IMG/VR virus record: IMGVR_UViG_3300024351_000051
Coordinates: 1 to 35,469 of that record
DNA length: 35,469 nt
Reading direction: 5' to 3' (one strand)
DNA from: a virus
Positions 1 to 35,469 of this stretch are shown piece by piece (position 1 is the stretch's first letter; every line of letters starts with the position of its first letter). The translations under genes were made by a program, and so were the position numbers. The notes under the pieces are model-generated. The model was given only the letters and a program-made list of their open reading frames with translations, was not told the origin of the DNA and ran no database searches.

Positions 1-2
1 AC

Positions 3-1271
3 GCAGCCATCACGTCCGCGAAGATTGCCAGTCTGGCTGTTGGTACCGCCGCCATTCAGACTGGAGCGATCACAAATGCGTTGATTGCCAACCTTGCTGT
101 AGGCTCCGCGCAAATCCAGGACGCGGCCATCACATCTGCGAAGATTGCCAATCTGGCTGTTGGCACGGCAGCGATTCAGACAGGCGCGATCACTACAGCT
201 CTGATTGCCAACTTAGCCGTCGGCTCTGCACAGATTGCTGATGCGGCTATCACATCTGCGAAGATTGCCAATCTGGCTGTTGGCAACGCGGCCATCCAGA
301 ACCTTGCGGTCACCAACTCCAAGATCGCTGACCTGGCTGCGGACAAGATCACAGCCGGAACCATCACGGCGGCAATCGACCTTCGCTCTCCAATTGTCCG
401 CTCGGGAGCCGTGCTTCCTGGCAATGCTGGCTTCTACCTGGGTGACTACGGCGGGGTCAATCAGTTCTACATCGGCAACGGATCGACCGGTATCAACGGT
501 CGTTCTCTTCAGTTCGACGGCACCAACGCGATTGTGCGAGGAGGTATCTACGCCTACTTCGGCACGATCGGCTCGATCCTGATTGACGCCAACGGCATCT
601 CGTCATCGAACTACGTCAGCGGCCTGACCGGCTTCTCGCTGAACCAGTCTGGCGCAGCAGAGTTCAGCAACGTCACGGTTCGCGGCAGCGTCTTCTCTAC
701 CAATGGACAGATCGGCGGCATCAACATCACCGGCGGCGGACTGTCGTCGAGCAACTTTGGCGCTGGCACAGGCTGGTCAATTACCGGCACTGGCAACGCA
801 ACCTTCAACAACATCTACGCTCGTGGCGACATCGAGGCGTCAACGCTGAAGGCCAACACGGTGATGGTCAACACCCTGAACATTCAGGGCGGATCCGTGA
901 CCGCGATGAACATTGCAAGCGGATCTTCTGGCTCCCTTTCCTTTGGAAACACAGCAAGCACGGTAGTCGCTCTTGGGCTGACGATGGCGGGCGGGTCTAG
1001 CGGCGTGACCGTGATTGTCACGCTGAATGCGATCAGCTCTGGTGGCGGCTCAACGATGGGCATCTACATCCGGCGCAACACAGTCCTGATCTCGTCTTCT
1101 GCGGTGTCCGTGCTCGACGCTCAGACATCTTCGTTTGTCGCCACTGCATTCGATCCATCGCCGCTGGATGGCTACAACGTCTACACGGTTGACCTCGTCA
1201 ACCAGGGGCCCGGGTCTGGAACATTTACCTACAGCGCGGTCTCGCTGATCGCATCCGGTGGCAAGCGATGA
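3..1271 (+). CDS. Tail fibre / tail-tip host-specificity protein, C-terminal part (5' partial)
   Basis: The reading frame is open from base 3, so the true start lies upstream of the window; a TTG at 81 is only an internal codon. The first ~115 residues are 20-residue repeats of the type AITSAKIANLAVG, common in the stalks of phage tail-tip and fibre proteins. Then comes a Gly/Ser/Asn-rich, beta-prone region (for example SSNFGAGTGWSITGTGNA) typical of trimeric fibre shafts, and a C-terminal ~130-residue domain rich in T, V and S that may be the receptor-binding head. The stop overlaps the next start (ATGA at 1268-1271), which suggests translational coupling to the tail-assembly-like gene. The role, adhesion of the virion to the host surface, is inferred from composition and position. 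The exact family (J-like tip or side fibre) cannot be fixed without the N-terminus. Confidence 0.75.
   Translation, partial: AAITSAKIASLAVGTAAIQTGAITNALIANLAVGSAQIQDAAITSAKIANLAVGTAAIQTGAITTALIANLAVGSAQIADAAITSAKIANLAVGNAAIQNLAVTNSKIADLAADKITAGTITAAIDLRSPIVRSGAVLPGNAGFYLGDYGGVNQFYIGNGSTGINGRSLQFDGTNAIVRGGIYAYFGTIGSILIDANGISSSNYVSGLTGFSLNQSGAAEFSNVTVRGSVFSTNGQIGGINITGGGLSSSNFGAGTGWSITGTGNATFNNIYARGDIEASTLKANTVMVNTLNIQGGSVTAMNIASGSSGSLSFGNTASTVVALGLTMAGGSSGVTVIVTLNAISSGGGSTMGIYIRRNTVLISSSAVSVLDAQTSSFVATAFDPSPLDGYNVYTVDLVNQGPGSGTFTYSAVSLIASGGKR
6..365 (+). repeat. Tandem 60-bp (20-residue) coding repeats in the tail fibre
   Basis: Units begin near 6, 66, 126, 186 and 246, with a degenerate sixth at 306. 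Units alternate between two versions (ITSAKIANLAVG and ITTALIANLAVG), so the DNA similarity is strongest at a 120-bp period. This suggests duplication of a two-unit block. The array continues upstream of the window. Confidence 0.85.
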
Positions 1272-1873
1272 AATTTGCAGCGTTTTACGACGAGTCGGGC
1301 ACCGTCAAATACGTTTTCGGCTTCCCAGAGGACAGCCCTCCGCCCAACGATAAGCCTTGGGTAGAGGTCAACTCACCCGTTATGGCCGACGATGGCTGTG
1401 TTCGTGACGGCGCATGGGTTGCCTACACGCCCGAGGGTGCCGCCAGAAAAGCTGTCCCACCCCTGCACCCGGCCACATGGAACCCTGGCGCCGAGCAGTG
1501 GGTGGATGCGCGAACGCCTGATGCGCTGAAGGCGGACAAGTGGGCCGAGATCAAGGCTGCTCGAGATGCAGCCGAGCATGGCGGATTCACCTGGGACGGG
1601 TCGGTGTTCGACTCTGACCCGGAGTCACAGACCAAGATCGTCGGGGCCACTCAGCTCGCCAACATGAACCCTGCGTCGTTCTTGATGGACTGGACGCTCA
1701 AGGACAATACCGTACGGACGCTGACAGGTGCGCAGATGATCTCGGTGGGCCAGGCCCTGGCGGTACACGTCAACGCTCAGCACGTCCTGGGCAGAACCCT
1801 TCGGCAGCAGATCGAAGCGGCCACAACTGCCGCCGAGGTCAACGCCATCCACTGGCCCGACGACACCCCGTGA
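1268..1873 (+). CDS. DUF4376-type tail fibre assembly-like protein
   Basis: 201 residues. The C-terminal half carries the DUF4376 signature seen in many phage tail fibre and assembly proteins: a helix KADKWAEIKAARDAAEHGG, then FTWDGSVFDSDPESQTKI, then WTLKDNTVRTLTGAQM and a final helical segment LRQQIEAATTAAEVNAI. The N-terminal ~70 residues look like the small beta domain of fibre-associated proteins (FYDESGTVKYVFGFPED). The start overlaps the fibre stop in an ATGA. Proteins with this domain are found next to fibre genes and are thought to be fibre chaperones or baseplate accessories. Which of these applies here is not visible from the sequence. Confidence 0.7.
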   Translation: MKFAAFYDESGTVKYVFGFPEDSPPPNDKPWVEVNSPVMADDGCVRDGAWVAYTPEGAARKAVPPLHPATWNPGAEQWVDARTPDALKADKWAEIKAARDAAEHGGFTWDGSVFDSDPESQTKIVGATQLANMNPASFLMDWTLKDNTVRTLTGAQMISVGQALAVHVNAQHVLGRTLRQQIEAATTAAEVNAIHWPDDTP

Positions 1874-1938
1874 CCAGAGACAATTGCGGCGTGACGACCT
1901 TCAATCACAACCAGACCTATCAGTAGAAACCCTAAGCA

Positions 1939-2385
1939 ATGCGGGACGCCAAAACGATCTCTCTGCTGCACAGGTTCTTCAGGGACGACCCTGATGCGGT
2001 GCAGCTCGCACTCATGTTGACCCGAATCGCTGACGTTTGGGATGACCTGATCGACAAGGACGCCGAGGTCACGCCGTCAGACATCAACGAAATGATGTGG
2101 CTCGCCCTGTCTGGGGTGAACCGCAACGCCTTCTTCCGCAATCACTGCTCTGAGCTTCTGCCGCTGATGGAGACCTCGATCCTCAACTGGCTGGCTTCCG
2201 ACGAGCTGAAGGCGAACCACGGGCAGAAGGGTGTCGAGATCGCCAACGTGATCCGGCACAGCCTGTGTGATCTGTTTGTTCATATGGCACGAATCATCGG
2301 CGGCTTCGAGTGGGCTGTGTCGGTGACTCCTGAGATCAGGATGCTTGCACAGAACGACACACTCGAAGAGTTTTTGAAAGGGTAA
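1939..2385 (+). CDS. Hypothetical helical protein in the virion gene cluster
   Basis: 148 residues, mostly alpha-helical, no signal peptide or membrane segment. It lies between the tail genes and the internal virion protein genes and ends 4 nt before the next start, so it is probably co-expressed with structural genes. A short acidic stretch, IADVWDDLIDKDAEV, resembles the aspartate-rich motif of isoprenoid synthases, but no second motif supports that and I do not propose that function. The ribosome-binding site before ATG 1939 is weak (CTAAG). Function unknown; a minor virion or morphogenesis protein is possible from position only. Confidence 0.6.
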   Translation: MRDAKTISLLHRFFRDDPDAVQLALMLTRIADVWDDLIDKDAEVTPSDINEMMWLALSGVNRNAFFRNHCSELLPLMETSILNWLASDELKANHGQKGVEIANVIRHSLCDLFVHMARIIGGFEWAVSVTPEIRMLAQNDTLEEFLKG

Positions 2386-2389
2386 GACT

Positions 2390-3415
2390 ATGGGATGGAT
2401 GAGCGCACCCCAGCCGGATCCGGGAATTGGCGAAGCAGCCAGGGCCAGCGCCGAGCTGGGCAAAGAAACATTCGACTTCTACAAGTCTATCTACCAGACC
2501 GACCTCAAGCCGATGCAGGAGCGCCAGCTTGCGCTCGCTGAGAGGGCGACTCAGAGCTACCTTGAAGACTCCCAGCTTGCCCGGGAAGAGGCTCGTCGCC
2601 GCATCGAGGAAGACAAGGCCAACAAAGACCTGCGCGACAAGGTCAAAGCCGATGCGATGGGCTACGACTCTCGAGAGAACATCGAGCGTCGTCAGGGCAT
2701 CGCTGCGGCCAGCGCCAACCAGCAGTTCTCGAATGCTCGAGATCAGTCGCTGCGTAGCTTGTCGCGATACGGCGTCAACCCCAACTCGTCCGCGTTTGCC
2801 CGTACCAACGAGCGGCTGACCCGTGATCAGGCCTTGGCTACGGCTGGTATGCAGACTGGTGCCGCCTTCGACACGATGGACAAGGCGATCGCATTGCGTG
2901 CCGGTGTCAACGAAGCGGCCAGTGGTCGTTCGAACACAGCCGGTCAGTACATCGGCTTGGCCGGGAATAGCCTTGGTGGTGCTGTTGGTGCCGGTAGCGG
3001 CGCTATGGCGGATGCTCGAGCCAATGCGGGCATGGTTGGTCAGGGTGCTGGATACGGCTTGCAAGGCTACAACCAGTCCGGAAACCTGTACGGCCAGGAG
3101 TTCCAGGGACGCATGGCTGGCTACAACGCCCAGATGGGCGCGATCGCTGGTTTGGCTGGAGCGGCAGGCACGTATTACGGCCTGTCCAACAGACCTCCTG
3201 GCAAGGCAGATGGTGGAGAGATTCACTCTGGGCCAGGCCACGTCAAAGGCCCCGGTGGTCCGGTGGACGACAAGGTTCCGGCGATGCTCTCGAACGGCGA
3301 GTATGTGATTCCCGCTGATGTTGTAAAGGCCAAGGGCGTCGAGTTCTTCGACAAGCTCAAGGCGAAGTACCACACCCCGGCTGCACAGCAGCGCATGGGT
3401 CTTCGGAGGAACTGA
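2390..3415 (+). CDS. Probable internal virion/structural protein
   Basis: 341 residues. Residues ~15-110 are helical and charged, rich in E, R, K and A (coiled-coil-like: ERQLALAERATQSYLEDSQ), followed by a long Gly/Ala/Asn-rich middle. The C-terminus has a motif common in phage minor virion and tape-measure-type proteins: ADGGEIHSGPGHVKGPGGP followed by DDKVPAMLSNGEYVIPADVV. A GGGTAAG element before ATG 2390 overlaps the end of the previous gene. Position just before a second helical protein and a giant protein resembles the ejection-protein set of podoviruses (T7 gp14-gp15-gp16 order), though sequence homology to those cannot be judged by eye. Inferred role: internal core or ejected protein. 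Confidence 0.6.
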   Translation: MGWMSAPQPDPGIGEAARASAELGKETFDFYKSIYQTDLKPMQERQLALAERATQSYLEDSQLAREEARRRIEEDKANKDLRDKVKADAMGYDSRENIERRQGIAAASANQQFSNARDQSLRSLSRYGVNPNSSAFARTNERLTRDQALATAGMQTGAAFDTMDKAIALRAGVNEAASGRSNTAGQYIGLAGNSLGGAVGAGSGAMADARANAGMVGQGAGYGLQGYNQSGNLYGQEFQGRMAGYNAQMGAIAGLAGAAGTYYGLSNRPPGKADGGEIHSGPGHVKGPGGPVDDKVPAMLSNGEYVIPADVVKAKGVEFFDKLKAKYHTPAAQQRMGLRRN

Positions 3416-3416
3416 A

Positions 3417-4694
3417 ATGGCTGCTGGACTTGGTATTGCTGCCGGTGCGTTTGCTGAGAACTATGCGCGTGCGCTAGGGCTTCGTAGTCAGCTTGACGAC
3501 GCCGAGAAAAAGCGTGAGGCAATGGGACTCCAGATGGAGAACCAGCGTCTTCAAAATGCCCAGCTTCAAGAGCAGCGCGATGCGAATCAGGCTGCGGTTG
3601 ACCTCGAGAAGAACTGGTCGTCTGGCACTGGTTTCCGGCCAGATGGTGCGGATCAGAACTATGACCACCGCAGTGATCCAGCCGCAGTGTCGAAGTACTA
3701 CGACAACCTGCGCAGCGTGATGAGGCGGCAGGCCTCAGCCTATGGTCGCTCTCAGGTTGAGGCGGACGAGGCTGTCGATCGCGTCGTCAAGTCTCAGTTG
3801 GCAGAGAAGACGGGCAAGACCATTCAGATGCTGAAGATGTCTCCCGAGCGTGCGACTTCTGCCATCAAGTCTGCTTATGAGGCTTTCCCGGATGGCGGCT
3901 CGATTTCGAACGTGACCTACGACAAGGCCAAGGATGCCTACATCATGACCGGCGTCGGCCCTGATGGTACGCAGGGAAGCGTCGAGCGTTCGCGCAGCGA
4001 CGTGATCGAGGCCCTCTCGTTTGGCGCACTGAACGGTCGCGATGCTTCTGCACTGCACATCAGTATGCTGGAGAAGGAGCGTGCTCGCGCATTCGAGTCT
4101 GGTCAGCTCGACAAGAAGATCGCGGCAGACAAGGACAACGTCGCCACCAAGGTTCAGGGCGACAAGGATGTTGCTGGCATGAACATCCAGGGTCGCAAGG
4201 ATGTCGCCAACATCGAAGGCGGCTACGGCATCAACATTGCCAACATCAGGGCCAACGCCGCCGGTCGAGAAGCCGCCACAGCTCAGCAAAACCAACTGCT
4301 TAATCGCCAGCTTGGGGCCGTGCGCCAGGGCTTCGAGGCTGTCATCAAGCAAGACATCGATACCGCTGCCAAGCAGAACAGCAGATGGGAAATGATGCCT
4401 CAAGAAGCTCGTCAGAAGATCATGGACGACATCGAGAACAAGGTTGCTGAGTCTCGCCAGGTTGGTGAGGCCAACGTCTACCTTGGCGGCAGCTTGGATG
4501 CTCGCACCATTCATCGCGCCTACACCCAAACCAGAGATCCTCAGCAGGCGCAAGAGCTGTTCGCCCGTGACGACAATGGCAAGCTGAGACTCAAGCGAGA
4601 CGAAGCCACCGGCCAGATCTTCGCGCTCACCAAGAGTGGCGTGTATGTCCCGGCCCCCAACGGCGCTCGATTCACCCTGCCTGGCACCAAGTAA
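3417..4694 (+). CDS. Probable internal virion protein, coiled-coil rich
   Basis: 425 residues starting 1 nt after the previous stop, with a strong GGAGG ribosome site (3406-3410) inside the end of that gene. Residues ~20-65 and ~215-330 are predicted coiled coil (AEKKREAMGLQMENQRLQNA; repeated KDN/KDV segments around 240-265). The middle (~140-200) is a compact alpha/beta region. No catalytic motif is seen. Order and size match the second ejection protein in podovirus-like virion clusters, between a Gly-rich minor protein and a very large protein. Structural role is inferred from position and composition. Confidence 0.6.
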   Translation: MAAGLGIAAGAFAENYARALGLRSQLDDAEKKREAMGLQMENQRLQNAQLQEQRDANQAAVDLEKNWSSGTGFRPDGADQNYDHRSDPAAVSKYYDNLRSVMRRQASAYGRSQVEADEAVDRVVKSQLAEKTGKTIQMLKMSPERATSAIKSAYEAFPDGGSISNVTYDKAKDAYIMTGVGPDGTQGSVERSRSDVIEALSFGALNGRDASALHISMLEKERARAFESGQLDKKIAADKDNVATKVQGDKDVAGMNIQGRKDVANIEGGYGINIANIRANAAGREAATAQQNQLLNRQLGAVRQGFEAVIKQDIDTAAKQNSRWEMMPQEARQKIMDDIENKVAESRQVGEANVYLGGSLDARTIHRAYTQTRDPQQAQELFARDDNGKLRLKRDEATGQIFALTKSGVYVPAPNGARFTLPGTK

Positions 4695-4699
4695 TCAGC

Positions 4700-7600
4700 A
4701 TGGCAACAGACCGACTCGGACTCAGGAACCCATACTTCTTGGACTCTGCTGAGGCCGAGCGAGGGGTTCGATCAAGGGACTCTGGCTTCTTGAGCGGCGA
4801 TCTGGAGTTTGACGTCCAGGCCCCGAGCACCAGTGCGTCCGTGATGCGGGACTCGATGAACAGCGAGGTCAGCCAATCTCGACAGACTGCGCCATCAGGT
4901 CGAAGGGTCGCCCCTGGATTCATGGCTGGCGACATGGAGATCGATCCGGATTACAAGCCTCCGGTTGCTGAGCCTCAGCCGACCGCCAAGAAGGTCGCTG
5001 ACGAGGACTACGGCTTCCAGCCCATCAATGCCTTGAAGAAGGGCTTCAAGGGTCTGGGTCTGACCTGGGACTTCCTGGCCAACCGGCTTGAGAAGGCTGT
5101 CACTGGCGACACCAAGGACACCGCTCCCATCCTGGCCAAGAGCGTCGAGGAATACAACCAGATCGCCTCTGATCCTCGCATCGGCAAGATGGTCAAGGAG
5201 GCCGACCAGAAGTACCAGGACGATGGTGTGGTAGCAGCCACCGGCTCAATGCTGGGCTGGATGGTTCGCAACCCGACGATGGTTGCCAACTTCCTGGCCG
5301 AGCAGATTCCTGGCGCTGCCGTTGGTGGCGGTATCGGTGGTGTGGCCACGGCTCCGCTCAAGAGTGCTGCTGCTGGTGCCGCAGCTCGAGCTGGCGCAAG
5401 CAAGGCCGTGCAGTCCGCTGTCGGCACTGGCGTGACCGGTGCAGGCATCAACACGTCTGCCGTGGTGTTCCAGTCCCTGGGCACGAACTACACCGAGGGC
5501 CTTCAGAAGTTCGATGGCGACACTGAGGCTGCTGCCGAGTACGCCGTCAGCAAGACTGCCGGTGAAGTACCGGCCAACGCTGTGGCTGGCGCGTTCCTGG
5601 GCATCAATCCGTTCAAGTCCAAGGTCGCCAACATCCTCAACCAGGCGAACATCCAGGGCATCGGTGGCGCTACCGGTGCCTACATGGCATCCAAGGCTGT
5701 CGGTGAGGATGCGAGCTTCGGTGAGATGGCGCTCGAGTACCTGGGCGAAGGCTTGACCGCACCCGGCGAGATCGCTGCCGTTGGCGTAGAGAAGTTCCGT
5801 GGCAAGCCGCAGGAGCAGGGGCCCAATGCCCCACCGAATCCTGTGAGCGATCGTAATGCTGGCGAGCCTCCTGCTGGCCCTGGCATGTCGCCCGTCCAGA
5901 TGCAGGAGTTCGTCAACGACTCCCGCTCTGTGCCGTTCTTTGCCGCCCTGTACCAGACGGCGGACGATGCCACCAAGACGCAGATCGAGCAGGCGATGGG
6001 CCGAAGCGATCAGCTCGAGGCATTCCAGACGGCTATCAACAACGTCCAGTCGATTGAAGATGGCAATCGCCTGGTTCAGCAGAACGGGGACTTCGCCAAC
6101 TTGGTGCTTGGGTCTCTGGATCCGTTCCTGAAGACGCCGCCTCCAGCCGGTGTGTACAAATCCACACCGCCCAGCTTGGCTCGGGCAGCTAGTGAAGATG
6201 CTTCATTCGGCTCTGACGAGAACCTCGCCTCTCTTGAAGAGGAGATCCAACGGTCTCGCGCTGTTCGAGAGTTTGAGCGAGAGCAGCCTGGTGGGCTCGT
6301 ACCCAGTCAAGCCAGTAAAACCGGCGTCGAACCTGCTTCTTCAACTGAGACTCCCGCTACCGAACCGATCGTAGCCCAGACGACAGATGGCACTCAAAAC
6401 GAGCCACTGACAGTCGGCACAGCCCCCTCGATCAGCAACATCGAAGTCTCTCGCGGAGACGGTAGCTCCCTGTTCGTGCCGTCAGTGCGCTTCGAAAGTC
6501 GCGGCATGACCGCTTCGATGAGTGGCAGAGAGTTTGAGCTGCAACTAGCTGGGCCAGTTCAGCCTGGAGCTATCAGCTTCTCGTCGGTCAGGGTCACGCC
6601 AGACGCCACCTACTTTGGCGGCAGTTCTGACAGGTCAAGCAACCTGCTTGCGTGGGTTGATGGCCAGTCTATTGCCATCGAGGAACCGTCTACCTCAAAG
6701 ATGGTTCGTCTCGACAGATCGTCTCCTGGCGGCTCCGCCGAGACTGCCTTGCGCAAGGCTGTCGGGGACGCGGCAGTTGATGCTTTCCTCTCCTCTGATC
6801 CATCAAATGCTCAGTCTGCGGTGTCTCAAGCCATTCTGGGCATGGACATCAATCCAGAGATCCAATCTGCGCGGAAGCTGTTTGATCGATCATTCTCTGC
6901 AACACAGGTCGCCGAGAGCGATGCGACTTCCGCCACGTCCGTGGCGCAGGACTCGTTCTCGCAACTTCAGACAAGCCTGGAGCAGCGGGGTGCTGAGGCG
7001 GGCTCGATCAAGCGTGTCAAGAACCCTTCCCACCTGAACAAGATCGCCAAGCTGTTTGGCGTCGAGTTGTTTGCCTACAGCTACAACGGCAGCGATGCTC
7101 GCCTGAAGAAGCTTGCTGGCACCAACATCACGTCCCCGACTGGCAAGTCGATCATCGGCATCAACGTCACCCAGTCACCCAAGGCGTCACTGTTCGTCCT
7201 TGGCCATGAGGTGTTCCACGATCTGGCCCGTCGTTTCCCGCAGCAGGCCCAGTCGCTGAGCCTTGAGATCAAGTCTTACCTCCAGGCCAACCGGTACGAG
7301 GACTACAAGAAGTTCTACGAGTCCAAGAACCAGACAGAGAAGACGGACGAAGAGGTTGCAGCCGATGTGCTCGGAACCCTGTTCACGGACAAGAAGTTCT
7401 GGGAGCAGCTTGGAGTGCGCAACCAACCTCTGCTGGCTCGCATCCTGTCGGTCATCGACAACCTGATCGCCAGCTTCAAGGCCAACGCCGACTCCGGTCG
7501 GATGCAGATCAAGCAGTTCATCACCGAGTACGAGAAGGTGAGGGACAGGGTCGCATCCTTTGTGACCGAGACCCAACAGGGCAAGCCTTCTCAGTCCCAG

Positions 7601-10600
7601 GTTGGGACTGCCACGGATGAGATGGCTGATCTGCCGATCGACCAGGTGCGTCAGCTCCTGGCTGAGAAGAGGATCAGTGATGCGGCCAAGCTGTTCAAGG
7701 CCAGCAACCTCCAAGCTCAGGGCTTCGACTTCTCGCAGGTGGCGAGGGAGGCTGGCGCACGGGTGATTGGTCGTTCTGTGGTGAAATCAGACACTGCGGA
7801 AGCCCAGGCACCGAGCGGCACTACAAGCGAATCCGACAGTGTCCGGACTGAGGGCGCGACTCAGCCTGCGGCTACCGCACCTACCATAAAGAAGGGTCCT
7901 CCCGACCGCTTCGAAAATAAGAACATCACGCTCAGCGACGAAGATCTGCGTACCGTTGAGGACGAGGTGCGGATCGTCAAGGACTTGCTGAGAAACGCCA
8001 AGTTTGCCCAGCGAGAAAGCCTTAAGGCTAAGTTCCTCCAGGAGGCAAAAGACTCCTTCGACAAGTTTGCACTTGGCGCTCAAGGCCAGAGCTTCAACGA
8101 TCTGGAGAAGCAGGTTGCAGAAGAGAAGGCTAAGAATCGCACCCCTCGGACTGAGCCGACTGCGGAGAACGTGATCCGCTCCCGTGTACGTCGCCTGATG
8201 ACGGCTGCTGACAGCACGGCGGAAGATCGGGCCAAGCTCGAGCAAGAGGCCAAGAAGGCCAAGAAGGATCAGGAGAAGGCGGCCAATCAAGTCTCGAACG
8301 TCGATGACATCGAAGATCCCAATCGCTTTGCCGACACCCTCGGTGAGCGTGCGGACGATGCAATCGGCAAGGAAGAAGGCGAGCCGAAGGCCGACAAGCG
8401 CGTATCTGACAGCATCATTGAGCAGCAGCGCAAGCTCCTGAAGCGTCGCGCCAACGAGGTTGCCAGCAACCCCGACGTGATGATGGGCGAGCTGCTCAAC
8501 ATCAAGTCTGAAGCCGAGAAGGCTGGGCTGTCCGCTGAGACGATCGCGGACATCTTCGACACACCGATGGCACAGATCAAAGCTCTGGCTGACGGCTTGA
8601 TGTCTGAGGTCAAGGCTGACGAGCAATTGACGGACGTCACTGACGAGACCAACGTCGAGCAGCAGCCTGCCGATGCTGGCGAGCCGATCACCAGCTATAA
8701 CGCGGCGCGTAATGCCGTTCAGGCCATAACGCAGGGCGTTACTAGTGGGCGGATCACGGTTGATGGAATCACCCGTGTGCTGCAACTGGCGCGTCGTGAC
8801 GCCAACTTCTCGATCGGACAACTGATCCAGGCGATGCAGGAGGAGGGGATCGAGGTTCCATCCGTGTTCGATCGGATGAATGGCCGTCCGTTCACGCAGC
8901 CCTTTGTTGCCTTCGTATCCAGCTCACCCAACCATCCGGTGGCGCGTCAGGAGTGGTTCACCTCCCTGGATCGAGCCTTGCGTGAGTCAACCTCCGCAGA
9001 GAAAACCACCATCCTGAGTCAGCTCACCAGCGTTGAGCGCGAGCTGTACAACGACTGGAAGGCCAAGAACTCCCGCGCACCGGTAGATACCGACAGCAAG
9101 GATTTGCTCAAGGTCTTCCCGAACTCTCTGTTCACCAAGTTCAGCCTGACCCAGATGCGCAACCCGGAGAGCATCCCGCAAGGGCAGCTCCCGCTGTCGG
9201 TTCGCTCTGGCATCGTGGACTTTGTGCAGGACTGGTATGCCGACGTCTCCAACGCTCTGACCTACCGGCCCGACATGGCCCGTCAGATCCTTGGCGCTCT
9301 GGCTCCCCAGGATCTCAAGGCGTTCACCGCGTGGCGCAAGGCACAACAGCGGGCCACTATGAAGAAGGCCGAGGTGATCGGTCGCTCGGTTGACTACGGC
9401 AACCTGATGGGTCTGCGCTTCATCGGCCCCATGCTGACCGATGCCTACAAGCAGCAGCTCTCCCTGGCCGACCAGTTCATGGCCAAAGAGGCTGTAGCCT
9501 GGGCTGCTCGCATCGACGCACTGATTGAGCGGGTCAACCAGGATCAGAGTCTGTCGCCGCAAGATCGCAAAAATGCGATACGGGACATCACCTACCGTGA
9601 GCTGAACCGGATCCACAAGACGATCCACAACCGCGCCAGGAAGCTGGCTGACACGACAGACAACGCCGACTCGTTCGCCAACTGGGTTGCCGAGATGAAC
9701 GAGCGCATGTCTCGTCCTGAGCAGCAGCAGGGTCGGACGGACGAAGGCGAGTTCGTGGCGATTGAGGAGCGGGCAGACGAATCGTTTGACGACATGGCGT
9801 CCCGCCTGGGTGACGCACTGTTCCGTATCGGCAACGGCGAGACTGGGTCTGTCGCATCGACGGTGCTGGTGCAGTCCCAGGTGTCCGAGATCATGGGCAC
9901 CTTCAAGTCTGCTGCCAACGTCAAGGTGGTCGGCAACCCGTCGCATCTGCCTGACGGCGTGCGTGAGCGTTTGATGAAGCGTCTGACCAACGGCTACATG
10001 CCCAAGGGTCTGTACGACGCGCAGACGGGGAACATCTACATGTTCTCCGAGGCTGCTACATCTGAGCACGACACCCAGTTCACCCTGTTCCACGAGCTGT
10101 ACGGCCACTTCGGTCTGCGTGCTTTCCTGGGCGACACCTACACCGACTACTTCACCTCGCTCTACAACGGCAACAAGGCTATCCGGGAAGCAGCTAACAA
10201 GCAGAAGGAAGGCCGCAACATCTCCAACGCTGTGGCGGTTGAGGAAGCCCTCTCCGACATGGCTGGCGATGGCAAGTTCGCTGGCGTCATCAAGGGTGTG
10301 GTCGGCAAGCTGATCAAAGCCCTGCGTGATGCAGGCTTCGAAGGTGTTGCAAACTGGCTGAGTAAGTTCACAGATGCCGAGGTTATGTACGTCCTGCGTG
10401 CCGCCCGTGATGCGGCTCGCAACGGCGGCGTGCCTGTGCTCAACGGCGCACCTGCCGACGTGCTTCTGTCCGAAGTGCGGATGCCGTACGAGATGTACTC
10501 GACCAAGGACGGCGAGACGACTGCCTACGCCCGGTACAACCCGGTGACGATGCAGTGGTACGTGTTCACGCCCAAGCAAGGCTCGAGCAACATCAACACG

Positions 10601-13426
10601 GACTACCAGTCCACCACGATGCCGCACGACAAGTTCGATGACGTGCTGGCTGAGATGAAGCGCCACGGCAAGACCATGCGCCGGATGCGCTCTGGCCTGT
10701 TCGTGGACAACCGCATCCCGACCGACAACGTCCAGATACAGGATCCCCGTGAGACTGGCTGGTTCAAGAAGGCGATGTACTGGGCTGCAATCCGTGCCCA
10801 GAACGAGTACCTGCCGATCTTCAAGGTGGTTCGCCAGCTCGAGAAGATGGGTCGGATGTCTGACTTCATGAACCCCATGAAGGCACTCAAGCTGATGGAG
10901 CGCAAGACTGCTGCTCGCCTGGAAAAGCAGGTTGAGGAGAAGTTCGTTCAGCCCATCGCCGCCCTGCTGAAAGAGGGTGGTGCCAAGGGCATGACGTACG
11001 ACGACGTCAACAAGTTCCTGCTGGCTCGGTTTGCCCCAGTGCGCAACGAGCAGATCGCCAAGATCAATCCCAAGAGGCCTGACGGCGGCTCGGGCATGGG
11101 AACCAAGGAGGCCAAGGACACGCTTGCCAAGTACGCGCAGTCCTCCTACGCCACCGAGCTGAACGCGATCGCCAAGCTGATGGATCAGATGAGCAACGAC
11201 AAGCTCAATGGCATGGTCGCTGACGGGATGATCACCGCCCAAGAGGCCCAGAAGATGAAGGCGGCGTACCCGTACGGCTACGTCAACCTGTCTGGCCAGA
11301 GCAAGGAGAACTCCAAGTTCGATGAGGACATTGATCCGCTCGAGCTGGCTGGTGGTCGCAAGCTGAACCTGCGCGGCAAAGAGAAGAGGGCGATGGGTCG
11401 TGGTGAAGGCGACGTCGCCAGCGACATCCTGGTTCGCACCATTGCCGCCTACGAAGCCTCGATCATCCGTGGCGAGAAGAACCGTGTGGCCCAGACCGTC
11501 CTGGCGATGGCCGAGAGCAACCCGGATCCCAGCTTCTACATGGTCAACACCCAGGCCTGGAAGCGTGAGATCGGTGAGGACGGCATCGTCCGCGAGGTGC
11601 TGGACAAGGAGTACATCCGTCGTCCGGACGTGTTCGTCGCCAAGGTGCGCGGCATCCCGGTCACGATCGAGTTCATGGCGATGGGTGATGGCACTGTTGC
11701 GCAGGCGCTACACGGTACTGTCTACCCGCCTGAGGCCAACATGGTGGTGACGCTCCTGCGGACGTTCAACAACAAGATCGGTCAGCTCATCACGACCTAC
11801 AACCCTGCGTGGGCAGCGGTCAACTTCATCCGCGACGTACAGACCATGTACTTCAATGCGGCTGCTGATGGCCGGATCACCAAGGAGATGGCCCGCACGA
11901 TGCTGCGTGACCTGCCCAAGGCGATCCGTACGTCCCTGCATGTGGCTGGCTGGCCTGTGCAGCCCGACCCGCGTTGGCTTGAGGCCTTCAACCAGATGAA
12001 AGAAGACGGTGGCCTGACCGGGTTCTCCATGCGCGAGCCGCTGGAGAAGAAGGTCAAGGAGATCGAGCGCGCCCTGGCTGGCAAGGACAAGAACTTCCTG
12101 GAGAAGCTCGGAGACTTTGCCGAGAAGATCACGCTGCCGATGGAAATGGCAACCCGCCTGTCAGCCTACAAGACGGTGCGCGACAACGGCTTCACCCGCA
12201 CGGATGCCGCTGTGTTCTCCGGCGAGATCACGGTGGACTTCAACGCCCGTGGCAGCGCCCAGGGCCTGCGTGCCATGTACCTCTTCTTCAACCCTGCGAT
12301 CCAGGGCACGGCGAAGATGTACCAGCTCATGCGGGATAACCCTAAGCAGGTAGCCAAGTACGCCTTCGCTCTGGCTGGGATGGGTGCCCTCACCAATCTG
12401 CTGGCCCGTGCGCTGGGCGGACAAGGCGAGGACGGTGAGGACAAGCTCGATCAGTTGCCCACCTTCAAGCGAGCCACGTCGATCGTCATCTACCCCGATA
12501 TGCCGCTGGGTGCCATGCCGATTGCCTATGGCTGGAACGCCTTCTTCGCTGTGGGTCACTTCGGCGTGGACTGGATGCTGGGCAAGCAGACCCTGACGGA
12601 GACCGCCAAGCGCATCGGCACGACGGCTATCGAGGCCTTCCTGCCTGCCGGTAGTTCTGGCCTAGAGTCGCAGAGCACGATCGGCAAGATCGCCAAGGGC
12701 CTGACGCCTACGGCTGGCCAGCCCATCCTCGAGTACCTGATGAACGAGAACCGGTACGGCGCTCCCATCAAGATGTCGGGCAGCACGTTCGGTGGTGCGG
12801 AGAAGCCTGAGTCGGAGATGGCCTTCCGGTCGGTGAACCCGATTTCGAAGATGATCGCTCAAGGCGCAAATCGCGCTACTGGCGACGGCCTGACCAGCGG
12901 AACCAAGTTCCTGCCAGGGATGATCGACTTCAACCCGGCAGCGATCGATCACTTTGTGGCGGCGTACATCCCAGGCTTCGCAACCGAGATCTACAAGGGT
13001 GCTGGCCTGATGGTTCGGGTGGCCCGTGGCGAAGAGATCGCTCGCACTCCGCTCCCTCTGATCGACCGCTTCTCGGCGTATCCGCCTGAGGGCTTCGATG
13101 CTGGCGCATTCCGGCGTCTGGCCACCTTCGTGGACACCCGCTGGAACGCCTTCAAGAACACGGAGAGCGAGGCTGAGGCTGACGCAATCAGGGCGAAGTA
13201 TCCAGAGCTGGGCGATGCCAGGGCAATCGTCTCGGGTACCGAAAAGCTGGTACGCAAGCTGAACAGCGAGATCGCCTTCCTCGACAATACGAAGATGTTC
13301 CCTGAATCTGAGCGCGTTCAGATGATGAATGAGCGCAAGGAAATGCTGAAGAAGGTCTACGGCGAAGCCGTCAAGGAAGCGTCGAAGCTGGGTAAGGAAT
13401 ACCGGGAGGCCATACGAGCCAACTGA
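4700..13426 (+). CDS. Giant (2908-residue) polyvalent ejection-type protein with two zincin-like metallopeptidase motifs
   Basis: One uninterrupted frame of 8.7 kb. Residues ~190-305 are Gly/Ala-rich and hydrophobic, possibly membrane-interacting. A first zincin-like domain lies near 780-930: HEVFH at 836-840, with a candidate third ligand in DEEVAADVLG (~883-892). Around 1130-1200 there is a charged coiled coil (LEQEAKKAKKDQEKAANQ). A second metallopeptidase-like motif is HELYGH at 1798-1803 (HExxxH spacing), followed by EEALSDMA. The C-terminal ~550 residues resemble the LPD38-type domain of phage large polyvalent proteins: NPAWAAVNFIRD from 2368 and FNPAIQGTAKMYQ from 2530. Known from the family: polyvalent proteins are packaged or injected with DNA and carry several effector domains. 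Inferred: virion protein, ejected with DNA. It is much larger than T7 gp16 (~1300 residues) and I see no lytic transglycosylase or RNA polymerase signature. Confidence 0.75.
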   Translation: MATDRLGLRNPYFLDSAEAERGVRSRDSGFLSGDLEFDVQAPSTSASVMRDSMNSEVSQSRQTAPSGRRVAPGFMAGDMEIDPDYKPPVAEPQPTAKKVADEDYGFQPINALKKGFKGLGLTWDFLANRLEKAVTGDTKDTAPILAKSVEEYNQIASDPRIGKMVKEADQKYQDDGVVAATGSMLGWMVRNPTMVANFLAEQIPGAAVGGGIGGVATAPLKSAAAGAAARAGASKAVQSAVGTGVTGAGINTSAVVFQSLGTNYTEGLQKFDGDTEAAAEYAVSKTAGEVPANAVAGAFLGINPFKSKVANILNQANIQGIGGATGAYMASKAVGEDASFGEMALEYLGEGLTAPGEIAAVGVEKFRGKPQEQGPNAPPNPVSDRNAGEPPAGPGMSPVQMQEFVNDSRSVPFFAALYQTADDATKTQIEQAMGRSDQLEAFQTAINNVQSIEDGNRLVQQNGDFANLVLGSLDPFLKTPPPAGVYKSTPPSLARAASEDASFGSDENLASLEEEIQRSRAVREFEREQPGGLVPSQASKTGVEPASSTETPATEPIVAQTTDGTQNEPLTVGTAPSISNIEVSRGDGSSLFVPSVRFESRGMTASMSGREFELQLAGPVQPGAISFSSVRVTPDATYFGGSSDRSSNLLAWVDGQSIAIEEPSTSKMVRLDRSSPGGSAETALRKAVGDAAVDAFLSSDPSNAQSAVSQAILGMDINPEIQSARKLFDRSFSATQVAESDATSATSVAQDSFSQLQTSLEQRGAEAGSIKRVKNPSHLNKIAKLFGVELFAYSYNGSDARLKKLAGTNITSPTGKSIIGINVTQSPKASLFVLGHEVFHDLARRFPQQAQSLSLEIKSYLQANRYEDYKKFYESKNQTEKTDEEVAADVLGTLFTDKKFWEQLGVRNQPLLARILSVIDNLIASFKANADSGRMQIKQFITEYEKVRDRVASFVTETQQGKPSQSQVGTATDEMADLPIDQVRQLLAEKRISDAAKLFKASNLQAQGFDFSQVAREAGARVIGRSVVKSDTAEAQAPSGTTSESDSVRTEGATQPAATAPTIKKGPPDRFENKNITLSDEDLRTVEDEVRIVKDLLRNAKFAQRESLKAKFLQEAKDSFDKFALGAQGQSFNDLEKQVAEEKAKNRTPRTEPTAENVIRSRVRRLMTAADSTAEDRAKLEQEAKKAKKDQEKAANQVSNVDDIEDPNRFADTLGERADDAIGKEEGEPKADKRVSDSIIEQQRKLLKRRANEVASNPDVMMGELLNIKSEAEKAGLSAETIADIFDTPMAQIKALADGLMSEVKADEQLTDVTDETNVEQQPADAGEPITSYNAARNAVQAITQGVTSGRITVDGITRVLQLARRDANFSIGQLIQAMQEEGIEVPSVFDRMNGRPFTQPFVAFVSSSPNHPVARQEWFTSLDRALRESTSAEKTTILSQLTSVERELYNDWKAKNSRAPVDTDSKDLLKVFPNSLFTKFSLTQMRNPESIPQGQLPLSVRSGIVDFVQDWYADVSNALTYRPDMARQILGALAPQDLKAFTAWRKAQQRATMKKAEVIGRSVDYGNLMGLRFIGPMLTDAYKQQLSLADQFMAKEAVAWAARIDALIERVNQDQSLSPQDRKNAIRDITYRELNRIHKTIHNRARKLADTTDNADSFANWVAEMNERMSRPEQQQGRTDEGEFVAIEERADESFDDMASRLGDALFRIGNGETGSVASTVLVQSQVSEIMGTFKSAANVKVVGNPSHLPDGVRERLMKRLTNGYMPKGLYDAQTGNIYMFSEAATSEHDTQFTLFHELYGHFGLRAFLGDTYTDYFTSLYNGNKAIREAANKQKEGRNISNAVAVEEALSDMAGDGKFAGVIKGVVGKLIKALRDAGFEGVANWLSKFTDAEVMYVLRAARDAARNGGVPVLNGAPADVLLSEVRMPYEMYSTKDGETTAYARYNPVTMQWYVFTPKQGSSNINTDYQSTTMPHDKFDDVLAEMKRHGKTMRRMRSGLFVDNRIPTDNVQIQDPRETGWFKKAMYWAAIRAQNEYLPIFKVVRQLEKMGRMSDFMNPMKALKLMERKTAARLEKQVEEKFVQPIAALLKEGGAKGMTYDDVNKFLLARFAPVRNEQIAKINPKRPDGGSGMGTKEAKDTLAKYAQSSYATELNAIAKLMDQMSNDKLNGMVADGMITAQEAQKMKAAYPYGYVNLSGQSKENSKFDEDIDPLELAGGRKLNLRGKEKRAMGRGEGDVASDILVRTIAAYEASIIRGEKNRVAQTVLAMAESNPDPSFYMVNTQAWKREIGEDGIVREVLDKEYIRRPDVFVAKVRGIPVTIEFMAMGDGTVAQALHGTVYPPEANMVVTLLRTFNNKIGQLITTYNPAWAAVNFIRDVQTMYFNAAADGRITKEMARTMLRDLPKAIRTSLHVAGWPVQPDPRWLEAFNQMKEDGGLTGFSMREPLEKKVKEIERALAGKDKNFLEKLGDFAEKITLPMEMATRLSAYKTVRDNGFTRTDAAVFSGEITVDFNARGSAQGLRAMYLFFNPAIQGTAKMYQLMRDNPKQVAKYAFALAGMGALTNLLARALGGQGEDGEDKLDQLPTFKRATSIVIYPDMPLGAMPIAYGWNAFFAVGHFGVDWMLGKQTLTETAKRIGTTAIEAFLPAGSSGLESQSTIGKIAKGLTPTAGQPILEYLMNENRYGAPIKMSGSTFGGAEKPESEMAFRSVNPISKMIAQGANRATGDGLTSGTKFLPGMIDFNPAAIDHFVAAYIPGFATEIYKGAGLMVRVARGEEIARTPLPLIDRFSAYPPEGFDAGAFRRLATFVDTRWNAFKNTESEAEADAIRAKYPELGDARAIVSGTEKLVRKLNSEIAFLDNTKMFPESERVQMMNERKEMLKKVYGEAVKEASKLGKEYREAIRAN

Positions 13427-13429
13427 TGG

Positions 13430-13888
13430 ATGACGTGCATCGTTGCTTCAGTACCACACCGGGTCATCGTCTCTGACACCCGGTGCAGCGACGACAACTC
13501 GATGGTCAGGGTCTCCAAGATCCGAAGGATCAAGGGTGGCCTGGTCGGTTGTGCCGGCGGGTGGTCTGAGATCCTGTACTTCTGGGACAAGCTCGGCGGA
13601 AAGAGAGTGAAGGACGGAGTCCTGCACGATCAAGCCGACTTCTGTGGCATCGAACTCGCTCGAGAGGGCCTGTACCTGTACGACCCAGCCGGTCGTCGGT
13701 ACCCCATCAAGGACGAGTTCTATGCAATAGGTAGCGGTGGGCCTTACGCGCTCGGCGCTATGGCAATGGGTGCGTCTCCCCAAGAGGCTGTGGCCATTGC
13801 ATCGCGCTTCGATCCAGGCACTGGGTCGGAGATTGAGGTATTGCAACTCAAGGCAGCACGTAATGGCAACACAGGTTCTCAGCGATGA
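13430..13888 (+). CDS. HslV/proteasome-beta-like Ntn hydrolase
   Basis: 152 residues, starting MTCIVASV. Removal of Met would expose Thr as the N-terminal nucleophile, as in HslV (TTIVSV). Other family features follow in order: VIVSDTRCS (Asp16, equivalent to HslV Asp17), VSKIRRI (Lys30, equivalent to Lys33), GLVGCAGGWSEI (cf. GFAGG), and YAIGSGGPYALGAMAMG, very close to the HslV GSGG segment. The length is slightly below cellular HslV (~175). No HslU-type ATPase is visible here. The gene begins 3 nt after the stop of the giant protein (TGATGGATG) with no good ribosome site close by, so it is probably translationally coupled. Cellular HslV is a 12-mer protease; what the phage form degrades or processes is unknown. 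Confidence 0.75.
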   Translation: MTCIVASVPHRVIVSDTRCSDDNSMVRVSKIRRIKGGLVGCAGGWSEILYFWDKLGGKRVKDGVLHDQADFCGIELAREGLYLYDPAGRRYPIKDEFYAIGSGGPYALGAMAMGASPQEAVAIASRFDPGTGSEIEVLQLKAARNGNTGSQR

Positions 13889-14846
13889 GGAGTTCATCAA
13901 CGTCTGGCAGAAGTACCAGTCGGCAACACTGGTAGCTGAGGCGACAGGCCTCTCCCTTCGTCGCATCTTTCAGCGTCGAAAGGATCTGGAGGAGAAGAAG
14001 CGGGTCATCCTTGGCAGCGCCAGGACAGACAAGGGAGGCAGGCACGATCCAGAAGTCGTCCGTGCCATCCAGTCCTCCCGAAGGGACACCAACCGCATCG
14101 AGATCGCCAACGGCACGATCCTGGTGGGCTCCGATGCCCACTACTCACCCGGCCACATTCCGGTGGCGCACAAGGCGTTCTGCAATGTCCTGACCGACCT
14201 AGGTTCACAGGTCAAGGCAGTCGTCCTCAACGGCGACATCCTGGACGGCGGCTCCATCAGTCGCCATCCCCGCATCCGCTGGCGCAAGGCACCCACGGTC
14301 AAGGACGAGCTCAACGCCGTCATCGATCGCACCGAGGAGATCCGCAAGGCAGCAGCCCCAGGCACCCACTTCCTGCGCACCTACGGCAACCACTGCGCTC
14401 GCTTCGAGTCCAGGCTCTCCGCCCAGGTACCCGAGTACGAGGGGATCGGCGGCTTCCTGCTGAAGGATCACCTGCCGCACTGGCAGGACTCAGACCGGAT
14501 CGATGTGAACGATGACATGGTCATCATCCACGACTGGCACAGTGGCCTGCATTCTGGCTGGAATGACGTCCTGAAGGGCGGATGCCACACGGTGACGGGT
14601 CACACCCATGAGCTGGGCTGCAAGGCCCACAGGGGCTTTAAGGACACGCACTACGGCATCAAGACGGGGATGCTGGCCGACGAGTTCCAGGAGGAGTTCG
14701 ACTACCGCCTGGGCAAGCCCGGGATGAACTGGCAACCCGGGTTCGCTGTGCTGACCTGGGTTGATGGTATGTTGCTACATCCGGAGTTCTGCTCAGTCAG
14801 GGATGACGGCAAGGCCTACTTCCGGGGTCGCCTGTACGGCGATTGA
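13863..14846 (+). CDS. HTH-containing calcineurin-like metallophosphoesterase
   Basis: 327 residues from ATG 13863; a longer frame from 13737 is open but reads through the HslV-like gene and looks unnatural. Residues ~5-45 hold a helix-turn-helix-like segment (SATLVAEATGLSLRRIFQRR). The rest is a classic metallophosphoesterase: D91 and H93 (SDAHYS), G124-D125 (NGDILDGG), N176-H177 (YGNHCARFE), H223 and H226 (IIHDWHSG), and GHTH with H247/H249. All metal ligands are present, so it should be active on phosphodiesters or phosphomonoesters. Many phages carry this HTH-phosphoesterase fusion; the substrate (nucleic acid ends or nucleotides) is unknown. It overlaps the preceding gene by 26 nt and ends the rightward virion block. 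Confidence 0.85.
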   Translation: MATQVLSDEEFINVWQKYQSATLVAEATGLSLRRIFQRRKDLEEKKRVILGSARTDKGGRHDPEVVRAIQSSRRDTNRIEIANGTILVGSDAHYSPGHIPVAHKAFCNVLTDLGSQVKAVVLNGDILDGGSISRHPRIRWRKAPTVKDELNAVIDRTEEIRKAAAPGTHFLRTYGNHCARFESRLSAQVPEYEGIGGFLLKDHLPHWQDSDRIDVNDDMVIIHDWHSGLHSGWNDVLKGGCHTVTGHTHELGCKAHRGFKDTHYGIKTGMLADEFQEEFDYRLGKPGMNWQPGFAVLTWVDGMLLHPEFCSVRDDGKAYFRGRLYGD

Positions 14847-14867
14847 GTGTGTCAGGAATGTGCAGTG
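14847..14867 (+). repeat. Direct repeat flanking attP, copy 1 (possible integrase arm site)
   Basis: GTGTGTCAGGAATGTGCAGTG, 19 of 21 bases identical to 15064-15084, with the attP-like tRNA fragment between them. The placement fits arm-type binding sites for the integrase; binding itself is inferred. Confidence 0.5.
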
Positions 14868-14974
14868 AAACGCTGAAAAGTACCGTGTAGTTGGGTGCGG
14901 TTCCGACAGGGGCGATTGTCGTAACTACTCGGTACTTCTCAGGTTTCTCTTCTACTGCTCAGCCCGAAGTGTGG

Positions 14975-15019
14975 CTGTTAATCCGCAGGTCCCAGGTTCG
15001 AGCCCTGGTCGGGGAGCCA
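14975..15019 (+). other. attP-like core: 3' half of a tRNA-Asn(GUU) gene
   Basis: The segment reads like a tRNA from anticodon loop to CCA: loop CTGTTAA (14975-14981, anticodon GTT), 3' anticodon strand TCCGC, T arm CCAGG-TTCGAGC-CCTGG (14992-15008), 3' acceptor strand TCGGGGA (15009-15015), discriminator G and CCA (15017-15019). The bases upstream do not form a matching 5' acceptor strand (TCCCCGA expected), D arm or paired anticodon stem, so it is not a functional tRNA. A tRNA 3' half next to a tyrosine integrase gene is the usual form of attP: on integration it restores the host tRNA gene. Inferred target: host tRNA-Asn(GUU). If this DNA were an integrated prophage the segment would not sit in this internal place, so the window likely reflects the free or circular phage order. 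Confidence 0.8.
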
Positions 15020-15037
15020 ATATTCAAGCACTTACCC

Positions 15038-16099
15038 TCATCCGACAGCAGCCAGCGAAGGGGGTGTGTCAGAAACGTGCAGTGCCCCGATCAGCCGATC
15101 CAGTCGCGAGGCTGACGTCGAGAGGTGCGACACGTCGAGGTGGGCATACCGCTGCACCATCGACTCATCCTCCCAACCGCCTAGCTCCTGGATGCGATCC
15201 AGCGACTCCCCGTCCTGCCGCAACCACGACGCCCAGGTGTGCCGCAAGTCATGCCACCTGAAGTCCTCGATGCCTGCTGCGTGTAGCGCATCACGCCACA
15301 TGTCACTCGGGATGTCGATGTAACGCAACCCGGTAGGCGTCGGGAACACCAGCTCGTCGTGCTTCCCCAACTGCTTCCTGATCATGGCGATCGCGGTGTC
15401 GTTGAGCGGGATGCTGAAGGCCTTCCCGTTCTTCATCACCTGAGCCGAGAAGGTCGCCGTACGCCGCTGGAAGTCCAACTGATCCCAGCGTAGGCCGGTG
15501 ATGTTGCCCCGGCGCAGCCCAGTCACCACTGCCAGGAGCGCCATATCCTTGAACGGCGCAGGCAGGGCGGCATGGAGCCGCACGAACTCTTCCCTGCTGA
15601 TGTAGCGCAGACGCTCGAACTCGGGAAAGAGCGTGAACTTCGGGCTCACTCCCAACCACAGGTACACCCGAGCTGCTGCGTTGATCACCGTGCGCAGGAA
15701 CTGCAACTTCCGGTTCAAGGTGGCAGGCTTCACCAGCGTCTTGCGCTTGGTCACCTTGAGTGCCGCTTCCTCGATGATCTCCGACACCACATCGGGCTCG
15801 ATCTCATCGAGGTAGACCACGCCCGCCTTCGCGAACTGCTCGCTCCAGAACTTCTCATGGCGCTCGTCATCACGACGGCTACGCTTGTGGGTGTGTTCGC
15901 CCATCCACCGCTTCACCGTTTCGGCCCAGGTGCGCCGAGGCTTGTCGCCAAGCAGCGACACGCGCCACAGTCTGGCTCGCTCACGGTCGTGGAATTCTCG
16001 GGCCTGCATCTCGTTGCTCGTCTTGCATGAGCCACGATAGGTCTTGCCCTTGATCGTGATGCTGTACTGCCAGACGTTGCCTCTGAGGTTGATGGGCAT
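15038..16099 (-). CDS. int: Tyrosine site-specific integrase
   Basis: 353 residues with a strong AAGGAGA ribosome site before ATG 16099. The N-terminal ~50 residues form a small beta-rich arm-binding-like domain (MPINLRGNVWQYSITIKGKT). Residues ~55-155 are the core-binding helical domain. The catalytic domain has R196 (VVTGLRRGNI), K226 (KNGKAF), H283 and R286 (WHDLRHTW), W309 (GGWED) and nucleophile Y318 (MVQRYAHLD). All active-site residues are intact. It should cut and rejoin DNA at attP (14975-15019, just downstream of its stop) and at a host tRNA-Asn attB. It is the last gene of the leftward operon-like cluster, but a ~170-bp gap separates it from the gene before, so it may have its own promoter. 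Confidence 0.95.
   Translation of the reverse strand: MPINLRGNVWQYSITIKGKTYRGSCKTSNEMQAREFHDRERARLWRVSLLGDKPRRTWAETVKRWMGEHTHKRSRRDDERHEKFWSEQFAKAGVVYLDEIEPDVVSEIIEEAALKVTKRKTLVKPATLNRKLQFLRTVINAAARVYLWLGVSPKFTLFPEFERLRYISREEFVRLHAALPAPFKDMALLAVVTGLRRGNITGLRWDQLDFQRRTATFSAQVMKNGKAFSIPLNDTAIAMIRKQLGKHDELVFPTPTGLRYIDIPSDMWRDALHAAGIEDFRWHDLRHTWASWLRQDGESLDRIQELGGWEDESMVQRYAHLDVSHLSTSASRLDRLIGALHVSDTPPSLAAVG
15064..15084 (+). repeat. Direct repeat flanking attP, copy 2
   Basis: GTGTGTCAGAAACGTGCAGTG, in the same orientation as the copy at 14847-14867. It lies inside the 3' end of the integrase gene. A weaker partial match (GTCAGAACCGCGCA, 16129-16142) sits just upstream of the integrase start. 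Confidence 0.5.
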
Positions 16100-16128
16100 C
16101 TCATCTCTCCTTGATGAAAATGCCCCCG

Positions 16129-16142
16129 TCAGAACCGCGCAA
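16129..16142 (+). repeat. Partial third copy of the attP-flanking repeat, upstream of int
   Basis: GTCAGAACCGCGCA matches 12 of the 14 corresponding bases of the repeat at 15064-15084 (GTCAGAAACGTGCA). It lies in the 16100-16272 gap between integrase and the coiled-coil gene, where a promoter for int could be. Self-regulation by integrase is a possibility; the short match could be chance. I see no clear -35/-10 pair in the gap. Confidence 0.25.
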
Positions 16143-16272
16143 TTAGCGTAGCACGGCGGTAGCTGCGGAGGCTAGTGTTGGGTAGGTGCCGGTTACGAGA
16201 ATCCGGCGTCGGTGCCGCCCGGTGACCCGGGCCTTCACCCCCTGCACAGAGGTGCCGACCGATCGAGCAATC

Positions 16273-16737
16273 TCAGGCGTCTTCGCGGACGATGTTGTCC
16301 TGGTGCTGCACAGCCTGGGTGTAGGACGCGCCACTGCTCGAAGGCACCACCACCGTGTGGTTGCGCTGCACCGACTCGCGCACAGCGTTGGGCTTGAACA
16401 CCATCGCCATTGCAGACTGCCATGCGTAGGCCACAGCCTGATGCTTGTCGGCGTCGTACACGGCCTTCTTGCCGTCCTCGACAGCCTTCTTCATGGATTC
16501 GACCTCTTTGGTCAGGCTGGCGATCCGCCCATCCTTCTCATGGATCGCATCCAAGGCATCCGTCAGTTGCCTTTTCAGTCCGCCCGCGTGCTCACGCAGT
16601 TGGTCGCGCTCGGCCAGCGTCTTCTTCAGGTTGTCCTTCAGCTCCTTGATGCCGTCGAGGGCGTCGAGATTGAACGTCTTCGACGCCACCAGGGCATCGA
16701 CCATCTCGAGCAGGTCGTTGTCGGTTGGGTTGCTCAT
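16273..16737 (-). CDS. Hypothetical coiled-coil protein
   Basis: 154 residues. Residues ~25-100 form a long coiled coil (ELKDNLKKTLAERDQLREH; KDGRIASLTKEVESMKKAV). The tail is polar and Ser/Gln-rich. No enzyme motif. The ATG overlaps the stop of the Tad2-like gene (ATGA, 16734-16737), so the two are likely translated together. Function unknown. A second leftward frame (16334 to 16143) overlaps the end and would add a helix-turn-helix-like stretch if a frameshift occurred, but nothing else supports that. Confidence 0.6.
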   Translation of the reverse strand: MSNPTDNDLLEMVDALVASKTFNLDALDGIKELKDNLKKTLAERDQLREHAGGLKRQLTDALDAIHEKDGRIASLTKEVESMKKAVEDGKKAVYDADKHQAVAYAWQSAMAMVFKPNAVRESVQRNHTVVVPSSSGASYTQAVQHQDNIVREDA

Positions 16738-16982
16738 TGAATTACCTCGTACCAGTCCTCAGCCAACAGGTCGCTCTGGCTTGCCACCCAGGGCACCAGA
16801 TCGCCATTGGCCGCGTGCATGTAAATGTAGGGACGGCTCATCTTGCTGTGGTCATCAGGTCGTTGGATCTGAATCCACATGCCCTTACCGTTCCATCCGT
16901 GACGGGCGACTCGCTCTCCCCGACGCAGGGTGTCCAGCGCCAGGGAGAAATCGATGCACCCCGAGACAGGGTCGTATCTCAT
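16734..16982 (-). CDS. DUF2829 / Tad2-like protein (candidate Thoeris anti-defence)
   Basis: 82 residues from the ATG at 16982, whose first bases overlap the previous gene's TGA; a longer frame from 17045 is less likely. The whole protein matches the DUF2829 pattern: CIDFSLALDTLRRGERVARH, GWNGKGMWIQ, then RPYIYMHAANGDLVPWVASQ and SDLLAEDWYEV. DUF2829 is the family of Tad2, a phage protein that binds and sequesters the gcADPR signal made by bacterial Thoeris ThsB proteins, so that the ThsA effector is not switched on. The conserved aromatic and polar positions are present, but ligand specificity cannot be read from sequence. DUF2829 proteins are widespread, and not every member has been tested. 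It sits in the early-type leftward cluster, a sensible place for an anti-defence gene. Confidence 0.85.
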   Translation of the reverse strand: MRYDPVSGCIDFSLALDTLRRGERVARHGWNGKGMWIQIQRPDDHSKMSRPYIYMHAANGDLVPWVASQSDLLAEDWYEVIQ

Positions 16983-17119
16983 AGGCCGGTCACCCACACG
17001 AATGCGTTGTAGGCGATGCCCAGGAAGACGCCCAGTACCGCCCACAGCAGGGCGATCATGGCGATACCCGCCATGCCACCGGCCAGGGCCACAGCGACGT
17101 CACTCAGCAACGGCTTCAT
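16979..17119 (-). CDS. Small membrane protein
   Basis: 46 residues from ATG 17119. After MKPLLSD nearly the whole chain is hydrophobic (ALAGGMAGIAMIALLWAVLG, then VFLGIAYNAFVWVTGL), long enough for one or two membrane spans. The stop overlaps the start of the Tad2-like gene, and the start lies 20 nt inside the preceding gene. Function unknown. A holin-like role cannot be excluded, but the early-type location argues against it. Confidence 0.55.
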   Translation of the reverse strand: MKPLLSDVAVALAGGMAGIAMIALLWAVLGVFLGIAYNAFVWVTGL

Positions 17120-17339
17120 GCGCCTTCTCCCCGGCAAAAAGCTCGTCTTGGTCCGGATCACGGACGGCCTCGACCTTGACCCCTTGCGTAACCAATTCGA
17201 CCAGTTCTTCCTGTCGTGCAACTGAAGCCTCCATCATGGTGCGAGCAACGTGATTGATTGCCTGAGAACGATGGGATGCGCGTACCAGACGGCGCTCTCC
17301 CTTGTGGGTGGTAACGAGATAGATGCGGTAGGAACTCAT
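17100..17339 (-). CDS. Hypothetical protein
   Basis: 79 residues. The first ~35 (MSSYRIYLVTTHKGERRLVR, ASHRSQAINHVAR) form a small alpha/beta unit; the rest is acidic and helical (EELVELVTQGVKVEAVRDPD). The start overlaps the stop of the previous gene by 4 nt. I do not recognise a family. Reading-frame economy in the cluster supports that it is a gene. Confidence 0.55.
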   Translation of the reverse strand: MSSYRIYLVTTHKGERRLVRASHRSQAINHVARTMMEASVARQEELVELVTQGVKVEAVRDPDQDELFAGEKAHEAVAE

Positions 17340-17608
17340 TCGTAGTCTTTCGGGTTGGGTGGTTGTTGAATCATGGCTTTGATGGGCTCGAGCGAGACTT
17401 CACCGGCCAGTACGGCTTCGGCGTAGTTCGCCCAGCTTCGAGCTGCGATCACTCCGTACTCGTCCCTCCAGCGCAGGTAGACCTCCTTGCGCTTCTTGGC
17501 ATTGAGTCGTGACTGCGTCACTGACTCCACCATCGAGACGAATCTGCGGCGTGCGTTGTACAACTCGAGTGCCCACGTCAGCTCCTGTTGGCGTTGCTCA
17601 GGCGGCAT
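17336..17608 (-). CDS. Hypothetical helical protein
   Basis: 90 residues when started at ATG 17608 (MPPEQRQQELTWALELYNAR). The frame is open up to 17710, but the extra N-terminus is low-complexity and overlaps the MazG-like gene by over 100 nt. Helical and basic in the middle (SRLNAKKRKEVYLRWRDEYG), with a C-terminal ANYAEAVLAGEV segment. Its 3' end overlaps the next gene's start by 4 nt. No family recognised. Confidence 0.55.
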   Translation of the reverse strand: MPPEQRQQELTWALELYNARRRFVSMVESVTQSRLNAKKRKEVYLRWRDEYGVIAARSWANYAEAVLAGEVSLEPIKAMIQQPPNPKDYE

Positions 17609-18008
17609 CCTGAGCTTGTCGAAGAACGATTGAACGGAGATCGGGCTTGAAGTAGGTGTCGGGCTTGAGGATCTTGCCGTCTTCCCTGCGGATCGCCTTG
17701 TAGCTGCCATCGTTCTGCCTCACGAACTTGCTCATGTTGCTTGCGTGAACCTCGTCCCACAGGGGCTGCGGATCGAGACCCATCGACTGCAACATCCCGA
17801 TCGTCACGTACATCAGATCGATGCAGGCATCGGCCACCTCAGCGGCGGTGTCTGCGGTCTCGCTTGCGGTACGCATCCGATCGAGGGCGATGGTGAGCTC
17901 ATCGAACTCCTCCTCCACCAGGCGGTAGTACAGGTTCACGGCTTCGATGCCGATCCCCTGTCCCGCCGCCTTGGCGAACTCAGCGCGATCAGTGAAGGGA
18001 TTACCCAC
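17598..18008 (-). CDS. MazG-like all-alpha NTP pyrophosphohydrolase
   Basis: 136 residues. Metal-binding motifs of the MazG/HisE all-alpha superfamily are visible: EEEFDEL (32-38), then EVADACIDLMYV with E57, D60 and D64, and the downstream LWDEVHASNMSKF (N91, K94) typical of phage members. Such enzymes split nucleoside triphosphates or related nucleotides into monophosphate and pyrophosphate using Mg2+. In phages they are thought to clean the nucleotide pool or lower alarmone signalling. The C-terminal ~40 residues (REDGKILKPDTYFKPDLR) are also usual in the phage form. It overlaps both neighbours by a few bases, with the DUF3310 gene upstream, another nucleotide-linked family. Confidence 0.85.
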   Translation of the reverse strand: MGNPFTDRAEFAKAAGQGIGIEAVNLYYRLVEEEFDELTIALDRMRTASETADTAAEVADACIDLMYVTIGMLQSMGLDPQPLWDEVHASNMSKFVRQNDGSYKAIRREDGKILKPDTYFKPDLRSIVLRQAQDAA

Positions 18009-18255
18009 GCTTGCCCTCCATCTCGATCAGCAGATCGATGTAGTGGCGAGCCTTCTTCAGATCCTCGACACCGTTCTTGTTCTTCCAGCGGCAGAGGTAC
18101 TTGATGGCGTTGCCCTCACAGAACCCCAAGCCATTGACCTGGATGAACTCGACCGGTTGGATTCGCATGTTCTTGTAGTGCGAACCGCCGACCTGAACCT
18201 CGAGCGGGTTTGCCCGACCGATCTCGGGGAAACCGATTGGTGTGGTGATGCTCAT
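18001..18255 (-). CDS. DUF3310 protein (T7 gp1.7-related family)
   Basis: 84 residues with the DUF3310 pattern: VGGSHYKNMRIQPVEFI, then GFCEGNAIKYLCRWKNKNG and VEDLKKARHYIDLLIEME. From memory, the family includes the C-terminal part of T7 gp1.7, reported as a nucleotide kinase; many phage members are short, as here. Whether this short protein has kinase activity is unknown because it has no obvious P-loop. It lies between the excisionase-like HTH gene and the MazG-like gene with overlaps on both sides, so it belongs to one transcript with nucleotide-metabolism neighbours. Confidence 0.8.
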   Translation of the reverse strand: MSITTPIGFPEIGRANPLEVQVGGSHYKNMRIQPVEFIQVNGLGFCEGNAIKYLCRWKNKNGVEDLKKARHYIDLLIEMEGKRG

Positions 18256-18452
18256 GTGCGTGCTTCTTCCTTGGCGATCTTCTTGACGCTGGCCTCGTAC
18301 TGGTAGCGCAGGAAGTTATCCAGATCGACCTTGCTGAAACGCCAGCTTCGACCGATCTTCCCGGCAGGGATGCGACCGTTGCGTGCGAGATAGCGCAACG
18401 TATGGGTGCTGACCGAGAGGTACTCGGCAGCTTGGTTGATGGACATGATCAT
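18252..18452 (-). CDS. Excisionase-like MerR-type HTH DNA-binding protein
   Basis: 66 residues. Typical helix_turn_helix_17/excisionase-family sequence: SINQAAEYLSVSTHTLRYLA then RNGRIPAGKIGRSWRFSKVD and LDNFLRYQ. The first helices form a winged HTH, with GRSWRF as the wing. Such proteins act as phage Xis (DNA bending to direct excision) or as small regulators. Integrase lies in the same leftward cluster, which makes Xis a reasonable guess. A second in-frame ATG at 18446 gives a 64-residue form. The start overlaps the end of the exonuclease gene by 4 nt. Confidence 0.8.
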   Translation of the reverse strand: MIMSINQAAEYLSVSTHTLRYLARNGRIPAGKIGRSWRFSKVDLDNFLRYQYEASVKKIAKEEART

Positions 18453-19273
18453 GTTTGCTTTTCCTTCTGGAATTGGGGGCAGAACTGGGCCACTTCGCAG
18501 TAGCCCTCGCAGCGACGAGAGAGACCCTTGCGCTCCTGGATGACGTACCCGGGCTTGACCTCACCTAGTTCCTCTGGCGTGTCGGCCACCTTGGATGCAC
18601 GAACCCCACCCTCCTTGATGAGGGCGAACTTCGTACCGGTGTACCAACGCTCCTGCTCCGTGCAGGCGGGAACCTTCCCGGCTTCGGCGTCTTGATGCAG
18701 CATCACCCGTTCGCGCATGTAGACCTGGCACTCATGCGAAGTCCACAGCGGAACGGAGATGACTGCGATCGGCTGCTGCGGGTACGTGGGATCACGCTCC
18801 GCTTCAGCCTTGCGCCAGTCACGGTAGATGGCAATGACCTCCAGCCTCTCCACTTCGTAGCCGTTGTGCCGAGCCAGTTCGGCCAAGCAGTTGAGCTGTC
18901 GCTCCCAGGCTACGTCGCCCTCCGACTTGTAGGTCGAGCAGACCTTCCAATCCTGAAGGCACTTGTCGTCCAGGTGCAGTCGATCGAACTGACCTGAGAC
19001 AGACCAGCCGTTGATGTCCATGTACAGGCGCTGCTCCACCATAGCGGTGGTCTGCGCCCGTTCCAGCACTGCGTGTACTGCCTGACCCATCAGCGCCCAT
19101 ACCCGCTGCGACACGTCCTCGACCACGAACTCCTTGTACTTGGCGTACAGGACTCGCTTCTGAGGCGCATCGATCAGCTTGGTGACGGAGATGTCTCCGC
19201 CACTCTGGTACGGGTCGTTTGCTACCGCTGCCACGAAGGCGTCTGGCAAGCCTTTCAGATTGGAGAGGTACAT
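18449..19273 (-). CDS. PD-(D/E)XK exonuclease, Cas4/RecB-like
   Basis: 274 residues from ATG 19273, 1 nt after the previous stop. Core residues in family order: H67 (GQAVHAVLE), D97 (SGQFDRLHL), D108-x-K110 (QDWKV), and Q126 (ERQLNCLAEL). The C-terminus has three cysteines (C255, C259, C265; RRCEGYCEVAQFC) like the Fe-S cluster of Cas4/AddB-type nucleases, but no N-terminal cysteine is obvious to make the usual fourth ligand. Expected activity is metal-dependent degradation of DNA ends, giving single strands for the ERF annealing protein encoded two genes upstream. That pairing is a common phage recombination module. Confidence 0.85.
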   Translation of the reverse strand: MYLSNLKGLPDAFVAAVANDPYQSGGDISVTKLIDAPQKRVLYAKYKEFVVEDVSQRVWALMGQAVHAVLERAQTTAMVEQRLYMDINGWSVSGQFDRLHLDDKCLQDWKVCSTYKSEGDVAWERQLNCLAELARHNGYEVERLEVIAIYRDWRKAEAERDPTYPQQPIAVISVPLWTSHECQVYMRERVMLHQDAEAGKVPACTEQERWYTGTKFALIKEGGVRASKVADTPEELGEVKPGYVIQERKGLSRRCEGYCEVAQFCPQFQKEKQT

Positions 19274-19274
19274 C

Positions 19275-19571
19275 TCAGTCCTCCGCTTCTTCCAGTTCCA
19301 TCGCACGCTGCTTGCGAGACCAGGCGGCTTCCTTCTGGTAGTAGCCCTCCAGTTCCCACATGCGGTCGATGGCGTCTTGCTTGGCGATCTGCTTTCCCTT
19401 GTCCGCGTCGAAGAACGACGGGGAGATGCAGGCCGACTTGCCGACCATCAGGAATCCGTTGTGCAGCTCGAGCACACACACCGTCAGGGTGGTGCCCTCG
19501 GGCTGGTAGTAGGACTCCCGCTTGATCTTGGCCTTGAGCATGTCTTCGGTGACTGTGACGATCTCGCTCAT
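19275..19571 (-). CDS. N4 gp49 / Sf6 gp66-family protein
   Basis: 98 residues from ATG 19571; the frame is open further upstream but that part overlaps the next gene. The conserved pattern of the Phage_gp49_66 family is clear: TLTVCVLELHNGFLMVGKSA, then CISPSFFDADKGKQIAKQDA and IDRMWELEGYYQ. The function of the family is not known. The gene lies between the exonuclease and a small hypothetical gene in the recombination cluster and is tightly packed on both sides (3 nt and 1 nt gaps). Confidence 0.85.
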   Translation of the reverse strand: MSEIVTVTEDMLKAKIKRESYYQPEGTTLTVCVLELHNGFLMVGKSACISPSFFDADKGKQIAKQDAIDRMWELEGYYQKEAAWSRKQRAMELEEAED

Positions 19572-19573
19572 GG

Positions 19574-19813
19574 TCAGAAGTCCACGTTGACACGATCGTT
19601 GGAGGAGCCGCCGCTCATGCGGTCGGTCTGCGGCTTGAGCGTCCCCGCCAGGAACTCCGTACCGGACTTGCCCTTGCGTTGCCACAAGGCCACTTCGTAC
19701 TTGCTGCCATCGGGGAAGGTGACGACACCGGTCTTCTGCGGAGCCTTCGGGTGGGTAGCCCGGTTGTTGTCGAAGACGACGATCTCGATCTGGTTGTTGT
19801 AGGTGGCGGACAT
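19574..19813 (-). CDS. Small hypothetical protein in the recombination cluster
   Basis: 79 residues, beta-rich: IEIVVFDNNRATHPKAPQKT, GVVTFPDGSKYEVALWQRKG, KSGTEFLAGTLKPQTD. The middle has the look of a small OB- or SH3-like barrel and is similar in style to DUF736-type phage proteins, but I am not sure of the family. AGGAAT lies at a suitable distance before the ATG. Located between ERF and the gp49-family gene. A single-strand DNA-binding accessory role is possible from context only. Confidence 0.6.
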   Translation of the reverse strand: MSATYNNQIEIVVFDNNRATHPKAPQKTGVVTFPDGSKYEVALWQRKGKSGTEFLAGTLKPQTDRMSGGSSNDRVNVDF

Positions 19814-19840
19814 TTGCGATTCCTATTCCTTAGAGTTGCT

Positions 19841-20587
19841 TCAGTTGGTGGTTGCTGCCTGATCGTGGGTTGCGATGATTTCTTTCAGTCGCGCCACTAC
19901 ACCGTCGAACTCCCCGGCAGGCAGGAGATCGATCGTTGCGATCGAATACTTCTTGCAGATCGATGCAAGAGGCACGTTCGCTGTGTCAGAGAAAGCCTTG
20001 AGGTCGTCAACCTGAGCGGCAGTGATCGTCGGTCCCGGTGCAGGGGCCTTGGTCACGCGCTCAGGAACCGGCTTTGGGGCGGGAGCTGCGGCCTTGGGCG
20101 CAGGCGCAGGAGCAGGTGCTGCCTTCGGTGCAACGACGTGCGTCGAAGCGTCGGCATCGTTGTCACCCTCGGTCGGGATGCAGAAGGCTTGGAAACAAGC
20201 GTACTTGTAGGCGGCACTCATTGCCTTGTTGCACGACTTGTCGCCTGAGTCCATCGCCTCACCAACCGTAACTACGGTGTGCTTGGATCCGTCCTCGGCA
20301 GACACGAAGTCGAACTCCACGGTCAGCGTCGTGTAGAACAGCGCGTTGCCACGGGCGTTCTGACGCTCGACCACTTCCCGCTGCGTGACTCGAGGCAGCA
20401 CACACAGCTTGTGCTTCGACAGCAGAGGGGAGAGAGCACCGTAGACATCATCGATGCCACGGAAGGCGTAGCCCTGCGACTCGTTCTTCCGATCCTTCGA
20501 GATGCCCTCCTTGGACATCTCATGTGTCACCGCCGCGATGGCGGCGTACACCTTCGGCGCACTTGATGCGCCAGCGTCTTTCGTCAT
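19841..20587 (-). CDS. erf: ERF-family single-strand annealing protein
   Basis: 248 residues from ATG 20587, with AAGGAG nine bases before it. The ERF core covers ~12-145: KVYAAIAAVTHEMSKEGISK, ESQGYAFRGIDDVYGALSPL, LCVLPRVTQREVVER, and TVGEAMDSGDKSCNKAMSAA followed by YKYACFQAFCIPTEGDNDAD. These are the hallmark segments of P22 Erf-like recombinases. A Pro/Ala-rich linker (~150-185) joins a small helical C-terminal domain (~190-240), as in P22 Erf. It should bind single-stranded DNA and anneal complementary strands, working with the nearby exonuclease. It is the first gene of the leftward cluster, so its transcription likely starts in the 20.6-20.87 kb control region. Confidence 0.93.
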   Translation of the reverse strand: MTKDAGASSAPKVYAAIAAVTHEMSKEGISKDRKNESQGYAFRGIDDVYGALSPLLSKHKLCVLPRVTQREVVERQNARGNALFYTTLTVEFDFVSAEDGSKHTVVTVGEAMDSGDKSCNKAMSAAYKYACFQAFCIPTEGDNDADASTHVVAPKAAPAPAPAPKAAAPAPKPVPERVTKAPAPGPTITAAQVDDLKAFSDTANVPLASICKKYSIATIDLLPAGEFDGVVARLKEIIATHDQAATTN

Positions 20588-20867
20588 AAGTTCAGCTCCT
20601 TGTTTCGACGATCCACGCAATGTTGCGTAGTGGTGAAGACTGTACGGTTCTTTATAAATCCCAGTGAAATGCAGGGTCTTTCGAACGGTTGTGAGAGATC
20701 AACGACAACTTCGGAGACACTTGTTTCACCCCTTAAGCACTCACGACAGCGGCGGGATATTCCGTACCGTTTTGGGGCGCGTCAATAGGGAAATGCGTAC
20801 ATGTGATCTACCAGTCGCATGGACAAAATGAAGACCCTTTGTACTCAACAAACAACTACGCGCAGAG
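20588..20867 (+). promoter_or_regulatory. Divergent control region between erf and primase-helicase
   Basis: About 280 bp separating the leftward recombination cluster from the rightward replication genes, so it should contain promoters for both. Leftward, an AT-rich TTTATAAA at ~20651-20658 could act as a -10 element, but no good -35 fits. Two related strings, GTACGGTT (20642) and CGTACCGTT (20763), lie in opposite orientation on either side. GTTGT and ACAAC at ~20689-20710 form a weak dyad. A 20-codon frame from ATG 20819 runs into the primase start but has no ribosome site. No consensus sigma-70 promoter is clear on either strand. Confidence 0.45.
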
Positions 20868-22553
20868 ATGGAGAGCTTTAGCGACTACGGCATAGATGTC
20901 GGGCCGCATCGGGGCGAAGAGGTGAAGACCACCTGCCCACAGTGCAGTCCCACTCGGAAGAAGAAGAACTACCCCTGCCTGAACGTGAACACCATCAAGG
21001 GGTGCTGGCACTGCTGGCACTGCGGATGGAGCGGGTTCATCAAGGGTGGCGAACGAACCCAACCAACATTCACAAGGAGCGAGATGTACAACAAGCCCGA
21101 ACAGGAGCAGCAGCTCCCGCTCAGTTCGAAGGCAATCGAATTCTTTGAGCAACGAGGCATCAGCGTGGAAACGCTGGAAGCCGAAGGCGTCTGCATGGAG
21201 AACGTGTGGATGCCCCAGGTGGAGCGCCACGTCACGGCGATCGCCTTCCCGTACTACAAGCACGGCGAGCTGGTGAACTTCAAGTACCGGGACAACGCCA
21301 AGAACTTCCGCCAGGTCTCTGGCTGCGAGAAGGTGTTCTACCGGTACGACCACATCTCCGTGCGCGAGACGATCATCGTGGAAGGGGAGATGGATGCGTT
21401 GACCGTGGCGCAATGCGGCATGGACAACGTGGTGTCTGTGCCCGATGGCGCACCCGCACCTACCGCCAAGACGTTCGACCACAAGTTCGAGTTCCTCAAC
21501 GACGAGAACCTGGATCAGGTCGAGCGATTCATCATCGCCGTAGACAGCGACGAGCCAGGACGCAAGCTCGAGGAAGAGCTGAGCCGACGCCTGGGCAAGG
21601 AGCGTTGCTCCCGTGTCATGTGGCCGGATGGCTGCAAGGACGCCAACGAGACCCTGCTCAAGCACGGCGCAGATGCGGTGCGGCAGGCGATCCTCGATGC
21701 TCAGCCGTACCCGATCGAGGGCGTGCTGACGGTGGACGACTTCTCTCAGGAGATGGAGTCGATCTACTCCGAGGGGATGCCCGAGGGTGCGGACACCGGG
21801 TGGCGTGGACTCAACGACTTCTACCGCCCCCTGCCTGGGCAGCTCTGCGTGATCACCGGCATCCCCGGGTCAGGCAAGAGCGAGTGGCTTGATGCCCTGA
21901 CGGTGAACCTCACCCTGCACCAGGGCTGGACGATCGGGATCTTCTCCCCGGAGAACCAACCGTCCTCCTTCCATGCCGCCAAGCTGATGGAGAAGTGCAT
22001 CGGCAAACCCCTGCGCGAGATGACCAGGGAGGAGTTCGAGGATGCCAAGCACTGGCTGAAGACCTGCTACCGATTCCTGATGCCCGAGCAACGCACGATC
22101 ACTGATCTGCTGAGCAGGGCCAAGGTGCTGGTGCGGCGCTTCGGCATGAAGGGTCTGATCCTCGACCCGTACAACGAGCTCACGCACACCCACCGCAAGG
22201 AAGGTGTGTCGGAGACGGAGTACATCAGCGACTTCCTGGCGAAGATCAAGTCATTCGCCCAGGCCAACGGCGTTCACGTCTGGCTGGTCGCTCACCCGGC
22301 GAAGCTGCGGCGAGAGATGGATGGTTCGTATCCGGTGCCCACCGTGTACGACATCGCAGGCTCAGCCAACTTCGCCAACAAAGCCGACGTCATCATCACC
22401 GTGCATCGAGACAAGACCAACCTCGAAGCACCCACCGAGATCCATGTCCAGAAGATGCGTAGCCGCTGGGCAGGGAAGCTGGGTCAAGCCAACCTCTTTT
22501 GGGAGGGTAGGTCTGGCCGGTATCGCGACGGCAGCGCACCACCTGTGTTCTGA
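20868..22553 (+). CDS. DNA primase-helicase, T7 gp4 type
   Basis: 561 residues, close to T7 gp4 (566). Zinc ribbon: C23-PQ-C26 with the C46/C49/C52 cluster (GCWHCWHCGW). TOPRIM primase domain: VEGEMDAL with E172, and AVDSDEPG with D226 and D228. Helicase domain: Walker A GIPGSGKS (331-338), FSPENQP, Walker B LILDPYNEL (D433), WLVAHPAKLRR, and the conserved YDIAGSANFANKADVIITVH. All catalytic positions appear intact. The hexamer should unwind DNA at the fork and make RNA primers. The ribosome site before ATG 20868 is weak (GCAGAG). It heads a four-gene rightward unit with two DNA-binding proteins and a resolvase. A phage DNA polymerase partner is not in this window. Confidence 0.95.
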   Translation: MESFSDYGIDVGPHRGEEVKTTCPQCSPTRKKKNYPCLNVNTIKGCWHCWHCGWSGFIKGGERTQPTFTRSEMYNKPEQEQQLPLSSKAIEFFEQRGISVETLEAEGVCMENVWMPQVERHVTAIAFPYYKHGELVNFKYRDNAKNFRQVSGCEKVFYRYDHISVRETIIVEGEMDALTVAQCGMDNVVSVPDGAPAPTAKTFDHKFEFLNDENLDQVERFIIAVDSDEPGRKLEEELSRRLGKERCSRVMWPDGCKDANETLLKHGADAVRQAILDAQPYPIEGVLTVDDFSQEMESIYSEGMPEGADTGWRGLNDFYRPLPGQLCVITGIPGSGKSEWLDALTVNLTLHQGWTIGIFSPENQPSSFHAAKLMEKCIGKPLREMTREEFEDAKHWLKTCYRFLMPEQRTITDLLSRAKVLVRRFGMKGLILDPYNELTHTHRKEGVSETEYISDFLAKIKSFAQANGVHVWLVAHPAKLRREMDGSYPVPTVYDIAGSANFANKADVIITVHRDKTNLEAPTEIHVQKMRSRWAGKLGQANLFWEGRSGRYRDGSAPPVF

Positions 22554-22564
22554 AAGGAGAAGCA

Positions 22565-22927
22565 ATGGCACAGATCTCATACCGACGAAACGCTGCGCGT
22601 CTGATACGCCTGCTAATGGAGGGGCGCTACAGCCTCAAGGAACTCTCCGAGAAAACGCCGATGCACTACGAGCGTGCCAGGGAGTTCCTCCTCGATCTCA
22701 AGGCGGAGAACGTGGTTCACATCAGCGCATGGCGGCGTGACGCATTGAATCGCGCAAGCATCGCCATCTACACCCTGGGCGTTGGCGTTGATGCACCCAA
22801 GCCAGCAGCCAAGACACCTAGTCAGCGTACGCGCAAGTACAAGACGAAGGCGCAGAAGCCGCTGACCAAAGCACCGACCGTGGTACGCGCACCGGCCAGT
22901 GTGTTTGACCTGGGGATGATGAGATGA
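22565..22927 (+). CDS. Winged-helix DNA-binding protein
   Basis: 120 residues with AAGGAGA before ATG 22565. Residues ~8-60 read as a winged helix: NAARLIRLLMEGRYSLKELS, EKTPMHYERAREFLLDLKAE and the wing NVVHISAWRR. The C-terminal half is basic and Lys/Pro/Ala-rich (KTPSQRTRKYKTKAQKPLTK), probably a flexible DNA-binding tail. It overlaps the next gene in an ATGA. Similar small proteins occur in phage replication clusters as regulators or replication accessories; which applies here is unknown. Confidence 0.65.
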   Translation: MAQISYRRNAARLIRLLMEGRYSLKELSEKTPMHYERAREFLLDLKAENVVHISAWRRDALNRASIAIYTLGVGVDAPKPAAKTPSQRTRKYKTKAQKPLTKAPTVVRAPASVFDLGMMR

Positions 22928-23310
22928 GCATTGAGGACAAGGTGATTGCCATCTTGGCCGAGTTCGGCCCGATGACTACCCTTGACCTGATGGAAGAGTT
23001 TCCAGGCATGACGTTCCACCACATGCAGGTGACCGTCAGCCGGATGAAACAGAAGAAGAAGATCCACGTAGGGAGATGGATCCAACAGTTGGGTGAGGGG
23101 AAGAAGCGGTATCCACGTCCGGTGTGGCACCTGGGTGAAGGCAAGGATGCGAAGAAGCGCAAGGACACCAGGAAGGAAGTGAACCAACGCTACAGCAAAC
23201 GGCGCAAGGCGCGGCGTGCGATGGTGAACTCGGTGTTCAGTCTAGGGTTATCCCTGATAGGGAAAGCAACAAAGGAGCCGGACGTTGGGCAAGATCAACA
23301 GCAGAGCTAA
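22924..23310 (+). CDS. Second winged-helix DNA-binding protein
   Basis: 128 residues. Residues 1-60 resemble the preceding protein in fold: KVIAILAEFGPMTTLDLMEE, FPGMTFHHMQVTVSRMKQKK, then the wing KIHVGRWIQQ. A very basic middle follows (AKKRKDTRKEVNQRYSKRRK), then a short hydrophobic segment VFSLGLSLIG. The two neighbours may have arisen by duplication of a winged-helix gene, though sequence identity is low. The 3' end overlaps the resolvase gene by 26 nt. Function unknown; transcriptional control or replication-complex assembly are options. Confidence 0.65.
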   Translation: MSIEDKVIAILAEFGPMTTLDLMEEFPGMTFHHMQVTVSRMKQKKKIHVGRWIQQLGEGKKRYPRPVWHLGEGKDAKKRKDTRKEVNQRYSKRRKARRAMVNSVFSLGLSLIGKATKEPDVGQDQQQS

Positions 23311-23689
23311 GGGCGCAGCAGGCGAACGAGAGTTCATCAAGGAAATCTCGGGCTACCTGGGAGAGGAAGCTGTCGCTCCGCTCAAGCGGAACCTGGAGCA
23401 GACCAGGACAGGAGGCCACGACATCGTGGGCCTGGACGGATGGGCCATCGAGATCAAGCGGTATCGCGTGATCAAGGAGGCGGACATCAAGAGGTTTTGG
23501 GAGCAGGCTGTAGAGCAGGCCAAGAGGGTTGGCTGCGTACCGGCACTGGCGTACCGGGAGGACTTCAAGTCCTGGCGGGTGAGGATCCCGCTGAGCTACC
23601 TGCGAAAGGAAATGGATTGGGAAGGCGAGACATGGACTGCCGAGATCAGTCTCGAGGCGTTCGCTGCCTTCGTCAGAGAGAACCTATAG
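23285..23689 (+). CDS. Hjc-like Holliday junction resolvase
   Basis: 134 residues from a TTG start at 23285, supported by an AAAGGAG ribosome site at 23271-23277. Archaeal Hjc-type PD-(D/E)XK motifs are present: KGAAGEREFIKEI (E14), RTGGHDIVG (D46) and AIEIKRYR (E56-x-K58). This fold cuts four-way DNA junctions as a dimer. In the phage it would resolve recombination intermediates made by ERF and the exonuclease, and debranch DNA before packaging. It is the last gene of the rightward unit and is followed 23 nt later by a strong terminator hairpin. Confidence 0.85.
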   Translation: MGKINSRAKGAAGEREFIKEISGYLGEEAVAPLKRNLEQTRTGGHDIVGLDGWAIEIKRYRVIKEADIKRFWEQAVEQAKRVGCVPALAYREDFKSWRVRIPLSYLRKEMDWEGETWTAEISLEAFAAFVRENL

Positions 23690-23712
23690 AATCGGAACTC
23701 TCCTCCTTGATA

Positions 23713-23737
23713 CCCCGCTTCGGCGGGGATTTTTTTT
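23713..23737 (+). terminator. Rho-independent terminator after the resolvase gene
   Basis: Perfect 6-bp stem CCCCGC/GCGGGG closed by a TTCG tetraloop (23713-23728), followed by A and eight T. A textbook intrinsic terminator for rightward transcription. Confidence 0.93.
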
Positions 23738-23788
23738 GCCCGGGCTCCGTGGAAATCTCGAGCCACCGGGGCCTTATAAGAAAGACAA

Positions 23789-23805
23789 CCCCGGCAGAGC
23801 CGGGG
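23789..23805 (-). terminator. Terminator hairpin for the leftward accessory operon
   Basis: Seven-bp stem CCCCGGC/GCCGGGG with an AGA loop. On the minus strand it is followed by the pyrimidine-rich TTGTCTTTCTTAT. It lies 8 nt past the stop of the last leftward gene and faces the rightward terminator at 23713, making a convergent terminator pair. Confidence 0.75.
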
Positions 23806-23812
23806 CTGATGA

Positions 23813-24046
23813 TCACTTTGGTTCGAACTGCCAGCCCACTATGCCGCACGGCCCATCGGTACGATTGTCGATGCAGCTTCCGTGCTTTCCACCGTGTCGG
23901 TGAACGAGGCAGGTCTCGGTCTGTCCCCCGGATCTAGCTTCCCTGATCTTGTAGTACTTGCACCGCTGGCACAGCACTCGCTCTTTATCCCAGGTGTACT
24001 CAGGCAGCTTCCACACGGACTCCGGTTGCCACGTCATTTTCCACAT
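23813..24046 (-). CDS. Small Cys-rich (zinc-ribbon-like) protein
   Basis: 77 residues; an alternative ATG at 24037 gives 74, and neither has a clear ribosome site. Cysteines are arranged as VLCQRCKYYK, TETCLVHRHGGKHGSC and DGPCGIVGW, enough for a zinc site. Histidines in HRHGGKH may add ligands. It overlaps the preceding gene. Function unknown; last gene of the leftward accessory series before a terminator. Confidence 0.6.
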   Translation of the reverse strand: MWKMTWQPESVWKLPEYTWDKERVLCQRCKYYKIREARSGGQTETCLVHRHGGKHGSCIDNRTDGPCGIVGWQFEPK

Positions 24047-24233
24047 CGGGGATCGGCTCTCTTGCGTAGAGGGGGATGAACGTACCTCCGAACAGCCTGA
24101 CTACATCCTCGGCTTCGATCTGAGTCTCGAAGTACCGACGACCGTAACCCTTCTTCATCCAGAGGTACCCGGCTGGCTTGTTGATCAGAGGATTACTCTG
24201 CCACGGCTTCGGGCTCATCTTGCTTCTGCTCAT
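24000..24233 (-). CDS. Small hypothetical protein
   Basis: 77 residues if started at ATG 24233; ATG 24218 (MSPKPW) is an alternative that reduces overlap with the previous small gene. Pattern: PLINKPAGYLWMKKGYGRRY, FETQIEAEDVVRLFGGTFIP, LYAREPIPDVE. A small alpha/beta protein with no recognised family. Confidence 0.5.
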   Translation of the reverse strand: MSRSKMSPKPWQSNPLINKPAGYLWMKKGYGRRYFETQIEAEDVVRLFGGTFIPLYAREPIPDVENDVATGVRVEAA

Positions 24234-24372
24234 TCGCAGTCTGGGCCTGAGCCATCTGACGGTTGGCTTCGGTCATGATGTAGTCGATGACCTGACGCAC
24301 TTGGCCGTGCGGTAGCTGATCGAGCATACGCAGGATTGTGTTGAGCTGATCGGTGGTGAAGGTGAAGTTCAC
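24193..24372 (-). CDS. Small helical protein with GTG start
   Basis: 59 residues beginning at GTG 24372 with AAGGAAG before it. Reads NFTFTTDQLNTILRMLDQLP then HGQVRQVIDYIMTEANRQMA and a polar tail ending PEAVAE. Mostly helical. The GTG overlaps the stop of the upstream small gene (GTGA), the same coupling used throughout this cluster, which is good evidence that this short frame is real. No family recognised. Confidence 0.65.
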   Translation of the reverse strand: MNFTFTTDQLNTILRMLDQLPHGQVRQVIDYIMTEANRQMAQAQTANEQKQDEPEAVAE

Positions 24373-24545
24373 GATGTCTTCCTTATTCCAAGTTCAAAGT
24401 CTTCCCTGCCATCCAGGGCATTGTGGATTATGACGTCCTCTTCCTCCTCGTCTACGTAGGGTTGGCACCAACAGTCGAGTGAGATGATGTGTTCGCAGGT
24501 ATCAGCGACAGGTACAACGTGGTAGGTTTCAGACGTCTCGATCAT
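24369..24545 (-). CDS. Small acidic protein with a CWC motif
   Basis: 58 residues from ATG 24545. Contains TCEHIISLDCWCQPYVDEEE and EDVIIHNALDGREDFE. Short phage proteins with a Cys-Trp-Cys-x-Pro segment followed by His-Asn and an acidic end are common in actinophages and others, without a known function. The start overlaps the membrane-protein stop (ATGA), and the end overlaps the next GTG. Confidence 0.65.
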   Translation of the reverse strand: MIETSETYHVVPVADTCEHIISLDCWCQPYVDEEEEDVIIHNALDGREDFELGIRKTS

Positions 24546-24685
24546 TTGGCTAGAAGGTACAGGCCTATGTTGCTGAAAGCGTAGCCAGCATACGTCATCG
24601 ACATGGGGTGATTGCCTTTCACCCCCTGTTCAACAGCTATGTAGGCGTAGATCAAGCCTGTCAGGATGATCAACCAGGGACTCAT
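24542..24685 (-). CDS. Small membrane protein
   Basis: 47 residues from ATG 24685, which overlaps the stop of the previous gene (ATGA at 24682-24685). Two hydrophobic stretches: SPWLIILTGLIYAYIAV and MTYAGYAFSNIGLYLL, separated by EQGVKGNHPMS, so probably two membrane spans. Function unknown. Confidence 0.6.
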   Translation of the reverse strand: MSPWLIILTGLIYAYIAVEQGVKGNHPMSMTYAGYAFSNIGLYLLAK

Positions 24686-24900
24686 GCTCGGACAACCTCC
24701 GACTGAGTCTCGATCCAAACCCTGGCCCCGCAAGATAGCGGATCGTCTGGTTGATAAACGACTCGGGCAGGGCCGAGGATCTCAACGGAGTGAGCGTAGT
24801 CGTTGGACTTGTAGGTCTTGACTGTGAGTACTGGGTCACGCGAGCCTGTCTCCCTGTTCTTCTTGATGATGTGTTGGTTGACGTGGATGATGGTCTTCAT
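24682..24900 (-). CDS. Small conserved phage protein
   Basis: 72 residues: TIIHVNQHIIKKNRETGSRD, PVLTVKTYKSNDYAHSVEIL, GPARVVYQPDDPLSCGARVW. Beta-rich. I recall close relatives in many phages, without a function. The ribosome site belongs to the repeated GGAGCAACA type of this region. It overlaps both neighbours by 4 nt. Confidence 0.65.
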   Translation of the reverse strand: MKTIIHVNQHIIKKNRETGSRDPVLTVKTYKSNDYAHSVEILGPARVVYQPDDPLSCGARVWIETQSEVVRA

Positions 24901-25235
24901 GGCTGTTGCTCCGGCACCAGGTGAACCCGGTACCGGTATTCAATGATTGCTTCGATCTGGTTCCTTGTGAGATTGAATACCTCCATCAGTTGCTTGGGCG
25001 TCATGCCGTGGACTTCACGCATGGTTCGCACACCCAGGACAACATCATCTGGAATCTTGGGTGGCTTATTGGTAACGGCCCGCGCCTTGGGCCCGTTGTA
25101 GATCAGCTTCTTCTTGGGCTTCTTCTCTGGCACAGGTTCGGATGCAAGCACCGAACGGATCAGAGATTCATTGATCGGCAGAAGCCTGTTTTGAATATAG
25201 CCGTATCCCTTGCGTTTGTAGGTGGTATTGCCCAT
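24897..25235 (-). CDS. Hypothetical protein with C-terminal HTH-like region
   Basis: 112 residues. The N-terminal half is basic (KKPKKKLIYNGPKARAV). The C-terminal half looks like a homeodomain/sigma-type HTH: VVLGVRTMREVHGMTPKQLM then EVFNLTRNQIEAIIEYRYRV. A GC-rich hairpin (25243-25262) sits 8 nt before its ATG, where a ribosome site would be expected, and no Shine-Dalgarno is visible. A DNA-binding role is inferred from the HTH-like sequence only. Confidence 0.55.
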   Translation of the reverse strand: MGNTTYKRKGYGYIQNRLLPINESLIRSVLASEPVPEKKPKKKLIYNGPKARAVTNKPPKIPDDVVLGVRTMREVHGMTPKQLMEVFNLTRNQIEAIIEYRYRVHLVPEQQP

Positions 25236-25242
25236 ACGACAA

Positions 25243-25262
25243 GGGCCGGGTTGCCCCGGCCC
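25243..25262 (-). terminator. GC-rich hairpin between the DUF932 gene and its downstream neighbour
   Basis: Eight-bp stem GGGCCGGG/CCCGGCCC with a TTGC loop, just past the DUF932 stop. On the minus strand it is followed by TTGTCGTAT, a weak U tract, and then by the ATG of the next gene. It may end most transcripts, stop 3' degradation, or mask that start. A 19-nt core is identical to the hairpin at 31201-31219. Confidence 0.55.
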
Positions 25263-25271
25263 CTCCTGCTG

Positions 25272-26444
25272 TTACTTGGACGCCTTGACCAGCAGATCGC
25301 CAGCCATCTTCTCCATCGACACCCGCTCGTCGGTGTGCGGGATCTTGCGAGCACGGGCGGTGATGCCCTGCACGAAGTCCCATACCGACTCAGGCTTGCG
25401 ACCCTCCTCGTTGACCACGGTGTTGATGATGTTCTCCGCCTGGCGCTTGGTGAAACCACGCTTGCCCAGGAACTCCATGCGATCGTCGTCAGACTTGGCG
25501 ACCACCTTCTCCTTGGCGGCGTTGATGCCATTGATGACGTACGTGTCGCTGGCGTTGCTGTACTCCAGGAGCGCAGGCCCAACCTCGGAAGCGAACCGCT
25601 CGGGTGCGTTCTTGGTGTGGCGGATCATCATGGACTGGACGTCCTGCTGACCCCAGAGGTTGCGGTTCTGGCAGACGCCACGCAGCAGGAACGTCGAGAT
25701 GCCCATCGACTTGCTGCCGACCTCGCTGTTCCAGACGTAGAACCCACGGAAGACCAGGTCGGGATTGCCGTCAGGCAGCTTGCCGATCTCGATCGGATGG
25801 GTGTCATCGACCAGGAAGATAAAGACATCCCGGTCACTGGCGTACAGCGTGGTGGTGTCCCGGCTCGGATCAACGAACGGGTTGTATGTACCGTTGCTCC
25901 AGTCGAGAACGCCAGGCACCTTCCACCGGGTGTCGCCGTTGCCGTTGCCAGCCACCTGCTGCACCGCACGGACGATGTCGATGTCCAGCACCCGACCATA
26001 GTTCGGGCCGGTTGCCGCCATGAGCTCGCCGCCCTGCTTGTAGTACGCCTTGATGCCGACGTCCCGGGTATCGACCAGCCCGTATTGCAGGTTGATGCCT
26101 GCGATCTTGGCGGGAAGCTGGCGCAGGTAGCCAGCCGGGGCACCGGCCAGACCGCAGAGCTGACCGAACGACCAGTGATTGGGCGTCACCTCGTCATCGC
26201 CCATGAGCAGGCTGATGTTGTCGTCGTTGACCTGAACCATGATGTCGTCCAGATCCATGACGTCCGTCTTGGCGTGGAAAGATCGGGCCTCGACATGATC
26301 TGCCAGATCCGACAGCGAGAGGAATCGCTGATCGTCCGGGCGGCTGAACCACTGGCTCGAGACTCGACCGTCACGCTGTCCACGGCTGGTGTCCACCTTG
26401 AACGGTGCGGTAACTGGGGTGTTGCTTTCGATGATGGCTTCCAT
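25272..26444 (-). CDS. DUF932 (phage/plasmid-like TIGR03299-type) protein
   Basis: 390 residues. Matches the DUF932 style in order: SQWFSRPDDQRFLSLSDL, WSFGQLCGLAGAPAGYLRQL, PNYGRVLDIDIVRAV, YASDRDVFIFLVDDTHPIEI, FRGFYVWNSEVGSKSMGI, STFLLRGVCQNRNLWG, and a C-terminal helical region (ERVSMEKMAGDLLVKA). DUF932 proteins are frequent in phages, plasmids and conjugative elements. Their biochemical role is not established. CAGGAA precedes the ATG by a suitable distance, and the gene starts 1 nt after a small gene. It is one of three large proteins in the leftward accessory region, near the amidotransferase and amidoligase genes. Confidence 0.8.
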   Translation of the reverse strand: MEAIIESNTPVTAPFKVDTSRGQRDGRVSSQWFSRPDDQRFLSLSDLADHVEARSFHAKTDVMDLDDIMVQVNDDNISLLMGDDEVTPNHWSFGQLCGLAGAPAGYLRQLPAKIAGINLQYGLVDTRDVGIKAYYKQGGELMAATGPNYGRVLDIDIVRAVQQVAGNGNGDTRWKVPGVLDWSNGTYNPFVDPSRDTTTLYASDRDVFIFLVDDTHPIEIGKLPDGNPDLVFRGFYVWNSEVGSKSMGISTFLLRGVCQNRNLWGQQDVQSMMIRHTKNAPERFASEVGPALLEYSNASDTYVINGINAAKEKVVAKSDDDRMEFLGKRGFTKRQAENIINTVVNEEGRKPESVWDFVQGITARARKIPHTDERVSMEKMAGDLLVKASK

Positions 26445-26445
26445 A

Positions 26446-26637
26446 TCAGTTCCTGTTGTGTTGGTCGTCTTGTTGCAGCACGTACCGAATGAAGTTGAGT
26501 AGATCGTGGGCGATGGGCTCGGGGATCATCTCGATCTCTTCCATGTCGATGATGATCTGGGTAATTTCATGAAGCAGATGCTCATCGCTACGACGGTCGC
26601 TGATTAGTTGCCTAACGTGCTGGTGCCAGTTGTCCAT
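26446..26637 (-). CDS. Small hypothetical helical protein
   Basis: 63 residues, acidic and helical: HVRQLISDRRSDEHLLHEIT, QIIIDMEEIEMIPEPIAHDL, LNFIRYVLQQDD. Its ATG shares a base with the previous TAA (CTAATG), and it ends 1 nt before DUF932. No family recognised. Confidence 0.55.
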   Translation of the reverse strand: MDNWHQHVRQLISDRRSDEHLLHEITQIIIDMEEIEMIPEPIAHDLLNFIRYVLQQDDQHNRN

Positions 26638-26849
26638 TAGCCTCCCATCAGCAGCAATGCTGTGGCGATGATGACGCCAGCGGCTACGGCATAGACAACC
26701 GTGTCGGGTCGAAGGCGGAACGGTTCGTCCACCCCTGGCCCGATCAACATGCGTTGCAGTTCTTCTTCGTCACGGCTCATGCGCCGCCGCTTGGGCGGCT
26801 CATAAGCGTGACCGATCTTCACCTTGCCGGTGTTGTACGGAACGGTCAC
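26637..26849 (-). CDS. Small single-span membrane protein
   Basis: 70 residues. A cytosolic basic/acidic N-terminus (EPPKRRRMSRDEEELQRMLI) is followed by one C-terminal membrane helix, VVYAVAAGVIIATALLLMGG. AAGGAG lies before the ATG. The tail-anchor shape suggests the N-terminus stays in the cytoplasm. Function unknown. Confidence 0.55.
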   Translation of the reverse strand: MTVPYNTGKVKIGHAYEPPKRRRMSRDEEELQRMLIGPGVDEPFRLRPDTVVYAVAAGVIIATALLLMGG

Positions 26850-26859
26850 TTGGTTCTCC

Positions 26860-27363
26860 TTAGATCTTGAGTTCAGTCAGTTGCGTGTCTTTGGGCGTGA
26901 TGACGTAGCCCATCTCATCTACGAAGGTTTCAGGGTGGCAAAGGAAACATTGAGCGATACCACGTCCACCAATGCTGGACAGCTTGGACTTGGCGTCCGA
27001 GATCGAAACGCCAATAGCCCAGTGCTGGTTGTTGCTGATCACCAGGTAGCCAACCTCGCTGGTGTCGATCGGCTTCACAGCCGTCGCATCTTTGAGGGCA
27101 GCATCGATCAGTTCTTCTGAGGCAAGGCCGATGAAGTCGTAGCGATGACGGGTGTCTTCCTCACTGTCAGCGAGGTAAAACCCGAACACTTTGCTACCAC
27201 CGTTCTCAGGTTTGCAACCGAACCCACCGGTTGCCTTGAACAATTGGAAGCGCGGCGACTGGTACCGCTTGTTCAAACCTGTTGGACGGATGACACACAC
27301 CTTGTCGGTGATGTCGCCAACCATCGGCTTGATACCCTTAGTGAATACATCTATCAGTTCCAT
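26860..27363 (-). CDS. Hypothetical protein
   Basis: 167 residues with GGAG before ATG 27363. Segments include DITDKVCVIRPTGLNKRYQS, FKATGGFGCKPENGGSKVFG, FYLADSEEDTRHRYDFIGLA, and SEVGYLVISNNQHWAIGVSI. Mixed alpha/beta with four cysteines; the late pair is in CFLCHPETF. I do not recognise a characterised family. It follows the amidotransferase gene but is separated from it by a terminator-like hairpin. Confidence 0.6.
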   Translation of the reverse strand: MELIDVFTKGIKPMVGDITDKVCVIRPTGLNKRYQSPRFQLFKATGGFGCKPENGGSKVFGFYLADSEEDTRHRYDFIGLASEELIDAALKDATAVKPIDTSEVGYLVISNNQHWAIGVSISDAKSKLSSIGGRGIAQCFLCHPETFVDEMGYVITPKDTQLTELKI

Positions 27364-27385
27364 CGGATCTCCAGAAAAGAAGGGG

Positions 27386-27412
27386 CTCCCCCTACACGAG
27401 AGGGAGGGGGAG
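27386..27412 (-). terminator. Terminator-like hairpin after the amidotransferase gene
   Basis: Arms CTCCCCCT (27386-27393) and AGGGGGAG (27405-27412), 8 bp perfect. On the minus strand it is followed by CCCCTTCTTTTCTG, moderately U-rich. It lies 9 nt beyond the amidotransferase stop. Confidence 0.65.
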
Positions 27413-27421
27413 ACCCGTTGT

Positions 27422-28501
27422 TCAGGCTGCGTAGCGTTCGTTGTCCACCACCAGCTCGAGCTGTTGCTGCGGCGACAAGTCCGACTCGCGAGTCGGGATG
27501 GCCCAGTCCACGTAGTAGCAGAGGCACTCCGCCACCAGCTCGGGATCCTTGATGGCCAGACTCATCAGCACGTTGACCCGCTCGTTGCAGATCTCATTGA
27601 CCACCCTGGCGTGGTCGATGCTGAGATGGTTGTCCTGGATGTAGTTGGACTTGAGCGGGATGCGATGCTCGAACAGTGTCGTCAGGACTGTGTACGGGCG
27701 ACGATCCAGCAGGTCGGCTACCGCATGGATGTCACACCACGACGTAACCATTTCGATAAGGTCTTCCGCAACGAAGTCCGTTTTGCTCCAGTCTTCGAAG
27801 TCTTCTTGGTCTTCTTGCTTCGTCGTGTACCAGCGCCGGTCGAGACGGTCTTCCAGTTCGTCTTCTCTTTCCCAGCTCCAGCCGCCGTACGACGCATAGG
27901 CCGAGGCGTAACGAAAGTTGGGGATGAGCAGGCCGGGAGACCATGCGTACGTGTTGCTGAACCACATGCCGTCGTGCTCGATGCCCTGGTCGAAGTTGAC
28001 GTGGGACATCGTGCCGTACTTGTCCATGAACACGAACCTGTTGTTGCCGATGAACTCACCGACCATCGTGCGGAAACCATCGGCATGGACGACAGCCGGG
28101 GCCTCGATCACCGTGTCAACCAGGTAGTCCTGGATGAAGTGCCACGTATCGGACTTGCTCGGATCCTTCTTGTTGCCGGTATCCAGGATGCCGTTGTGCA
28201 TCATAGCTACCTCGCCCTCGATCACTGAGTACGGATGGCAGTTGAACAGGTCGATGTCACCGTGCGTCTTCATCCGGAAGTGAATCGCCATGTTGCGATC
28301 GTCGTCCGGCATGTTGGAGATGAAGGTGTACATCTCATGGATGCTGCGGCAGATCTTCTTGATCACCTTGAGTCCATGCTTGTTGGCGTACATGATGCCA
28401 ACGCCGTCCGAATTGGACTGGTAGATGTCATCGAGCAGGTTGTCGGTGGTCAGCAGGGTGTTGCGGATCTTGTTGGATTCGCCAGTGATGATGAGACACA
28501 T
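27422..28501 (-). CDS. Class II (Ntn) glutamine amidotransferase
   Basis: 359 residues from ATG 28501, with AAGGAG at proper distance; this start puts Cys at position 2 (MCLIITG) as the N-terminal nucleophile after Met removal. Other class II motifs: NSDGVGIMY (30-38), HFRMKTHGD (H74, R76, G81), NCHPY (87-91) and MMHNGIL (H102, N103, G104). These match the glutaminase domain of GATase-II enzymes, which release ammonia from glutamine. The remaining ~240 residues have no obvious synthetase domain, and an acidic stretch (EDELEDRLDRRW) lies in the middle. The amidoligase gene lies 17 nt upstream in the same direction, so the two probably work together, with ammonia handed to the ligase or the glutaminase fold acting as an amide hydrolase. 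Confidence 0.88.
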   Translation of the reverse strand: MCLIITGESNKIRNTLLTTDNLLDDIYQSNSDGVGIMYANKHGLKVIKKICRSIHEMYTFISNMPDDDRNMAIHFRMKTHGDIDLFNCHPYSVIEGEVAMMHNGILDTGNKKDPSKSDTWHFIQDYLVDTVIEAPAVVHADGFRTMVGEFIGNNRFVFMDKYGTMSHVNFDQGIEHDGMWFSNTYAWSPGLLIPNFRYASAYASYGGWSWEREDELEDRLDRRWYTTKQEDQEDFEDWSKTDFVAEDLIEMVTSWCDIHAVADLLDRRPYTVLTTLFEHRIPLKSNYIQDNHLSIDHARVVNEICNERVNVLMSLAIKDPELVAECLCYYVDWAIPTRESDLSPQQQLELVVDNERYAA

Positions 28502-28518
28502 ATTGATTTCTCCTTGAA

Positions 28519-30243
28519 TCAAGCAGCTTGTGCGAAGAGTTCGGGTTGGGAACCTTGAGCAGCCTTGGCGAGGGGATCAGTGTTGGTAGCAGTAGAGCCG
28601 TGGCGATGATTGACGTTGAACCACTTCGCGAGGTTCGGATACATACCGGCTGAGGTCTTCAGCCATTTGAGGAACGAGGACTGGGTCAGGTCGCGATAGC
28701 TGGTGACACGACAGAACATGACAACAGCGTGGGCGAACTCGATCTGCGCAAGCAGGCGTTCCTTCTTGAGTGACGCACGGAAGATGCGGATCTCAACCGT
28801 GTTGCTGTCGCCCCACCGAGTCGATAGTCCCAGGCGCTGACACTCACTAGAGCTGAGGTTCTCGCAGTTGATCATCCGGTACCGACTAGGATCTTTGCCC
28901 TTGAGCGCAGCATTCGGAGATCGGATCACACTGGAGTTGTCCAGTGAGGCGTACTCCTCAGCCTGAGAGTCGCGACGAGGATGACGACCGGCGATCGCAC
29001 GGATGAAGTCCGTGTTCGCCTCGGCGTTGTAGAACTGGATCATCTTGCCCAGCGTCAGCGCAGTGAACGCTTGGCTGTCAATGTGGACGTGCATACCGCA
29101 AGACCGGTTGTTCCAGGCAACCAGTCCGTTGGTGGACTGCCATCCACCCAGCTTCTCGATGTGATCCTTCAGACTAGTTGGTCGAGTCACCCACTCGAGC
29201 GACATCTCACCGACACTGCCGTCGTACTTGCACACCAGGTAGTCTTCGCCCAGCTCCTGACGAACCTCTCTGACCTTGCCGTGCAGCGTGTCGTAGTCCT
29301 TGGCCGCAGTCTCCAGCTCGATGCCCATGTGAAAGTCGCCGTGAGCAGACGACACAAATGACATGTCCTTGCACAGGAACTGCATGACATCTGCGCTGTA
29401 GTCCAGGCGTCGATCCGGATCGTGATCGCTGCCCTCATCGTCGTCGTAGTCATCCTCCTCCTCACGGAGGTGGTACTCGTCGTCAGACTCCCAGTAGTAG
29501 ACGTTGTCGCGCCAGTGGTAGTTACCGTCGTCAACGCAGTACACAACGACGTCGGTGTCGTCATGGCACTCGGGGCAAGCCGTATCGCGCAAGCGACCGT
29601 TGTGATCGGCAACAGGTTTCGCATCGTCCTCAATGCACAAGTGACCGCAGGTTGCAGCAAGTAGGGGGGGAACAGCAGCGGCAATCTTGATCCGGATGCC
29701 ATCGTTGAAGCTGTCTTCATTAGCCAGATCGCAGATGTCGCTCAACAGATCGCTATCGACATCGCAGTCGTCGCGATACTGACGAACAGCCCGTCTCACC
29801 ATGTCACCGAGCTTCCTGTTGCTGCTCCTTGTGCGCAAAATATAAGACGGATCTCCGGCTCCATTGAAGAAGTGCGACTGCCGGTACTTGAACCATCCAT
29901 CTTGCGCATCCTCATCCCACAACATGCGAAGCGAGATGCGGTGACGTGATACATGGTTGCGGATCATCTGAACCAAGATGCGTCGCAACGAACGATCTAC
30001 ATGTCGAGCATCAATCTCTTCAACAACGGTGTTGTCGCTGCGGTAATCAATTGCGCGACGATGTGCGATGTCGCGAGGCAACATGCCGTCGATGTCTCCG
30101 ATGGCATCGGTGTAGCTGAGCTGATCAACTGAGTACGTATACGCGTACTCCTTCATGCGAACAGACGAATACCAGCGGCCAAGAAACAGAGTCAGGATTA
30201 CGGATCCATAGGATCCACGCGAAACAAGGAATTTCATCTTCAT
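28519..30243 (-). CDS. Amidoligase (COOH-NH2 ligase, Amidoligase_2 type) with N-terminal extension
   Basis: 574 residues from ATG 30243, with GGAG six bases before; an upstream TTG at 30255 is less likely. The C-terminal ~270 residues carry the amidoligase pattern of the glutamine-synthetase-like fold: GIELE (307-311), KYDGSV (339-344), SLEWVTRP, CGMHVHID (382-389), and NTVEIRIFRAS (481-491). The N-terminal ~300 residues are unusual: a helical region, four cysteines in CGHLC and CPEC that could bind zinc, and a strongly acidic stretch (REEEDDYDDDEGSDHDPD). The family joins a carboxyl and an amino group with ATP, making peptide-like or amide bonds. Substrate unknown. It is paired with the adjacent class II amidotransferase, a pairing proposed from comparative genomics in phages and bacteria for peptide or cell-wall modification. 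Confidence 0.87.
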   Translation of the reverse strand: MKMKFLVSRGSYGSVILTLFLGRWYSSVRMKEYAYTYSVDQLSYTDAIGDIDGMLPRDIAHRRAIDYRSDNTVVEEIDARHVDRSLRRILVQMIRNHVSRHRISLRMLWDEDAQDGWFKYRQSHFFNGAGDPSYILRTRSSNRKLGDMVRRAVRQYRDDCDVDSDLLSDICDLANEDSFNDGIRIKIAAAVPPLLAATCGHLCIEDDAKPVADHNGRLRDTACPECHDDTDVVVYCVDDGNYHWRDNVYYWESDDEYHLREEEDDYDDDEGSDHDPDRRLDYSADVMQFLCKDMSFVSSAHGDFHMGIELETAAKDYDTLHGKVREVRQELGEDYLVCKYDGSVGEMSLEWVTRPTSLKDHIEKLGGWQSTNGLVAWNNRSCGMHVHIDSQAFTALTLGKMIQFYNAEANTDFIRAIAGRHPRRDSQAEEYASLDNSSVIRSPNAALKGKDPSRYRMINCENLSSSECQRLGLSTRWGDSNTVEIRIFRASLKKERLLAQIEFAHAVVMFCRVTSYRDLTQSSFLKWLKTSAGMYPNLAKWFNVNHRHGSTATNTDPLAKAAQGSQPELFAQAA

Positions 30244-30323
30244 TCGTATCTCCAATGAGATTGGTATGGACGAACGGAATCAGCGGCAGGTAGCTGCCAG
30301 GATGGATAGAACTGGGAAGGAGG

Positions 30324-30348
30324 CCCCCTCCCGCTAGGGGAGAGGGGG
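30324..30348 (-). terminator. GC-rich hairpin upstream of the amidoligase gene
   Basis: Arms CCCCCTC and GAGGGGG enclose TCCC/GGGA-type inner pairing. It lies 8 nt past the stop of the 86-residue gene, so it can separate the 30.4-31.2 kb genes from the amidoligase-amidotransferase pair. No strong U tract follows (CCTCCTTCCC). Sequence style is shared with 27386-27412 and 33940-33968. Confidence 0.5.
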
Positions 30349-30356
30349 ACGACGAA

Positions 30357-30617
30357 CTAGAACGGGATGTCTTCCCATTCGTAGGGATCAGAGATGTGCT
30401 CGCGTCGGGCCATCTCGATCGCCATCATGTCGGTGTAGTACCTGTCACTCGGCGTTGCACCAGTGGCTAGGAACTCGACCTGCTCTTCAGTCAGGTGGGG
30501 AAACAGTGCTGGGATGAACCTGAACGGATTAAGCATCAGGCGATGGTCATCCTCGGTGATGGGAATCTCCATCGCATTCATCTCCCCAGTGAGCGGGGAC
30601 TGCATACAGATCATCAT
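30357..30617 (-). CDS. Hypothetical protein
   Basis: 86 residues. ATG 30617 overlaps the previous stop (ATGA); a second ATG follows at once, and the first is used here. Reads EIPITEDDHRLMLNPFRFIP, ALFPHLTEEQVEFLATGATP, SDRYYTDMMAIEMARREH. Helical and acidic with no recognised family. Confidence 0.55.
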   Translation of the reverse strand: MMICMQSPLTGEMNAMEIPITEDDHRLMLNPFRFIPALFPHLTEEQVEFLATGATPSDRYYTDMMAIEMARREHISDPYEWEDIPF

Positions 30618-30940
30618 GGCGTCTTGAGTGAATCGACAATCTTGTCGCAGAGAACAATGGCCTCTTGTGTGTCCTCGACTGAGAGGTTGAGCGTCTCAGA
30701 CAGGCGGGTTGTTGCTTGGGTCAGGATGGCCTGGGTCAGGAACTGGACTGCCTCGACTCGGTCTTCGGCACCGTGCTCCATACAGAAGTTGGCAAGAAGT
30801 CGATTCACATGGATGAGTTGGGACATGTCCACCAGGAACAGAACGAAGTCAGCAAAGTGATCACCCTTGACTGCTCGTGCGGTGTTGACGAACTCATCGA
30901 TCCGGGCGATCGTCTGCTTGGCGTGCTCTTGCTTGTTCAT
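30614..30940 (-). CDS. Hypothetical helical protein
   Basis: 108 residues, nearly all helical: HAKQTIARIDEFVNTARAVK, GDHFADFVLFLVDMSQLIHV, NRLLANFCMEHGAEDRVEAV, QFLTQAILTQATTRLSETLN. GGAG lies ten bases before the ATG, inside one copy of a duplicated leader (30947-30981 extends upstream). No family recognised. Confidence 0.55.
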   Translation of the reverse strand: MNKQEHAKQTIARIDEFVNTARAVKGDHFADFVLFLVDMSQLIHVNRLLANFCMEHGAEDRVEAVQFLTQAILTQATTRLSETLNLSVEDTQEAIVLCDKIVDSLKTP

Positions 30941-30946
30941 GATGGA

Positions 30947-30981
30947 CTCCGTGTAAATCTCAATACGCGATTGGATTGGCG
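30947..30981 (-). repeat. Duplicated 35-bp leader, copy 1
   Basis: 29 of 35 bases match 33393-33427 in the same orientation. On the minus strand it runs into the ribosome site of the 108-residue gene and overlaps the last codons of the 73-residue gene. A duplicated expression leader or a remnant of gene duplication are both possible. Confidence 0.6.
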
Positions 30982-31181
30982 CTCTTCAAAAGATCCTTCT
31001 TCAGCCAGACATGGTACGAGTGCGTCTCACCATAGGGGCCAATCACCCTGGCGTGAGGCACCTTCTTCCACCAGTCTGCTGCCGCATCCGCCAGCTTCGG
31101 ATCCTTCATAGCAAAGCTATGGCTCTTGAAGTACTCGCTCATGTCGAACGGGCTCTTGTGTTTCGTCTTGGTCTTGCGCAT
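30960..31181 (-). CDS. Small hypothetical protein
   Basis: 73 residues, basic at the start (MRKTKTKHKSPFDMSEYFKS), then KDPKLADAAADWWKKVPHAR and VIGPYGETHSYHVWLKKDLL. GGAG lies before the ATG. Its 3' end forms part of a duplicated leader sequence. No family recognised. Confidence 0.5.
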   Translation of the reverse strand: MRKTKTKHKSPFDMSEYFKSHSFAMKDPKLADAAADWWKKVPHARVIGPYGETHSYHVWLKKDLLKSANPIAY

Positions 31182-31200
31182 CGATCACTCCAAATGAAAA

Positions 31201-31218
31201 GGCCGGGTTGCCCCGGCC
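31201..31218 (-). terminator. Intrinsic terminator after the MGLDMY gene
   Basis: Stem GGCCGGG/CCCGGCC with a TTGC loop. On the minus strand it is followed by TTTTCATTTGG. It lies 15 nt beyond the stop at 31234. The 19-nt core is identical to the hairpin at 25244-25262. Confidence 0.75.
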
Positions 31219-31233
31219 CTTGTGTACCTGGTG

Positions 31234-31629
31234 TCACCACCAGGAATCGTAGAAGACAGCCTTGCCGTCCTCGATCGCCTGCTTGGCGGCGGAGATGAAC
31301 TTCATGTCCTGCTCGTTGCTCTCCTCATCTGGTGGGTTGTTGCCAAAGAAGAGTCCGGTGGTGGCTGGCAGCTCGTTGCCCTTGATAGCGATCTCCAGTC
31401 GGGTCAGGTCTGCGTAGGTCAGCCTGACCGTCACGCAGTTGAATGACTCAGCCGCGCCACCCTTCTGCCGATACAGGCTCTCCATCCATCCGTGCAGGTC
31501 GTGATGCTTGCGCCAATACCAGAGCTCGTTCACGTTCTGCTTTGGCAAGGTGACATCCACCTGCCGGGTCACGTCCTGGTCGTCCAGGTCTGCCGGATCC
31601 ACAGTCCAGGCGTACATATCAAGTCCCAT
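31234..31629 (-). CDS. Conserved phage protein of unknown function (MGLDMY family)
   Basis: 131 residues with AAGGAG before ATG 31629. It has the pattern of a family seen in many phages: MGLDMYAWTV, ELWYWRKHHDLHGWMESLYR, ESFNCVTVRLTYADLTRLEI, TTGLFFGNNPP, and a final KAVFYDSWW. Relatives are sometimes labelled phosphoglycerate kinase, but nothing here supports that. The conserved W, H, C and FYxSWW residues suggest a binding pocket. Function unknown. It is the last gene before a terminator hairpin. Confidence 0.7.
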   Translation of the reverse strand: MGLDMYAWTVDPADLDDQDVTRQVDVTLPKQNVNELWYWRKHHDLHGWMESLYRQKGGAAESFNCVTVRLTYADLTRLEIAIKGNELPATTGLFFGNNPPDEESNEQDMKFISAAKQAIEDGKAVFYDSWW

Positions 31630-31864
31630 GCTGGGTCTCCTTGGTTGCAGGGCAGTTGCGCCCCTGGTTGCAGTCTTGGTTGCAGCAGACGATCTCGACC
31701 TCGGTGTTGGCAGAGATATGCCAGACCTTTTTGTTGTCGTCGGTGCAGTACGAGTACATGCCGTCGATGTGATGGAAATTCAGCTCGAGCGGGTGTTGAA
31801 ACCGAGTCTCGCCTACACCGTTGATGCGGATTCTGGTTTTGCGGGGCACCTCGTACAGCTTCAC
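31619..31864 (-). CDS. Small Cys-rich hypothetical protein
   Basis: 81 residues from GTG 31864 (reads KLYEVPRKTRIRINGVGETR), chosen because AGGAGGG precedes it and the GTGA overlaps the previous stop; ATG 31909 gives a longer, less natural form. Continues LELNFHHIDGMYSYCTDDNK, KVWHISANTEVEIVCCNQDC, NQGRNCPATK. The CC..C..C cluster could bind metal. The first part resembles a small beta barrel. Overlaps the next gene by 11 nt. Confidence 0.6.
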   Translation of the reverse strand: MKLYEVPRKTRIRINGVGETRFQHPLELNFHHIDGMYSYCTDDNKKVWHISANTEVEIVCCNQDCNQGRNCPATKETQHGT

Positions 31865-32091
31865 GATCCCTCCTGCCTGTAGATGGTGTTGCGCGTCTCG
31901 AATCCCCAATCAAACTTGCGTAGCACCTGGCTGGTGCGGATGTCAGCCTCGCCGAGTACGGGATGGTTGAGTCCATACACGCGGGCGTATTCCCACGGCC
32001 CTTCGTCGTACTCCACCCAGTAGAACCTTGCGTCACCCCTGTAGAGGACGATCGGCTTGAGGGTTTCGGGATCTATATCGTTGTCCTGCAT
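31861..32091 (-). CDS. Small hypothetical protein
   Basis: 76 residues: DIDPETLKPIVLYRGDARFY, WVEYDEGPWEYARVYGLNHP, VLGEADIRTSQVLRKFDWGF. Aromatic and acidic. Its start uses the repeated AGGAGCAACACC ribosome site. No family recognised. Confidence 0.55.
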   Translation of the reverse strand: MQDNDIDPETLKPIVLYRGDARFYWVEYDEGPWEYARVYGLNHPVLGEADIRTSQVLRKFDWGFETRNTIYRQEGS

Positions 32092-32255
32092 GGTGTTGCT
32101 CCTGCTACTTCGATGTTGATGTCTACGATGTTCTCCAAGAAGCTGTCATCCACTCCGTCGTCCTGGACTGGCAGGCGATCGCCATCAATCCAGACATAGA
32201 CGTCAGCCTCCTGGTCAACCTTGCTCAAGGCGGCGATCAGGTCTTTCACCTTCAT
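32073..32255 (-). CDS. Small hypothetical protein
   Basis: 60 residues: MKVKDLIAALSKVDQEADVY, VWIDGDRLPVQDDGVDDSFL, ENIVDINIEVAG. The opening (xVKDLIxxLxxxxxxAxVxV) is a common pattern in small phage proteins. Starts with GGAGCAACAC-ATG and overlaps the next gene by 19 nt. Function unknown. Confidence 0.55.
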   Translation of the reverse strand: MKVKDLIAALSKVDQEADVYVWIDGDRLPVQDDGVDDSFLENIVDINIEVAGATPCRTTI

Positions 32256-32270
32256 GTGTTGCTCCGTTGC

Positions 32271-32456
32271 TTAAATGATTGAGGTTTCGAAGACGTATTC
32301 CTCCTTGATCTCGATGCCCATCTGCTTGATGAGCCTAAGGTTGGACAGGGTGAGAGTGACCTGACCCAGGAGCTGGGCGAACAGGCGGGACAGTTCGCAA
32401 GCTGGGTAGTACTTGGTCTCTCCGTACACACACTTGCGATTGATCGTGATCCTCAT
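32271..32456 (-). CDS. Small hypothetical protein
   Basis: 61 residues: MRITINRKCVYGETKYYPAC, ELSRLFAQLLGQVTLTLSNL, RLIKQMGIEIKEEYVFE. The ATG overlaps the previous stop (ATGA) and GGAG lies nearby. Mixed alpha/beta, no family recognised. Confidence 0.5.
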   Translation of the reverse strand: MRITINRKCVYGETKYYPACELSRLFAQLLGQVTLTLSNLRLIKQMGIEIKEEYVFETSII

Positions 32457-32641
32457 TGCTCCTCTCCTAGTCGCTCACGCAGGGCGGCGATGGCTGCATT
32501 CCGAGGCTCGATTTGCTGCGGGTGCTTGACGGCGCTGTTCTCCAACGCCTCCAACGCCTGCCGCAACAGGGCGGTGTCGTCTTGCTCGTCTAGCGACCAA
32601 TGACACTGCGGACAAACGTATGACACATGCCGGTTAGTCAT
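32453..32641 (-). CDS. Small protein with a zinc-knuckle-like CPQC motif
   Basis: 62 residues from ATG 32641 with GGAGGG before it; a longer frame from 32731 is unlikely because it overlaps the next gene. Begins MTNRHVSYVCPQCHWSLDEQ, followed by helices LLRQALEALENSAVKH and NAAIAALRERLGEE. The single CPQCH may bind zinc in a dimer. Overlaps the upstream gene by 8 nt. Function unknown. Confidence 0.5.
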   Translation of the reverse strand: MTNRHVSYVCPQCHWSLDEQDDTALLRQALEALENSAVKHPQQIEPRNAAIAALRERLGEEQ

Positions 32642-32996
32642 CACTTGTCCCTCCAATCCCGTGTGCGCGTTCGATGGCGCGGGCGAAACTGAAGTCGTCA
32701 TGCCGGTGGGCAGACGCAGCACATTCACCAACGATTAGCGCGATCTCCTCATCCGTCAGCGGCTTGCGCGGGGTGGGTGTGCCCACTCCAATGCTTCCGT
32801 CCGGGTACTGCCTCAACCGCCCGTTGTTGAGCAATACAGGCGCAGATGCGTCCCACTTGATTGTTGGCTCCTGCTCAGGCTCCGCAAGCGCGGTGCGGAG
32901 GTCATTTATGACGCCAGATGTACGCACCAGTTTTGTTTCTGCAAATTGCTCCAACGCCTCAAGCGCCTGCTGTGCTGCTTCACGAAGTGTTGTCAT
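32634..32996 (-). CDS. Hypothetical phage protein
   Basis: 120 residues. Helical N-terminus (LREAAQQALEALEQFAETKL), a middle with VLLNNGRLRQYPDGSIGVGT, and a C-terminus of a type common in phages: KPLTDEEIALIVGECAASA and DDFSFARAIERAHGIGG. The helical start resembles those of the 62- and 79-residue neighbours (ALEALE), suggesting a family of related small proteins grown by duplication. Function unknown. Confidence 0.55.
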   Translation of the reverse strand: MTTLREAAQQALEALEQFAETKLVRTSGVINDLRTALAEPEQEPTIKWDASAPVLLNNGRLRQYPDGSIGVGTPTPRKPLTDEEIALIVGECAASAHRHDDFSFARAIERAHGIGGTSDD

Positions 32997-33232
32997 GCTT
33001 GCTCTCCTGTAGCCTTTGCGATGGCTGCGCGGGCTTTCTTCTGTACCCAGTCGTCACCGTTGTGAGCGATGTACAACGCCAGTTCTTCCAACGCCTCCAA
33101 CAGTTCCTCATTCACCGCATGAAGGCGGCGCAGTTCGGCGGCGGCTTGTCGTTCTCGGTCATGACCTCTCTCTGCACCCCAATACTTCTCCAGCGCGTTA
33201 GCCAAGCGCAGGGCTTCGGGTTGTGTGCTCAT
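32993..33232 (-). CDS. Hypothetical helical phage protein
   Basis: 79 residues: STQPEALRLANALEKYWGAE, RGHDRERQAAAELRRLHAVN, EELLEALEELALYIAHNGDD. Similar small coiled-coil proteins (PEALRLAxxLE...AAxELRRL) are frequent in proteobacterial phages and prophages without known function. It uses the GGAGCAACAC-ATG start and overlaps the next gene by 4 nt. Confidence 0.6.
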   Translation of the reverse strand: MSTQPEALRLANALEKYWGAERGHDRERQAAAELRRLHAVNEELLEALEELALYIAHNGDDWVQKKARAAIAKATGEQA

Positions 33233-33245
33233 GTGTTGCTCCTGG

Positions 33246-33386
33246 CTACAGCTCGCAGCCCATGTTGAACAGCTCGTACCACTCGGGATCCACCTTTTTT
33301 CTCAGACGCCAGTACAGGTCTGACTGGTAGCGTTTGGTGCAGAACCTGGCCTCCTCGTAGGCGGCGAGAGCGAAGTCGTAGTGCAT
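33246..33386 (-). CDS. Small hypothetical protein
   Basis: 46 residues from ATG 33386, chosen because CCGGAGCAACAC precedes it; the frame is open to 33434. Reads MHYDFALAAYEEARFCTKRY then QSDLYWRLRKKVDPEWYELF. Helical and aromatic. The second copy of the duplicated leader lies directly upstream. Confidence 0.5.
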   Translation of the reverse strand: MHYDFALAAYEEARFCTKRYQSDLYWRLRKKVDPEWYELFNMGCEL

Positions 33387-33392
33387 GTGTTG

Positions 33393-33427
33393 CTCCGGGT
33401 AAATCTCGATCCGTGAGTGGATTGGGG
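33393..33427 (-). repeat. Duplicated 35-bp leader, copy 2
   Basis: Same orientation as 30947-30981 with 29 of 35 bases identical; it leads into the ribosome site of the 46-residue gene. Just upstream (33428-33478) is a GC-rich stretch that can fold (GGCC-GAGA-GGCC) past the stop of the 126-residue gene. Confidence 0.6.
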
Positions 33428-33478
33428 GTAACACGGGGCAGGTCGGCCTCTCGGCCTCCCCGCCCCTGCGTTGTCTAC

Positions 33479-33859
33479 TTAGCTGGCGTAGACGATGCCC
33501 TGCTTGACGAACCGCTGGCGGATCGCTTCAGCCATTCCCTTGGCAGCTTCGGCCTTGTCCTCCTCGGACGCAGTCTCGAAGATGATCAGGGCCTCGAGCA
33601 GCGCAATCTGGCTGCTCACCTCGCGGACACCCGCGCCAGGGAGATCACGACCACCGAGCACACCAGCCCGACCCAACTGCTTGGCAGTGGCCGGTTGCAT
33701 GTCACGGTTGGCGATCAGCGTGCTGATCAGGCGGCTCACCTCAGCACGGGACTGAGGGATGTCACCCGTGTAGTTCAGGGTCTGGAGTCGGTTCAACTGA
33801 GCCTCGGTGGGCTTGGTGTTGGACACGACGGAAGCAGTGATGGTGTTGGCAGCAGTCAT
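33479..33859 (-). CDS. Hypothetical protein
   Basis: 126 residues with AAGGAGA before the ATG. Segments: KPTEAQLNRLQTLNYTGDIP, QSRAEVSRLISTLIANRDMQ, PATAKQLGRAGVLGGRDLPG, and a helical C-terminus SEEDKAEAAKGMAEAIRQRF. The PTEAQLxRLxxL...SRAEVSxLI pattern resembles short helical phage proteins that pair with DNA or RNA polymerase subunits, but I cannot name the family. A terminator-like structure upstream and a GC-rich fold downstream suggest it is expressed by itself, perhaps highly. Confidence 0.6.
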   Translation of the reverse strand: MTAANTITASVVSNTKPTEAQLNRLQTLNYTGDIPQSRAEVSRLISTLIANRDMQPATAKQLGRAGVLGGRDLPGAGVREVSSQIALLEALIIFETASEEDKAEAAKGMAEAIRQRFVKQGIVYAS

Positions 33860-33939
33860 GGCGATCTCCTTGGATCAAAGGGTGGTTGAAGGGAAGCAGC
33901 GGCTCAGCGGAGCCTGGAAACAGAAACAAAAAGAGAGGA

Positions 33940-33968
33940 GGCCCCCTCTCGTAAGAGAGGAGGGGGCC
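33940..33968 (-). terminator. Strong terminator of the first leftward transcript
   Basis: Nine-bp stem GGCCCCCTC/GAGGGGGCC with an inner CTCTC-GTAA-GAGAG alternative. On the minus strand it is followed by TCCTCTCTTTTTGTTTCTG. A second small dyad, CCGACG-AA-CGTCGG (33967-33980), adjoins it. It lies between the 29-residue gene and the 126-residue gene. Confidence 0.8.
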
Positions 33969-34018
33969 GACGAACGTCGGTGAACGAAGGCACAAGAGGT
34001 GGCGAACCACCCCTTGGA

Positions 34019-34108
34019 TCAGAACCTCCAGGCCAGCAGAACGCCCAGGAAGGCGAACACAGACATGCCCAGCAGGTTGAGGATCAGCTTGATGAGGAAG
34101 TCACGCAT
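34019..34108 (-). CDS. Tiny membrane protein (29 residues)
   Basis: MRDFLIKLILNLLGMSVFAF followed by LGVLLAWRF: one hydrophobic helix flanked by charges. Its ATG (34108) lies 8 nt inside the end of the previous gene, the usual packing here. The longer frame open to 34324 is antisense-like noise. A small membrane protein in the first leftward transcript might act early on the host envelope, but nothing proves it. Confidence 0.45.
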   Translation of the reverse strand: MRDFLIKLILNLLGMSVFAFLGVLLAWRF

Positions 34109-34358
34109 GGCGAGCCTCCAGATCCTTGCAGAGGCCCAGGAGGTAGGCACAGGCCCAGTCGGTGAGGTTGGCCTTGGCGAAGCGAAGGTTGATCTCGTCA
34201 TCGCGACGATCCTCCATGATTGAGCGGAAGAGCATGTCGTCAATGGCGCTGCCAAGTGAACGGTGTTGTTCTTTATCGAACGGCTTGGTGATGCAGTCGC
34301 TGACTGCTGTGCATAGATGTGCAACAGACATATAACGGTAGGTGGGAACAGTGGACAT
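34101..34358 (-). CDS. Hypothetical protein, first gene of the leftward accessory cluster
   Basis: 85 residues with TTTGGAG before ATG 34358. Helical: YMSVAHLCTAVSDCITKPFD, KEQHRSLGSAIDDMLFRSIM, EDRRDDEINLRFAKANLTDW, ACAYLLGLCKDLEARHA. No family recognised. As the first gene after the 34.4-34.9 kb control region it is likely expressed early. Confidence 0.6.
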   Translation of the reverse strand: MSTVPTYRYMSVAHLCTAVSDCITKPFDKEQHRSLGSAIDDMLFRSIMEDRRDDEINLRFAKANLTDWACAYLLGLCKDLEARHA

Positions 34359-34863
34359 GGTCAGACTCCAAAGTTATTTAGGAAACAACGAGATGAGTGT
34401 CGTCAAATGGCCGTACGGACGACATTTGGCGTTCAGGGCACCTATCGACATAGGGTTAACCCTGAAAACACACTCAAGAGGGGAGGCCGTAGCCTCGAAA
34501 GAGGCGCTACGGACTCCATCTCGCTGCACATTTACTGCACAGTGGTGAGCTAAGTGGTTGTCACCACTAGAACCTCTGCGGATTACTGATCCGCTCTGTG
34601 CAGTCCAGGACTGTTGGCAGTCATCCGGTACCACCGATGGGCACCATCGTGGCAGTACGGGGGTATGAGGACTCCAGTACTAGAGCCATCGCAAACACGA
34701 GTCCCCTACTTGGGCATAGCCGATCGCCTACCGGGGGTGTTGAGCCTCTCCGCCGACCGTTTATTTGGCCCTACAAGCGTTTTTTCCGAGCCGGTTGATG
34801 TCCGAGTACCATCCACCCGTCAAAATCGCCGCCATAGGCCAGCCAATCAACAGGAGAACCACT
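34359..34863 (+). promoter_or_regulatory. 505-bp non-coding control region with several dyads
   Basis: No convincing gene is seen. It separates the leftward accessory cluster from a rightward gene. Perfect or near-perfect dyads: TGTCGTC/GACGACA (34398-34424) interleaved with CAAATG/CATTTG and centred near CCGTACGG; AGGGTTAACCCT (34452-34463); CCGTAGC/GCTACGG around a GAAA loop (34487-34512); AGTGGTGA/TCACCACT (34541-34568); CCACCGATGG/CCATCGTGG (34632-34653). A leftward -35-like TTGACG overlaps the first dyad, but a -10 at normal spacing is poor. The density of dyads suggests operators or structured RNA. Confidence 0.55.
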
Positions 34864-35142
34864 GTGAACCTTCAGGCACATGAGCTTCAGAACTTCCTCC
34901 GCCAGTTCGAACCACTCGCCGGAGTGAATGTTCGCCATGCGAACGAGCTACGTGGTGCTCTTGCGCCGCACGTAGTCGTCATTGAGGGTGCCGTCAACAT
35001 CCACGGCGAGTACCACGTCTGGGAGACGGAGGTGAACCTGACGCACTTCGACTCAGGCGAAGACTTGCTGCTCCTGGTGAAGTCGATCCTTCAGAGCTTT
35101 GAGAAGGCGGCTCGCCAACAGATGGTACCTACAGAGGGATAA
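34864..35142 (+). CDS. Small hypothetical protein, GTG start
   Basis: 92 residues from GTG 34864, chosen because AGGAG precedes it; the frame is open from 34765, but upstream ATGs lack ribosome sites. Reads NLQAHELQNFLRQFEPLAGV, NVRHANELRGALAPHVVVIE, GAVNIHGEYHVWETEVNLTH, FDSGEDLLLLVKSILQSFEK. Alpha/beta, acidic, no recognised family. It is the only rightward gene at this end of the window and is followed at once by an AT-rich repeat array that includes its stop codon. Confidence 0.6.
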   Translation: MNLQAHELQNFLRQFEPLAGVNVRHANELRGALAPHVVVIEGAVNIHGEYHVWETEVNLTHFDSGEDLLLLVKSILQSFEKAARQQMVPTEG

Positions 35143-35334
35143 CCTAAAGATGGACAACCATCTGTACATCTGTTCCTAGAGATGGTTGTCTATAGTGTTT
35201 GTTTTAGGTGGATGTCTAAGATGGTAGACATCTATAGATGGTAAACAGATTCTTTGGTTATTGATGTTCTAGATGGATAACCTAAAGATGGTTACCTAAA
35301 GATGATGTACCTAAAGATGGTTATCCATCTATAG
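35139..35334 (+). repeat. AT-rich iteron-like array of CCTAAAGATG(G) motifs
   Basis: Four exact copies of CCTAAAGATG at 35143, 35281, 35295 and 35310, the last three spaced 14-15 bp, plus variants such as CCTAGAGATGG (35175), TCTAAGATGG (35215), TCTATAGATGG (35231) and TCTAGATGG (35268). AGATGG occurs seven times in the array and its complement CCATCT twice (35158, 35325). The stretch is much richer in A+T than its surroundings. It could be a replication origin with initiator-binding iterons, a multi-site operator, or a partition-like site. Confidence 0.7.
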
Positions 35335-35469
35335 TAAATACGCAAGGTCTGTGCCAGCCTTCATTGGGGTTCACCCTAGCCCGGCACACTCTCACGGCGC
35401 ACTACGATGACTTCGCCCCAGGAAACCGTGGAAGACGACTGAGCGGCCCTGTGTGCGATTGGTCGTCGG
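35335..35469 (+). other. Window end: no gene recognised
   Basis: From the end of the repeat array to the window edge I see no convincing gene. An 11-codon frame from ATG 35407 has no ribosome site. GTGCC (35351) and GGCAC (35383) form a weak dyad around a GGGGTTCACCC segment. Base composition returns to GC-rich, so a gene or a transcription start may lie just beyond the edge. Confidence 0.4.

Follow-up and report, generated by a model that had tools for sequence, protein, structure and literature searches.

A conserved amidoligase–glutaminase gene pair in a tailed-phage-like viral record and its predicted chemistry

Two adjacent genes and their predicted enzymes

The linear IMG/VR record of 35,469 bases that was analyzed here over its full length (the window) has the gene content of a tailed phage: profile and sequence searches of its open reading frames (ORFs) recovered an integrase, an Erf-like annealing protein, a primase/helicase, a RusA-like resolvase, and a giant protein of 2,908 aa. 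Because the closest named relatives of one virion protein are Burkholderia, Ochrobactrum, Klebsiella, and Serratia phages of about 60–63 kb, the window probably represents only part of a genome. The giant ORF (4700–13426, plus strand), which contains the large-polyvalent-protein domain LPD38 near its C-terminus (6.3e-21), is recognizable as a phage polyvalent protein. It is directly followed by the gene of a 152-aa protein (13430–13888, plus strand) with a borderline match to proteasome beta, an Ntn-hydrolase (22.1 bits, cut-off 22.4). On the minus strand, an earlier note on this DNA had described an amidoligase gene and a class II glutaminase gene separated by 17 nt, and checking of the sequence confirmed their place, strand, spacing, and named motifs. 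The features of this region are as follows:

28519..30243, minus strand: amidoligase, 574 aa; ATG at 30243, stop at 28519; Pfam PF12224
About 28610–29330, minus strand: catalytic part of the amidoligase, residues 276–515 as counted from an inner Met at 30156
29556..29656 (approximate), minus strand: Cys-rich stretch TCGHLC...CPECH of the amidoligase, a candidate zinc site, followed by an acidic tract
28502..28518, minus strand: intergenic spacer of 17 nt, containing the RBS of the glutaminase
27422..28501, minus strand: class II (Ntn) glutaminase, 359 aa; ATG at 28501, stop at 27422; nucleophile Cys2
25272–26444, minus strand: DUF932-like gene, starting 977 nt past the glutaminase stop

The start of the amidoligase ORF at 30243 is preceded by GGAG at a distance of 6 nt and is further backed by a relative with a similar N-terminus (L007). 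In frame, the protein carries the motifs GIELE, KYDGSV, CGMHVHID, and VEIRIFRAS, and it matches the Pfam family Amidoligase_2 (PF12224) with 31.3 bits, above the curated cut-off of 22; the same family is matched by 49 of 50 aligned viral relatives, among which GxExE, DxS, E, CGxHxH, R, N, and ExRxF are invariant. The catalytic domain was modelled by AlphaFold2 at good confidence, and the best PDB matches of the model are glutamine synthetase (GS) and YbdK, with gamma-glutamylmethylamide synthetase (GmaS) and the Pup ligase PafA ranking lower. Full-chain TM-scores are low (about 0.25), because the N-terminal extension, which makes up half of the chain, was modelled poorly. The postulated amidoligase fold was thus recovered by family profile and predicted structure alike, which identifies the protein as a GS-like carboxylate–amine ligase with intact catalytic motifs and predicted activity.

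The N-terminal part of the amidoligase harbors the Cys-rich stretch, in which the earlier note had seen a possible zinc site. A conserved Cys-containing module is indeed present: Cys170 is invariant and Cys197 nearly so among 50 amidoligases, aligned with rows from named phage records left out. The number of CxxC/H motifs across relatives ranges from 0 to 27, and the module therefore varies greatly in size. In two loci, the N-terminal part constitutes a tandem array, with 27 CxxC/H motifs in one (L015, 6548–7795) and 17 in the other (L064, 5765–7777). From its sequence, we infer that this N-terminus may bind zinc and serve as a docking module.

The ATG of the glutaminase at 28501 is preceded by GGAG at 8 nt, and the protein opens with Met-Cys and contains the motifs NSDGVG, HFRMKTHG, NCHPY, and MMHNG. 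As a single protein it reaches 21.0 bits against Pfam GATase_4, 2 bits short of the cut-off of 23, and 34 of its 42 relatives match this family at an E-value of 0.01 or better. A profile alignment pairs it with GlmS from E. coli, and a fold search returned GlmS, GFAT-1, EgtC, and PurF with a probability of 1.00 or nearly so, corresponding to the Ntn-hydrolase fold. Cys2 is kept in 53 of 53 clusters, and R76, T79, G81, N103, G104, and D118 are kept in 51 of 51; the glutamine-site residues were matched to those of GlmS partly via the profile alignment, with an Asp of the glutaminase presumably being equivalent to the glutamine-site Asp of GlmS. By fold, family, and the intact catalytic residues, the gene encodes a class II (Ntn) glutaminase, as the earlier note had assumed, with its activity being predicted. 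Further downstream and separated from it by three small minus-strand ORFs, the DUF932-like protein scores 22.8 bits against Pfam DUF932 (PF06067; cut-off 23) and 2.9e-46 against phrog_1362, and a phage homologue with 43% identity carries the DUF932 annotation.

Conservation of the pair in phages and mobile elements

Viral contigs were gathered by amidoligase sequence, a few by glutaminase sequence, supplemented by four named phages, and clustered at 90% identity. All scans considered the best 80 loci, and the resulting proportions describe the nearer relatives, not all amidoligases; many more-distant phage amidoligases exist outside the surveyed set. Within the best 80 loci of the amidoligase-based search, the glutaminase gene lies directly downstream on the same strand in 53 of 56 viral clusters. 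Two of the three exceptions are explained by contigs that end inside or just past the amidoligase gene (L014, L032), leaving the C. difficile phage AR1086-1, whose amidoligase has no partner nearby, as the sole real exception. The partner is likewise present in 66 of the 72 clusters obtained from bacterial genomes together with four more named phages (amidoligase search, best 80 loci). Conversely, the viral scan by glutaminase, for which a narrow alignment was used, found the amidoligase upstream in 45 of 46 clusters (best 80 loci), the single exception starting at a contig end. The spacing between the two genes mostly falls between −10 and +43 nt in relatives and is 17 nt in the window. Moreover, the distances among the amidoligases correlate with those among the glutaminases (rho 0.60, as against a permutation maximum of 0.15; 1,000 permutations, 44 pairs), as expected for two proteins that move together, although common phage ancestry raises rho too. 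Because the conservation is mutual and the key residues of both proteins are invariant or nearly so over about 50 clusters, the pairing exceeds chance and is near-obligate; the check that the earlier note had set, side-by-side conservation in other phages, came out in favor of the pair in both search directions. The pair is carried by many phages and mobile elements.

Several loci depart from the common arrangement. The genome of Butyricicoccus pullicaecorum DSM 23266 contains at least six pair loci on different contigs (L103, L123, L130, L133, L136, L137), and in a Flavobacteriaceae MAG (L101, 1982–7304) one glutaminase gene is flanked by two amidoligase-type genes, followed by an ATP-grasp gene. 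In an Atopobiaceae MAG (L142, 5173–7218), amidoligase and glutaminase share one ORF with an internal Met-Cys: we considered this candidate fusion as extra proof of the pairing and set it aside, since the nucleophile Cys would sit internally, so that a separate internal start is possible. A contig filed under an archaeal Candidatus Nitrosotalea MAG (L098) has the pair in swapped order together with an ATP-grasp gene. Because the neighboring primase, helicase, and polymerase genes look like those of a tailed phage, this contig is probably misbinned, and we drew no conclusion against peptidoglycan as the target from its archaeal label.

A third gene conserved with the pair across clades was found neither in the viral clusters nor in the bacterial genomes and further phages. 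A serine resolvase and a DUF3846 gene often lie just downstream of the pair, recurring only in clostridial elements. None of the PADLOC models matched the amidoligase, the glutaminase, or the DUF932 protein, and a known anti-phage defence system was rejected on this basis.

A probable glutamine-dependent amidation and its alternatives

On balance, we favor the reading that the two proteins form one glutamine-dependent amidating enzyme. Catalysis would be initiated by the N-terminal Cys of the glutaminase, which splits glutamine into glutamate and ammonia, while the amidoligase would use ATP to activate a carboxylate as acyl phosphate. The ammonia would then attack the acyl phosphate, so that a carboxamide results. 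The amidoligase would capture its substrate through the Cys-rich N-terminus, which would also bind zinc. As no further gene consistently accompanies the pair, this substrate probably comes from the host and may be a protein or a precursor peptide of the cell wall. Each of these reaction steps is established for other enzymes with the same folds; for the window proteins, complex formation, ammonia as the nucleophile, and zinc binding are what we infer. By analogy with such enzymes, a GS-like ligase working with a glutaminase would most simply produce a carboxamide from a carboxylate, ATP, and glutamine. This reading draws on the folds and families of both proteins, their invariant catalytic residues, the linkage in both search directions, the distance correlation, the lack of a conserved third gene in the surveyed clusters, and the clear preference of clostridial partners for ammonia-releasing glutaminases over EgtC in profile matching. 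Several observations stand against it: the fold matches include YbdK, GmaS, and PafA, and GS-like ligases can take amines other than ammonia; the class II fold can be that of an amidohydrolase, as exemplified by EgtC; AR1086-1 and a few others have an amidoligase with no partner nearby; and shared phage ancestry would give the same distance signal. More tentatively, the pair may constitute a stand-alone two-gene mobile module for host modification, distinct from the larger phiEco32-type cassette and spread among numerous unrelated phages and mobile elements of clostridia. Its target, a protein or envelope molecule of the host, would be amidated with glutamine-derived ammonia and recognized by way of the rapidly varying Cys/zinc N-terminus.

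Rather unlikely in our judgment, the pair could be a reduced cassette of the phiEco32/LUZ24 type, whose amidoligase couples an amino acid or a peptide, instead of ammonia, to cell-wall stem peptides and thereby blocks superinfection, assisted by the glutaminase. Published work has guessed at a role in modifying the cell wall (PMC5498523, PMC10580990, PMC11318856), which is itself a prediction. The phiEco32 proteins gp84/gp83 and the LUZ24 proteins gp18/gp19, each encoded by adjacent genes, are distantly related to the window pair, with bit scores of about 12–29 (bits being the fair measure for this 16-sequence database) and LUZ24 gp18 being marginal at 12.5 bits. An ATP-grasp gene of the same type as in the cassette is located near the pair in four loci (L064, L051, L098, L101). 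Against a reduced cassette, searches of the window and of 17 long related records yielded no COOH–NH2 ligase, no GGCT, and a single ATP-grasp, in one of the related records, with the phiEco32 and LUZ24 controls scoring. For this particular genome the absence is weak, because the window is a fragment.

We consider a gamma-glutamyl chemistry as in EgtA/EgtC, in which the ligase adds a gamma-glutamyl group that the class II protein later removes, distinctly improbable. It could account for the presence of YbdK, which has a glutamate-cysteine-ligase-like fold, and of EgtC among the structural matches, as well as for GATase_4, a family that includes EgtC-like proteins, being the best single-protein Pfam match; furthermore, GGCT is present in related cassettes. 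Adding and then removing one group with just two genes would however achieve nothing if no host enzyme acted between the two steps, and the clostridial glutaminase partners match GlmS, PurF, and AsnB far more closely than they do EgtC (1.8e-23 for GlmS, just 0.0019 for EgtC); both points make this chemistry less likely. A three-gene system that includes DUF932 besides the amidoligase and the glutaminase is hardly credible: the DUF932-like gene does lie on the same strand 977 nt downstream (1 kb in the earlier note), but a homologue turned up near the pair in just 3 of the 56 viral clusters, each closely related to the window (L006, which is the same virus, L007, and L089, about 4 kb away), and the cyanophages and Erythrobacter and Mesorhizobium phages with DUF932 relatives are absent among the phage records that match the amidoligase. 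The proposed membership of DUF932 was consequently rejected on co-occurrence, the gene not being near the pair in the remaining 53 clusters.

Returning to the glutamine-dependent amidating enzyme, the near-obligate linkage suggests ammonia transfer as the shared core reaction, and with the other cassette genes missing, the linked amidoligase and glutaminase would offer a minimal two-protein system for direct substrate testing.

Relation to described systems

The earlier note had regarded the system as a candidate for an undescribed one, a view that has to be withdrawn: amidoligase and GATase genes have been reported in the Methylophilales (OM43) phages MEP401 and MEP402 and in more than 30 metagenomic relatives, with functions yet to be explored (PMC10580990). 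The MEP401/MEP402 pair comprises the same two families in the same order with homologous catalytic domains, the proteins being about 22–32% identical to those of the window; its genes overlap by 10 nt, whereas the window genes are 17 nt apart. Moreover, a “peptidoglycan modification” cassette is common to RIO-1, phiEco32, LUZ24, and others (PMC5498523; related cassettes in PMC3890496 and PMC3517423). Predictions for phage amidoligases date from 2009, when cell-wall modification was proposed for phiEco32 (Iyer et al. 2009, as relayed in PMC10580990, PMC11318856, and PMC11253131); none of the papers found in this analysis assigns a substrate to a phage amidoligase. Like the window, phiEco32 and LUZ24 encode an Amidoligase_2-type ligase and a class II glutaminase in adjacent genes (gp84/gp83 and gp18/gp19), to which their cassette adds a COOH–NH2 ligase, a RimK-like ATP-grasp, and GGCT. 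Since these further enzymes are missing from the window and, apart from one ATP-grasp, from its long relatives, the window appears by its gene content as the pair-only form of a described kind. An adjacent amidoligase and GATase also occur in Mycobacteriophage Marvin (gp105/gp106) and in Arthrobacter phage Ottawa (gp65/gp66), which has GGCT as well; both pairs are distant in sequence from that of the window. A further parallel is provided by two-subunit glutamine amidotransferases such as MurT/GatD, whose synthetase is not homologous to the window amidoligase and whose glutaminase GatD belongs to class I. The working principle is nevertheless alike, with a separate glutaminase and an ATP-dependent, carboxylate-activating subunit that are encoded together (PMC3267633).
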